This document shows, piece by piece, positions 1-64,000 of a stretch of 64,000 nucleotides of DNA. Under the pieces are notes generated by a model. That model saw only the letters and a program-made list of their open reading frames with translations, was not told where the DNA came from and made no database searches. The number at the start of each line of letters is the position of its first letter. Position 1 is the first letter of the stretch. The DNA comes from Eublepharis macularius (taxonomy: Eukaryota; Chordata; Lepidosauria; Squamata; Eublepharidae), in contig NC_072790.1 in NCBI RefSeq assembly GCF_028583425.1, positions 63,822,052 to 63,886,051 of the forward strand, given 5' to 3'. The translations under genes were made by a program, and so were the position numbers.

Positions 1-1143
1 TTTCAATACATAGGCATAATCACTTTAGACAGAATTACCTTACTTGGCTCCACAGGGAAAAGTGCAATTTGCTCGTTCTGGGAGGTGACTAGTTAGAGCC
101 AAATGGCTTTGACAGGCTTCCTCGTGCTCAGTGTTCCACTGTCAACTCCAGGCCCAGTTGCCACTGCTATACCCCACTGATTCCAACTGTGAAGCACCCT
201 GTCTTTGCGGAGAAGCTACAGTGGTGGCTTCAGAAAGCTGAATCTTGGGAGATGCGCAGCAGACACTCAGCTTGAGCACTGGGCTTAAGGCCTGAATTAG
301 AGAGGGGGTGGGGCAGCAGCATCTTTACCTGTGAGCTCAAGTCACTTCATCCCCAGCAATGTCAGCTGGTTGTGTCTAACTGCTCCCACTTCCTCCATTT
401 CCCCCTCCTCATTGGTGATTTTTACTATAAAAACATGGGATATTTCATCTTTATAGCATCTGAAGAAGTAAGCTTTGATTCCCAAAAGCTCAGGCTGGAA
501 TATACGTTATTGGTCCTTTGAGGTACTATGGGACTCCTCTTTTATTTTGCTACAATAGAGTTGCATAAGCTGCTCCTCTAGAATTAAAGGGGACAACCTG
601 AGAGAATCGGCCACTAAGACAAACTCCCCTGCCCCCAAACTATGCATCCTCCCAAGCTAATTCTTCCTCCAAAGGTCATTCAAGCCGGACATGGGCTGCG
701 GACAGATCCTACAGGTGAGAGCAAACTAGGCCTGAATAATGTGCACCTTCCATTCTTTCCCCTGCTTTGGTCTCCTGCCTGTACAGAAGCAGCCTTCATA
801 ATTTCCCTTCAGCCTAAACTCCAGCAAATGGCTGAGAGGTCCAGCTGCATGTTTTTCACTGATAACCAGCGTTGCTGGCAATGTTAGGCCCGTGAAGACC
901 CTTGGTCCCCACCGAGCAGGAAGGCTGATGTACAGAGGTCTCTGATACGGCACACCTATTTGGCCAGTAAGGGGTCATGGATAAATCATCAATTATCTGC
1001 ATAATAGGAGCAATCCTGTTGCCTCTGTTCAAATTGTATAAATCACATTTTATAAAAAAAAAATATAGCATGTGCGTTATTCACTGAGAAAATTTATAGC
1101 ATGTTTGTGTGTGTTTTTCATACTGCTGTTGTTTGATTGACAG
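1..1143 (+). other. HCRTR2: HCRTR2 last intron (partial)
   Basis: Sequence upstream of the terminal HCRTR2 exon. The preceding receptor exon, which would encode TM6-TM7 up to the NPxxY motif, is not in this stretch and must lie left of the window. No repeat or RNA gene was recognised. The stretch ends in the acceptor TTGACAG. Confidence 0.6.
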
Positions 1144-1370
1144 GAAAATTCCGAGAAGAATTTAAAGCAGCATTTTCTTGCTGCTGTGGCTTTGGCATTA
1201 GCCACCACCAAGACGAACGAGGCAGGGGACGGGCAAGCACAGAGAGTCGAAAATCCTTGACCACCCAGCTCAGCAACATTGATCATGCTTCAAAGCTGTC
1301 AGAGCATGTTGCACTGACCAGTATAAGCACACTGCCAGCCAATGGCACTGGACCAATGCACACCTGGTAG
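1144..1370 (+). CDS. HCRTR2: Orexin receptor type 2, terminal coding exon
   Basis: This is the last coding exon of the hypocretin/orexin type 2 receptor, a Gq-coupled rhodopsin-family GPCR of neuronal plasma membranes. An acceptor (TTGACAG) precedes base 1144. The exon enters in phase 1, completing a glycine codon, and gives 75 residues ending in TAG. It begins GKFREEFKAAFSCCC, the helix-8 region and the cysteine cluster usually palmitoylated in this family. It continues with STESRKSLTTQ and SISTLPANGTGP, the serine/threonine-rich tail known from mammalian HCRTR2. Seen: the frame, acceptor, stop and motifs. Known: the family role. Its position upstream of GFRAL on the same strand matches mammalian synteny, which supports HCRTR2 over HCRTR1. 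No disruption is visible. Confidence 0.96.
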
Positions 1371-1715
1371 TTTCTGTGTCTTTGAACACCTTTGTAAAGT
1401 AAAACTGGTGCATCCCATTGTTCAGACCAGTAATTGCAAAACTGAGGACTCAAACAGAATGTCAGATGGTGAACTAACATGAAGCCAGGTTAACAACATG
1501 GGTCTTCTAAAATGGGCTACAGCTTTCTTTAAAAAGTATGATTTTCATATTATTTGTTTTTGGATTGTAAGAAAATATTTGAGAAGAACATTAAAAACAT
1601 TTTATATCTGTATCTTCATTGGTATGATCACCTACTGGTTTGGGGTTCTTCAACAAATAGTGCATCTATTGGCTTACAAAAAAATCTCAAAATATTTCAC
1701 CAAGCAAAAAAATAC
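1371..1715 (+). other. HCRTR2: HCRTR2 3' UTR / downstream flank
   Basis: AT-rich sequence following the HCRTR2 stop and most likely its 3' UTR. There is an ATTAAA at about 1590-1595, but no canonical AATAAA before the repeat that starts at 1728, so the true polyadenylation site is uncertain. Confidence 0.45.
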
Positions 1716-1930
1716 AAGGGTAGAATTGCAGGATATGAGTCCAGTGGCACCTTGCAGGCTAACAAGATTTTCAGAGTGTAAACGTTCAAGAATCCGAGCT
1801 CCCTTCTTCAGACACTCAAAGAAGGGAGCTCTGATTTTTGACAGCTTACACTCTGAAAATCTTGTAGGTCTGTAAGGTGCCACTGGACTCAAATCTTGAT
1901 GTTCTACTGCAGACCAACATGGCTACCCAC

Positions 1931-3121
1931 TAGAAGTGGGCATGGACTGGGAAAACCCCACAGACCACTGGCCCGTGGTCCGTTGATTTCCACGGACCAT
2001 GGACTACAAACTTTCCACGGACCAGCCTCGTTCACAGACCAGTTCATCAATCTGTGGTCCATCATTTCTGGCAGCCTTGGCTCCACCCCTTCACACCTAG
2101 AGAGCCCAAACTCACAGAAAATCGTCAACAGCCTCTCCTCCAGCCACCCTCCAAGTTTGATCAAGACTGCATTTTGGACGTCTGAGTTACAGACCCCCAA
2201 AGTGGCCACCCCCAGGAAACTAATGCCAATTGACTTGCATTGGCTAGCAGCACCCAAAAGTTGCAATGAAGCAAAATCAAACAAAAAAGGGTGGGGGAAG
2301 AGCCCCTCACTCACCACACAGATACCTTCCCAGCCATTGCCTAGGGAATTCATTCTTGCTCCTTGCTCACATAGAGAAGAATAGAAGCTCTTTGGTTGGC
2401 AGGCAGAGTTGCCTATCAAGGGCCGTTTCCAGATGGCTTACCTGAAGCTGCTCCATGCCGCAATGTTGTGGATCGTGCCGGGGAAAATGCGAAATATCGC
2501 ATTTTCTCGCGCGAGTTTTGCGCGACGTCGTGCAAAACTCGAGCAAGAAAACGCGATATTTCGCATTTTCCCCGGCACGATCCACAACATTGCGGCATGG
2601 AGCGGCTTCAGGTAAGCCATCTGGAAATGGCCAAGGTTTTGAGGGCTTAGATTGGTGTTGCTTTGGCTGCAGAATGTCCACCCCTCTGTTGCCTAGGGAA
2701 TTAACTCTTTCTTCTTGCTCTCATAGAGCAGAATGGGAGCTGTCTGGTTGGCAGGCAGAGCTGCCTATCAAGGTTTTGAGGGCTAAGATTGGCTGCAGAA
2801 CATCCACCCCTCCATTGCCTAGAGAATTCATTCTTGCTCCTTGCTCCATAGAGCAGAATGGGAGCTCTCTGCTCAGCAGGCAGAGCTTCCTATTAAGTTT
2901 TTAAGGGCTGCAAAAGGTCTACAGACGTCCTCTCCATTGTCTAGGGAACTGATAGATCAGCGTCAGGATGTCTGGACTCACGGACCACGGACCAACAGAC
3001 CGGCCCAAATGGACCAAAATAAGTGAAAAAAGTGAGTCCCACAAACTATATGTTCATGGACCATGAACCAGGCAGGACCATGCAAAATTTTGGTCCGTTT
3101 TCTGGACTGTGCCCACCTCTA
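1931..3121. mobile_element. hAT-type non-autonomous DNA transposon with internal tandem repeats
   Basis: Terminal inverted repeats start TAGAAGTGGGCATGGACTGG and end with the near complement, closing CCCACCTCTA. The flanks are CTACCCAC (1923-1930) and CTACTCAC (3122-3129), an 8-bp duplication with 7 matches, typical of hAT. Inside lie at least three repeats of about 105-130 bp, each carrying TTGCCTAGRGAATT and GGCAGGCAGAG (starting near 2337, 2690 and 2815), and a partial fourth near 2935. The ends and the block near 2925-2960 resemble the element at 44553-44939, so both are one family. No transposase frame was recognised; long open frames here come from repeats. Confidence 0.7.
2423..2631. 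mobile_element. Long palindromic MITE (Harbinger-like, 3-bp TSD)
   Basis: An almost perfect inverted repeat of about 100 bp per arm. The left arm starts GGCCGTTTCCAGATGGCTTA and the right arm ends CCATCTGGAAATGGCC. The centre is CpG-rich (around GCGCGACGTCGTGC). The flanks repeat AAG, a 3-bp target-site duplication. It sits inside the hAT element at 1931-3121, so it is the younger of the two. GGCC ends plus a 3-bp TSD suggest PIF/Harbinger, by inference. Confidence 0.7.
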
Positions 3122-3194
3122 CTACTCACCTAAAAGGGAAGAATTCTACATTAAAACAAACATGAGTGTAACCCTGAAAACATCAGTTCTGAGA

Positions 3195-3400
3195 GAGCCA
3201 GCATGGTGTAGAAGTTAGAGTGCTGAATTAGACCCAAGTGCGAATTCCTGCTCTGCCACGGAAACTTCCTGGGAGATGTCAGACCAGTCATACCCCCTCA
3301 GCATAATCTACCTCACAGAGTTGTTGTGAGGATAAAACTGCGGTGGGGAAATAGTGTTGTAAGCCACTTTGAGTCCCTACTGGAGAAGAATTTCAAAGTT
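3195..3400 (+). mobile_element. tRNA-derived SINE
   Basis: The head GAGCCAGCATGGTGTAGAAG resembles a tRNA A box region. A B-box-like GCGAATTCC follows, then the body motif CCTCACAGAGTTGTTGTGAGG and the tail GCCACTTTGAGTCCCTACTGG. This is the common squamate SINE layout. It is not a working tRNA gene. Confidence 0.75.
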
Positions 3401-3458
3401 TTTCTTAATTAACATGTCAATGTCTTTCTAAACTATATTCTGTATAAATGTGACTTTC

Positions 3459-3646
3459 AGTATTGGACTAGGAACTGGGAGACTCAAGTTCAAATCTGCA
3501 CTCTGCCATGGAAATTTGCTGGCTAACCCTGAGCCCAGCCACACACCCTCAGCCTAGCTTACCTCACCAGGTTGTTGTGAGGATAAAACAGACCTACTTT
3601 GGGTTCCCATTGGGGAAAAGTCAGGGTATAAATGAAGTAAATGAAT
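3459..3646 (+). mobile_element. tRNA-derived SINE, 5'-shortened
   Basis: Same SINE family as 3195-3400. The B box is GTTCAAATC, the body has CCTCACCAGGTTGTTGTGAGG, and the tail has TTGGGTTCCCATTGGGG with TATAAATGAAG. The A-box end is missing or diverged. Confidence 0.7.
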
Positions 3647-3649
3647 TTC

Positions 3650-6600
3650 TCTATCCCAAGACTGCAATCTCCCTTTTCATATCTCTTGCTTCTGGCCAAG
3701 GGCCTCTGCTAACTCTCTGTTCTGAAATACATAAAAAGCTGAGAATTGGGCCTTTTGTTCGTATCCATTGCGTCTGCATTTTAAAAAGACCAGAGTGAAG
3801 CTTTAATTAAGCATGTTCGCTGGAAGAGGACCAATAATTCACTTGGTCAAACAAGCATGTGGGCACCAACATGAATACAGAAATCATCTCACTTTGTTGC
3901 GTCCGCTCAGGGATCTAACTACACTCCGAGTCCTGACAGGGCAGCTTCCTTTTGGACCCCTCAGCTCATCTGTGCCATGCCAGTCATTTTCCTGAAGGAG
4001 GGGTGGGGAGATTAGTATTCCTTGTGCAAATCCATTTTGCTCACAATACGAGTGGCACATTAATACTATAGCAGCACAGTTCTAGAATGCCATTTTCTTG
4101 TATAAGGGAAGTTCCTGGTAAGGAGAGCAGGGTCCACATCAACAGTGCCCCATCGACAGCACTGAGTGGGGCTGGGTTCAACCTATAAGGCCCCTTCCAA
4201 CTCTAGGACACTAGGACCTGCTCGTATCACTCGTTTCCCACTTCCCTGCATTCTGTCCCAGTCTTCTCAGGACTTGCCAGTGCCAAAAGTAGTTCCTTGT
4301 ATCCTTCCCGTTGACAATGCTCTCTCCTCTCTGTCCCCCATCTGGGCCTTCCCCTTGTTTGGTTTGCCTACAATGTCTCCAGACTGCTTGTACTACCTCT
4401 GCTACATATTGCCCCCCCCCTTTACAAGCAATGATACCATGATTCTTTTCTCATTGATTCCCTCGACCAACATCTCCCTTCTCTTCTTGTCTTCCCTGAT
4501 CATAGAAGAAGAAAATGTTATTTTCCAACCACATTTCCATCCTCTGTGACACCTGTCACAAGGATATTGTGGTAAACATAGAGACAGACAGACAGCTAGC
4601 CTGCCCGAGTACCTATGTAGCAAAGAGCCATAGAATGGGAGTCCATTTACACTACTGGCAGCTCTCCTTAGATCAACTGAAGTTTTAAGTTTAGAAGCTG
4701 GCCTTGAAGTCCCTATGAGGACAACAAACAACATTCTCCCTTTTCATATCACTTATACAGACCTGCTCATACCTATGCAATGCTCCTGAAGATCAGCATC
4801 CCACACAACCATCTATCTACTTCTGGTTATTTTCAATAAGAACGTGGCCAGTATTTATTTCTAAACCCACAACCTGCTGCCATTTAACCTTTTCTAACCA
4901 CTCTCCCATAGTCACCTCCATTTCCTTTATTTTCTTTCCCTGTCTTCATCCCCACACATTGCCTCTTTGATCACTGTTTCAGAAATACTCATCTCTGGCT
5001 CCGTTCACATATTAGTGGATATTGTGTTATTGTTGCACTAGAGCAATTACTCAGAACTGGACAAGCCAATCCATTAGCCACATGATTGCTATAGCACAAC
5101 AATAGTGCAATATTCAATGATGTGTGGATATAGCCCCTTTGCCGACCCAGAAAGTAATTTTCCTCTGCTCCCAGCAGGCTATCCTTCATCTCTTCTCTAG
5201 CTTTTTAAAATTAATTTTCCATCTCTGAACCTTAGACCATATGCTAAGGCTTCTGCTACAGCTATTTTGTATACTACCATGTCTAGACTTCAGCATACAG
5301 AATAATGTCAATGACTGTACATTTAAATCCCCAATGACCTAAATTAATATAGAAATTAACTTTTTGTGAGTAAGGAAGAGTGTAATGAAATTTTGTTACA
5401 GTTGTTAGTATCAATACTGACCTTCTTAATCATTGTATGCGAACTCAGAAAGTGCAATTGAAAGTTCACTGGTCATGATATGACCTGAACCAAGTCCCTC
5501 TAGGAATACTGGAAACACTCTATATCTGAATATTGTTATTTACAACATTTGTAAGCAGATTCAATCCTGTCTGGTTTTCAATTTCCCAGAAGGTCAGTGA
5601 AGGTAGGGAAGTGAAAGTGAGTCAGCATCTGATGTGGTTGTGATAGGGAAGTCAAGAACTGGAGCACCCTTCCTTCCTGGCATTTCCAAGCTCAGCATTT
5701 CTGGTTTTGGCATCATTGCACTTGCCTTGTTGACTTAGGAAGACTTTTCTCATTAACTATAATCACAAGTCCTGCTTGTCTGAGCTAATCCACTATCTGG
5801 GAGTGTACACAAAGTGGGTTAGTCTTTGTTTGTTTGTTTGTATGCACTATAAGGTAGGGCAGATTGATTGGGGGGGGGGGAACAGGCTTCAGCTCTGCCC
5901 CACTCATAATAGGTAGCCAGCTAACCTGCCCAGAAATCTTTCACTAGTATTAAGCTAATTGTCGGGGAGACTGGGGGAGGGGGTAGTTGGTTTGTTCAAT
6001 ATATGCCACACTCTCAAGGAAGTTATGAGGATGTTTGAAAGGGACAAAGGTACAGCCTGAAGCTTCAACAGCTCCCTCCCCCATAACAATACTCGCACGC
6101 GCACAGCAACCAGCCTCAGATCAGCTCTTGTGTGAGAGAACCACTTCTTCGGAATCTATTGATGCCTGCAATTTGACATAAAATCACTAAGCAGGTGCCC
6201 CTTTCCCCTGATCCCAGCTGCTCCCCAGGGGTTATTAGCTCTGGCATTTTCAATATTTTTATAGCCTCCCCCTGCAGTTTTGCTCACTCCCAGTAGCGCA
6301 GCAGGGCTAGGAGGAAACTCCAGAAGAGCTGGGGCACAGCGAGGTAAGGCAGACGGGGAGGACTGTCACTCATCTCTCTGGGCACTCTATTTTTGGAAGA
6401 AAAACTCCAGCCTCTGTCAGAGACTCCCAGAAATTGGAGAAGGGAGGACTCCCTCAGTGGTCAAGAGTGGCAGCCTGTGTTCATTCCGCAAGAGAGAATG
6501 TTAACGGGGACACTCTCCCCCACCTGTCTGACATTTAAGAGAAAGGGTCCCTCGGATGAACCTCATTGGTTGGGAGGAAGTTTATTCCGCTAACTGTATT

Positions 6601-6779
6601 TTCCCTCTGAAAGTAACGCAGATGAGGGGCTGCTTTCCCTATACGCCTTAGCTCATAGAACTGGACTCTCTGAAAATACCCCAAGAGCCGAGCTGACTTC
6701 AAGCCTTCCCAGCGCCTGAGAGGCCCTCGGGCTTCCTCAGCAGCAACCACGGGCTTGCCTGTTTCCATCCCAAAGAGGC
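3650..6779. other. Intergenic DNA between HCRTR2 and GFRAL
   Basis: No gene is supported. Visible features are a C-run near 4410, a GACA microsatellite near 4584, a TTTG microsatellite near 5825 and a G-run near 5871. Sequence near 4166-4210 (GGCCCCTTCCAACTCTAGGA) resembles the 3' end of CR1. The open frames of 127 and 110 residues around 4166-4734 match no family I recognise and lack exon signals. Confidence 0.5.
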
Positions 6780-6811
6780 GTCGCTCCTGCGCGCTCCACA
6801 CGCTGCCCAGC

Positions 6812-6838
6812 GCTGCTGCTGCTGCTGCTGCTGCTGCT
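6812..6838. repeat. (GCT)9 trinucleotide microsatellite
   Basis: Nine uninterrupted GCT units upstream of the GFRAL start, inside the CpG-rich segment. CAG/CTG tracts of this kind are often length-polymorphic. It lies outside the coding sequence. Confidence 0.9.
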
Positions 6839-7171
6839 TGTGCTTGTCATTAACAAACGCGGGTCTTATGAGGAAAGCCAGGCAGGGCCTCTATTCGTCC
6901 CGGCCGAGTTGCGCGACTTCTGCAAAGCCGCAACAGGTGTCAAGCGGAGGGCGGGCTCGGCCGCGCTAGGCTAGGCACAGCGGGGGCGAATCAGGCGGCG
7001 CTCCGGGCTCGCCCTCGGAGCGCGGCTGGACCAATCGCGCTCTTCCTCTGCCCGCCGGGCGCTGCCCAGCGAAACGTGGTGCTGAAATCACCGGCAGCCT
7101 CCGTGGAAAGAGTCCGGCGAGCAACAGGCACGAACAGCCTGCAACTCGCGGCGTCCGTGTCCGAAACGACG

Positions 7172-7193
7172 ATGACCTCCGCGCTGCTCACAG
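7172..7193 (+). CDS. GFRAL: GFRAL exon 1: start of signal peptide
   Basis: ATG ACC TCC GCG CTG CTC ACA G, then donor GTAAGT, leaving phase 1. Joined to exon 2 it reads MTSALLTVLVLYSM, a plausible signal peptide with a hydrophobic core. This start was chosen because the phase matches exon 2, the exon lies in a CpG-rich promoter, and it supplies the hydrophobic stretch that exon 2 alone lacks. The frame stays open upstream of the ATG, so an earlier start cannot be fully excluded, but the upstream residues are not signal-like. The exon is too short for homology to confirm. Confidence 0.72.
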
Positions 7194-7892
7194 GTAAGTG
7201 CTCCAGAGTTGTGCCGCGAGCACCCGGCTCCCGTCAGCGCTTGCTTGTGAGTGTGGCTCACTTGGTGTGGGACGACTCGGGGGCGGCTGAGCGCGCTCGG
7301 CAACGTCAGAACGAATCCCACACTTGTTGCTCTCCTGTGTGCCTTACTCTGGGGCTTCTTTTCCCGTAAAGGACACGGCAACCACTGTTGATGTTCTAAT
7401 CACATCTACAGTGCGCGGCGCTTTCTTTTTCTACTCCTCCTTACATACCAGGAAAAGGGTTTGGTTTTGTTTTAGTGTAAGTTTGTAAAGCCGGCGGGAC
7501 TGTGGGACAATATCTCCACCGTCTTTAAAATACAAACGGTATTAATGTTACTAGCAGGGGAAGCTGTATATGTAGGTTTATGTTCCTATTTTGCTATCCT
7601 CCTGGACTCCTTTAGACCGAGATCTACCTCTCTATGACTTGCTCTCTGTGTCTGTCAACTCTTCTCTCAAGTTTTGCCCCTGCATACAGCTGAACAGCAT
7701 AGACTTCATGTACACACGGCTCTTACAAATCATTCTCCTCAGCTATCCTAGGAATCACTGTGATGCTTTTCAAAGATATGTGCTTATTTCATTTGTGCCT
7801 ATTATTTCCCTACATTTATCACAGAGATAAGTGAGGGCCAAGTGGCTCTAGCATTCTCTGTGTCAATAAAAATAGAGAGCATAGAATAACAC

Positions 7893-8126
7893 CAACAACA
7901 ACAACAACATTTGATTTATATACCACCCTTCAGGACAACTTAATGCCACTTGGAGCGGTTTACAAAGTGGGTTATTATTATCCTCAGGACAATCACCCTG
8001 TGAGGTGGGTGGGGCTGAGAGAGCTCTCTGAGAACTGTGACTGATCCAAGATCACCCAGCTAGCTTCAAGTGGAGGAGTGGGGTATCAAACTTCGAGTCC
8101 TGCCACTCTTAACCGCTACACCAAAT
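7893..8126 (-). mobile_element. tRNA-derived SINE (minus strand)
   Basis: On the minus strand the head reads GGTGTAGCGGTTAAGAGTGG, then a diverged B box and AGCTGGGTGATCTTGGATC. The tail ends GGTATATAAATCAAATG followed by a TTG-type simple repeat. Same family as 13272-13542, 19343-19595 and 32379-32590. Confidence 0.75.
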
Positions 8127-9032
8127 GTGGAGTACATTTCCTAAGGACTGGTTTAAATGTGTTACTTCAGTAATCCTTACAAGATTTTGTGGGGCAGTAT
8201 TATTATCTGCTTATTACAGGTAGGGTAAAGGAAGATTGCTTAAGGCCATCTGATAAATGAGCTCAGATTTGAAAATGGCAATTTGAGGCTCCAGGCTCAC
8301 GTGTGCAACTATCCTACAATGTCAGTTTTATATTACTATTCCTAATCACATTTTCAGAACTCCTCATATATATTTGCCCATCTGCTGTGTTTATCTTTTC
8401 AACATCTCTCTTCTGGAACACACAGGGTACACTTTAGTTAAGCACTTCTGAAACTCATTATTTTCACTTGGAGATATTTTGAAGCATGTACTTAACTCTG
8501 CCTTTATATTAATATTATTTAAATGTGTTTAACTTTTAAAGTAAAAGTGTTTAAAGTAGAATGGCTCTACTTTATTCATTTGTTAAAATGTTTACATCTT
8601 GCCTTTCAAGTGGTTTATGATTTTTTTTTTTAAAAAAAACCTTCACAGCAGACAAAAAACCCCAATACAATAAAAATAACCAGAATGGTAAAAACCATGA
8701 GTAACAAATATCAAATTACATTGATACATATATCTTTCTTAGGATCCAGTCTGATTATGAGAAAATATCCATTATCAGAAAAGCTGCATTTTCTTTCCTT
8801 TTTCAGCTTTCTCTGTGTTAGAACACTATAGTTGAGTAGATTTTGATAGTCTCTCCCCCGCCCCCCATTAAAATGGCAATTGTAGTTACTACTGTAGGGT
8901 GAAAATGTAGCAAAGATGGGCCGTCTGAAAGATCTCAATGACTGAAAGAGGCATCACATAGTTACCAAGGCTTCATGACCTACAGCAAGTTGGAACCCAT
9001 TCAGACAGCTTGCTTCCATTTTTGCTCAAACA

Positions 9033-9280
9033 CAGGGCTTTTTTTCTGGGGAAAGAGGTGGTGGAACTCAGTGGGTTGTCCTCAAAGAAAATGGTCACAT
9101 GGCTGGTGGCCCTGCCCCCTGATCTCCAGACAGAGGGGAGTTGAGATTGCCCTCTGCGCTGAGTGGCAATCTCAACTCCCCTCTGTCTGGAGATCAAGGG
9201 GCGGGGCCACCAGCCATGTGACCATTTTCAAGAGGTTCCAGAACTCCGTTCCCCTGCGTTCCCCCTGAAAAAAAGCCCTG
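9033..9280. mobile_element. hAT-type MITE, palindromic, perfect 8-bp TSD
   Basis: Ends are CAGGGCTTTTTTTCTGGGG and AAAAAAAGCCCTG. The interior is an inverted repeat built on ATGGTCACATGGCTGGTGGC and CTCCAGACAGAGGGGAGTTG. The 8 bases CTCAAACA stand directly on both sides (9025-9032 and 9281-9288). CAGGG termini and an 8-bp TSD are diagnostic of hAT. It has no coding capacity. Related copies: 28534-28796, 33746-34140 and 38093-38256. Confidence 0.92.
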
Positions 9281-10814
9281 CTCAAACATAATAATGAGCT
9301 GGGAAATCAAGTTGGTTGTCCGGTTCAATCCATTCCATCTCATGAATAGGGCTTTGTGTCCAGGGTTACTGGTGCTCTGTGTAATCCTTTAAAAGCTCTT
9401 AACTGTTGATACTTCATGAGTCATATGGCTTTCTCATTCCTAGAGATAATGTGTGAGCAGAACACTTTCCATGTGTTCCTGCCATGGCTGGAAATAGCGA
9501 GGTGTTGATGAGCCGGTGCCAGCTTCACACTCCAGTGCTACCTGTAGGGTGGTGTTTTCCCTACAGGAGATGACATCTGGCCAGTGTATTTAGGCTAGTG
9601 AAACACTGCAGCTCATGGTAAATAATGCCGTGCCAGATCAACCTAACACCAACACTGATATGAAAAGCTAACTATCAAGTCAGTGTGAAAGTAGGAGGTT
9701 TTGTCTAAACATACGGCTGTTGTTTCCTAAGCAGAAAGACTAAGTGCATATAGGGCCACAAGAAGTGTTATTATTGCTATTATTGACATTTCCCTTTGGT
9801 TTGGAATGAAAAAAGAAAGATCAACTAATCAAACCTACAAAGGAATTGTGGATACATTGGCGCCCTGTTGCCATTCAATCCGTATATTTTACATTTTCTT
9901 TTTGCTCCTAATATTTTCACTTAACAGCTAATTGCCTGAAGAAATCTTCTGGGAATGACCAATACATCAATTTTACGTGGTCAAACTGTAGGTTCATAAA
10001 GTACTGTATGTTACGTAGACTAAAAGGCTGTTTACTGTTTCATTGGCTTGGATCCTATGATGTTATTCCATCAGCACAGCAGCAACATCTCCATTGGAAT
10101 GACTTTTCCATTTTGAGGAGGGAAGAGTAATTTTTACCAATTTTCACTTCTTCTGCCTCATATCATTCCTTTGACATCCTTGTCCCACTAGAGCTCAGCT
10201 CAGGGAGCAAAAAAAACCCTGCAAGGGGGGGGGGGGTTGACAGAAAACTTGCATTCATCTAGTTCAACTCTGCCTGCATTCCTTAGGATCCAAGCCATTT
10301 GCTTGGATCTCACGAGCTTTTCAATGCAGTTTGCCCAGTTTGCCCTCACTGTATCTCCTGTCTCATGTAGTTCGTTATCATTGGAAACTCAATACGGGGT
10401 TCAAAAAATCCCAGATGCCAGGTTACCATGGTGCCTAGAAATTTCATTATGGTGCCTAATATTTGCAGCAGTCATTTTAGTGTAGTGCCTCTCAGTGATC
10501 CTCAGTGGAAATACAAAGCTTATTTGTAACTTCACTTCAGAATATTTTGTTGTATGACATAAAAATGCATGCGCATCAAGTTCATTTAATTCTTTTTTTG
10601 TTAACTTTACACCATTCCGAGCTGGTAGAAGAGTGTATTTCTTCAACAGTTGCTTTCCATACTTGCTCCAGTATTCAACTAAATGGAACTTTTAAAAGCA
10701 ACATTGAAATTATCAGAAATTGGAGAGATGTAAGATGAGTGTTGGAGGTTAGCTTTTTATTGTGCTAATGACAACCAGGGTTACATCATATTTGTTTATA
10801 TTTGTGTGTAATGT

Positions 10815-11130
10815 GCCGTCAAGTTAATTCTGACTTATGTTGACCCTATGAATGAACATCTCCCAAATACCCTACCATTAACAGCCTTGCTCGGATCTTG
10901 CAAATTGGAGGCTGTGGCTTCCTTTATTAGGTCAAGCTATTTCATTTTGGGTCATCCTCTTTTCCTACTGCCTTCAACTTTTCCGAGTGTTACTGTCTTT
11001 TCCAGTGAGTTTTGCCTTCTCATAGTGTGACAAAAGTAGAATAGCCTCACTTTAGTCATTTTAGTTTCTAGGGAGAATTCAGGCTTGATTTAATCTAGAA
11101 CGCCCTTATTTATATATACAACATATATAA
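10815..11130 (-). mobile_element. RTE/BovB-like LINE fragment
   Basis: On the minus strand the sequence encodes pieces resembling the C-terminus of RTE/BovB reverse transcriptases: a GHIMRR-like start near 11020, then SLEKTVTLGKVEGSRKR. The reading frame is interrupted, so it is a decayed 3' fragment. BovB-type LINEs are common in squamates and known for horizontal transfer. Assignment is from remembered family motifs. Confidence 0.5.
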
Positions 11131-11139
11131 ATAAGTCTA

Positions 11140-13060
11140 AACCTCACTTAAGAACTTGTGCTCTGTGCAAATAATTTAGAGTTTGTTACCTCCTCATGGG
11201 CCATGGACCTGATAGACTCCATGGCGGCATTAGGACTCTCCCAGTTTGCATCAACGCCCACACGTCAAGCAGGACACAAGCTGGATTTGATCTTTGGAGT
11301 GGATATGGAGGAGCCTACAGTAGTGCCATGGTCAGACCACCTGACACCCCTCCCCCCCACTTGGGCGACAAGCTGATTTATGCTCGCCCACGGAGTCAAA
11401 TGGATCCAGTTGAATTCCAGAATGTTCTGCGGGATCTGATTCCCCCTCGTGGCTCATTGGATGAGCTGATAGAGGACTGGAATGCCATCTCTATGAAGCT
11501 ATCAACAAGATCACTCCCCGTCACCCTCTCCGCCCCCCGAACTAGAGTAGCTCCTTGGTATACCGAGGAGCTACGACAAATGAAATGGGAGCTGAGACAG
11601 CTAGCGCGAGTGTGGCGGCAACTCCGTGACAAAGTGACAAGAACATCTTATAGGACGTTTATGAGATGGCAGTGAAAGCTGCAAAGAGAGACTACTATGC
11701 AGCTTCCATTGCGTCCGCTAGTTCTCGCCCAGCACAACTTTCCAGAGGCCTTAAACGTCCCTCACACATGGGACGTTAAATTCCAAACCTGGCCATGGTA
11801 CAGAGGGGGCAGAGGGTGGCACTCAGGGAACAGATGTCCTCTCACTATTCTTTGGTATTCGGTGTCCCTCAGGGGGCGATTCTTTCCCTGATGCTATTTA
11901 ACATCTATATATGCTCCCTTGCCCAATTAGCTTGCAGCTTTGGGCTGGGTTGTCACCAGTATGCGGATGACACCCAGCTCTATCTGCTGATGGATGGCCA
12001 ATCTGATCTCACTCTGGATTCCTTGGCCAAGGGTCTTGAGGCTGTGAAGGGTCTTGAGGCTGTGAAGGGTCTTGAGGCTTACATCAGAGTCACCTGAAAT
12101 TGAATCCCCTGAAGACGGAGGATCTGTGTCTGGGTCATGGGGCAATCAAGCTGGGGACCCGGCTCCCAACCCTTGACGGGGTACAATTGAAACCTTCACC
12201 GATGGTGAGGAGCCTGAGTATGACCTTGGATGCCACACTTTCAATGGAGGCCCAGGTTGCAACTGTTGCCAGGTCTGTCTTTTTTCATCTTCAACAGGCC
12301 AGGCAACTGGCGCCCTATCTTTCACCCCAGGGCCTGGCTACAGTAATCCATGCAATGGTCACCTCCAGGCTAAACTACTGCAACTCACTCTATGCTGGGC
12401 TGGCCTTGGGCCTGACCCAGAAGTTACAGCTGGTCCAGAATGCAGCAGTACACGTCCTTACTGGAATGCCAATCCGAGCGCACATTCATCCTGTGCTGCG
12501 TCAGCTGCACTGGCTCCCAGTGGAGTTCTAGACCCAGTTCAAGGTGTTAACCATGGTGTTTAAAGCCCTTCACGGACTGGGACCTGCATACCTGTGGGAC
12601 CGTTTCTTCCATTATGTCCCTTGCAGGGCGTTGCGCTCTGCAGACAAGGAACTCCTGGTGCTCTCCAGCCCGAAGGACATCCCTGGCCCCAGCCTGGTGG
12701 AACACTCTCCCGCTGGAGATCTGAACTCTGTGGGACCTGTTACAGTTCTGCGGGGCCTGTAAAATGGAGATGTTCTGCTGGGCCTTTGGTTGAGTGCCAA
12801 CAGGTGTCCCCCTTCTTCCACCTAAGACCACCACTTTTTCTGGGACTGCCCTTGGCCATCTGCTATGCCCATATACGGACTCCCAAATATTTATTTAAAT
12901 AGCCTGCACCTGGACTATTTTAATGACTCTTAAGATTATTATTGATTTTTTGGTTTTGTGATTGATTCTCTGTGCTTTATGAATGTTGTTAGCCACCCTG
13001 AGCCCATTTGCGGGGAGGGTGGTGTATAAATAAAACAAACAAACAAATCAATAATGACCT
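11140..13060 (+). mobile_element. L2/CR1-group LINE, internally deleted
   Basis: In order along the plus strand: the end of an endonuclease domain (KLDLIFGV, PWSDHL, 11270-11345); a connector (APWYTEELRQMKWELRQLAR, about 11550-11610); the RT core from GVPQGAILSLMLFNIY (about 11855) with the catalytic YADDTQLYL (about 11960); then SRLNYCNSLYAGL and NAAVHVLTGMP towards the C-terminus. The 3' end near 12985-13055 has CACCCTGAGCCC and ATAAATAAAACAAACAAAC. Most of the RT fingers are missing between about 11690 and 11800, and the frame is broken in several places, so it is dead. Confidence 0.85.
12028..12079 (+). repeat. 18-bp tandem repeat, about three copies, inside LINE RT
   Basis: The unit GGTCTTGAGGCTGTGAAG occurs in tandem almost three times, giving the repeated peptide GLEAVK just after the YADD region of the LINE. 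The repeat keeps the frame because 18 is a multiple of three. Confidence 0.85.
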
Positions 13061-13271
13061 ATTTATATAATCCAACACTTTTGTCATAACTTTAATAAAA
13101 TTATGAGAAACTGTGAAGCATTTAGGATTAGGTTTTGTGGTAACAATAACTAGAAAATGCGATCATTAAAATACAAAACACTGACAGCTGAAAAATGAAT
13201 CTGGCTCCAAAGTTTTTGAGCGAAAGAAAGTTGGCCAAGGCCTGCCTTAATAGAAAATTTCATTGGAGTTT

Positions 13272-13542
13272 CAGTGGCCAGTTTGGTGTAGTGGTTAAAA
13301 GCATGGGACTCTAATCTGGAGAACCAGGTTTGATTCCCCAATCTTCCACTTGAAGCCAGCTGGGTGAACTTGGGTCAGTCATAGCTCTCCCAGAGCTCTC
13401 TCAGTCCCACCCACCTCACAGGGTGATTGTTGTGGGGATAATCATAAATTCATAACATATTTTGTAAACCGCTCTGAGTGGGTGTTAAGTTGTCCTGAAG
13501 GGCAGTATAAAAATCAAATATTATTACATTATTATTATTATA
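13272..13542 (+). mobile_element. tRNA-derived SINE
   Basis: Head CCAGTTTGGTGTAGTGGTTA, B box GGTTTGATTCC, then AGCTGGGTGAACTTGGGTCA and CCACCTCACAGGGTGATTG. The tail is TATAAAAATCAAATATTATT followed by a TTA microsatellite. Same family as 7893-8126, in the opposite orientation. Confidence 0.8.
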
Positions 13543-14390
13543 AACAAATGTTAGAAAAGCCCTGTTGAGATGAAGGAAATTAGAACTAGCAGTCTGTTAT
13601 TATTTCAACAAGTGCTGTAGACTGGCTCTGGGATTCAAACCCAATTTTAAATTAGTCACACCAAAAGGAAGTTGGATCTAAAGTTACGCATTTAAGCCAA
13701 ATGATTATCATAGATCTGAGGCAAACATAAAAATTGTTTACAGATAAAAATAAAGTTCTTCCTCTCTGTCCTTGCAGAATGTTCGCTGCTGCATCTTTAA
13801 TGCTGAGCCTCAAGGCTGATGTCCAGTTACTACTTGTGCCTTAGAATGATATTTGGTAGAGCTATCAGCTCTTTTTCTAGAGATATTTCATGTTTTGAAT
13901 GCAATCAACAATTAGAAATTAAAGAGTACCCAACTGCATACTGGATCAAACTTGATTTTTAAAGGAGTAAAATTATAACACTGTTATTCACAATCAACCT
14001 TTATATATCTAGGATTTGTGCATGGCGAGAGGGAATACTAATTGCAGGCAGGCTTGAGCCTTAGAAAACCTTCTTAGATTTTTTTCTGTGTCCAAATAAT
14101 TTAGGATTTATTTTTTAAAAACTTAAAAACCCTGTATGTTGTCATATACAAGATAGACTGTGTTGGTGTATCATTTTAAGAGTCATCAAATTAATAGTGC
14201 AATCCTAAAAAGAGTTACTCCATAAATGTATTTTATACTGTACATGTAATTTTACTCTAGGACTTATCTTTTTAAATGTAAACAAAAGAATGAAAATAGA
14301 TTATAGCAAGTACGAAGAGTACCTGGTATAAAGAGCAGAATGGAGAATCACACTAAAAAATAGGGCCTATTTAGAAATGGCAAGCCTAAC

Positions 14391-14475
14391 AGTGAAATTC
14401 TAAACAGAGTTATTCCAGTCTAAGCCCATTGTAGTCAAAGGGCTTAGACTGGAATAACTCTGTTTAGGATTTCAT
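14391..14475. mobile_element. Short palindromic MITE, 28-bp perfect arms
   Basis: Arms 14400-14427 and 14440-14467 are perfect reverse complements, beginning CTAAACAGAGTTATTCCAGT, around a 12-base loop. The pairing extends outward with one or two mismatches. Diverged copies or halves of the same sequence occur near 14190, 31890, 36320, 52035 and 62525, so this is a dispersed family. Confidence 0.75.
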
Positions 14476-14556
14476 TGTAAATATCTGAGCCGCATTTACT
14501 GTATTTTGAACGGCACACAAATGATGCCTGCATCCCTTTTTCTCTTCCATGCAGCA

Positions 14557-14779
14557 GATCCAGTGTTGTGTAGTGGTTAGAGTCTGGGACTCGGATCTGG
14601 GACACCCAGCTCCGAGTCTCCATTCTGCCATTGATGCTTTTTGTGTGATGTTGGCTCACTCACACACTCTCAGCCTGACCGACCTCACAGTATTGTTGTG
14701 TGGGTAATGTAGAGGAGAACAATATATGCTGCTCTGGCCTCTACTGGGGAGAATGATGGAATATAAAGTAAAAAAAATG
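14557..14779 (+). mobile_element. tRNA-derived SINE
   Basis: Head GATCCAGTGTTGTGTAGTGG, an A-box-like stretch, a diverged B box, ACTCTCAGCCTGACCGACCT and the tail GGAATATAAAGTAAAAAAAA. It ends about 85 bp before GFRAL exon 2. Confidence 0.75.
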
Positions 14780-14863
14780 AATGTAATAGATTTTTTGTTA
14801 GTTATTTTTGTTAGAAAAATAACCAACACTTAACCTGTACCAATCTACTATCTTTTTTTGTAG

Positions 14864-14995
14864 TGCTGGTGCTATATTCCATGACAACATCTACCTTCCA
14901 AACATCCAGGTGTCAACAACTGAGAGAGAAATGTAGCTCAACCATTAAGTGTGAAAGTATCTGGAAAGCAATTGAAGAAGCTTGTAGCATTCCAG
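14864..14995 (+). CDS. GFRAL: GFRAL exon 2: signal peptide end and first half of D1
   Basis: 132 nt between the acceptor TTTTTGTAG and the donor GTAACT, phases 1 to 1. It encodes residues 8-51: the rest of the signal peptide, then RCQQLREKCSSTIKCESIWK and AIEEACS. This lines up with the human GFRAL segment containing YLREQC and VMEDAC. D1 is the N-terminal domain; ligand contacts in the known GDF15-GFRAL complex are mainly in D2. An internal ATG at 14880 would give a protein without a signal peptide and is not favoured. Confidence 0.88.
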
Positions 14996-15176
14996 GTAAC
15001 TATGGAAATTTGTGTATTGCTGTATGTGAGCAGATGTACGTATTAAAGTTTAAAGGCGCTCTGCACCCCCTACTTGGCTGCCTTATCTAATAAGGCATAT
15101 TAGTAAAGGGTCTATAATTGGATCTGATCCATTATACTGTTGGGGAGGGTGATTGGGAGGTGGGGGAGGGGGTTAA

Positions 15177-16510
15177 AGCTCCCTTGTCATGGACAGAATC
15201 TGATAGAGTTTAGACTCACTGCTTCCTCTTCCCTCCACAGGAGTAGTGGACACTTTAAGATGGTTCTCCCCAGAGATCCTGATGGATCTCGATAGTTTCC
15301 TGTAGGTGCTTGGGGATTTCCTCACATTAGCTGATGTCAAGTCCCTGACTGTTCTCTGCAATAGAGAAGTGGCCTGGACTGGTGACATATTTGCCCCAAG
15401 CATCCTCTGCTCCTCGACAGACCCAAGTAGTCTCCCTGGTTTACACGGGAATTAATGGAATTGAAATGGTAGGGATGGTGACTAAAGTGCTGCTGGCAGA
15501 AAATTCGGAGTGAGGCTGATCGAACACAGCATAGAGCCCATGTTAGAGCCTGTCCAGTGGCAGTGATGGTGGCAAAAAAGCAGTATTTCTCTGCCACCAT
15601 GTCATCTGCACGTAATCGTCCTGCTGAACTGTTCCATATGGTTCAGGGGCTTTTAGCCCCAAGCAATTGGACTTTGACCACACAATGGCCCCCTGTGATC
15701 AATTTACTACTTACCTTGTGGACAAAATTGACCAGATAGGCTCTGAGTTAGATACTGGCATGGATGCATGGTCAGATGGTGTACCTTTGGCATCTGCTTG
15801 TCTGATTTATATGGATACCTTTCAGCTTGAGGAGCCTAAGGAAGTGGACATGATCCTTGCAGAGGTGAGACCTACCACCTGTGCTCCTGGACCTTTGCCC
15901 TTCCTGGCTGATAAAAGCTGCCAGAGGGGGACTAGCCAATAGGAAAAGGGAGTGATAAATGCTTCCTTGAGAATAGGAGTAGTGCCACCCATGCTCAAGG
16001 AGGCAGTGATTAGATGTGGTTTGAAAAAGCCCTTCCTGAGCCCTACTATGTTGGAGAACTTCCAGCCAGTCTTCAGGCTTTCATTCTGGGGCAAGATGCT
16101 AGAGCCGGTGGTTGCTTCCCAGCTCCAGGGGCTCTTGGAAGAGACTGATTTTCTAGACCCATTTCAACCTGGCTTCATACCAGGGTTTGGAACAGAGGCT
16201 GTTTGGATTGCCTTGGCCAATGACCTCCACCAAGGACAAAGGGAATGTGACCCTACTGGTGCTGTGGATCTCTTAGCAGCCTTCAGTTATATCAGCCATA
16301 ATACTCTGCTAAGCCACTTCTTGGTGCTGGGACTACGGAGCACTGTGTTATGGTGCCTTGAGGACTATCTGGGAGGTTGGTCGCAGAAGGCCGTGTTGGG
16401 AGATTCCTGCTCTGCCCCTCGGAAATTCATTTTATAATTATTTCATTTATTTTGTGAGATGCCTTGAGTTCCTAAAAGGTAGAAAGGTGGCTAATAAATG
16501 TTTTAAATAG
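15177..16510 (+). mobile_element. L2/CR1-group LINE, RT N-terminal half only
   Basis: Coding remnants run on the plus strand: a connector (15460-15660); IGVVPPMLKEAVIRCGLKKP (about 15970-16030); ENFQPV, LSFWGKMLEPVVASQLQ and DFLDPFQPGF, the RT fingers; and a palm A-like AFSYISHNTLLS near 16280-16310. The YADD half is absent, and the copy passes directly to a 3' tail with AATAAATG and ATAAATAAAT. Several frame breaks; dead. Confidence 0.82.
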
Positions 16511-17584
16511 ATAAATAAATGGGCTATTTCCTTTTTCATCAAAAAAGGCTTCTTAAGAAATGGTCTAATAACTGCTTTGTTTAGAGGCTATGAAGAAGGA
16601 ATTAATAATATTGGCTAAAGACCTACCGCTCTGCTAAACAAAAATCCTAAGCTTTCCCCAAACTTAAGGAAGCTTCCTTTGGCTTAAGTGGGTCTTCTAT
16701 TGAAGGCAGAGCCTCTTAAGTTAGAGGAAGGAAGATTTTATCCTAAGATAGGATGCCACTCAGTACTGTATTCTCCCAACAGCACTTTATCAGCTGACAG
16801 GAGCAAGGATTCAAAGAATTCTCAATTCCCTGCCTATCTCAGTCAGAGAGATCAATCCAAAACTATTGATATATGCTGGACAAGGGGGTGTGTCTGTCAC
16901 CTCTGACACAGGATCCACCTCTGCCTGTCTGCTAAATTAGATCAGATAAGAGAGAGATTACCCAAAAAGAAGCTTGCAAAAGTGGCACAGTTGCGTACTG
17001 CTATGCATGATGAAAAGAATTCTTAAAAGTCAGAAAGAAAGGTATATAGGTAGACTTTTAATACTGCAAGGAGCTAGCTGATAATGTTGCAATTGAGTGA
17101 TTCAGTTGAAGAACTTGGAAACATTAAATTTAAGGGGCTGCTATTCAATATTTATGTGGGTTTTATATCCCTACATAATAGCAATAACCCCTTTTCTTTC
17201 AGTCTCTCTGGATCTCCTCCTCCTTTGTGCACTAGTTGATTGTAAATATTCTCAATCCTAAATCCCAGTGAAATCTAAAGTGCTATTAGCATTACTCTAA
17301 AGGAAAATATTTTAGAAACCCTTTTCAGTTGAACCACATTTATAATTTAAATTCTGACCATTGTTAGAACTGTGGAATTCCTAGAGGAGATTATCTACAT
17401 TTTGCTTGGAACTCAGTCAAATATAAATGATTTGGGTAACTAGTTGAAAAATATTGACAAATGATTAGTAAAAATATTCCATTTAGTCCCTAATATGCTT
17501 AGCTGAGATACTTGCAGGGTATTGCCGATGCAGCATATTTCAATATGAATATTTAGCCATCAGTGAAAATTGTGACATCTTTTT

Positions 17585-17610
17585 TGTGGAAAAGAGATCT
17601 CTTTTCCACA
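17585..17610. repeat. 26-bp perfect palindrome
   Basis: TGTGGAAAAGAGA followed immediately by its exact reverse complement, with no spacer and GATC at the centre. No TSD or larger element was identified around it. Confidence 0.9.
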
Positions 17611-18274
17611 GAACATAATGCTTTAGGGTATGATAACGGGCTGTAATGAGGGAACTAATGTATTATGTATAGTTACAGGAAAGCTGCTCAGTCCAACATT
17701 GTTTTTAGAAGCACTGGTCTTTGTAAAGTATTGAAACAAAAAGGTTTCAGTACATTAATAACAGGTTGGAACCAAAGACTCCTTTTAGATCAGTTGGAGC
17801 CAATGAGTCCCTTCCATTAAATGTTCTTCCCATGGTGAAAGACTTCCTCTAAAGAAGGGAATCTGTTGGAGGAAGACGGCAGAAATTAGTCATTGGATTC
17901 AACCCATCATAAGACCAATGTATGTGTTTTCCTTTTATAAATTAAAACAATAAAGCCAAAAGAAAGTGCCATTAGAATTAGACCCAGTCAGTCTGTTTTA
18001 CAGAAGCTACTTTTTAGTCTTCAGGAAAAGTGATCTTCCCATAAGGTATTGGGAAAAAGGTTAATTTACATGAGTTGGAGCCATCAGAAGAACTCATAGA
18101 AGATATTAGTGGAGCTGATCTTTCTCAGCCTCCCCTAGCAGCCTGCTGGTTGTCTCGAAACTCATTTCTGAGGATCCAGAGAGCCTCAGATACAAAATGA
18201 ACCATAGGACAAGGGCCTCCAGTGACAATAGGGAATCAAGTAAAATCACCTTCTGTTAACACAAATTGTGACGA

Positions 18275-18300
18275 GGGAGTAAGAAGCAATTCTTACTCCC
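18275..18300. repeat. Short perfect hairpin
   Basis: GGGAGTAAGAA and its reverse complement TTCTTACTCCC around a 4-base loop. It may be the core of a small unidentified MITE. Confidence 0.8.
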
Positions 18301-19342
18301 TGATTCTCCATCATTGTTGCAGCCCCCTGAGATGCATTTTTGCTTGCAAAGCTCTCCCAAACTTCAGACAGGAGTTTTGGGACAAATGGCAGCTGCTTGG
18401 CAAACAGGAAGGTCCGGAAAAATCCACTCTGCCAAACCCTTCTGTGAACACTTCCAGTGGATCCAACCCTATATGTTAAAAATGATACTACTGATAACAA
18501 TTACAGACATTCTTTTTGGAACTGATTATCATCTAAAATGTGTCAATAATTTCCTTTTTGTCAAAAATACTACTTTGCATTTAATACAAATCCACGGTAG
18601 ATTCACAACAATGTAGTATACATAGATTGGAAAACAGAAAGAAAATCTCATACTTTCTAACTGAGTGAGTCTATTTTACCAAATGTACCTCTACCCAACA
18701 ATAAAAGGGACAATTATACATATAAAAATCCCACCCTGGCATAAATGAATTCCTGGCATTTTACCCGAGCAGCTGAACCAACACTTTCAATAAACCTCAT
18801 GATGCTCATAAAAGAACCGTATTCCATTTAGTGCATGTCCTAACCATAAACAGAACATATTAAAGCCTTGTGTGTTTTGTGTCTTAATTCATTATTGAAT
18901 TCTGAGTCCCTGCATCTCTTTCTCCTGCCTACCGCTCTTTGTCTAACCTACATACAACCAGAATGACAAAAGTCTTTTGTTCTCCTTTTTTAACAAAGCA
19001 AGTGTCTAATTCTGAACCATTCAAAATAAAATCTTGTATAAGGAAATGGATTTTGTATTTTTCTCATGTGACGCAAATATCCCACATGCTCTTTCAGTTC
19101 CTGCAATCTATATTGTAGAGATTCTCAGAAGCAGCTTCAATGACCACTTTTTGTAGAAGATTTTTGGAGTTTTCCTTTCCATGTTCCTAGAAACCTTGAT
19201 AAGCAGGGTTACCAGCAGGGGTTCTCCAAATACTTTTAAAGTGCATGGCTGGTAAATGATATTACTAATCAAATGCTTAAAGAATAGGAAAAAGCACCAA
19301 AAGGAGGACATGACAGAGGTTTACAAAATTATACATGGAGCA

Positions 19343-19595
19343 AATAATAATAATAACATTCGATTTATAAACCACCCTTCAGGACAACTTAACGCCCACT
19401 CAGAGCGGTTTACAAAGTATGCTGTTATTATCCCCACAACAATAATCACCGTATGAGGTGGGTGGGGCTGAGAGAGCTCTGGAAGAGCTGTGACTGACCC
19501 AAGGTCACCCAGCTGGCTTCAAGTGGAGGAGTGGGGAATCAAACCCGGTTCTCCACATTAGAGTCCCGCACTCTTAACCACTACACCCAACTGGA
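19343..19595 (-). mobile_element. tRNA-derived SINE (minus strand)
   Basis: The minus-strand head is TTGGGTGTAGTGGTTAAGAG with B box GGTTTGATTCC. The body includes AGCTGGGTGACCTTGGGTCA and the tail TTATAAATCGAATGTTATTA with a TTA run. It is one of the better-preserved copies of this family. Confidence 0.8.
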
Positions 19596-20664
19596 TAGAG
19601 AATTTTTCTCTCTCTTTTAATAGTAGAACTGGGGCGCACTCAAGAAAACTGAGGGACAAGACAACTCCTTCACTCAATGAATAACTAAATTGTAGGATTC
19701 TTCACCAGTGGATGTAGTGATGGCCATGAGCATAGATGAGCAAGAGGTTACTGAGCAGATGTAAAACTGTTTAGCATGACATCACGCATGAGATGAAATT
19801 TGCCAGGGAACATCAAGGTAATCCTACCAGGCTCTCACCTTGCATGTCATCCAAGGAATTCAAACATGTCATGTTCACCTGATGACCATGTTCTCCATGA
19901 AGTTGTCAGTATGCTAAAGGTGGAATGACTATATTGAAACAGTTAAGTGTGTTGCCTTTCACAGACATAATTAAGCTGTGGCTCCAAGTCCAAGCCAATT
20001 ACTATGTTTGTGCTTTCTCTCTGGGTTATGTGAACAATAAGGGGAGATGATGAACTGATGAGTAAATGCTTTATGAAAGAGGAGTTTGCCAAAATGCAGA
20101 AAGAGAATAGTAATGGAGCCAAAAGGGAGCTATTATAAGTGAAGCATACGGTATACAAATCAGGTGAAGAGGAATAGCCATGTTAGTCTATTATAGCAAA
20201 ATACAGGTCCCGTGGAACCTTAAAAATGATGGCACAATCCAGATATGGCAATAGGCACATAGAAATTAGTGCTGCAAAATAGTTGTTCTCTTTGATCCAG
20301 AGCTAAGTCTATGCATACAGGTCTTCTTCTAAAAATCTATAGTCCTCCTGATATTTGGTTTTTTGGGAAGAAGAACTTGGATGGAGGAGAAATCGGTCCA
20401 ATTCTCACATTTCTCTTTCCCAATCAAACATCAGTGACAACTCCTTAAAAGGTCTTTGCATGCACAACTCTGGTTTCTCTGGGCACATTCCATTGGATCA
20501 AGGTACAACAATTTTATTGCACCATAAACTTCAAAAGGTAATTTGATAATTGGGCTGTAGGCCACAAAAAATTATGCCACTCTAAAACAGTCTCCAAGAC
20601 ATGACATTGCTTGTTGTATAAAATATTGTAGTTGCATCATTTCTGTATTCTGATTAAGGGAGTA

Positions 20665-20876
20665 GAAAGTGCTGCAGCTCAGTAGTAGCAGGCAGGCTTT
20701 GTATGCAGAAGGTCCAATCTTCAGTCCCCTCCATCTCTAATTATTAGATCTAGGTAACAGGGCTGAGGAAGGCCTTTCTTGCCCTAAGATCCTAGAAAAG
20801 CACAGCCAGTCATATAGATAATAATGAACTCAATGAGCTGACATGGTGTAAGGTAACTTCATATGTTCATATTAAC
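20665..20876 (+). mobile_element. tRNA-derived SINE, second type
   Basis: Head GTGCTGCAGCTCAGTAGTAG, then TTTGTATGCAGAAGGTCC and a diverged B box. It ends TAACTTCATATGTTCATATT. Minus-strand head fragments of the same type lie at 46062-46135 and 46190-46275. It ends 41 bp before GFRAL exon 3. Confidence 0.7.
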
Positions 20877-20917
20877 AATTATTGTGTGTATGTGTGTGTT
20901 TGAACTATGAAATCCAG

Positions 20918-21067
20918 GTAACAGCTGTGCAGTGGAAGAATCAATTGACTGTAATAAACTTGTTGAGTTCTTGGTTAAAGAATATCCAGAATTTAAAGAC
21001 TGCAACTGCACAAAAGATGGCTGCAATATCCAAATGTTGCTCAACAAAGAATGTTTCATCAATAAAG
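20918..21067 (+). CDS. GFRAL: GFRAL exon 3: second half of D1
   Basis: 150 nt, phases 1 to 1, acceptor AATCCAG and donor GTAACT. It encodes residues 52-101, including CNKLVEFLVKEYPEFKDCNC, CNIQMLL and KECFINK. These match the human sequence around FKECLCTDD and GKKCINKS, so the exon completes the D1 domain of mammalian GFRAL. NCT in DCNCTKDG is a potential N-glycosylation site. In the human protein, as I recall it, the next residues already begin the linker to D2; here an extra exon follows. Confidence 0.9.
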
Positions 21068-21625
21068 GTAACTTGTGATTCCATCTACAATACAAGCTCC
21101 TGGACTGTAAATAGAGCATTGAATATGTTCCCCACCTCCCAAAACAACTGGACTTAAAATCCAAGCACTTGGTTACTTCGGAAAGGTACAAATTGGTCAT
21201 AAGAACAAATACTCTGCACTAGTGATATAATGTATCACTTTTGTTTCAATTTCTTAAAAACTTGATTTGGTTTTGTTAAACGCATTAATCACGTGATTAG
21301 TTTTAGTGTGTCCATTTGTTTTTCTTTTCCATTTGTTTCATTTCCTATTAAGTCCTTCCCGCATTTTATTGGGATGGAATCTGAAGGCCTTGTACCTCTC
21401 TCTTGGCCAAATTTCAATGGGGAAAAGCATCTTTGTTCTATAGGCAGCTCAAGTACCTTCATCTGGAAACGGCAAACTAAGAAAAAGGTAAGCATGAGAG
21501 AAAAGATACAAAAATAAAATGCCATCAGACAGGCACCATGATTAACAATGGGGGCGTCACTATAGCAGGAATACAGCAAAAGGGACTGGACGGAGCTGTA
21601 AATTTTAGCCACTGCCCAACACCTT

Positions 21626-21807
21626 GGCCGAATCCACACTTACTGGCACAGCGCTAAACAGATGGAGTGAGAGCGTCTTTCTGGCGTGTTTTATGATGTC
21701 ATCGCCCCATGAAGCCGCTCTTGTGGCACGATGATGTCATAAAATGTGCCAGAAAGACACTCTCACTCCGCCTGTTTAGCGCTGTGCAGGTGAGTGTGGA
21801 TTCAGCC
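21626..21807. mobile_element. Palindromic MITE with GGCC ends
   Basis: Long inverted arms start GGCCGAATCCACACTTACTG and end GTGAGTGTGGATTCAGCC. The interior pairs GCGCTAAACAGATGGAGTGA with the matching right arm. The ends resemble the other GGCC-ended MITEs in the window (2423, 54619, 59229). A TSD could not be read with confidence. Confidence 0.65.
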
Positions 21808-22569
21808 CATATTTACTCTGTGATGTGAATGTTTCCTCTTGTCCCTTCAGTAAGGGCATCCTGCATAGTTCATTGATCTTAAACCAAGTTGTTTAGTTTT
21901 GAACTGAATGGACCTGCACATACTGGGATACTATAGTCTCACCATCTTAAATATTGCATTGCCCTCATGGTACTGAGAGAAAGGCATTTGGTTGAGCAAA
22001 TATAGCAATTGCATCTATCTTATTTCCTCAGTCTGTAGTACTGTTAATGAGCATGGGGGAGCAAAACATTTGCCTGTGTCCTGTGCCTTCTCCCATTGCC
22101 ACCGTGTGCAAGCAAAATGTATTTTCTTCTGAACACCAGGCATCACATCCTAGAGCAGAATAGTAAGCAAATAGGAACCCCTGCCCTCATGCAGAATGCA
22201 AGCTTTCTCCAAGCAGTTGAGACAGATAATATAATGGGAGTTATTATGGAAAACCAGATTTACAACACAATCCTCTTTGGTGGCAAGATCTGGGTAATGC
22301 TGCTGGGTGGGAAATGTACTTGTCAGTTTCTAATTTGCTCTGATACTTTCCTTGCTCATATCCTTCATCCAAACTTCCTTGATCCAGCAGGGGCCAGAGC
22401 AACAACATGATCCAAAGAATTCCAGATATTACTGACAGTTATCGTTTTCAATCTGGATTCATGATAATAATTATATTAAGAGGCAATAATTAAACATCAG
22501 AGACATGATGTCTCTGCTTAAGGCAATAGCTGTATGAGCAGAGACAGACAGACAGGAGGGTTGGATTAG

Positions 22570-23520
22570 TTAATATCTGAATGCACAACTGTCAGCTTCC
22601 ACCAGGGGCGCCACTATGCTGGACACTGGCACACCTGACCTTGATTCTGGGAAGCTGTCAGGGACAGTGCAGGTTCTTGCTCTGTGGAAGGAGGGTATAC
22701 ATCACCCTCGCTCCCTCTCAACTCACTTGCAGGCCTGCTCAACCTGACAGAGTCCTCTCCTGGCTGCCTCCCCTTTCTCCTTGCCTTCCAAAGCCTCCAC
22801 CCTCCTCACCTCCTCTGGGCTTGCTCTTCCTCCTGTTCTTCATCTCTCTCACACCTACTTCTTCCCGCTTCTCACTCTCCCAAACTCCACCATACTCATA
22901 CACAACCCACCATGAGCTCCCTATTGGCTTCTCGCAACTTCCCCCCTCCCTTCCTCCCAGGCTCTGCTCTATCCCTGATGCTCTCCAGCAGGGTATGCCC
23001 TCAGGTGTTTCTCATCCCAGTCTCTCCCTGCTCTCCTATTCCTTCTTGCAGGGTGAGGCTAGATGTAACCCAGCGGGTGATACCCTCAGGTGTTCCTCCT
23101 CCCTGCTGGCAGGGCCTTTCCAGGTGATGTGGCTTGGCCACTTCTGCCTCTGCTCATGAGGTGCTGCTCTGGCCTCCTGGGTTCTGGCTAGTCCCTCAGG
23201 GTGGAGGTTGCTGCTGGTTCCCCCTAGGGCTTGGGCAGGGGCTTCTAGCCTGTCTGTCCTGGTCTCAGCACCCCAGGTAGGCCTGCGTGCTTCTTGCCCT
23301 TTGGGGCTTGGCTGGGCAGTGCACGCCTGGCAGGCCTCCCCCTCTGGCTCCTTTCTCCCCTCACTCTCTGCTGGCTGGAGCTGAGTCGCCTCCCCTGGGC
23401 TCTCTGTGCCTGCAGCCGGGGTGCCATTGGTCTTCAGGTAAGGGGTCTGTGGCAAGTCCAGGGCACTTGGGTTCCTCGTCCCTGGACAACAACCCTATTT
23501 AGTATCTTTAACTTTGGTTG
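22570..23520. other. CT-rich, GC-rich block of unknown nature
   Basis: A block of about 950 bp, markedly richer in C and T on the plus strand than its flanks, with CCTCC and CTCTCC runs. It carries long open frames on both strands (192, 147 and 139 residues) that are low-complexity in Pro, Ser and Leu and match no family I know; I do not call them genes. AGTCCAGGGC near 23455 recurs near 40640 at the end of a similar block. It could be a non-autonomous or LTR-type repeat; unresolved. Confidence 0.35.
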
Positions 23521-24028
23521 TTAAAGTCTATTGTGGCTAATAAAATCCAGTAATCATGAAATGTCACCTGGCAGAATCTGTCTTTGGGCATATGATACAA
23601 AAGTCATAAAACAGAGATCATCACAACTATCCAGAAATCTCTGTTTGCCATTTTGAACAAATAAAGTCATTATTGATGGAGCTGTTGCCTGAAGTGAAAT
23701 TTTTAAAAACTTGCCTTCAGTAAAATGATGTTTCTTCATTGAATGCCTGATTACTTGTTTTGCTTATTCTTTTGTACATTGGCTCACATGAGTCAATGGA
23801 GAAAATATGTTGTGCTCTGGAAAACAGGGGTGGAGGAACACATACCTGCATGTCATGGAACGCCTATCCAGAAGGCCATGGGGTTTCCACTGCAACCCAG
23901 GACAGGTGTATGCCCCAAAACCCAATCCCTCCTTTTTTAAAGGGCTCATTTCACAGTAAGAATCTGAAATATGTTCTCCCTCACATGGTCCCCCCTGCTT
24001 ATCATTTGGTCAACATTTCATTCCACAG

Positions 24029-24442
24029 GGCAGCCAGTGCCTTCACCAGCCCCAGATGTTTGGGTTAGATTTCCACAGCCGACTAAATCAAATGAGATTG
24101 CACATCCGAGCATATTTGAAAATGACTGCTTTATTGCAAGAGAAATCTGCCAGAAAGATAATGCTTGCTGCTCGCTGTACAGACATTTTGAGAAGATGTG
24201 CCACACAGAGGAATCAGCTTGTAACTGCCAAACAGTGGGACACGAATGCTTTAAAGCCTGGCAGGACCTAAGGAAAACAATCTTGGGGGGTTGCAAGTGT
24301 CCAGAACCAAGGCATGAAAAATGCATCAGCATATGGAAAAATATCTTTAATAACTCATGCTTAAAGCATACACCAGAATCTCAAGTCTCATCCCTGAAGA
24401 AGAACACCTATGTAAATGTGAGACCTCAAAGCTTTGATAAGG
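24029..24442 (+). CDS. GFRAL: GFRAL exon 4: extra GFR-alpha-type cysteine-rich domain
   Basis: 414 nt, phases 1 to 1, between the acceptor TTCATTCCACAG and the donor GTAAAT; residues 102-239. A Pro/Ser-rich lead-in precedes a module with 12 cysteines: NDCFIAREICQKDNACCSLY, RHFEKMC, SACNC, HECFKAWQDL, GGCKC, EKCISIW and NNSC. The order DC..A..IC....C...Y then C.KAW..L..., GCKC and C..IW follows D1 of GFRA1-3 closely. Human GFRAL as I remember it has no counterpart: it passes from the D1 end straight to the short linker coded here by exon 5. The intact frame, conserved cysteine framework and clean splice sites argue that it is used. Alternatives: an exon skipped in most transcripts, or one kept in sauropsids and lost in mammals. 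Confidence 0.88.
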
Positions 24443-24794
24443 GTAAATGATCAACAGTGATATATTTTAAATAGCAGTAATTTCCATCCAAGGACTTCCT
24501 TTCTCCACTGTCTTTGGTTCCTAAAGTTTCTCAACACAGAACAATTGTATTGCTCTCTGTTTACAGGGAAATCTACCACACGATCATTTTCCAAGGGACA
24601 GCTTGTTGTTAAGTCTCTGGCCTGAAACAGAAAGACAGCAATTGTGAAATATCAAGCCTTCTCTATGCACTTCTTTTTGGGGCCAGGGTTAATGATGATA
24701 GAAATTATAGTAGGGTTCTGTTATATCTTGTACCAAAGCATGAATGGCTCTCACTTACAAAGAGACACTCACAAAAAAAATATAGATTAGCCAA

Positions 24795-24985
24795 ATCAGT
24801 CCAAAGATCTATCTAGCGCAGTATCCTGTTCCCTTTAGTGGTGGCCAAACAAATGTCCCCAGAAGGCTTACAGGAAGGACACAGAAAGAAAAGGGTCCCC
24901 CCACCCCTGCTGTTGATCCCTAGCATCTTCGATTCAGAGACAGTGGAGTCTCCATTCGCTGTCACAACCAATAGTTGCTGAAGTT
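24795..24985 (-). mobile_element. CR1 3'-end fragment (minus strand), diverged
   Basis: The segment with GATCTATCTAGCGCAGTATCC and TGTTCCCTTTAGTGGTGGCC is the reverse complement of the CR1 3' region seen intact at 56215-56280, which ends in the block CTGGACTAGATGGACC. It is diverged and has no coding part. Confidence 0.5.
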
Positions 24986-25399
24986 ACCTAAGAACACAGG
25001 TTTCTTGAGGGCTTGCATCCAGTGCTTTTGAACAGGGCTTCTAACAGGGAGTTGAGCTTGGAGTTCAGTAAGGGAGGTTGAGGGGGAGCAGGAGAGAACC
25101 CTCTAATCTGGATTCTTTGAGAAAGGCCACACAAGATCCACATCAGCAGAGGGTGGTGTGCTGCAATCTCCTTCCTGATATAGAAATGCACAAAGATTCA
25201 GGTAAGCACCCTGTTTCAATCCTAAAACACCTTTAAGTGACCAAACCTGTTATAAAGGTAGGAAGGCAGTTGGGGAGCAAGGGCCATCCAGTGTTTTGCA
25301 GGGAGTGCAGCTTGTATGATTATCTGCCCACTGGGCAGCAATGGTGGGTATGTGCTTTATATATGGAGCTCTTGGCTCCCAGTGAACAGGTGCTGACCT

Positions 25400-25856
25400 G
25401 GGAAAGCTGAGAGAGAGAGAGAAGTATGTGGATGAGACCTTGGAGAGATTTAAGAAGAAGTCAGATGGACATCTGACTGCAGTGACGATTCTATGACTCA
25501 GTATGAATGTCTGAAGATAGGGAGAGGGGGGGCATGAAGAGATGAGTTGGTGCTAGGCTCTCATGGCCCTTTCTTATATGCCCAGGGTACTACTGATTAC
25601 CACTTTGGGATCAAGAAAGAGTTTTCCTCTAGTCCAGGTTGGCCAGGAATTCTGGTGGTCTTTGCCTTTTTCTGGGCATAGGACAGGGGTCACTGAGGGA
25701 TATGGGGTGGGGGAGAGCTGTGAATTTCCTTCATTGTGCAGGGAAGGGGCTGAACTAGATAACCCTTGGGGTCCCAGCTCTATGTTTCTATTATCTCTGT
25801 TGTCTGGAGATCAGTTATAATTCCAGGAGATCTCTAGGCTCCACCTGGAGGCTGGC
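25400..25856 (+). mobile_element. CR1-type 3' end followed by a MITE fragment
   Basis: CTGAACTAGATAACCCTTGG and GGTCCCAGCTCTATG resemble the standard CR1 3' end. From about 25795, TGTCTGGAGATCAGTTATAA and CTCCACCTGGAGGCTGGCAA match the right end of the MITE at 31937-32158. The fragment stops before a clear terminal repeat. Confidence 0.5.
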
Positions 25857-26489
25857 AAAACTACAAGCAACCTACTAATCAACATAAAAACTCCCCATTT
25901 CTCTCCATGGAGTTTCCAGCAATTCCTAGAGAGGTATGACACCATTTCTGATTTTTTCCCCCAGAACTGATGTCATGCTGTCCCTGCTGCTGCCCCAACA
26001 TCTCCCCCATCCCCAGTCTTCCATTGGTTACCAGGCTAGACTTATTTCAAAGTGGATCCAGGCCTGGGTTTGAAATAGAAACTGATTGGGTGTCCTTGAT
26101 TGACAGTCATTACCAGGAGAGTGACAGCGATGTACAGCTCTGTTGGTTCTTTTGGAACTTCCAGTGGATGACTCCCAGGTCTATTTCCCCCTGTAAGCTG
26201 AGTCAGGTACATCTGTGAAGGTCTATGAAGGTCCTGCACAAATATAAAGGGAATTGGAATAAACTTAAACTTTCTGGGCACAAGACTGAAGAGATAAACC
26301 CACTCACAGAATGAAGATTCAGTCTGTTGTGATGGTTGTACTCCCCTTGAAAGAATAGGCCTGTTGCTTAGGGGAGCTGTGGATCTTGGATCTCAGCTGT
26401 GGATCTTGGACACTCAGGTCTCCTCCATGGCACATGCTGCGTTTTAACAGCTGTGACAGATTTGTCATCTTAAAAAGAGTGATTTGGCC

Positions 26490-27441
26490 ATGGTTATCCA
26501 TGGCCTAGTTACATCCAGATTAGTTAACTGCAATATAGTTTAAGTCAGGTTGCCTCTGAAGACAGACCAGAACCTTCAGCAATTCCAAACACAGCAGCCA
26601 GGTTGCTGTTGAGATTGAGTATAGGGATCATAATTCTGCTACAAGAACTGTACTGACTGTGTTTCTGTTACTAGGTACAGTTCAAAGTGACTGTACTCAA
26701 CTTTAAGGCCCTAAGCAACAGGTTTATAGCATGGGATTACTGCTAGGTCTAACTTCTTAGATGGTGGCTGTGGCCACCACAGGCAGCTTTGGCAGGTAAG
26801 CCAGATGCAGCCTTCCTGGACAAAAAAAGGCCTTGCCACTGTGTTGCATCTCTGGTAACAATATGCTCTATGTGAGGCTGCCCTTGCAGAGTGTCTGGAG
26901 GCTACAACTGGGACACAATGCTGTGGCCAGAATGCTGACTGAAGTGGGTCATAGGGACTGTGTCACTTCTTGTTCCACCTGCACTGGGCTTTCAGCCTAG
27001 TTCATAGTTCACCATTAAAGCTCTATACAGCTTGGAGCCAGCAGACCTTAAGGACTGCCTACTCCCATATGAATTTACCCAGTCACTTAGGTCATCTTAG
27101 GGGCCCTGCTTTGGGTGCCCCCACCATCTATCCCAGATGGTTGGCAACCTGAGAAATGACCTTCTGGGTTGTGGCACCAAAATTATAGAATTCCCTCCCA
27201 AGGGAGAATTATCTGCCCCCCCAACTCATTCTGTTCCACCAGCAAGTGAAGACTTCTGTTTTTGTTTGACGTTCTATTATTTGCCTTCCTTCTTGCTTAT
27301 GTATTTTTTCTAATTGTTTTAATTGTTATATTTATATATGTTTTTAAAGTTGTTTTAATATTTTGCTTGTTTACCACCTTGAGGACCCTTGAGCTGGGTG
27401 GAACAGTGGCATTAAAGGGTTTCAAACAAACAAACAAATGG
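26490..27441 (+). mobile_element. L2/CR1-group LINE 3' fragment
   Basis: Decayed RT C-terminal coding, equivalent to SRLDYCN and NAAARLL of intact copies, starts near 26500. The 3' end reads CCACCTTGAGGACCCTTGAG and closes in AAACAAACAAACAAA. It contains the 111-bp segment (26863-26973) that recurs without mismatch at 28357-28467. Frames are broken throughout. Confidence 0.65.
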
Positions 27442-27543
27442 CCTCCTTCTCCTGTACTGTCCAGCTAACCAGCGGAGGTCTTTGGCAAAGCATTTCTCTT
27501 GCCTGTGGAAGTGGGCAGGGCAGAGCAGGGTAGTGACCTCTCA

Positions 27544-27745
27544 GAGCCAAACTACAAGTGACGCCTTACACAGGTTGGACACTAGTCGGCTTCCCTCAAG
27601 TTTTGATGGGAAATGTAGGCATCCTGGTCTTGCAGCTGTAATGGAGAGCCAAGCTGTAAAACCAGGGCGCCTACATTTCCCATCAAAACTTGAGGGAAGC
27701 CGACTAGTGTCCAACCTGTGTAAGACGTCACTTGTAGTTTGGCTC
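27544..27745. mobile_element. Palindromic MITE with TCA target duplication
   Basis: Long inverted arms start GAGCCAAACTACAAGTGACG and end CGTCACTTGTAGTTTGGCTC. The arms stay almost perfect inward through GGTTGGACACTAGTCGGCTT and TTTTGATGGGAAATGTAGGC. TCA flanks both ends (27541-27543, 27746-27748). A 3-bp TNA TSD fits PIF/Harbinger. Its ends match the copy at 58850-58967. The surrounding 27442-28140 looks like decayed LINE sequence. Confidence 0.8.
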
Positions 27746-28187
27746 TCAGAGGTGGTGCTACATTTGTGGAATGCTCTCTTCTTTGAAACCGATCTGACAC
27801 CTCCTTTATTTACTGAATTTCCAAGCTGCAATGTTTTTATACACCCATGGTTTTAATTCGTTTTGTCACATCCTACTATTGCCTCACTAATGTATCTATT
27901 GTCATCTGATGCTTACATTTATCATCTGTTTTTACGCTGCAACTGTTTTCATACTACTTGTTTATTTTCTGCTTTAACATACAAGGAAGATAATTTTGCT
28001 GCTGATACACTGGCTTTATTGTGTTTAGGTCAGTTTTATTAATTATTTTAATTTGTATGGTCAATTTTATTTTTGTATTGTCATTGATTTCTTTGGCTGT
28101 TAGCCTCCTTAAACAGATTTTGGAGAGCTGGGGCAGGTCTTTGAATTACACAGATAATTTGACACTTTGGCTTAAATTTTTTTGCAG

Positions 28188-28238
28188 ATCACAGAAATGC
28201 AGAAGCAGAGTGGCAGTTGTCTGCTCTGTTTAATGCTG
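28188..28238 (+). CDS. GFRAL: GFRAL exon 5: short linker exon
   Basis: 51 nt, phases 1 to 1, acceptor TTTTTTTGCAG and donor GTAAGA; residues 240-256, reading DHRNAEAEWQLSALFNA. It has no cysteine and resembles the human linker DNVKEDKFKWNLTTRS, with a shared W-x-L core, between D1 and D2. It is too short for a simple open-frame scan; it was found by phase-matched splice sites and by position. The weak similarity makes this exon less certain than its neighbours, but the frame works with or without it. Confidence 0.75.
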
Positions 28239-28348
28239 GTAAGAGCCAATCTTATTTTTTTGTTTAAAAGTTGTTCATTTTCTGTATGGATTTCCCGGTC
28301 TGCCATATGAATTGCAATGAATATCCAGTAACTCTGTCCTGTGCATAC

Positions 28349-28482
28349 GTAGACCCATGCTCTATGTGAGGCTGCCCTTGCAGAGTGTCTGGAGGCTACA
28401 ACTGGGACACAATGCTGTGGCCAGAATGCTGACTGAAGTGGGTCATAGGGACTGTGTCACTTCTTGTAGGTAGACCCATGCT
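28349..28482 (+). repeat. 108-bp local copy flanked by a 13-bp duplication
   Basis: GTAGACCCATGCT stands at 28349-28361 and again at 28470-28482. Between them is a segment which, together with the preceding ATGCT, is identical over 111 bp to 26863-26973, a piece of the L2-like LINE 1.5 kb upstream in the same orientation. The left junction shares ATGCT between target and source. There is no poly-A or LINE tail in the copied part. Confidence 0.9.
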
Positions 28483-28533
28483 AAGCCCAAATGTATCTAA
28501 CTCTGTATAGGATAGCATTGTGATACTGTAGAT

Positions 28534-28796
28534 CAGGGCTTTTTTCTGGGAAAAGAGGTGATGGAACTCAGTGGGTTGCCCTTGGAGAAAATGGTCACAT
28601 GGCTGGTGGCCCCGCCCCCTGATCTCCAGACAGAGGGGAGTTTAGATTCCACCCCCCGCATGCCACTCAGTGGTGCAGAAGGCAATCTAAACTCCCCTCT
28701 GTCTGGTGATCAGGGGGCGGGGCCACCAGCCATGTGACCATTTTTAAGAGGTTCCGGAACTCCCTTCTACTGCGTTCCTGATGGAAAAAAGCCCTG
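28534..28796. mobile_element. hAT-type MITE, perfect 8-bp TSD
   Basis: CAGGGCTTTTTTCTGGGAAA at the left, AAAAAAGCCCTG at the right, and a palindromic interior as in 9033-9280. CTGTAGAT flanks both ends (28526-28533 and 28797-28804). Confidence 0.92.
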
Positions 28797-29469
28797 CTGT
28801 AGATATATCTAGGTGCTTAAAGCAGTGAGGCTGCACAAAAACGTGCACTTGGCAAGTGGACCAACTGTTACTGCTAACAATCACAATATACTCTGCACAG
28901 AGCTGCACAGATGTTGTGGATTTTGTAATATTCATAGAATATATAGGTTGCATCAGTGAATCTCCCCCAGCCTTGGGTAGTCCATGCCTCCTCAATATGT
29001 TTTTTCCTAACCATTTCTGTTGTGCATCAATTTTGCATGACATTTCCACACTGAGACCAATGTCACTTTGTAGTAAAATGGAGCATTGCATCAAAGAAAA
29101 GATCCAAACAAAACTGTTTAGATTATCAGCCTAAATTAAACAAATAGCACAAAAGAGAAAAACAACTCGTTACAATATTTTCAGTGAACCTGAAGAATGC
29201 TTAAAATCCGTTCGCTCCACACCCCAAATCATCTTTTTTATAAATCAGGATTTCATAAGTTAATACAAAAGTCAAATGCTTAGAGTGTGCTAGTTTGAAA
29301 AAAATGTGGCAAGAGATACATTGCAGGTAGGTCTACTTACCAATTTCAGTAGATTTTGAAGTTTCATCCAATTTTGGCAATATTTGATGACATTCCAAAA
29401 TTTGGGAATTGGACATCAGGATGCAAAGCAACTTAGGAGATTCCTACAGCCTCTGTGTACTCCCAGGCA

Positions 29470-30332
29470 GTTATCAAACAGTGGGCATCTGCCTCAGTCC
29501 CGACAAACTTGCCCAGTTGAGAAGTATCAGGTGTAACTCAAGGCATTTCACAACCTTCTTCCACGCCAGCACCACCTGGTGCAAGACTTCTCCAGCCCAC
29601 CTTGGAGTCTACCTTGCACAGCAGAGTCATTGCTGAGGGGGCTGCATACCTTCTTCCATGCTGCTGCCCCTTGCTGATTTGGAGCTGTTCTGGGGTCGAA
29701 TGGCCATGAGAAGTGTGCTTTCATAAAGACTCTCCAAGCAGCATTGGCCATGGAAAGGGTGCAAGATGTCCATGCCCTCCAGCTCATGTGTTCAGCTCAG
29801 CTTCCATTCATGCATGCCCTGTCCTCTCATCTGAACAGGGCCTTCTCTGCAGCTGCCACCCTGCAAATGGACAGAACCAGCAACTCCCTAGACACATGCA
29901 TTCTCTGTTGTGGCCCCCTCCTAATGGAGTGACTTGCCTGAAGAGGTCAGGAAAGCTCCCACTCCCTTGGCCTTCTGCAAACTATGCAAAACTGAATTAT
30001 TCAAGAGGGCTTTTCACTCAGGAAATAGGGCTGAGCTATAAGGAAATTGTTCAGAGAGAGCTTTGGTAAAGGGACAGGGACTGTGTGTGGACTATACTAC
30101 TGTGCACTTACTGGGTAGCTTCTGCATTGTTTAATACGTCGTGTTAAATTGCTTTGCTTTATTTCAGCATGGTTTTAGCTCTGTATCAGATGTCTTCTGC
30201 ATTCAGGTTTCTGCAATCCCTGCCCTATTGCATTATTTATTGAATGTCCCAGCTGTTGATTGTATTGACTTACACTGTGTAATCTGCCTTAAGTCTCAGG
30301 GATAAAGAGAGCCAATAAACAAACAAACAAAA
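29470..30332 (+). mobile_element. LINE 3' fragment (L2/CR1 group)
   Basis: C-terminal coding remnants (a KLPLPWPSANYAKLNYSRGL-like stretch, compare 43220-43290) are followed by a 3' region ending GTAATCTGCCTTAAGTCTCA and an ATAAACAAACAAACAAA tail. The same 3' end occurs at 43030-43622 and 44070-44222. Confidence 0.6.
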
Positions 30333-30551
30333 ATATTTTTACCCCTTGAGGAATGCCTCTTTCTGTTACTCTCCTGCATGACAGACGATAAGAGAATGAC
30401 TGTTGTGTGCCTGCAGGGGGCAACTGGTTTCATGTTGTAGGCTGATCTGGCCCCAGTTTTAGAGTCAGAAAACAAGACCCCTCATTCTCACTAGCCTGCT
30501 CCTCCTTTTCCAGTCCCCTTCATCGTTGTAATCATCTTGTTGTTTTCTTAG

Positions 30552-30879
30552 AATACAAACCGCAGCACTCCTGCCTCCATGTAAACGTGGAATGTGTTAG
30601 TGACACAGTCTGTAACAGGCAATTATCTCTGTATCTTGACAACTGCCAAGCAAGTGAGATGCCATGCAGTGTGAATCGATGCAAAACAGCACTAAGGAAC
30701 TTCTACAAAAATATGCCTTTTAATGTTGCCCAGAAGCTGACATTTTGTGACTGTGAGGAGTGGGATGAAAAATGTCTGCATGCAAAAGGATTTCTTCATG
30801 GCAAACCATATACCGACTTGGTTCAAGCTGCTTCGTGTCTCAGCCTAATTCAAACATGCCAAGGTGACAGTCTCTGCTG
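30552..30879 (+). CDS. GFRAL: GFRAL exon 6: D2 and start of D3
   Basis: 328 nt, entering in phase 1 and leaving in phase 2, acceptor TTTTCTTAG and donor GTAAGT; residues 257-365. It contains SCLHVNVECVSDTVCNRQLS, CSVNRCKTALRNFYKNMPFN and VAQKLTFCDC, aligned with human EACVGDVVCN, CQAAIRFFYQNIPFNIAQ and MLAFCDC. D2 of GFRAL is the main GDF15-binding domain in published mammalian structures. The exon ends in CLSLIQTCQGDSLC, the first disulfide segment of D3. All expected cysteines are present. Confidence 0.97.
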
Positions 30880-31402
30880 GTAAGTAAAATGACACATCTG
30901 TACATGAGCAATTTGTCCAAAAATCCACAGATCACTGGGTGACTTTACATATTTCCTTGGCGTTTCAAAATGCTCCTTAAGTCAGCAAAAGCAATAGCTT
31001 TCCAAAGAATATATAATAATCAAGGAAAAAATGGGCATTTTTGTGAGATTTCAAGTTTCATCCTAACCATCCTTGGGTGTTTAAGGAAGTCCAAGATGTG
31101 TTTGTATTGTGTGTGTGAAATATTTAAATCTTTACGATATTTAAACGTGCAGCAAAAAAATCCCACAAGTTGAGCTATCAGGGACCTTCTCTTTGAGAAG
31201 ATATGGTAAGCGCCAATTTCTCTGGATGTCCGAGATCTGGTTCACTCACGCAGGAGAATGAGACGGCAGAGAAACGAGGGTGTTGAATGAGCTGTACCCT
31301 CTCAGACTGCAGCTGGGAGATTTCAGCGTTATATGTTCCTTCACATAAAAACCTCCACACAAACAGAAAACTCCACCTCTTCTCTTTGCTTGTGCAAGGG
31401 TT

Positions 31403-31590
31403 GACAGGTCTAGGTTGGGAAATTCCTGGAGATTTGGGAGGCGGAGCCTGGGGAGGGTGGAGTTTGAGGAGGGGAGGGACCTCCGCTGGGTATAATGCCA
31501 TAGAATATCCACCTTCTAAGGCAGCCGTTTTCTCCAGGGGAACTGATCTCTGTTGCCTGGAGATCAGTTGTGATTCTGGAAGATTGTTTG
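31403..31590. mobile_element. GGTTGCCAAC-type MITE, right end missing
   Basis: Shares GGGAAATTCCTGGAGATTTG, GGAGCCTGGGGAGGG and CTGATCTCTGTTGCCTGGAG with 31937-32158, but stops before the right terminal repeat. Confidence 0.6.
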
Positions 31591-31936
31591 TGCTGATTTT
31601 CTGTTCATGAGTTATTTTTGACATAGAGCAGTGTTCCAAAATGTGACTATGTTGTGCCAGATCTTGCAAAAGGGCTGTGATTTGGCCATGCTGACCCATG
31701 CCCTCTATTCTCATGCAGGTTAGATTATTATAGTGGTCATTATGTGGGGCTGCTTTCAACTACTCCAAACTTCAACTAAAGTCTGGCAGCCAGGTTATTA
31801 TAGGGATGGTAGTTCCTGTGTGTTGAAAGTTCTGCACTAGCTGTCTATCTGTTACTGGGAACAATCCAAGGAAACGGTGCTCACCTTTAAAGCACTAACT
31901 GTGCAATCCTATGCAGAAAAGCCTATTGAAATCTTA

Positions 31937-32158
31937 GACTAGGGTTGCTAACTCCAGGTAGGAAAATTTCTGGAAATTTGGGGGTGGAGCCTGGGGAGGG
32001 GAGGGATTGGAGAGGGGATGGGCCTCAGAAAGATATAATGCCAGGGAGTGCATCTTCCAAAGGAGCCATTTTCTCCAGGGAAACTGATCTCTGTCATCTG
32101 GAGACCAGTTGTAATTCCAGGAGATCTCCAGGCTCCACCAGGAGGTTGGCAACCCTAG
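31937..32158. mobile_element. MITE with TAGGGTTGC terminal repeats
   Basis: Begins TAGGGTTGCTAACTCCAGGT and ends GGAGGTTGGCAACCCTA. The flanking 8-mers TCTTAGAC and GCTTAGAT agree at six positions, which suggests an aged hAT-type TSD. Fragments of the same family: 25795-25856 and 31403-31590. Confidence 0.7.
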
Positions 32159-32378
32159 CTTAGATTGATGTAACTATGCACAGGATTGTGCTGCAAATGG
32201 CCTGGCACCTGGCTATCCAAACAACTGCCTTATCTCATGTTGTTGGCTCACCAGCTAAGATTTTTATCCCAGCTCTTTGTGGTCCCGGCACGTGGAGGTG
32301 AGGCAGGTAGCAACCAGAAATAGGGCCTTATTATTGGTGGTACCCCATTAGTGGCATACCCTCCCCCTTGGAGCCCAC

Positions 32379-32590
32379 TAATAACAACAACAACACTGCC
32401 CTTCAGGACAACTTAACGCCCGCTCAGAGCAGTTTACAAAGTGTGTTGTTGTTATCCTCACAACAATCACCCTGTAAGGTAGGTGGGGCTGAGAGAGCTG
32501 TGACTGACCCAAGGTCACCCAGCTGGCTTCAAGCAGAGGAGTGGGGAATCAAACCCGGTTCTCCATATTAGGGTCCTGCCACTCTTAATC
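32379..32590 (-). mobile_element. tRNA-derived SINE (minus strand)
   Basis: Minus-strand B box GGTTTGATTCC, AGCTGGGTGACCTTGGGTCA, and a tail ending near GGCAGTGTTGTTGTTGTTAT. Same family as 19343-19595; the head end is eroded. Confidence 0.75.
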
Positions 32591-33346
32591 AATAAACCTA
32601 TCACCTATCATGTTAGCCTTCAAGCTCCAGGCTAAAACCTCTCCATTTGCCATGCCTTTTAACTGAAAGGTACCCCATATTTTTTGTTTTTTATTGATCA
32701 TAGCCTGTATTCACCACCTGTTATAGCCTACTTACATATTTCTAAGACAATTTTACACCACTGATATTCTTTAATGCAGGTTTTGGTACATGTAGATTGG
32801 GATGCTCTCATTGCTGGAGATAAGTTTTAGTTTCATTGAATTGTTTTTATGGTTTTAGTGATAAATTGATTTATACACACACGTAGATACATACAAACGC
32901 ATGTGCGTATGTGTTCTTATTTGCCAACTTGAACAAGTATCTGGAGAGGTGAGATAGAAATGTCCTAAATAAATAATAAATAAAGGAGCTCCTCTAATAT
33001 GCTTTTATTTCCCCCATAAATGAAAGATTTGCATTCTACGGACTATTCTTTTTAGCTTATATGCTATATCTAATTGTTGCATTAACTAACGAGGGATGGA
33101 AAAAATCTACTTAAAAATAAAGGGTCATCGTTCAGACAAAATTAAGCATTTTATGTCCCCTTGCTTTCTGTTGGAGAATTAAGCATGTGAGTTCTCCCAG
33201 TGAAACAGTGACTAAAAATGCTTAATATTGGCTGAATCGTAGCCAAGGTTTGTCCTCCCTCTTGTTCTCAAAAGCCAATTTGCTAATGTAACCTTCCATT
33301 CTTGATACATTTTCCAAGAAAATGTTACTTTTTTATGTTTCTACAG

Positions 33347-33597
33347 GGAGAAATATAAAGCGTTCACATCAAAGTGTTTAAAACACATCTCCCAATCATG
33401 TCTTGAAAATAATGCCTGCATAGAATACTTGGATGCAAGTGATTTTAATTGCTCTGACAGTGCTGAGTGCAGAAAAGCTTATATCGACATGTGGGGAACC
33501 ATCCGCCCTGCAGAGTGCACTTGTGACGTCAGATCACCCGCGGAACGATCTACATGCAAGCTGTTCCATCACACCCTCCAAAGAAACTCCTGCTTCA
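33347..33597 (+). CDS. GFRAL: GFRAL exon 7: D3
   Basis: 251 nt, phase 2 to phase 1, acceptor TTTCTACAG and donor GTAAGT; residues 366-449. It encodes EKYKAFTSKCLKHISQSC, CIEYLD, FNCSDSAECRKAYIDMWGTI and AECTC, then CKLFHHTLQRNSCF. These match human D3 (CKAAYIDILGT, VQCTC, CKIFQHMLHRKSCF). NCS in FNCSDS is a possible N-glycosylation site. D3 is the part of the receptor that faces RET in known complexes. The donor lies directly after the last cysteine pair. Confidence 0.97.
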
Positions 33598-33604
33598 GTA
33601 AGTT

Positions 33605-33735
33605 TAACATAAGAGCAGCCCTAGGACCGATGGTCCATCTAGGCCAGCACCCTGTTTCCCCACAGTGGATGGCTAAATTCTTTGAAAGGGTACAAGGAGG
33701 GACACAGAGGCCAGAGCCTCCTTGGTTCTTCACCT
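33605..33735 (-). mobile_element. CR1 3'-end fragment (minus strand)
   Basis: ACCGATGGTCCATCTAGGCC and AGCACCCTGTTTCCCCACAG are the reverse complement of the CR1 3' end seen at 56230-56275. It starts 7 bp after the exon 7 donor. Confidence 0.65.
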
Positions 33736-33745
33736 TCCCAGTAAC

Positions 33746-34140
33746 CAGGGCTTTTTTCTGAGAAAAGAGGTGGTGGAACTCAGTAGGTTGCCAGCACAGG
33801 GGGCAACTCTTGGTGGGAAGTGGTGCCCCTGGTACCACATGTGCGCGGGCAAAGTGCACGCATGCTCCCAGGGCCAATGATGTCACTTTGGGTCAGCTGG
33901 AACAAGGGGGGAGTTTTTAAAAGTTTAAATTGCCCTAGGTGAAAATGGTCACATGGTGGGTGGCCCCGCCCCCTGATCTCCAGACAGAGGGGAGTTGAGA
34001 TTGCACCACTGGAGCAGCGCGGAGGGCAATCTAAACTCCCCTCTGTCTGGAGATCAGGGGGTGGGGCCACCAGCCATGTGACCATTTTCAAGAGGTTTCG
34101 GAACTCCATTCCACCATGTTCCAGCTGAAAAAAAGCCCTG
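33746..34140. mobile_element. hAT-type MITE, longer variant, perfect 8-bp TSD
   Basis: CAGGGCTTTTTTCTGAGAAA at the left and AAAAAAAGCCCTG at the right. CCAGTAAC flanks both ends (33738-33745, 34141-34148). It contains about 130 extra bases near the left arm (33791-33930) that are absent from the copies at 9033 and 28534. Confidence 0.92.
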
Positions 34141-34991
34141 CCAGTAACTAGTATGCCGAGGTTCAGGTGGGGACCCACAACAAAATATTTTTTGTTTGCC
34201 AAATACTAGTGTCAAAAAGTGAGGGGAGTCCAATTTTGCAACCATCCTTAGGCAAGCTAAGAACAACACCTTCCCCCTTTCCAAACATTTCTGGGACTCT
34301 GACAACAAGCCAGCTGGGTCAGTTCCAGCAGGCAAGCTCTGGCAGCCCCAAGGATAGCTAGAAGTGGGGAGGAGGATTCTTTCCTATTCAGCCTTTTGGC
34401 TGCAAAAGAAAAAGTTCTGGAAATGCCCAAGTAGCTCCATTCCCTTCACACCTTTCCAGGCACCACTGGGCTGCTGACAGCCTGCTAGCCACTGCACTCT
34501 CACCATCCCAAGGATGGCTGGGCAGGGGGAGCCTGCTCTACCCCTTTTTGGCCACCCATGTGGCTCTGATAGCTTGTGTTGTGGGACTGCTCCAGCAGGT
34601 GTGCACTCATCCTCAAGACAGGGGCCCGAGAGAACTCACGGAGCCAACCTGTCTCTTTTCCTCTCTCTCGAGTTAGCAGCACCGCCTGGTGAAGTTGCAC
34701 ACATTGCTATTGATATTACTGGAGACAACAACATTCTAGCAGGGAAGGTGTTGCAGAAAATGCTGAGGGTGGACTGTGTCCTTTAATACTCTTGAAAGGA
34801 TGTAGAGTTACAGGCCCCTCCCCTCCAGAAGCAAGACACCAGTACTTATAGGTGTCATGCCCCATTATAGTGGTGAGCACTCCAATGGAGCTGTGCTGGT
34901 TTGGGGCTTTGATAGGCTTGGGGGGTGGTTGGGGAAAGTCTCTTGATGCAGCAGCAGGAGATGGGGTGGAGGATTCAGGGTCCAAGTCTGA

Positions 34992-35417
34992 GAGTCTCTC
35001 TACATGAGAAGCCTCATCATGTTTGTCAAGTTTAGGGAGATGTTTTAGTTGAGAAGCGTAGTTTTAAAAGACAGAGCTGAGGGAGATCGCTCCTCGGAGG
35101 CTTTGTCAATTTCATCTTCCCCTCCCCAAGGGCTCTGTCAATTTCACCTCTCTAAAACCATGTGAGATCACAACCAGAGGGCAGCTAGGAATGGAAATGA
35201 GCTGGAGCTGCCTTCCAGAGCTGGGCTTGGACCTGGAGAGGTTATAATGGGCTGAAGTTTCCCTTCTGGCCTTTCACAGCCCCTTCACACTGCTCCAGTG
35301 TATAGCAAAGCCTTTGCCCTGCCACCAGCTCTGTCTTTTTAAACTACCCTTCCCAGCTACCATTGCATCTCCCAACACATGTTCTTCACAAGTCAGATGT
35401 CTCATGTGGAGAGATTC
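34992..35417. mobile_element. MITE with TCTCYACATGAGA terminal repeats
   Basis: Left end GAGTCTCTCTACATGAGA, right end TCTCATGTGGAGAGATTC. Inner stretches pair AGACAGAGCTGAGGGAG with CCAGCTCTGTCTTTTTAAAC. The ends are clear; the TSD is not. Confidence 0.6.
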
Positions 35418-36894
35418 TGCATCAGAAGGCAGGGCTGTTTCCTAGTGTGAGCAGGCTGATTCACTCTCTTAGGACTCAACACCAGGGAGCTCCTGGTGGC
35501 CATGTTGAGAATTCGACATGTCAACGAGACTGCCTCTGAATATTTCTGTTTAGCCATCATGGCTAATAGCTTCAGAGAGACTTATTTCCCATGAATTTTT
35601 CTAAAGCCCTTTTAAAGCCACCTTATTCTTCTGGTCATCATAACTACATTCCATGGCATCACTGCATTGTATGAAGAAATGGGGGGTTTTGCCTGTCCAG
35701 AATATAATGCTAATCAACTTAATTGTGTACTCATGAGTTCTGGTATTTTGGGAGAGGGAGAAAAAGTCCTCTGTGTGCAATCTTTAAATTAAACTCAGTT
35801 GAAAACACTTTACATGTACTATCCTCTTTCTTTTAAAATACAACCCAGCTCCATGTTCATTGTTGTGGTTTGTAGGCTGCAACTCTCAGGACAGAGGTGG
35901 AGGGGGAAATTGTTGGAGATGTGTGTCACAAGTTATGGGATAGTGACCTTCCACCATCCACCGCCTCGTCTGAGAGGTCTATTTTTAAATTTAGCTGTTG
36001 ATTCTATTCATATGTCTTCACACTTGCAAGGAAGGTATGGATGATCAAGTGTTTTTAACCTCTGCAACTCAGTATACCTATTAGTCTGGTCCACTCACTC
36101 ACAGTGTTTAAAAGTTTACAAAGATTAGAATGAAGATGTTTTCCTACTGAAATTAACCTTGTTTAGGAATGCTGAAATGAATGAAGGTGCCATCATTACA
36201 GATAAAAGGACAGAAAGAGAAGTGCAGCGTACTTTGGGGTAAATATCTTCACTAATGTTCTGCTTAAAATATTAAGAATTTGACAGTGCTAGGTAGGGCA
36301 GCCACCAAGAAGATTAACAGTGCAGTCCTAAGCAGAGGTACCCCCTTCTAAGTCCACTGCGGACAGTGGGCTTAGAAAAATGTAACTCTACTTTGGGTGG
36401 CACTGTCAAATCGTGGCAAAATTAATGAAGGAAATGGACATAAGAAAGAAGGAAACATTTGATAATGGTAATATTGACAAATGTATATGGACAACTTATG
36501 ATGATGAGTACCGCAATAATAATCAAATCACACCTCATTAGTACTTGCTATTTCCTTCAGGCCTCTAAACCTGCACAAACCATTTCCTGCTTGAGAATTC
36601 AGTTAACTCAATTGATAGGGCAGGAACGAGAGCTGCTCTTCATTGACCCTTTTGTTATGTAGCAACATTTTCTCCTCTGTTAAACCAAAAGACAGCAGCT
36701 CATCCAACATTATTTAGTGTACGGTCAAGTAATATACAAACGCAATCTCTTTATACAATCTCTTCTTAGCAATGCAATCTAGACTACCTAGAATTTAGAG
36801 TTTACTTTTTAAAAAGACTGCCTAGAATTCACACATACTGGGTATGCATATCTTCATCCTATTGTACTCTGTCTATATTCTCCCCTGTTTATAG

Positions 36895-36990
36895 GTCAGA
36901 TAGCAGGCAGAAAGGCTGTGCATTACCCATTGCATACAGATCTGCCTGAAACAAAACCTTCTGTGACACACAAGAAATCCTTATTTGCTG
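36895..36990 (+). CDS. GFRAL: GFRAL exon 8: juxtamembrane stalk
   Basis: 96 nt, phases 1 to 1, acceptor TGTTTATAG and donor GTAGGC; residues 450-481, beginning SQIAGRKAVHYPLHTDLPET. It has no cysteine and little sequence similarity to the human stalk, but the same position, similar length and same phases. It was identified by splice sites and the unbroken frame joining D3 to the transmembrane exon. Confidence 0.82.
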
Positions 36991-39386
36991 GTAGGCTGGA
37001 TTTAAATTTTTTTAAATGTACCATTAAGCTCACTTGTGTATTAATAAAATCTTTTTTAAAAAATGGAAAGCAATGGATCATCTACTGAACCAAATAATTT
37101 TCAATATGCTGGAAGTGATCTTGCACAGAACTTTCATACAGGTAAAGGTGTTTGAAACTAAAAAGATGGGGTGGGGTGGGGAGATGGTGGAATATGCCCT
37201 GAATACTGAATATTTCTAAAGCAAAAGAGCATGAAGGATTTAGCAAAAACTATTATAAATGGTACAATCTCCAAGGATCAGACAACCTGCCAGGAACAAA
37301 TAGAAAATAAAACACCATGTCTGGCAGGGTGGGTGGGTGGGGGATAATCCAATAAATGTAGCCTACCAGTTGGCAATATTCCCTGTTGGTTTTAAAATTC
37401 CATTTCTGTATTTTAAATTATCATGATTTATTTTTCAGATGCATAACATTTAAGTTAACCCCAGGGTATGTCTAAAAGATCTGTATCTTTAATGACATGT
37501 ATTCACTCTGAACAAGTCAAACTATTTAGTTACACTTTGGAATGTTTCCCCTTGGCCACTTCATTGATCTTGTACTTTTGTCAAGTCAGGACATTTCATT
37601 TAGGAAGGCATTTAATTCCATTACTATTGAATTGATAAAAAGTGACATAATGATGTATGAGGCAGAATGTACAAGGCAGATATTTGAACACTGCTACTGA
37701 TAGAATTGGGTTTCAAACTGTGCATTTTACTGGGATACTTCTAGTGGTTTTGAATGAAGGTTATTTTAATTATGACTTTTATGTATTAGTGCATATTGTG
37801 TGTTGCCTTGCATACGTTGTAGCAAAAAGGTATAACTTATGTCTTTCTGAAACACAAAAAAACAATATGATTTGGATCCTACCTTTCAGCTAAGCTTAAT
37901 CCCATGACTCTCTTCCATCAAGTCTTCCTCCAAAAGAAAGAGATTTCCTTCAACAAAGAAGACTTATCTCCATTATAAGAAGTCTTTTTTCATCAAATGG
38001 TCAATCTCCATTATAGGAAGTTTTCTCCCCTGAAGGAAGACTTAGCAGAAGAGAGTCATGGGATCTTAGTTGAAGGAATTCATAGGCACACCCAGGGTTT
38101 TTTTTCTGGGAAAAGAGGTGGCGGAACTCTCAAGAGGGAAATGAAGAAGAAACACATGGGATTCTTTGAAATCATTATTTTCAAGCACTATTGCCGAGTA
38201 TTTTCAAGAGGTGCTGGAACTCCGTTCCCCTGCGTTCCCCCTGAAAAAAAGCCCTGGGTACACCCTTTATGTATACACTTACTTCCATATCCACTGAATT
38301 CTTAAGATCATGTGAGCTCATCTGAGCATATGAAGCATGCCCCCTTCCACTTCCATGTCAGCCCATACATTTTAGTAAAGAAAACACATCCTCATGCACT
38401 TTCTTTTGACTGCTTCTTCTCTCCCAATTGAAAAGATTGAAGAAATTCATGCCCAGAGAAATTTCATGCTCACTGGATAGTCAGTCGAAAATGCAATAAT
38501 ATCATATTAGCTGATGAAATTCAAAATTCATCTTACAGTTTCAAAGTTGACGTTAGTGGCCTGTTGTCATGCAAAGATGACAGTCTACTTCAAAATTCAT
38601 ACTGTATCCAAAAGGGTGGTAAGTATGTAATTGGCGAGGATTGTCCTCCAAATTTGTTGCAATTGAGATGATGTTCTTGGCTTCACAGACTTTAATTAGT
38701 TCTAAAATGCCATTGTTTACAAGTGGAGAGGAAATGGAAATTAGCTTCTGGTGGTGCCAAGAAATACTAAGAGTCATTTATCTAGCCAATGAATTGTAAG
38801 TCTATAATTCCCAGCTTTATGTAAAAGCTAATAGCCTGTTACAAAAACTTGCTTACACCAATTACTTCCTTCTTATGATACAGTACCACATTAAGTACAG
38901 TGCTCACGCTGGCTTACTGATGGATCCCAGCGGAATAATAATCATAGAGTTCCTTCTCCCCAATCCAATAATTCCTCCACACCTCCAGGCTAACAAGACC
39001 CTCCACAAATGCCTTAAAAATAATTTTTTGATGCAGGAGGTCATCAGTTAGTTTGGGAACTATGTACTAGTGCATCCATTGGGATTTTCTGCCAAATGTA
39101 TTTATGCAGTCTTTTGCAACACAAAGCATTGATTACTCTAAAATCTTTTTGATTACAGTGGGAGAGACCTACATCACCATGCTATTATGACATCAGTGTA
39201 TTTAGGAGGATGCAATTCTGTTTAGGTTTCCTCTGTGAAACACTTTTCCTTCTAAAATCAACAGAGAATAAAAGAATACAACTTTGTCTCAGTCATGCCA
39301 CATGTGGAAAGATACTGTGCTTCTTTCTAAAGAAATGCTTTCCGAGTAATATTTTTCTGTGTTTATTTTTTGTGATTAAATTCTAG
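36991..39386 (+). other. GFRAL: GFRAL intron 8
   Basis: Holds one hAT MITE (38093-38256). The stretches 37000-38080 and 38270-39380 are AT-rich and show no recognised gene or repeat. Confidence 0.6.
38093..38256. mobile_element. hAT-type MITE, short variant
   Basis: CAGGGTTTTTTTTCTGGGAA at the left and AAAAAAAGCCCTG at the right. The flanks are GGCACACC and GGTACACC (7 of 8). The ends match the other hAT MITEs, but the centre (38140-38210) has unrelated sequence without the palindrome. Confidence 0.85.
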
Positions 39387-39468
39387 GTGACAAAATCTAC
39401 ATTGCAATCTATTCCTGTTGTGTAATTCTTATCCTGGGATTAGTCCTACTGGCTTTACTTAAGACCAG
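39387..39468 (+). CDS. GFRAL: GFRAL exon 9: transmembrane helix
   Basis: 82 nt, phase 1 to 2, acceptor AAATTCTAG and donor GTAATG; residues 482-508. It encodes GDKIYIAIYSCCVILILGLV and LLALLKTR, one hydrophobic helix of about 20 residues with a basic stop-transfer end. This agrees with human GFRAL, which is a type I membrane protein, unlike the GPI-anchored GFRA1-4. Confidence 0.92.
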
Positions 39469-40933
39469 GTAATGTCTGCAGTATTAATTGCCAATGTGTG
39501 GATGCCAGAAGGGTATGCCAGGGGATGTGTGAGGGTGGGAACTTGGTGTGGGGGTGGGTAGGTGCTTTTTCCAGAGTGTGCAACTTCACAAACCTTCAGT
39601 TATCTTATCTGTGATTCCAAGAACTCGCAATTTCTAACATGAACAGAAATGTTTAAGGAATATTGTATGGGGAACAGTGAGAAACATAATGTGGCATATA
39701 TAGTCATGCCATGTATTATGTCAAATCACATTATTTAATATCACAAAAATAAAGCAGAAACAGGTAGTATGTCGGACTCTCCGTCTTGGTTGTTGGAGCC
39801 GGGGGGGGGCCTCATCCTCCAGGTTGACCTTGGCAGAAGACCCAACCTAGGGAAGGCCTCAGAAATGGCAGGAGGAGGGGGGTTAACAGCACCCTTGCAT
39901 CCCCTCTCACACCTTTGGACCGGCTGGGCTTGCCTTCTCTCTGGCTTGTCTTGAACTCGCTACCGCCTCCTCCACTATGTTTTTTCTCCCAATTACGCCT
40001 CATCAGTTGGGCTCCCTTTTAAAGGCCTTCCAGTCCCTCCTTCCCCAGGCTCTGTCCAATTAGGGGGCATTCCTCCCCCTCCCCTAGTGATGGTCAGGTC
40101 TGCCGGCCTGTCAGAGGTCCCTCTGGCTGGCCCTTCCCTTGGCCCTCCCCACGGTTAAGGCCACCTTGCAAGGTGGGGCTGGCTGGGCACCACCCTCCTG
40201 TGTCCCCTGAATGCCAGGCCAGCATCAGCAGGGCTTCCTCTGTGGCCCCTGCTCTCCAGATGGCCATTCTGATGGCTCCTCTAGTGTCTCCTGGGGGCCC
40301 TGCTGCCTCCTCCATGGCCACTTCTTCTGGAGGGTCTGGCCACCTTGCCAGGCCTCATTGTTGTCTGCATGGCTTCCCTGGCACCTGGGGAGGGCCATGT
40401 GGGCTCAACAAGCCATGTCTCCATGCCCTTGGCTTCCCCAGCACCCGGGAAGGGCTGTATCAACTTGCAGGCCCTGTTGCAGCCCTCCGCTGTCCCCTCA
40501 TCTCATGAGGCTGCGCTACCTCACAAGGCTGTGGTTCCTGCAGCCTCTTCTGCTCCTCTGGAGAGCCAGGTGTCTCCTCGGGTCTTCTTCTGGGTCCCTC
40601 AATTGCTGTGGCAGCTTCCATTGTGGCCCAGCCAGGTAAGTCCAGGGCTGGGGGGGGGGCTTGCTGTCCCCAGACACAGTAATAGATGGCTTAGAAATCT
40701 TCTCATTGTGGTCTTTGACATCCAAATAACAGGCAACACAATCCAACCCTCATTCTATTGATTTCAGTAAGAGAAATAATCAGTGGAAGATAAACATTAC
40801 CCGAACCATACTCAACTATTACACTGTAAATGAGACTGGCTATTGATTTTCACTTAGACACCAAAATAATTCACATATTCTGGATATTGGCAAGAAGGAT
40901 CTAATCATTTCATACATATTTGTTTGTTTTCAG
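39469..40933 (+). other. GFRAL: GFRAL intron 9, with a GC-rich block
   Basis: From about 39770 to 40670 is a GC-rich, C-rich block with long low-complexity open frames on both strands (up to 142 residues), bounded by G-runs near 39800 and 40650. It matches no gene family I know. It resembles the block at 22570-23520 in composition and shares AGTCCAGGGC. The rest of the intron shows nothing recognised. Confidence 0.4.
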
Positions 40934-41078
40934 AGCTTTCAGAAGCAAGGCAAAGGCTCCTTCACCCACACATCTCTCAGAGAGGCTTATGATTCCTCAG
41001 CAACCATGGATTGTCAACTGTGTGGCTAATGATTTTCCACGTTCTTCTCCTAGTCAGCCCGTTGCACCTCTACCATGA
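40934..41078 (+). CDS. GFRAL: GFRAL exon 10: cytoplasmic tail and stop
   Basis: 145 nt, entering in phase 2 after the acceptor TTTGTTTTCAG and ending TGA at 41076-41078; residues 509-556. It begins AFRSKAKAPSP, comparable to SRISSKARDPSS in human, then continues for about 37 more residues where the human protein ends at GEL. The extra part (LMIPQQPWIVNCVANDFPRS and a Pro/Ser-rich end) shows no kinase or docking motif that I recognise. Confidence 0.88.
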
Positions 41079-41351
41079 AAGACCTCTTGACAAAAATGAT
41101 TAACAGCCACCAACCTTTTCCACTTCAGTAAGTGCTGGGCAACTTACTACAGAAGCCGTTGCCTCAGGAGTTCTATTCGCCATGTACTATTCTTCCCTGC
41201 AAATGAGATCATTCCCCCCAAGCTGGAGAACAAAGGCCTGGGGAACATTTGCAAGAGAGATTCACAGGGGGTCAGGATTGAGCACCCTGTCCTATCTGCC
41301 ATTTCTCCTTTGCAGTTGCCTCTCTGCATCCCTACATTTTAAAAAAATAAA
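41079..41351 (+). terminator. GFRAL: GFRAL 3' UTR with AATAAA signal
   Basis: The 3' UTR follows the TGA directly. AATAAA at 41346-41351, 268 bases after the stop, is followed by GT-rich sequence and is a good polyadenylation signal candidate. Confidence 0.65.
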
Positions 41352-41832
41352 ATGGTGTTCTCGTTGCACTTATTCCATGGGGTCATCATTGCATGTATTT
41401 CCATGCTCATTGCTTATTGCATACGTTCTTGCCAGAATACAGTTTATGCCCATATGCATGTTATTCCAGTTACATGAGAGTGGCAGTTGTGTTACTTCTT
41501 CCTTGTTCATGTGAAAAGACCCAGTCTATGCCAGAGGAGCTGCAACTGCTTCCCATACCAGTTTTAACCCAGTTTTCAGACAGTAGGCCCAGCTGACCTC
41601 TCCTCCTTTTGCTTCTTGAGGCAAGCCACAAGATAGGTTCCTTCTGCTGGACCACTGCTCTGACGCCTATGCTTTCCTTAGCAGAACTTCATTTGATGTG
41701 TGGTTGTGTAAAACACACTTGCTGCCTAGAATGTTATTGGCTCTCTCTGCTGTCATAGGCATAGCAAATATCTTTCAAGCCAGCAGACGTTTCAGAATAG
41801 CATTGCTCTTGTTCTAGTAAGTCTGCAAAGAA

Positions 41833-42228
41833 TGTTAGAAGACGGGACCGGCGATGTCTCTTGCTCAGGCCTTTAGGACCGCCAGCAGAGAAGAAGGAAG
41901 GCAACAACCATAGAGTCAGTTAGATAGATAGGCTGCTATCAGTCTCCTTCCTGCCAGGGGAACTTCCTTCCTTCCCTGCTCTCCCCCTCCTCTGTCTCTT
42001 CTTCCCTGCTTGCACCAGGAAGAGGCAGCATGGTGTCTCCTCCTGAGAGAGATGGCCTACTTTCTATCTAAAGCTGTCTTTAGCTAGTTAGATCAGTTAT
42101 TCGTTATCTCTCCACTAAACTTATGTAAATATATTTCTTTAGATAAATAAAGTTATTGGTTCTCTAACTTGGATGAGAGCTTTCTGCGTGCAGTTTGTTT
42201 AGTTAACGTGCCTTAACTAAAACCCAGT
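41833..42228 (+). mobile_element. Possible solo LTR fossil
   Basis: A stretch with TG at its left edge and AATAAA near 42147 within TTTAGATAAATAAAGTTATT, then about 80 bases to an end flanked by AAGAA on both sides. Length and layout are those of a single LTR. The ends are not canonical and no internal region is present, so the family is unresolved and the call is weak. Confidence 0.25.
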
Positions 42229-43029
42229 GAAGAATGCCACACCCACCAGAAAGTAAAGAGTGTTTTGTTTTATCTGCTGTTCCCTTAATGACCCCTTTTT
42301 CCTGCCTTATATGGTTTTTATTTGCTGTATTTTGTTTTATAAATGTATTTTTCGTTCTGTTTTTAATTGTTTATGATGCATTTTATTATGCTGTTTTAAA
42401 GGTTAGCTGCACTGATGGTCCTGATTGCACAGGAAGGGAGGGGTACTGTCCCCACCCCATTAAAGAGTTGTGCTCTCAGCACAACAGGGAGTGGTGCTGT
42501 TACCCACATTAGTTTCTGTGTCAGACCTGTCACATGGACAGTATTCCTTGAATATAAAAATCCTAAAACACAGCTTCAAGATTAAGAAGGGATTGTTTGA
42601 GTCTGTTGTATATATGGGTCCAAGTCTAACACAATAGACTCTCTAAAGGAACAGAGGGAAGGGAGACAAGCACTTAATCATCAATTAACTTTATTACATT
42701 ATTCCAGGTACTGAAAAGGTTAAAGTATATAACAGCGAACTTTTATAATAGTACAACAGTAATTTATTTATAGCAGTCCAATAAAACCTTTCATTTTTCC
42801 TGGAAGTGACATCAATCATCTCTAGGAATCACCAGAAACTCTATGGCAGAGTTTGTAGTGATTCTAAGAGATGTAACATTTCAACATTTCCTGAGAAATG
42901 TTGTCAGGCTGTCATTGACAGCCACCCCACATGTCCACACACCCCAGTGTCCTGTTGTTTTTCAGGCCAAGCTGACTGGGCCACAAGGAATCATCTTGAG
43001 CTCTCAAATATTTCCTCTGGGCCCTCACA

Positions 43030-43622
43030 AAGTACTTCATAGCCTTGGACCCTTGTATCTGCAAGACCAACTCTCTTATGCTCCAACAGAATAACTCTAC
43101 TCATCCGAACAGGGTCTTCTGCAGGTCCCATCCTACAAATTGCTACGATTGACAACTGCCTATGCATATGCATTCTCTGTTGCGACCCCCACCTTATGAA
43201 ATGGCCTGCCTGATGAGGTTAGGAGGACTCCCACTGTCCTGGCATTCTGCAAACTATGCAAAACTGAATTAATCAGGGGAGAGCATTTTTACAACAATAA
43301 TAGGGCTACTTTATAATAGAATGCTTCAGGAAGTTGTTTTAATAAAGGAACTGTGGACTGTACTCCTGCATGTGGTATATACTATCTGTTGCTATATATA
43401 TTATTATGAAAATTCTGCATCATTTAGCTTCTTGTGTTAAAACTTATTCTTTGTCTTCAGTTTTGTTTCCAATTTCATTTCAGAGTCCTGCTTGGTTTCA
43501 GATTTCCGCAATCCTAACCCTATTATTTTGCCTATTGGATGTCCCATCCTGTGGATTGCATTCACTTACAGTATGTAATCAGCCTTGAGTCTCAATGAGA
43601 GAGGCTAGCTATAAATAATGCA
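43030..43622 (+). mobile_element. LINE 3' fragment (L2/CR1 group)
   Basis: Decayed RT C-terminus (LGPLYLQDQLSY, then an LAFCKLCKTEL-like stretch near 43240-43270). The 3' end GTATGTAATCAGCCTTGAGT resembles 30270-30300 and 44165-44180. Confidence 0.6.
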
Positions 43623-44069
43623 TGTAAGTATATATATACCCAGACTTCATATAGAAATAATCCATATCCTAGTTATATCTTATTCTAAGTGCTCAAGGCC
43701 CCTGGGCACTTGGAATTTTGTCTCCTTGGACTCTCTGCCACTTTGGTTCTGGAGACTAAAACTGTTGGGAAAATTGGCACAATGGCAATTTGTGAGAAAT
43801 TCTGGTGTCCCAATAGTTCCATTGGCAGCTGGTGAACATGTTCGGCTGTGCGTGTGGTTTCCTAAATCAGAGGCAGCTTCTACATTCTCAAATTCTACTT
43901 GTTTCTCAAAAAATGCACTTCATTAATGTTTTGATACATTTTTATTGTGTTTGTGCTTCTTTGTGATTTAAGCTATGGGTGATTTTATGTTACTGTTTTT
44001 CTAGTACAAGGTTTACTATGAATTTTGGCATAGACAATGTAATGTTAATTATTTGATTCATTGTTTCTT

Positions 44070-44222
44070 TTAGCTGTATTTCAGATTTCTGGTTAGTTTC
44101 AGATTTCTGCAATCCAAATCCAATTGCATTGCTTATTGGACGCATTGTATTAACTTACATTGCATAATCCGCCTTGTGTCAGTGAGAAAGGGCAGTTTGT
44201 AAGCAACATAAATAAATAAAAA
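44070..44222 (+). mobile_element. LINE 3' end fragment
   Basis: Only the terminal 150 bp or so: TTCAGATTTCTGCAATCCAA, CATAATCCGCCTTGTGTCAG and the tail ATAAATAAATAAA. Same family as 43030-43622. Confidence 0.6.
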
Positions 44223-44552
44223 CAAAGTATGTTTATTGTGTCCCCATTTTATTAGCATCTTTATTTTAAAGAAATCTAATCCTGATACTGGCACAGAACG
44301 AGATATTTATTTATTCAAAACGTTCAAAAACTTACCATTCTCCTAGATTAACTGGGCCCTAAGGTGGGTAATAATAATATAAATGATATAAACCTTAATT
44401 CTTTAAAAAAATTAAAACAGTCACTAGGAAAGAAAACCAGGGAACCCAGAAGGCAATCATCATGGAGAGAAAAAGGCCTTTCTAAAGAGTTCCATCCTAC
44501 AGGCTCAAAGAGATGCCAATTTTCTAACTTTTTCTGGAAGTTGGTTCAATAG

Positions 44553-44939
44553 TAGAAATGGGCACGAACCAGAAAAAAACCGAACCACGTGATTCGTGGT
44601 TTGTCATGTTTCAAGAACCACAAACCACAAACTTACAAACCTGCCCCGGTTTGTGAACTGGTTCGTTTTGTTCATGAAAACGTCACTTCTGGGCCAGCAA
44701 GTCACCACTTCCGGGTCAGCAGAAGGTCTGCAGAAAGCCCATCCACCGTTGTCTAGGAAACTGATTGATCGGTGCCAAGCTGTCTGCAATGATGAACTGA
44801 AAAATGAACCAAACGAATCGCCCTAAAGTTCATGATGGTTTATCAAAAATGGGCTCTGATGAACTGCTGGTTCGCAAACCACGAACCACTCTGGTTCGTG
44901 CTGAACTTTGGTTCATATTTTGGTTCGTACCCATCTCTA
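44553..44939. mobile_element. hAT-type non-autonomous transposon
   Basis: Ends TAGAAATGGGCACGAACC and GGTTCGTACCCATCTCTA. The flanking 8-mers are TTCAATAG (44545-44552) and TTCGATAG (44940-44947), 7 of 8. The interior repeats GGTTCG/CGAACC motifs in both orientations. It is a relative of 1931-3121 without that element's tandem units. Confidence 0.8.
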
Positions 44940-46061
44940 TTCGATAGCACTAGAGCAGCCATTAAAAAAACACACGAGTGGATAGCAGCTAAGGTTGCCA
45001 TTTGCCCAGCCCCAGCCTCCTGCCCTAAAGAAAATCAGTAGTTGGAGGAAAAAATGGCCAAACATTGACCTCCAGAGAACAATGATCTAAGAATTCACCC
45101 TCCTAGTCTCTTTAGCATAGACTGTATTGTAGGAGAGGCAGTCTAAAGTATTACCTGCAACATTCAGACCTAATGGCTGGCACATGGATTATGGAAGAGG
45201 AAAGAGTATAGTGAGTGAGCCAGTGGGGTCACTGCCCTGCAAACATACTAAATGTTCTTGTGAAACGTACCCCAGTTCTGAACGCTGAGGAGCAGGTAAG
45301 ACAGCGAGTGGGCAGCTGCCATTGCTACCAAACCAAGTTTCCTTATGAAATTCCTGGCACAAAGCCACAACTATTCCTGCATCGTGGGACTCATTATTGT
45401 ATTGTTATGGATAGAGTCAGTGCAGTAAGGTTTCAGGAGAGCAGGAAAATCAGCAATTAAAGGAGGGGCAGGAGGGAGAATCTCTTCCAAACCAATCTAA
45501 AGGTACAGGCTCACTTTTCTTCATTTCATCAGAGGAGATCAAACCCTGTTTGGAAAGCTGCGCCTCCCCCCCCCAAGTACTCAGAAAACAGCTCCTACTT
45601 CCGTTTTGCTGTCTTTCTGCATTTTAATTCTCCACCTTATTAAAATTCATTATTTCTCTGATTTTTGAGACCCTCATTCTTCCAGACAGTCAAAGCATTG
45701 CAGAGCTTGCATGTGCGACCTTTTTTCACCTGCATATGTAATTGAAGTGCCTGAGATGCTGGTATGCAGGGGTGACTTTTGAAATGAGAGGAAGGGAGGG
45801 AGAGGTGAGAGATCAGTGCACGATTTGAATCCCTCAAAATATCGGTGGTAGTGGGAAGAGAACATCCTTCAAATTGTTTCCTGTTTATTTATTTTTTACC
45901 TAATTACTCTGACAGCAAGCTAATTGGTAGATGCTGTACTGAACATTAAAGGTAGGTCACATGAATATCTTATAAGGATCATCGGCCTGTCAAAATCAGT
46001 CTTGTCTCCTCTGTCTGGTATTCAGTCTCAAGTTCAGGTTGTTCACACCTTTTGTTTAACC

Positions 46062-46275
46062 ACAGGTGCTAGGGATTGAACATGGGACCTTCTGCATGGA
46101 AATCAGATGCTTTTCCATTGAGTCAGACCATTGTCTACTCTGACTGGCAGCACAATCTCAGGTTAGAGGTATTCTGCATTACCTACTCTCTGATCCTTGT
46201 AACAGGAGATGCCGGTGATTGAAGCTGGGATGTTCTCCATCCAAAGCAGATGCTGTACCACTGAGCCACGGTCCT
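46062..46275 (-). mobile_element. Two SINE head fragments, second type (minus strand)
   Basis: On the minus strand 46062-46135 reads GCATCTGATTTCCATGCAGA, AGGTCCC, then TTCAATCCCTAGCACC. 46190-46275 reads GTGGCTCAGTGGTACAGCAT, then a diverged B box. Both match the head of the SINE at 20665-20876. A third, plus-strand fragment lies near 46640-46695. Confidence 0.6.
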
Positions 46276-46864
46276 TTCCCAGATGCTTTACAGAACATTT
46301 AAATTCCACAACCCTTATTTAGAATGAAGAGTAGACAGGAGGTTGGAACAAAGATGAGCAGAAAGAATAAGAAGTTTATTAGCAATTAAAAGTTTTTGAT
46401 AATACAGCATCATCAATGGCACTTTATAGAGCAATTTAAGTTTTAAAAAAAGGACAAGCCCCTACCTGAAGATCTTACAAGACTGACAGAAACAATGAAT
46501 GCATGTCAGCCAGTGCAGAGAGACAGTGTCTCTTCCATGAAGAAAATAGAGGGTCAGGCTCACTATTTGAGTTGGACTGTGGGTTTGACTGGATAGGGGG
46601 CAGTAGATGCACAGCTGATGGGAGGGAGGTGGGCCACCACTCAGCAGTAGAGCATGTGCCCTGTGTACATTGGAAAGTCCCATATCAAAACAAATGATCA
46701 ATGGGTTGTAGCACCTTCCCTAAAAGGAAAAGTTAAGTACACCTGGCACCTGGATCTCAAATAACAGGACTCCTACATTCCTCTTAGTGTGTGTCTTTAA
46801 CCATTAGACCTATCTAATGTGGGAGGTAATGTCTCCTCCAAAGCAAATGCCTTACCAACCAATG

Positions 46865-47200
46865 TCATCTCTGTCTTGTCGGATTCAGCTCGTTCTGTCT
46901 TTGCCACCTGACCATGATAATCAGGCATTGGCCCAGAGAAAAGACAATATGATCCAGTGGCTTATATGATGATAGATAAATCTGAGTGTCATCTGCATAC
47001 TGATGGGTCTTATGCATGTCTGGGGGAACAGGTCCATTGACCCATGGCACTGCTTTGTCCTGCCCTCTGAGGCATCTAGGCACCCGTGATCATGCCACTT
47101 TCCTGGTTTTCCTGACCCTGGGGTGGGGGTGGGGTTGTCCCCCTCTTTCAGTACACCACTTCCACCAATTGCCCTTTGCAGTAGTTATCCTCTGAAAGGA
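46865..47200 (-). mobile_element. L2/CR1-group LINE fragment (minus strand)
   Basis: On the minus strand 46920-46995 encodes HQYADDTQIYLSSYKPLDHI, with the YADD catalytic box of LINE reverse transcriptase, followed by RWQRQNELNPTR. The flanks are decayed. Confidence 0.7.
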
Positions 47201-47580
47201 TCAGCGGTCTCAGAGCCCATTCCCTGTACTGACTTTGTAAAGCCCCACCTCATGCCTGCATCTTCTACTATGCAGCATCTGATGACCAGAGGGACAGCTT
47301 ACAGCACTTGTGTACCACTGGGGGATTAGCAATTAGCCAACATCACCTCCTTCTCCTGACACCCATTTCAAACTGCGTTTTTGAATTGTGGCGGTCTATG
47401 TGATACAGAGAACAACTACCTGCATTCAAAATTATAAAGCATTTATTAAAAAGAAAATGACCACATTCATACTCTTAGCACAGCAACAGATTGGACAAGG
47501 AATCCAAAAGAAAGGTATAAACATGGAGTTCCTCTGGTTGGTTGTTGTGGATTTTCCAGGCTGTATAGCTGTGGTCTTGG

Positions 47581-47640
47581 CATTGTAGTTCCTGACGTTT
47601 CACCAGCAGCTGTGACTGGCATCTTCAGAGGTGTAGCACT
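47581..47640 (-). ncRNA. Hammerhead ribozyme-like motif (3' terminal repeat of the PLE)
   Basis: On the minus strand: CTGAAGA (47622-47628), a stem II of GCCAG/CTGGT with one wobble pair, GAAA, then CGTC before AGG. CUGANGA plus GAAA with an intervening stem is the hammerhead core, and GUC is the standard cleavage triplet. Hammerheads with very short stem III are established in PLE terminal repeats. The motif is sense to the element. Confidence 0.65.
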
Positions 47641-49036
47641 GAAAGATAGAGATCTCTCAGTGTCAAACTGTGGAGAAGATGTTTATATCTACTCAGGAAG
47701 GTGGGTTTGGGTTGTGTCATCCTGTAAGAGTTTCCCAGGGTGTGGAATACTAATGGAATGTTAATGCTTCACTGTATCCTGAGGAGGTTCTTTTGCATAT
47801 GGATTGGTGCTTGATATGCTAATCTTATCTCTAGGGCTATTGTAAGATGTAGAGTATTTTGTTAGCCTGGTGTTTTTCAGGACTGGAAACCATGCTCTAT
47901 TCATTCTTAAAGTCTCTTCATTCCTGTTGAAGTTGTGCTTATGCTTATGAATTTCAGTGGCTTCCCTGTGCAATCTGACAAAGTAGTTGGAAGTGTTGTC
48001 CAGTATTTTAGTGTCCTGGAATAAGATACTGTGTCCTGTTTGAGTTAGGCTATATTCAGCCACTGCTGATTTTTCAGGTTGGCCAAGTCTGCAGCGTCTT
48101 TTATTCTTGTCTGGATGCTACGCTGTGTGGTCCCAATGTAAACTTGTCCACAGCTGCAGGGTATGTGGTATACTCCTGCAGAGGTGAGGGGGGTCTCTAC
48201 TGTCTTTTGCTGATCGTAGCATCTGTTCTATTTTTCTGGTGGGTCTGAATACTGTTTGTAGGTTGTGCTTTTTCATAAGCTTTCCCATCTGATCAGTGAT
48301 TCCTTTAATATATGGCAAAAACACTTTTCCTGTGGGAGACTGTTTTTCCTTAGTTGTTTGATTTATCCTTGGTTTAATTGCTCTTCTAATTTCATTTCTG
48401 GAGTAGCCATTTGCTTGAAGTGCATGGTTTAGATGATTAATTTCCTCGTTGAGAGAGTGCAGTTCTCATATCCGTCTTGCACGGTCTACTAATGTTTTTA
48501 TTATGCCTCTTTTCTGTCGAGGGTGGTGATTGGATTTTTTGTGTAAGTACCGATCCGTGTGAGTTGGTTTCCTGTAGACTTTGTGACCTAACTGAAAGTT
48601 TGCTTTGTGGATGACCAAGGTACCTAGAAATGGGAGTTTATCCTTGATTTCTTTCTCCATGGTGAATTGTATGTTCAGGTGGATGTTGTTGAGGTGGTTT
48701 AAAAATTCCATCAATTCTTCCTCACCATGGCTCCAAATGATAAAGGCATCGTCCATGAACCGGAACCAGACTGTAGGTTTGTGGGGTGCTGATTCTAGAG
48801 CTGTTTTTTTCAAAATGTTCTATGTAGAAGTTTACTATAACTGGGCTGAGAGGGCTTCCCACGGCCACCCCATCCATCTGTTCATAGAATTGGTTATCCC
48901 ATTGGAAGTAACTGGTTGTCAGACAATGGTGGAATAAGGCTGTTACATCCTCTGGAAAAATCTGATTAATAAGTGCAATTGTGTCTTTTACTGGAACCTT
49001 AGTAAACAGGGATACAACATCAAAACTGACGAGTAT

Positions 49037-49199
49037 TATGTTTGCATAATTGTCGCTTATATCAATCATATGTATTTGCTATGGCTATAAAAATTGAGAT
49101 AGCAGAGTTTATGTATATAGTTTATACTATTTCTTCAACTTGAATGTTTATTGATTGTGTATTTTATTTCAATTTAATAAAAATCTTAAAAATTAAAAA
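49037..49199 (+). mobile_element. A-tailed LINE-like fragment inserted in the PLE
   Basis: AAAACTGACGAGTAT occurs at 49022-49036 and 49200-49214, a perfect 15-bp duplication. Between them is AT-rich sequence ending TTTAATAAAAATCTTAAAAA and an A-run. A-tail plus 15-bp TSD indicates target-primed (L1-type) retrotransposition. It lies in the PLE reverse transcriptase, splitting the ILVSF/DVVSLF block. Confidence 0.85.
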
Positions 49200-49847
49200 A
49201 AAACTGACGAGTATGTCCTGTGGATTGAGTTTCAGAGAACTGATTTTGTTGATGAAATGTGCTGAATCTTTGATGTAAGACGTGGTTTTTCCAATGTGGT
49301 CCTGTAGAAGATTGGCCAGATGTTTAGCTAATTCATATGTCGGTGAACCAATGGCACTCACGATGGGTCAGAGTGGGACTGAATCCTTATGAATTATAGG
49401 GAGTCCATATAGTCGTGGTGGCTGTGCTTCCGTCTTGCATAGTTTTCTGTGCGTGTCGGGATGAAATGAGGAATTCTTGATCAGCGCCATTTGTTAGCCT
49501 GGTAATTTTGTGGGTTGGATCTCATTTTAGTTTTTTGTAGGTAGAAGGGTCCAGGAGCTCCTTAATCTTCCTTTTGTATTCTTCTGTTTTCATGATCACT
49601 GTGGCATTGCCTTTGTCAGCTGGTAGAATAATGATGTCTGGATCCGCATTGAGGGTCTTGATGGTGTTCCTCTCCTTGCATGTTATGTTGCTGGTGGGAA
49701 GCTTTGCCTTTTGTAGAATCCTGGCTGTCTCTCCTCTTATTTCCTCAGCTTCCTCTTCAGGTAGATGACGAATGGCAGCTTCTACATTTGCAATGATGTA
49801 TTCCACAGGACATCTTCTCCACAGTTTGACACTGAGAGATCTGTCTT

Positions 49848-49907
49848 TTGGTGCTACACCTCTGAAGATGCCAGTCACAGCTGCTGGCGAAACGTCCGGA
49901 ACTACAA
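49848..49907 (+). ncRNA. Hammerhead ribozyme-like motif (5' terminal repeat of the PLE)
   Basis: Plus strand: CTGAAGA (49862-49868), stem II GCCAG/CTGGC, GAAA (49889-49892), CGTC, then CGG. The core is intact, but the first stem I base after the cleavage triplet is C where the other copies have A. It is antisense to the coding strand because the terminal repeats are inverted. Confidence 0.6.
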
Positions 49908-49998
49908 TGCCAAGACCACGGCGATACAGCCCGTAAGATCCACAACAACCGTCATTCTCCAGCCGTGAAAGCCTTCAACAATACATGGAGTTCCTCTG

Positions 49999-52900
49999 TC
50001 TCTCACTCCCTACACGCCCTAGCTGTTCTTAGTCTAAGGCAGGCTCTTTAGCCCCTCCTCTCACTGTGCCATAGTCCCAACCAGAATCAGGCCCCTGTGG
50101 TACTTCTAAAGCTCCTTGGGAAACTTGCAGCTGGCATATGACTGAAAATTTGTGTGGCAACCACAAGAAAAGCATAACATACATTTGCCCTCCGAGACCA
50201 TGAATTCTCTAACTAAACACTGTTTGACAGCAAAATGACCATTTAACCATTTCCCCCCTCTCAGCTCCCCCCTCCCCCTGTTCTGCAAAGTTTCATGGGG
50301 CCAGATTGGTTGTGTTACTTGCTCACTTCACACTCCAACCAGACATGAAGGGGATTGGTTGTGGACAAAAAAGTGGCAGACTATTTGCCACATTTGTTGG
50401 CTATTCTAGAAATTGTAGATGCTTTATATATAATAGATAATTATTTTTTTTAAAAAAATAATAGGTATTGCAGGAATGGCATGTAAGGGAACATGAACTT
50501 CTGGAACAATAAAGGAAATCTACTTATCCTTAGTACAATAGCCTCATTTTTGACCCTATAAATCAAAATTAATGAGTGGTGAATGAGATATATGCATCTG
50601 AGTTTCCTTTCCAGTCCCATAGCTCCATCGGCCAAAGCCAACAAATAAGGGGCAACAGACACTCAGCACTGGTATTGGCACATATGTTTCCCACCATGGG
50701 ATTAGGCTGCAAGATTTTCACATCCATTTCCTTGTCATATTTAAATTAACAGTCTGAAACACTTAAGCTAATAAATATTTATTTATTTCTAGAGATTGTA
50801 CACCCATCACAACAAACTGCCCAGGAAGCTATAATGTTTTTGAATCCAGCTGCCATTTATTTCAAGTAAAATCAATTCAAACAAAAAGTAGTTTATGAAA
50901 GACATACAGTATATATTTCAGATTTCTATTTACTCTTCATGGGTTGTCTTCTGTTCTCTACATATGCATCACAAGTGGCTTGAGGAGTAAGACAGTATTG
51001 CTGTTAATCAGTGTAAACACGTAAGGAAGCAGATGTATAGGAAACTTTGCATTCCTCCCTGAAGAACTTACAAGCTAAACCAATGGGTAAGTGGGATTTT
51101 CAACTGCAGATTGATTTTCAACTTTGATCCCAGCATATCCGAGTTTCTGTTTTCTTTTCCAAATTGCACACCATTTTACATTTTAATGTCACTGAAGTTA
51201 GTTGATATGTAAAAACAGCAGCTTACACAAGACATTGAAGTCAGTAACTGGTTGGTTTTTTCCTGTAATCTGGAGGAGTGTTCCTAATTCCGGGTCAAAG
51301 GGAAGCTTGGAATGGAAGGACTTCTGGGGAGACAAGAGGAAAAGCCTAGAATGTCCATAGAGTTAGTTAAGATAGGGTTTTTTAAAAAGAGACTTTTGTT
51401 TGCTTTCTGCTCCTAGCAAACGCTGGAGTCTCTCAGTTCAGGCTGTCTAATTTCTCAACTAACAACACAAAAGTCCTGACTGTACTTGCACATGGACCTC
51501 CACTCTGAATTGGGCTTCCCAATTAACTTCAATTGAGTACATGGCCCAGTTGGTACATTCCTTTGCATGCGCACAGCTACTCTATCCATTGAAATCTTAG
51601 CAGATGGAGGAACTCCCTGTGTGCACCAAAACCCTACTGCCTGTAATAGATGGTGGGATCAGAGTATCTGTACTGTACAGAATATCTGTACTATTATTCT
51701 CATAACATTGTCCATGAGCAACCTTAATATGAAGAACTGCATGTGAACCACATGCAGAACTCATTCAAATACTAACATCCCATAAAAGCAAACAACGTTT
51801 CCTCATACACAGTCCACTTGCTGGGCTGAGCAGGAGCTTTTATGTTTAATCACTAAAAAAGACATTTTTCAAATATGACTGGTGGTAGATAAGCAATGGT
51901 AATGGCTTGGGATATATCTGTGAGCTAGGCAAGGGGCCATAAACAGATCTATGAGCATAGCAGTCTCACAGCTTGCTCTGAAATAGGTTTGCTTATCCTA
52001 ACCAGAACTGTCCAGGACAAAGAAGAGAAGGATTTGCAGTGCAATCCTAAACAGAGAAGCACTCTTCTAAGCCCATAGACTACAATGGATTTAGAACAGT
52101 GTAACTCCACTCAGGATTTCATTGCTGGTTGCCATCGTTATTGAGATTTATCAATTGGGAGCCATTACCTATAAAAGCTGATTGGAACCACTGATAAAAA
52201 GGATGATTTAGAAGTAAATGCACTTGGTACAGGTTATAGCCTAATAATGTCAACACTCGACGGAAAGGTGGCTTTTATTTGCTAATGATTGATGCACAGA
52301 GTGGTCACCTGTTGCTGTTGAATGTACCATGTTTTAATATATCGGGCTGACTAATATAGCATGCAGAGGTCTTCTCCTTCCTCTTAAAAGTAAAATGATA
52401 CACTGAGGGAGGGCAGCATAACATACATATGGAGGACTAGTATGAGTCGGTGTTATAGAATATTAGACTAGGCCTAGTGATACCAAGGTTCACATCACTG
52501 CCTGATATAACACTCACTGGGTGACCTTGAGCTATTCGTTCTCACTATAAATGACCAGACTTAACTGACTGGAATATACTGATTTCTGAAAAATAAACTA
52601 ATTTAGGAAAGATGGTAAATTGTGAAAATAAACTTTCCCCAGGAAAAGTACTGACTGGGGGAAAGGGGAGTTCAAGGATTAAAATATTTTCATTTCCTTA
52701 TCTGAGAAGCATGGATAAGCAAAGATGATATTGCTTTAAATTAGTTTTCCTTCATTGCCGCACAATTGTGTAGTCCTTTTGATTACATGCCATATATTCC
52801 ACTGCAGTATCAAACTACAAAATTCAGTACAATGGAAGAAGCCATTAAACTAGCACTTTTTAATCCACTTTTACAACTACGGGCTCAGATAAAAATTTAG

Positions 52901-54229
52901 TTAACGGCAGGATAAAAATTCCAATGGGAGAGGGGGAATTTGCAGTTATACCCATTTTACGAATATAAGCCTGGCAGAAACTGTTTCCCTTTGTTTTAAA
53001 TGCATGATGGAGAGGACCAACCACACAACTTCCGTTATTTCACTGACATTTGTGCAGCAATTCTGCACATGCCTCTTAAAACAGATGGAAACTGTACAGC
53101 AGCAGGGCTTCATTAGAGCTATCCTCCCAATTACTACTGCTCGAATTTTTTAAATAACTCCCAGGATATACCAGGAATATAATGTATGTAGCAACTATAG
53201 GAGGGCTCCATAAATTTGCAAAATGTGGCAGACTGCCATTCCCTACAAATTCTTGGAACAAGATAAAGTCATTCATATACTTAACAGATGTCAACCATAG
53301 TTTTAAAAAAAATCACAAAAATGCTACTCAGAGCAAATCTGGGTTTGGCTCCCTGTTCCTAACATAATTGACTTGGCAAATGAAAAGAAGTAATCTGGAG
53401 AAATAAAACTTGTAATAGCAAGGCCACACACAATGACGGACCTCATAGACTGCTGCAAATATTTATACGGCATTAAAAGCCAGATTGATTAAGAAGTAAC
53501 AATATACTCACTATCTTTAGAACTCTACAGTCAAGTGTGTCCCAAGTGCTTTAAAATACCACTGAAGACATGGTAGGAAGGAGCTCCCTAAATTGTGTTC
53601 AGAGTTCCAAGCAAGCTGCAAAACCAGGAAGTTTTCCCAAAGTGATTTCAAATGCATGGTCTACCCTAAAGGACCAGGTGGCTGGCCCTGAATTTCAGAT
53701 GTAAGGAGCTGACACTGGTGGCTATTCTTTTCCTGACTTACCATGCCATGCCTTGGTGTTTCTCCACTCAATTATCCAATTAATTTTCAACTTAACAAAC
53801 TCACCACAGTGTGATTTTTACATCATGGGAGTGTATTATGAGTTCTAAATGAGAACTGTGAATTATTTCTTAGAAAAAAATGTTCAAAATTTAAATCTAA
53901 AATAGATTACTTATTTAATGTTTTATCACAGAAATCTTTCTTGGTGGGGTGTTTATTTTATATGAGCCACAGGCAGGCACATTCCAGAGGGTTAATCTAT
54001 TATAGTAAGAACAATGATCTGGATCATACGGCAATTTATAAAACTGGGTAAAACCATGTTTCTCTCCCCTCTACCTCTGCAATGTGCCTGTTCCAATGTG
54101 CCCTGCTGTGCCCTGAATGTAATATTTTAACAAATTATATTGTATAAAATATCACATGGATAGGCTTGAATGCAATCAATTCCTCTGATAAAATTCCAAG
54201 CATTAACCGTATGATCTGCCCTGTGTATT
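49999..54229. other. Repeat-poor intergenic DNA
   Basis: No gene, exon or clear mobile element over most of 4.2 kb. Exceptions: a diverged short palindrome of the 14391 type at 52030-52130, and a SINE-like trace near 52450-52550 with GGGTGACCTTGAGC. An AT-rich stretch near 50440 carries T and A runs. Confidence 0.45.
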
Positions 54230-54618
54230 AAAAATCAGTAAGTCTCTGGGTCCTGATGGCACACACCAAGAGTTCTTAGGGAACTCAAATGAGAGCTTGT
54301 TGATCCACTACCTCATATCTGTAACTTGTCGCTAAAATCAACTACTGTGCTAGAAGACTGGAGAGTAGCAAATGTTACACCATTTTTTTTAAAAAGGAAT
54401 CCAGAGGGGATCAGGAAATTACAAGCCAGTTAGCCTAACATCTGTCCCAGGCAAATTAGTAGAGACTGCAAGTAAAGATAGAATTATGAAGTACACAGAG
54501 AAAAATCCCGCTCAGGGAAAACCAGCACGGCTTCTACAAAGGGAAGTCTTGCCTTGTCAATCTTCTGGAGTTCTTTGAGAAAGTGAACAAACATAGATAA
54601 TATTGACCTGGTAGACAT

Positions 54619-54773
54619 TGGCCATTTCCACACATGTTGAATAATGCACTTTCAATGCACTTTAGTTATCCTTTCGAAGTGGATTTTGTGTTTCACACAC
54701 AAAAACCCAGTTCCAAATGATCACTACAGAGCATTGAAAGTGCATTATCCAACATGTGTGGAAGCAGCCATTA
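54619..54773. mobile_element. Palindromic MITE in the CR1 coding region
   Basis: Arms start GGCCATTTCCACACATGTTG and end ACATGTGTGGAAGCAGCC, with GCACTTTCAATGC paired to GCATTGAAAGTGC. ATT flanks both ends. Without the MITE and one ATT, the CR1 reading LVDIIYLGFQKAF is continuous, which confirms both edges. Confidence 0.85.
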
Positions 54774-55134
54774 TATACTTGGGCTTTCAAAAGGCTTTTG
54801 ACAATGCTTCTCATCAAAGCCTCCTGAATAAGCTTAGCAGTCATGGGATGGGAGGATGGGTTCTCTTATGGATTAAACATTAGTTAAACTACAGGAAGCA
54901 GAGAATATAAATAGTCTGACAGATCTCGCAATGGAGGGAAGTAAGCAGTAGGGTCCCATAAGGATTGGTATTGGGGATGGTGCTATTTTCATTTTGTTCA
55001 TAAATTATCTGGAACTGGGGGTGAACAGTATAGTGGCTAAGGTTGCAGATCACACAAAATTATTCAAGGCCAGCTGCAAAGAACTCCAGGAGGACCTGGC
55101 ATGGGCAACAATGTGGTTAATGAAGTTCAATATA

Positions 55135-55398
55135 TTGTCGAAGGCTTTCACGGCCGGAGAACGATGGTTGTTGGGGGTTTTCCGGGCTGTATTGCCGTGG
55201 TCTTGGCATTGTAGTTCCTGACGTTTCGCCAGCAGCTGTGGCTGGCATCTTCAGAGAGAGACAGAGAGACAAAAGACAGAGAGATCTCTGTCTTTTGGTG
55301 CTACACCTCTGAAGATGCCAGCCACAGCTGCTGGCGAAACGTCAGGAACTACAATGCCAAGACCACGGCAATACAGCCCGGAAAACCCCCCACAACCA
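55135..55398 (+). mobile_element. Coding-free PLE unit: two inverted terminal repeats
   Basis: AAGTTCAATATA flanks both sides (55123-55134, 55399-55410), a perfect 12-bp duplication in the CR1 coding region. The left arm (55135-55255) and right arm (about 55295-55398) are inverted copies of the terminal repeat of 47537-49982. The left arm carries about 33 extra bases (TTGTCGAAGGCTTTCACGGC onward) that match the 49950-49982 end. Between the arms are only about 40 bases of AGAGACAG-type sequence. No coding region. Confidence 0.9.
55297..55357 (+). ncRNA. Hammerhead ribozyme motif, intact core
   Basis: CTGAAGA (55309-55315), stem II GCCAGC/GCTGGC (55317-55322, 55330-55335) with a 7-base loop, GAAA (55336-55339), then CGTC with expected cleavage after 55343. 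Stem I can form between GGTGCTACACCT upstream and AGGAACTACAATGCC downstream, with an internal loop as in type I hammerheads. Stem III would be only about two pairs, which in related elements is thought to favour dimers. An antisense partner with the same core lies at 55220-55254, but its stem I strand is lost. Confidence 0.7.
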
Positions 55399-56567
55399 AA
55401 GTTCAATATAGTTAAGTGTAAGGTGATACACATTGGAACAAAAAATCTCCACCATCAAGCATATGCTAATTGGGTCTGAACTTGCTGAGACTGAGGGAAA
55501 GAGACCCTGGGATGATGGTGGATGGCTCAATAAAAGTGTCAACCCAGTGTGCTGTAGCAGTGGAAAAAGCAAATTCTATGCCAGGGATTTTTAGGAAAAA
55601 TAAAAAGGCCAATATTGTAATGTCCCTGTAGAGATCTATGGTGCAGCCTCATTTGGAATACTGTGTGCAGTTCTGGTCACCATATCTCAAAAAGGACATT
55701 GCAGAGCTAGAAAAAGTAAAGAAGAGGGCAACCAAGATGATTAGGGGGTCGGAACACCTTTCCTATGAGGAAATGCTGAAGAGTATGGGACTTTTCAGTT
55801 TAGAAAACAGATGACTAAGTGGGGACATGATAGAAGTTTATAAAACTATGCTCGAGGTAGAAAGGGTGGACAGAGAGAACTTTTTCTTCCTCTCCTGTAA
55901 CACTAGAACTCAAGGTCATCCAATGAAGCTGATAGGCAGTAGATTCAGAATAGAGGGAAAGGAAATAGCTCATAACAAGTGATTAAAATGTGGAATTCAC
56001 TGCCAGAGGATGTAGTGAAAATTACAAGCATTGACTGTTTTAAAAGGGGATTAGACAGGATAATAGAGGATAGGTCTATAAGCGGCTACTATCCACGGTG
56101 ACTATAAGGAGCCTCCACATTCAAAGACAGTAAACCTTTGAGTTCTAATGTTTGGAGGCAACATAAGGGGAAGGCCTCAGACTCTGTGCCTTGTTGTTGG
56201 CCCTCCAGAGTAATTGGTTGTCCACTGTGTGAGACAGGATGCTGGACTAGATGGACCACTGGTCTGATCCATTAGAGCTCTTTTGTTATTATGTGCTAGA
56301 ATTACATGCATACACTCAATGGAAACATTACATCCAAGCATGGGTGTCTCAGAGGTGATATAAGCATGCTAGGTAGATAGATAGGCAGACTGTGTTCTTG
56401 CCCCTCTGGCGTGCAAGTAAAAGTAAAATGCAGCTCAAAATTGTCCTGTGACATGTACTTCTCACTTAGACAGATAGACATGTACTTCTACTGATAGACA
56501 TGTACTTCTCACATAAAAGTATGTTCCTTTAAATACAGGGGCATGGGCATTTTCTCCACCTCAGGCA

Positions 56568-56573
56568 TTTATT
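56568..56573 (-). terminator. HMGCLL1: Candidate HMGCLL1 polyadenylation signal
   Basis: AATAAA on the minus strand, 374 bases downstream of the HMGCLL1 stop and the nearest one seen. 56574-56946 would then be the 3' UTR. Confidence 0.35.
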
Positions 56574-56946
56574 CTCTCCCTTACCCTAGTAAGCAAGCAG
56601 GTGCATGCTTGGATGCAACCCCAGGTGTCTGTGGGGTTCAATTCACATTGGATCAAGGGCTAGGTGGGGCCAAATGGATGGAAGCTATGGCAAATTTCAA
56701 CAGCACTCTCTCTGAAAACCTAAGTAAAAGGAAACAGAGTTTCATTTGGCCATCAGCTCTGACATCTTCTCTTCTGCTTTTCTACATACAGCTACAATAA
56801 GCATAATATATTGTCTCCACTGCCCTTTTTTATCTGCTCAAAGTATTTTGTTTGCAATAGGGCAGCTTTATGCAGCTATAAATAAAAAGAGCATATTGAT
56901 GGACACATATCTAACATTTATGAATGAGCACTTCATCTCATACACT

Positions 56947-57048
56947 TCAGCCACTGAAGGAAGCTTGTGCAACTTTAGAATTTGTTTTCTTGTTTAAAGC
57001 TGTGCAGATGAAATTTCCAGCTTCCATAACCTTGTAAAGATTCACACC
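56947..57048 (-). CDS. HMGCLL1: HMGCLL1 terminal coding exon
   Basis: On the minus strand, after the acceptor TCATTTTAG, the exon reads [20 protein letters not shown] then [13 protein letters not shown] and TGA (56947-56949): 33 codons plus stop, entering in phase 0. It matches the C-terminus of 3-hydroxymethyl-3-methylglutaryl-CoA lyase-like 1, an extramitochondrial HMG-CoA lyase acting in ketone-body and leucine metabolism. [10 protein letters not shown] and SKVAQASF favour HMGCLL1 over HMGCL, which ends ATCKL and carries a peroxisomal-type CKL. Its phase fits the exon at 62098-62223. Confidence 0.95.
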
Positions 57049-58128
57049 CTAAAATGATGGAAAGAAAGAAAGACATTATTGTCATGTCTATTAAATCAGA
57101 TAATTTTTTATCAGTGCAAACTTTATTAACATCACAATCATCATATACTGCAATAACCTGAAGCCAAACAATATAAGGAACAATGGATTGATTATCAGAT
57201 CTCCTGAGATTTTTCTTTTGATCAGTTTGCTTAAATGTGGGGAGAAGGGGAAGAATGCTTTTCTTCATCTATCTATTGAGAAAAGTGTACATGCTGCTGT
57301 CCAGAGACCAACTCAAGGAGGCTCACAGAGTAAAACAATAAATAACATCATAAACACTGCACCATAAAAATAGCCAATATTAAAAACTAGTAATTAAAAA
57401 CGAACTGAGAGCCTTCCAGTGGCATCAAAACAACATTAAGCAACCTAAAATAGCTCTTAGACTAGAGGCAAACCATAAGAACAGATTCAAAGGAGAGTCC
57501 TGTGGCTAAAAGCCAGAATAAAGATACATGTTTTTGGATAGCAATATAGGCACCAGGCAAGCCTCAAAGGGGAAGGCATGCCAAAAGCCAGGTGCTTTCT
57601 CTGGTCACTACCCACCTCACCTTTGCAAACAGACTGACAGAGGGCAAGGCCTTGAAAGAGGATCTTAACAGGCATCAGCCTCGTGAAAGCGGACACCGTT
57701 GTATTTGCCCAAGGGGAAAAGATGCTATACCCATGGGCTTACCACAACTATAGAGGGTGATTTAGATGAGGAAAACAGCACATAGGTAAATGGCAAGTGC
57801 TACCCACATCTCTCTACTCCACTGCTGTTTCAGCACATTGGCTGCTTCCCCCACACCACACACTGCTGTAGGAAAAAAATGGGACAGCCAAAACACTTAT
57901 CTCCTCAGCCAGATGTAATTTGATTCCACCTAATCCACACACTCCATCTTGAAGGTGTGTCAGCTGGAGCTCAGGAAAGTAGGTGGGAAAGGCCTGAGGA
58001 TCAGGTGGACTTTTTGAAGGCCACAAGAAAGAAAGCCAAAAGACAACGAGGTTGGAAAGGAGACCTGATGAGACTCGACTTAATGTGTGGGACACTGGGA
58101 GGCACTGTGTTTGTCTCCAAAGGTGAAG

Positions 58129-58390
58129 TGTTATAGGTAATTGGATAGTTTCTCTTCTCTCCCTTCCTGTTTTGGATCTTTCTTCCCTTCTCCTCCTGGT
58201 TGCTGCTTAAAGCAGATACACGCAGTTCTCTCACCTCCATGAGAGAGAGAGGCAGACAAGTTGCAGCTTGTCTGCTGAGCAGCCTGCCACTGGGGCTGTT
58301 TGTAGGAAATAGTTAATAGGTTTGTTCCTGATGTAAATGGAATTTTATTCAATAAAGTACATTTCTTTACGATTTTCCCCGTTCATTTTC
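58129..58390 (+). mobile_element. Possible LTR fossil
   Basis: Begins TGTTATAGGTAATTGG and has a polypyrimidine-rich middle and CAATAAAGTACATTTC near 58350, the layout of a U3-R boundary with a polyadenylation signal. The right edge and TSD are unclear and there is no internal region. The family cannot be assigned. Confidence 0.2.
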
Positions 58391-58849
58391 CTTTTCCCAG
58401 TCTCCACTCATTTTCTTAAGTTAAATGCAGCGTTAGCTGTGATATTACTGCACATTTAACTCTGTTAATCAGGCTGTAACAAGCCTTTAAACCCTCATTT
58501 TCTAGCAGCCTTGGCCTAGATACAAGTATAAGAGTATTGCCCAAAGCACCAGATGGATCACAACTGAGGCAAGATTCAGACTTGGGGCTTTCTGATTTGT
58601 AGGTCAGATTTTGAGCCACTCTCAAGTACCGGGCTGGAAGCCACTGTCGTGTGCCACGAGAAATCAGCTAAGGCTCTAGTGAGCTCAAGGAAAGATAAGG
58701 CCCCCCCCAGCACATCTGCATGCTTTACTATGCTGTTTTTAATTAACCTGGGAGGTTGTGGTATCAATGCCACCCCATTTTTATATCAGATTTGAATGGA
58801 ACTTTAATCACTCTCCACATGAAGATGCAGAAGAATTATCATTGCCTCA

Positions 58850-58967
58850 GGGCCAAGCTACAAGTGACAAATGACACTTGAACAGCAAGTGGATTGAGTG
58901 GGGGGCAAGTGAACAGGGAGAAATACACTTGCTGTTCAAGTGTCATTCGTCACTTGTAGCTTGGCCC
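58850..58967. mobile_element. Palindromic MITE with TCA target duplication
   Basis: Arms start GGGCCAAGCTACAAGTGACA and end GTCACTTGTAGCTTGGCCC. TCA flanks both ends (58847-58849, 58968-58970). Its terminal 20 bases match 27544-27745 with few changes, so both are one PIF/Harbinger-like family. Confidence 0.82.
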
Positions 58968-59228
58968 TCAGAGGAGGACACTTGTTGCTGGTCTGTTCAT
59001 TGTTCAGGGAACTTCTCTCTCCAATTAGGAGGAACATGTAGAACAATTACTCACCAGATCAGGGGGAGCGGGGTCCTTTGAGGGTCAACTGTTCTTACAT
59101 ACTTGCCTTACCTGCTTCATTTCAGGTAAACAGTTCTCTGATTTTAATTTAGAAAAGCTGTGTGTAGGAAACACTTCACTGCAAGTCAGACGGGGGGGGG
59201 GCTATTTGGAGAATATAGAGAGCCAGCA

Positions 59229-59382
59229 AGATGGTGCGGGCCATTTTCACAATGCTTACCGGCTACGGAACATCGCACTGAGCTCCCAGAACAACAGCAT
59301 CTTCCTGGCATGCCAGGAAGATGCTATCATTCTGGGAGCTCAGCATGATATTCCATGGCTGGTAAGCAGTGTGAAAACGGCC
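59229..59382. mobile_element. Palindromic MITE with GGCC ends
   Basis: Arms run GGCCATTTTCACAATGCTTA and TAAGCAGTGTGAAAACGGCC. The centre CTTCCTGGCATGCCAGGAAG is a perfect palindrome, flanked by paired GAGCTCCCAGAA/TTCTGGGAGCTC. The TSD is not readable. Confidence 0.75.
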
Positions 59383-60691
59383 ACAGTTAGCCTAGGATGG
59401 TGGGAACCAGGGTTCTGAAGCTAACGGCAGTAGCCTTGGAGTAGTCAGTCACTCAGCCTAAGCTAACTCACAGGTTTGTTGTGGGAATTAGGGACAGCAA
59501 AGCCAGTCAGAGTTTTCTGGAGAAAGAAAAGGTTAAGAAAATAGAGGGCTAGGACAGCATCTATTTACTTTGAAGTAGCACTATGATTCTATACACACTT
59601 ACCTGAAAGTATGTTCCATTGAGACTAAGGAACTATAATTTCATATGAATTGTATAGATAAAGGGGATTCAACCTGTGGGAAAACGTTTTTAAGACTGAA
59701 GTGTACAAAATGATTACTACTTTATGATTCCAAACCCTGTTGATTCTGGCATACAACTTCTGTAAAAATTCATTTTTATGAAGCATCTTTGAGAATCTCT
59801 ACCAGTGTTATAGATCTGTGGCACTAGGACGTTACTTTGTATTTGTCAGAATGCTACACTATATTTGTGGTTGGTTCTGATTCAGCTTTCCTTCAGCTGA
59901 TGGCCATTCCTTGATTAATTGTCTCTGAAAAATATTTCCAAAGAGGCAATAAATACTATCCTGATGAATACTCAGAATGGATTTCACCCATTGAGTTCCC
60001 CTTTTAGGTGACTTCAGTCAACAAAGCAAGACCTTGAAACCTGGAGCTGAAAGGAAACCAGGAGATGATTCAGGCTAAAGGTAAACATGAAGTAATGTTT
60101 AATTTTAGTAAGTGCTACTTATTATCAACAGAAGTATGCTGGCAAACAGGAATATAAACTCTTAGACAGGAACATAACTGTGATAGTAAAATTAAAAAAT
60201 GCTAAAAACTACAACTTCAGACATCATGCTCAACAACAATTATGTTGCCATCTTTCAACATCTTATATACTAATAGCCAGTGGCCTTGATCTGAGGATAC
60301 TTAAATCCGGAGATTGGAGCCATGAATGGACAAAGATCTTCTTACACACCTGAAAAATCCTCCAAGTTTGCACAAAAATCTGAAATAAATGGGGGGGGGG
60401 GGTTAAAAACCCAAATGATAAAAGGAGTACCTGTAACTTTAATCAGATGCCCTTGGTGGCTGTTGCTAGGACACCACAACAGCTTAGCAAGTATTCCAGG
60501 TTTGGTTTCTGTCACTAAAAGGCAGGAGGAGGGGGAAGGCCCTTTCTAGGGCTGTTTTGTCCTTTGAGGGAGGATTCACTGGGGCCAGACGCAGAAGCAA
60601 CCACCGGGCAAGTCTATATCACAAGACTTGCATGACTCACCCAGGCCACTTGCTTGGTACTGCTCAACAGCAGCCCCCCACCCCCCACCCC

Positions 60692-60902
60692 AAAGCCTGT
60701 GTAGTATAGTGCTAAGAGTTTCAGAGTAGGATGTGGGAGACTCAGGTTTGCATCACTGCTCTGCTATAGAAGCTGACTGGGTGACTTTGATCCAGCCACA
60801 CACTCTCAGCACCTTTCAAGATTGTTGTGAGGATAATATATATAATATGGAAACAAGCTGCTTTGGGTACCCACTGTGATGAAAGGTAGTACATAAAGGA
60901 AG
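60692..60902 (+). mobile_element. tRNA-derived SINE
   Basis: Head AGCCTGTGTAGTATAGTGCT, B box GGTTTGCATCAC, then CTGACTGGGTGACTTTGATC and GATTGTTGTGAGGATAATAT. The tail is TGCTTTGGGTACCCACTGTG. Same family as 3195-3400. Confidence 0.7.
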
Positions 60903-62097
60903 GAAATTAAGAAATATAGGTGTAGATTGGGGGCAGATAGAAAGTAAGTTGTTTAGTGGAAAGAAGGACATAGGGAAAGGTGAAGGTATAGAAGCTGCCA
61001 GGAGGAGAGAAAGAGGAAATAATATGGGAAAGATAATACAGAAAAAAGTGAAATGCCCCATACAAGTCCTTGCGTGTTCCCCACCACGCAACTGGGCCTG
61101 GCTCAGCTGGTACCATACAACTGGGTCATCGAGAAGAAGCACCCAGGGAGGGGAGAAAGTTAAAGGCGGGGGGGGGAGATAAAGTCAGGTGGGAAGGAGA
61201 GAAGGAAGCAGGAACAAGGAAGAGGCTATGGAGGGCGATGAAAGGAAAGAGGACATGGTGGAGGGGGAGGAAAATGAGATGCCCCCACAAGTCCTTGCAG
61301 ATCCCCCACCTCTATATACATGCATGTGTGAGCTCCTCATAGGGCTATTATGCAGCTGTGAGACTACCTGAAGGGCAACTCAGTGGGCCTGCAACTTTGT
61401 CAATGACTACCAATCCAATGCTGGTTTTCTGCACATCGAATGGATCAAGGGAAGAGCCATAGTCCAATGCTAGATCTTTTGCATGTGATCCATGGTACCA
61501 CTAGTGTTAAGGAGGCCTGAAAGAACAGCGCTGGGAAATTTTAAATAGCCACCATCAAGTGGATGAGATAGCACTGAGACAGACAAACAGGTGGTATGAT
61601 TGTGTATAAGCCAGCTTCTCACATTCATATCCTTGGAAAAATGTGTTTCACCCATATGAGTGCCTTTGCATGCACAGATCGTTTGTTTCATGAACACAAA
61701 ACTCAAAATGCACAAGCAAATTCCTGGAATGGGGTCTATTTCACTATTTACATATAGAACAGAGTTGCACAATATGTCCTTGGGAAAGATAAGATATATT
61801 CTGCTATCAATAATGAATTGCCAAGCAGGATTATTTCTAGTAACAAATACCTGCAAGTCTTTTCTCAAGACCATATATATGCCCAATAGCCCAACATTTC
61901 ACAGTCAACAATCTGCACTGCATCAAGGGGAAGAGTAATTCTTTGGTAAACATCTGTTTGTTGTAATACATTTCATCTTTGAATGCATTATAGCAAGCAT
62001 GTACTTATACAAATGGTACTTCCCTCTTCTCCAATTCAGAGCTTTTAGAAACATGCAAAATCTTATAAATGAATATGGGGAGGGGGGGATATCTTAC

Positions 62098-62223
62098 CGT
62101 GTTGATCCCTAAACCATTAAGCATGTATATTAAATCTTCTGTGGCGACATTTCCTGTGGCGCCTTTCGCATATGGACAGCCTCCTAAACCAGCAACAGCA
62201 GAATCCACCACACTGACCCCCAT
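62098..62223 (-). CDS. HMGCLL1: HMGCLL1 penultimate coding exon
   Basis: 126 nt on the minus strand, acceptor TTGCTTTCTAG and donor GTAAGA, phase 0 at both ends. It encodes [20 protein letters not shown] then [36 protein letters not shown] is the HMG-CoA lyase signature loop with the catalytic cysteine of the TIM-barrel C-terminal region. The exon is intact and matches HMGCL/HMGCLL1 nearly residue for residue. Gene identity follows from the next exon and from synteny with GFRAL. Confidence 0.96.
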
Positions 62224-64000
62224 CTAGAAAGCAATCACAGCACCACCAAAGTCATGTTTCCATCAAGCTGATCATTCACAATTAAAATGCACATGCAGCT
62301 GCGCTATGTCTAAGCTGAACACATTTTCTTCATTTCATGGGTAACTATACACACACACACACACACACAAAACACACCCTGTGTTTTGTGTGGTGTTGCA
62401 TTTTAGACAATAATGTGTGACTCCACTTTTGCACATGTACCAAGTTCCTAACATGCTCCTACCAAGTTGCAGTAGTCCCGAGAGAACAAAAACACTTTAC
62501 ATCTTGCAATGTTGTTCCAAACAGTGAAATCCAATGGAGATTTACTCCAAACTAAAATCATTGCTTTCAATGGGCTTAGTCTAGATTAACTCTGCATAGT
62601 TTTGAAATTATATGTGGGGGGGGAATGGGTCACTGGGATTTAAGTATATGATGGACTGCATTCATGAACAGGATTTTTAAAAAATCTTGTGTGAAAATAC
62701 TATTTTCACTATGTTTTCAAAAGAGATTATCTCAATTAGCAGCATCCAGCGGTCTAGCATTTGGCAACCCCAACAAGCAATCACAAGAAACAGGATCCTT
62801 GGCACTCATAGCTCCTTTATTGCATCGGCTTTTTTCAATGTCTAAAAACAGTGCATCACATAAAATTTTACTGGAATCTAACCCTAAAAACAAATTGCCA
62901 GAAATAGGCCTGTAACAAACCTTGCCAAAGACAGGCTAGCCATGTGTGCTGGTCTGTTTGATGATGGTCAAGTCTCCCGCACACTCACACCTCTGCTCGT
63001 ACATTTCCAAGCAAGCAACAAAACCAAAAGGTTACCTGAGCTCCTTGAGGACTGCAGTGCACAGGTGGTATCCTGCATTCAGCTTGGCAAGTTACTACTT
63101 GTGCAGGCCTGGCCTATCAGCTCTTGAACAAGGATGGAAAATGGCAGGGCCCACTTGTCTACTGGGATATTAAACCAATTTATAGCCTGCTTTATCAGAT
63201 TAGATAAGTGAGCAATAAAAAGAGGCAGGCTGCTCAAGATCACCTCCACAGTTGAGCCAATTTGAAGAGGTCTTTACCAAATCACTACACAGGTGGTCTT
63301 GCTTTTTAAAAAAATCAAGTATCTTGGATACCATCCAAATGCTTTCAAGGTTAAATCTTTGGATAAAAGAGTGATAATTAAAGAACTATGTCACTATAAA
63401 GCTGCTCTACAAGACTCAGAGTGAATTTAATGTATTATAAGGCATCAGCTAACATAATATGGACTTTAATGTATTTAGTTGTATTGAAATACAGGCAATA
63501 TTCAATAGGAATAGTTACTAGTATATGTTTGGGAGAAAAGCTGCTTATATTCTCCCTTGCATGCATTTGAGTGATTACCATTTTCCACTTGCAAATATTC
63601 ACATATCGAAGTGACAAAACTTTGTCTACAGGTTACTCCTCAATGTGTCAGAGGCAGCTGTGATTAAGTGCACCAACTAAAGGTCTCCCAAAGCTACATA
63701 AACAATATGAATGGACTTTAGACTTCTACAAATGAGTAAATATGGCCCAGTATGATGGACGAGTTTTTGTTTGGCTGTTAATATTCCATGTGTTGCTGAA
63801 ATCTATTGTGCTTTACTGGGCAAAAGCAGCAAAACATGAATTGCTGGTTCCCGTGTGGTTAGGCTGCCAGGTTGCCTGCCACAGTGGGCAAGTGCTGCCA
63901 CTCAGTGGAGCAGTGACAGTAAATATGGGGGGGGGGGAGCATTGTGTGGTGCCATGACATCAAATTTCAGGTACGCAACTGGAAGTGATGTAACAATGCT
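62224..64000 (-). other. HMGCLL1: HMGCLL1 intron (partial)
   Basis: The preceding exon, which should encode CHDTYGQAL, is not seen and probably lies right of the window. There is a (CA)n run at 62351-62380 and G-runs near 62617 and 63930. A diverged 14391-type sequence lies near 62520-62600. Otherwise nothing recognised. Confidence 0.55.
62351..62380. repeat. (CA)n microsatellite
   Basis: About ten CA/AC dinucleotides, followed by AAAACACACC, in an HMGCLL1 intron. Confidence 0.85.

Follow-up and report, generated by a model that had tools for sequence, protein, structure and literature searches.

GFRAL is the known receptor for GDF15, a hormone of sickness and appetite, and a target for drugs against cachexia, nausea and obesity. 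In the human complexes, the ligand binds to D2 and RET to D3 while the D1 domain of GFRAL is disordered, and D1 of human GFRA2 packs on D3 and touches CLD1 of RET (PMC6760901). In zebrafish GFRA1, which has an SPYE linker, D1 packs on D3, and D1 of human GFRAL, which has no SPYE, has been placed at low resolution beneath the wings of RET beside D2 and D3 (PMC8266384). The same paper describes D1 as absent from GFRA4. A TATA box has been reported for the human GFRAL gene, which consists of nine exons, and in mouse, skipping of exon 6 yields a variant that has no D3 (PMC7299427). The Drosophila receptor Gfrl (DmGfrl) has four GFR domains in series, D0 to D3, is GPI-anchored, is more than 1000 residues long and, according to PMC3527400, does not mediate RET phosphorylation; that source also proposes a common origin for the D1 to D3 exons of insects, sea urchin and vertebrates.

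The window, the whole stretch of 64,000 nucleotides analysed here (C1:63822052-63886051), comes from one gecko genome, whose assembly spans 2.24 Gb over 72 contigs. Its plus strand carries a GFRAL gene, of which nine exons have been placed with AG/GT borders and compatible phases (Table 1), and these exons joined together encode 508 residues free of stops. When exon 4 is left out, the protein matches human GFRAL (6q2j_C) with an E-value of 7.1e-68 across the N-terminal domain, D2 and D3, the next-best match in the PDB comparison being GFRA2 with an E-value of 8.1e-5, and the three domains are, in this order, 42%, 47% and 43% identical to those of human GFRAL. Exon 9 encodes a transmembrane helix reading GDKIYIAIYSCCVILILGLVLLALLKT, not a GPI anchor, and the stalk encoded by exon 8 presumably resembles that of human GFRAL. 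A motif-bound scan found no cytoplasmic exon of GFRAL. Two HMGCL-like exons on the minus strand lie in convergent orientation to GFRAL, facing its 3' end, and are taken as HMGCLL1, which we take to be the neighbour of GFRAL in human as well. By its closest domains, its transmembrane helix and this neighbour gene, the gene is the GFRAL orthologue. It shares with human GFRAL (6q2j_C, 5vz4_B) the N-terminal domain, D2, D3, the transmembrane helix and the opposite-strand HMGCL-like neighbour, and differs from it in exon 4, which has no counterpart in the nine-exon human gene (PMC7299427).

Around exon 1, the interval 6700-7200 is rich in G+C and CpG and looks by eye like a CpG-island promoter. Two open stretches (11175-12531 and 47761-49974) were read by eye as fragments of retrotransposon reverse transcriptase, and repeats in the window resemble Sauria SINEs, as would be expected of a squamate.

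Table 1. Exons and sequence features placed in the window
Feature	Positions	Strand	Description
Exon 1	7172..7193	+	Start codon and first half of signal peptide (reading of sequence)
Exon 2	14864..14995	+	Remainder of signal peptide; first half of D0, the N-terminal GFR domain (human 'D1')
Exon 3	20918..21067	+	Second half of N-terminal GFR domain (D0)
Exon 4 (extra)	24029..24442	+	414 nt, phase 1-1; fourth GFR module and flanking linkers
GFR domain core of exon 4 (NDCFIA...SCLKH)	24121..24369	+	12 cysteines, D1 type by profile and pairwise score
TPES	24370..24381	+	Aligned with SPYE of the GFRA1-3 D1-D2 linker, one of four residues identical
Exon 5	28188..28238	+	51-nt linker exon, phase 1-1
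Exon 6	30552..30879	+	D2 (GDF15-binding domain in human)
Exon 7	33347..33597	+	D3 (RET-contacting domain in human)
Exon 8	36895..36990	+	Stalk
Exon 9	39387..39468	+	Transmembrane helix
HMGCL-like exon	56959..57048	-	76.7% identity with human HMGCL; synteny marker, assigned to HMGCLL1
HMGCL-like exon	62098..62256	-	69.0% identity with human HMGCL; synteny marker, assigned to HMGCLL1

A sequence-only reading of the window had described exon 4 as a 414-nt exon with clean splice sites, an intact frame and 12 cysteines, lying between the end of the mammalian 'D1' and the linker exon and having no human equivalent, and each of these features was found again. The exon is directly preceded by catttcattccacag and directly followed by gtaaatgat, its frame is open from stop to stop over 23968-24450, the encoded domain contains 12 cysteines, exons 3 and 5 flank it, and 6q2j_C, aligned from the N-terminal domain through D3 to the protein read without exon 4, has no insertion at the exon 4 site. 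Since D3 is encoded by exon 7 here and by exon 6 in the mouse numbering, there is one additional exon before D3. Since exon 4 is in phase 1 at both ends, the frame is kept both on inclusion and on skipping, and GFRAL without exon 4 has a mammal-like frame that reads through D2. The donor of exon 4 (AGG/GTAAAT) agrees with the consensus at five of seven positions, the nine donors placed in the gene ranging from four to seven, and is not weaker than four of the eight other GFRAL donors; its position +5 is A, not G. In a rough neutral simulation of 4000 copies with indels, the frame and splice sites survive in 4.5%, 0.2% and 0.03% of the copies at 0.05, 0.1 and 0.15 substitutions per site, respectively, and with substitutions only, 35%, 13% and 6% of the copies stay intact at the same distances. 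On this modelling, exon 4 is likely to have been under constraint until recently.

These properties bear on the possibility that exon 4 survives as a leftover, passed over in most transcripts or already in decay, and that the working receptor has three modules. A frame that survives skipping and the A at +5 of the donor would suit such an exon, but its frame and its 12 cysteines are undamaged, as are the two splice sites, neutral copies rarely stay so even at 0.05 and 0.1 substitutions per site in the rough simulation, and the donor at least equals half of the other eight, so that we regard a leftover as unlikely. Exon 4 is instead, as part of an explanation that we consider probable as a whole, a true coding exon of this GFRAL gene, and it would be included in the mRNA. 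The exon is probably present in automatically predicted GFRAL models from outside mammals, although this is a guess.

By profile and pairwise score, exon 4 encodes a D1-type GFR domain. It matches the GDNF/GAS1 family of Pfam (PF02351, gathering cut-off 22 bits) with 25.8 bits over profile positions 1-87 of 87, and has 12 cysteines against a family pattern of about ten, eight of them aligned with those of GFRA1 D1 in our reading of the alignment. A phmmer search of exon 4 against the PDB returned 15 matches with E-values up to 10, including D1 of GFRA3 (1.1e-6), zebrafish GFRA1 (0.0082), GFRA2 (0.24) and a second GFRA3 chain (0.28); GFRAL is absent from these 15. Ten neuraminidases (E-values from 0.14 to 1.3) and one antibody chain among the same matches were taken as chance, and no relative was found in viral contigs. 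A first profile test used 19 domains, taken from PDB chains and from the gene itself. In it, exon 4 scores 32.0 bits on the four-member D1 profile against 15.5 on D3, 7.4 on D2 and 4.5 on D0, and all 18 other domains score best on their own group with self left out. When the residues of exon 4 are shuffled with the cysteines fixed, the D1 score is reached by none of 1000 shuffles, the D0 score by 12 and the D2 score by 18; none reaches the D3 score either, so that a weaker link between exon 4 and D3 is real. Without human GFRA3 in the four-member profile, the D1 score of exon 4 falls to 18.5 against 16.1 for D3. In a D1-profile scan of 1728 open stretches of at least 25 amino acids on both strands, exon 4 alone stands out, with 30.0 bits against 7.0 for the next.

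A second profile test comprised 29 domain cores after addition of the same-genome relatives GFRA1 (C6), GFRA2 (C14), GFRA3 (C4), GFRA4 (C10) and GAS1 (C8), which were named by sequence reading. Exon 4 scores 30.7 bits on D1 (8 members), 16.1 on D3 (6), 6.7 on GAS1 (2), 6.2 on D2 (10) and 2.7 on D0 (2), and its D1 score is 23.8 without both GFRA3s. Since the other D1s score 3 to 16 on D3, the D3 score of exon 4 is at the upper end for a D1. Pairwise Z scores of exon 4 from cysteine-fixed shuffles are 5.4-10.0 for D1, 1.5-5.0 for D3, 1.1-2.4 for D0, 1.6-1.7 for GAS1 and 0.4-1.9 for D2, all eight D1s thus exceeding every one of the 20 other domains (maximum 5.0), and hhalign gives 96% for D1 (E 2.4e-9), 60% for D3 and 4% for D0. 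The claim that the module is D1-like is thereby borne out by the Pfam, PDB, profile and pairwise scores together. GAS1 has GFR domains of the same Pfam family, but carries two of them in one open frame of 414 codons, and exon 4 scores low on it, as given above.

The exon structure of D1 was compared with that of the GFRA1-4 genes in the same genome. In all four, D1 lies in a single open stretch, as it does in exon 4, and a phase-1 donor is present just past the last helix of D1, these sites being consensus candidates. A phase-1 acceptor candidate is also present in all four, but it has the longest pyrimidine tract in GFRA1 and GFRA4 only, whereas in GFRA2 and GFRA3 the longest tract belongs to another acceptor candidate. 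Phase alone does not discriminate, since GFRAL exons 2 and 3 are of phase 1-1 too. Exon 4 extends about 30 codons beyond the end of the GFRA D1 exon, over the linker. The SPYE linker motif of GFRA1-3, which lies outside the domain core, is absent from exon 4, where TPES stands at the aligned place, and a motif scan of the same-genome stretches searched found no SPYE exon. Exon 4 resembles D1 of GFRA1-4 in profile, pairwise Z, hhalign, its site before the linker and D2 and, by the open stretches and candidate splice sites, its confinement to one exon, and differs in having 12 cysteines instead of 8, TPES instead of the SPYE of GFRA1-3, and a longer exon.

Trees of these short domains, of about 80 residues, are too weak to decide the placement: exon 4 groups with D1 three times (support 93/92, 90/76 and 72/77), and in a tree of the same short domains without D2 it groups with D3 (58/92). 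AU tests reject no alternative placement of exon 4. One test gives p values of 0.294 for exon 4 with D0, 0.196 with D3 and 0.103 with D2, and 0.191 for D0 with D1; another gives 0.256, 0.106 and 0.0745 for exon 4 in the same order and 0.258 for D0 with D1; the minimum in the third is 0.08, for D0. The mean identity of exon 4 is 27.0% to D1 of GFRA1-3, 26.0% to D3 and 25.5% to D0, against a background of 21-24% on average between unlike GFRA domains, so plain identity does not discriminate. Since the D1s of GFRA1-3 are 31-77% identical among themselves, an identity of 27% to them indicates that exon 4 is not a recent copy. D2 and D3 of GFRAL are 24.2-26.1% and 27.0-28.5% identical to their GFRA counterparts, and the divergence of exon 4 matches in depth, as far as can be told from such comparisons, what the remainder of GFRAL shows. 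No near copy of exon 4 was found elsewhere in the window.

Two origins had been offered in the sequence-only reading, an ancestral module lost by mammals or a gain in this lineage, and the former fits better, because exon 4 is closest to the D1s of GFRA1-4, not to its neighbour domain in GFRAL, and about as diverged from the GFRA1-3 D1s as D2 and D3 of GFRAL are from their GFRA counterparts. In naming sauropsids, that reading extrapolates from this one genome, where the module is intact, and the change in receptor geometry or ligand range that it proposes is a prediction. A lineage-specific gain would mean that, after the split from mammals, GFRAL acquired the exon as a copy from one of the GFRA genes or of some other GFR domain. 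Such a gain accords with evidence that covers one genome, with the AU tests that leave a pairing of exon 4 with D0 (p 0.294) or with D3 (p 0.196) unrejected, with the one tree that sides with D3, and with human GFRA3 D1 as the best PDB match. It sits poorly, however, with an identity to the GFRA1-3 D1s that is below the range among those D1s and similar to that of GFRAL D2 and D3 to their counterparts (24-28.5%), with a window free of any near copy, and with the D1 position of exon 4 before the linker and D2, and it is accordingly a doubtful account of the exon.

If exon 4 is D1, the N-terminal domain that is called D1 in human GFRAL would be another domain, here designated D0. On the eight-member D1 profile, the N-terminal domain scores 9.0 bits in human and 7.1 here, against 30.7 for exon 4. 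D1 is nevertheless its nearest other group in the profile comparison, ahead of D2, D3 and GAS1; hhalign gives 22% for D0 to D1, and its D1 score is reached by 11 and 15 of 1000 shuffles. On these scores, D0 and D1 may be old sisters. D0 is split here over exons 2 and 3, each of phase 1-1, and GFRAL in this genome has four GFR domains, probably in the order D0-D1-D2-D3. In separate queries of the Pfam GDNF profile, the N-terminal domain scores 15.4 bits here, and that of human GFRAL gives no match up to an E-value of 10. Because D0 falls under the cut-off, Pfam counts three GFR stretches in this gene. That the human 'D1' is the true D1, and exon 4 a GFR domain that was inserted or arose by internal duplication and happened to retain more D1-like residues, is improbable too: D1 is the nearest other group of D0, weakly, and the AU tests leave D0 with D1 unrejected (p 0.258 and 0.191), but the D1-profile scores of the N-terminal domains are far below that of exon 4, two exons share the N-terminal domain in this gene, and D1 of human GFRAL has no SPYE and lies in another position (PMC8266384).

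The cysteines of the gene show a further difference from human. D2 here has 9 cysteines against 10 in the D2s of human GFRAL and GFRA1-3, the missing one being the last (...LHSKTC in human, ...FLHGKPY here). Since the four modules have 43 cysteines in total, an odd number, at least one must be unpaired.

Weighed together, the sequence comparisons make it probable that exon 4 is the GFRAL counterpart of the D1 of GFRA1-4, that the ancestral receptor had the order D0-D1-D2-D3, that the human 'D1' is D0, and that D1 was lost on the way to human. The phase-symmetric D1 exon would have been dropped with the frame unbroken. The broader proposition that the mammalian 'D1' is an ancient D0, that the true D1 exon was deleted whole toward mammals and that four-module GDF15 receptors persist outside mammals is, on balance, slightly favoured. 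Mammalian GFRA4, as described in PMC8266384, is likewise a GDNF receptor without D1, although it differs from the proposed mammalian GFRAL in keeping no D0. The GFRA4-like gene of this genome (L006, G000 C10:4809009-4812239) has an intact D1 at 1315-1899. Since GFRA4 is described without D1 and the GFRA4-like gene here has it, the loss of D1 is matched in a sister gene, and D1 would have been lost twice among the mammalian GFR receptors if this reading is true. A four-domain vertebrate receptor would also fit the precedent of DmGfrl. The likeness between the two is one of domain count, any homology of their D0s being hypothetical, and DmGfrl differs in being GPI-anchored and longer than 1000 residues (PMC3527400).

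The literature search found no fourth GFRAL domain reported in the titles and abstract openings among the matches listed. Airaksinen 2006 and Hatinen 2007 reportedly cover GDNF receptors across vertebrates and may already mention such a domain.

In a four-module GFRAL, D2 would bind GDF15 and D3 would bind RET by analogy with mammals, D1 may pack near D3 and CLD1 of RET in the manner of zebrafish GFRA1 and human GFRA2, and D0 would form a further N-terminal arm. Since TPES stands in place of SPYE, the contact between D1 and D3 may differ. The loss of D1 would have brought D0 next to D2, and if the human 'D1' is D0 adjoining D2 after this loss, its odd position in the RET complex and its lack of SPYE would be explained with no further cause needed. 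The mammalian 'D1' may therefore be the misnamed domain, a consequence that goes beyond the sequence-only reading. If non-mammalian GFRAL has both D0 and D1, the position of the human 'D1', its disorder in cryo-EM and the missing SPYE would share one historical cause; the domain names of GFRAL would need revision, and GDF15-GFRAL-RET complexes outside mammals would be predicted to be built differently.
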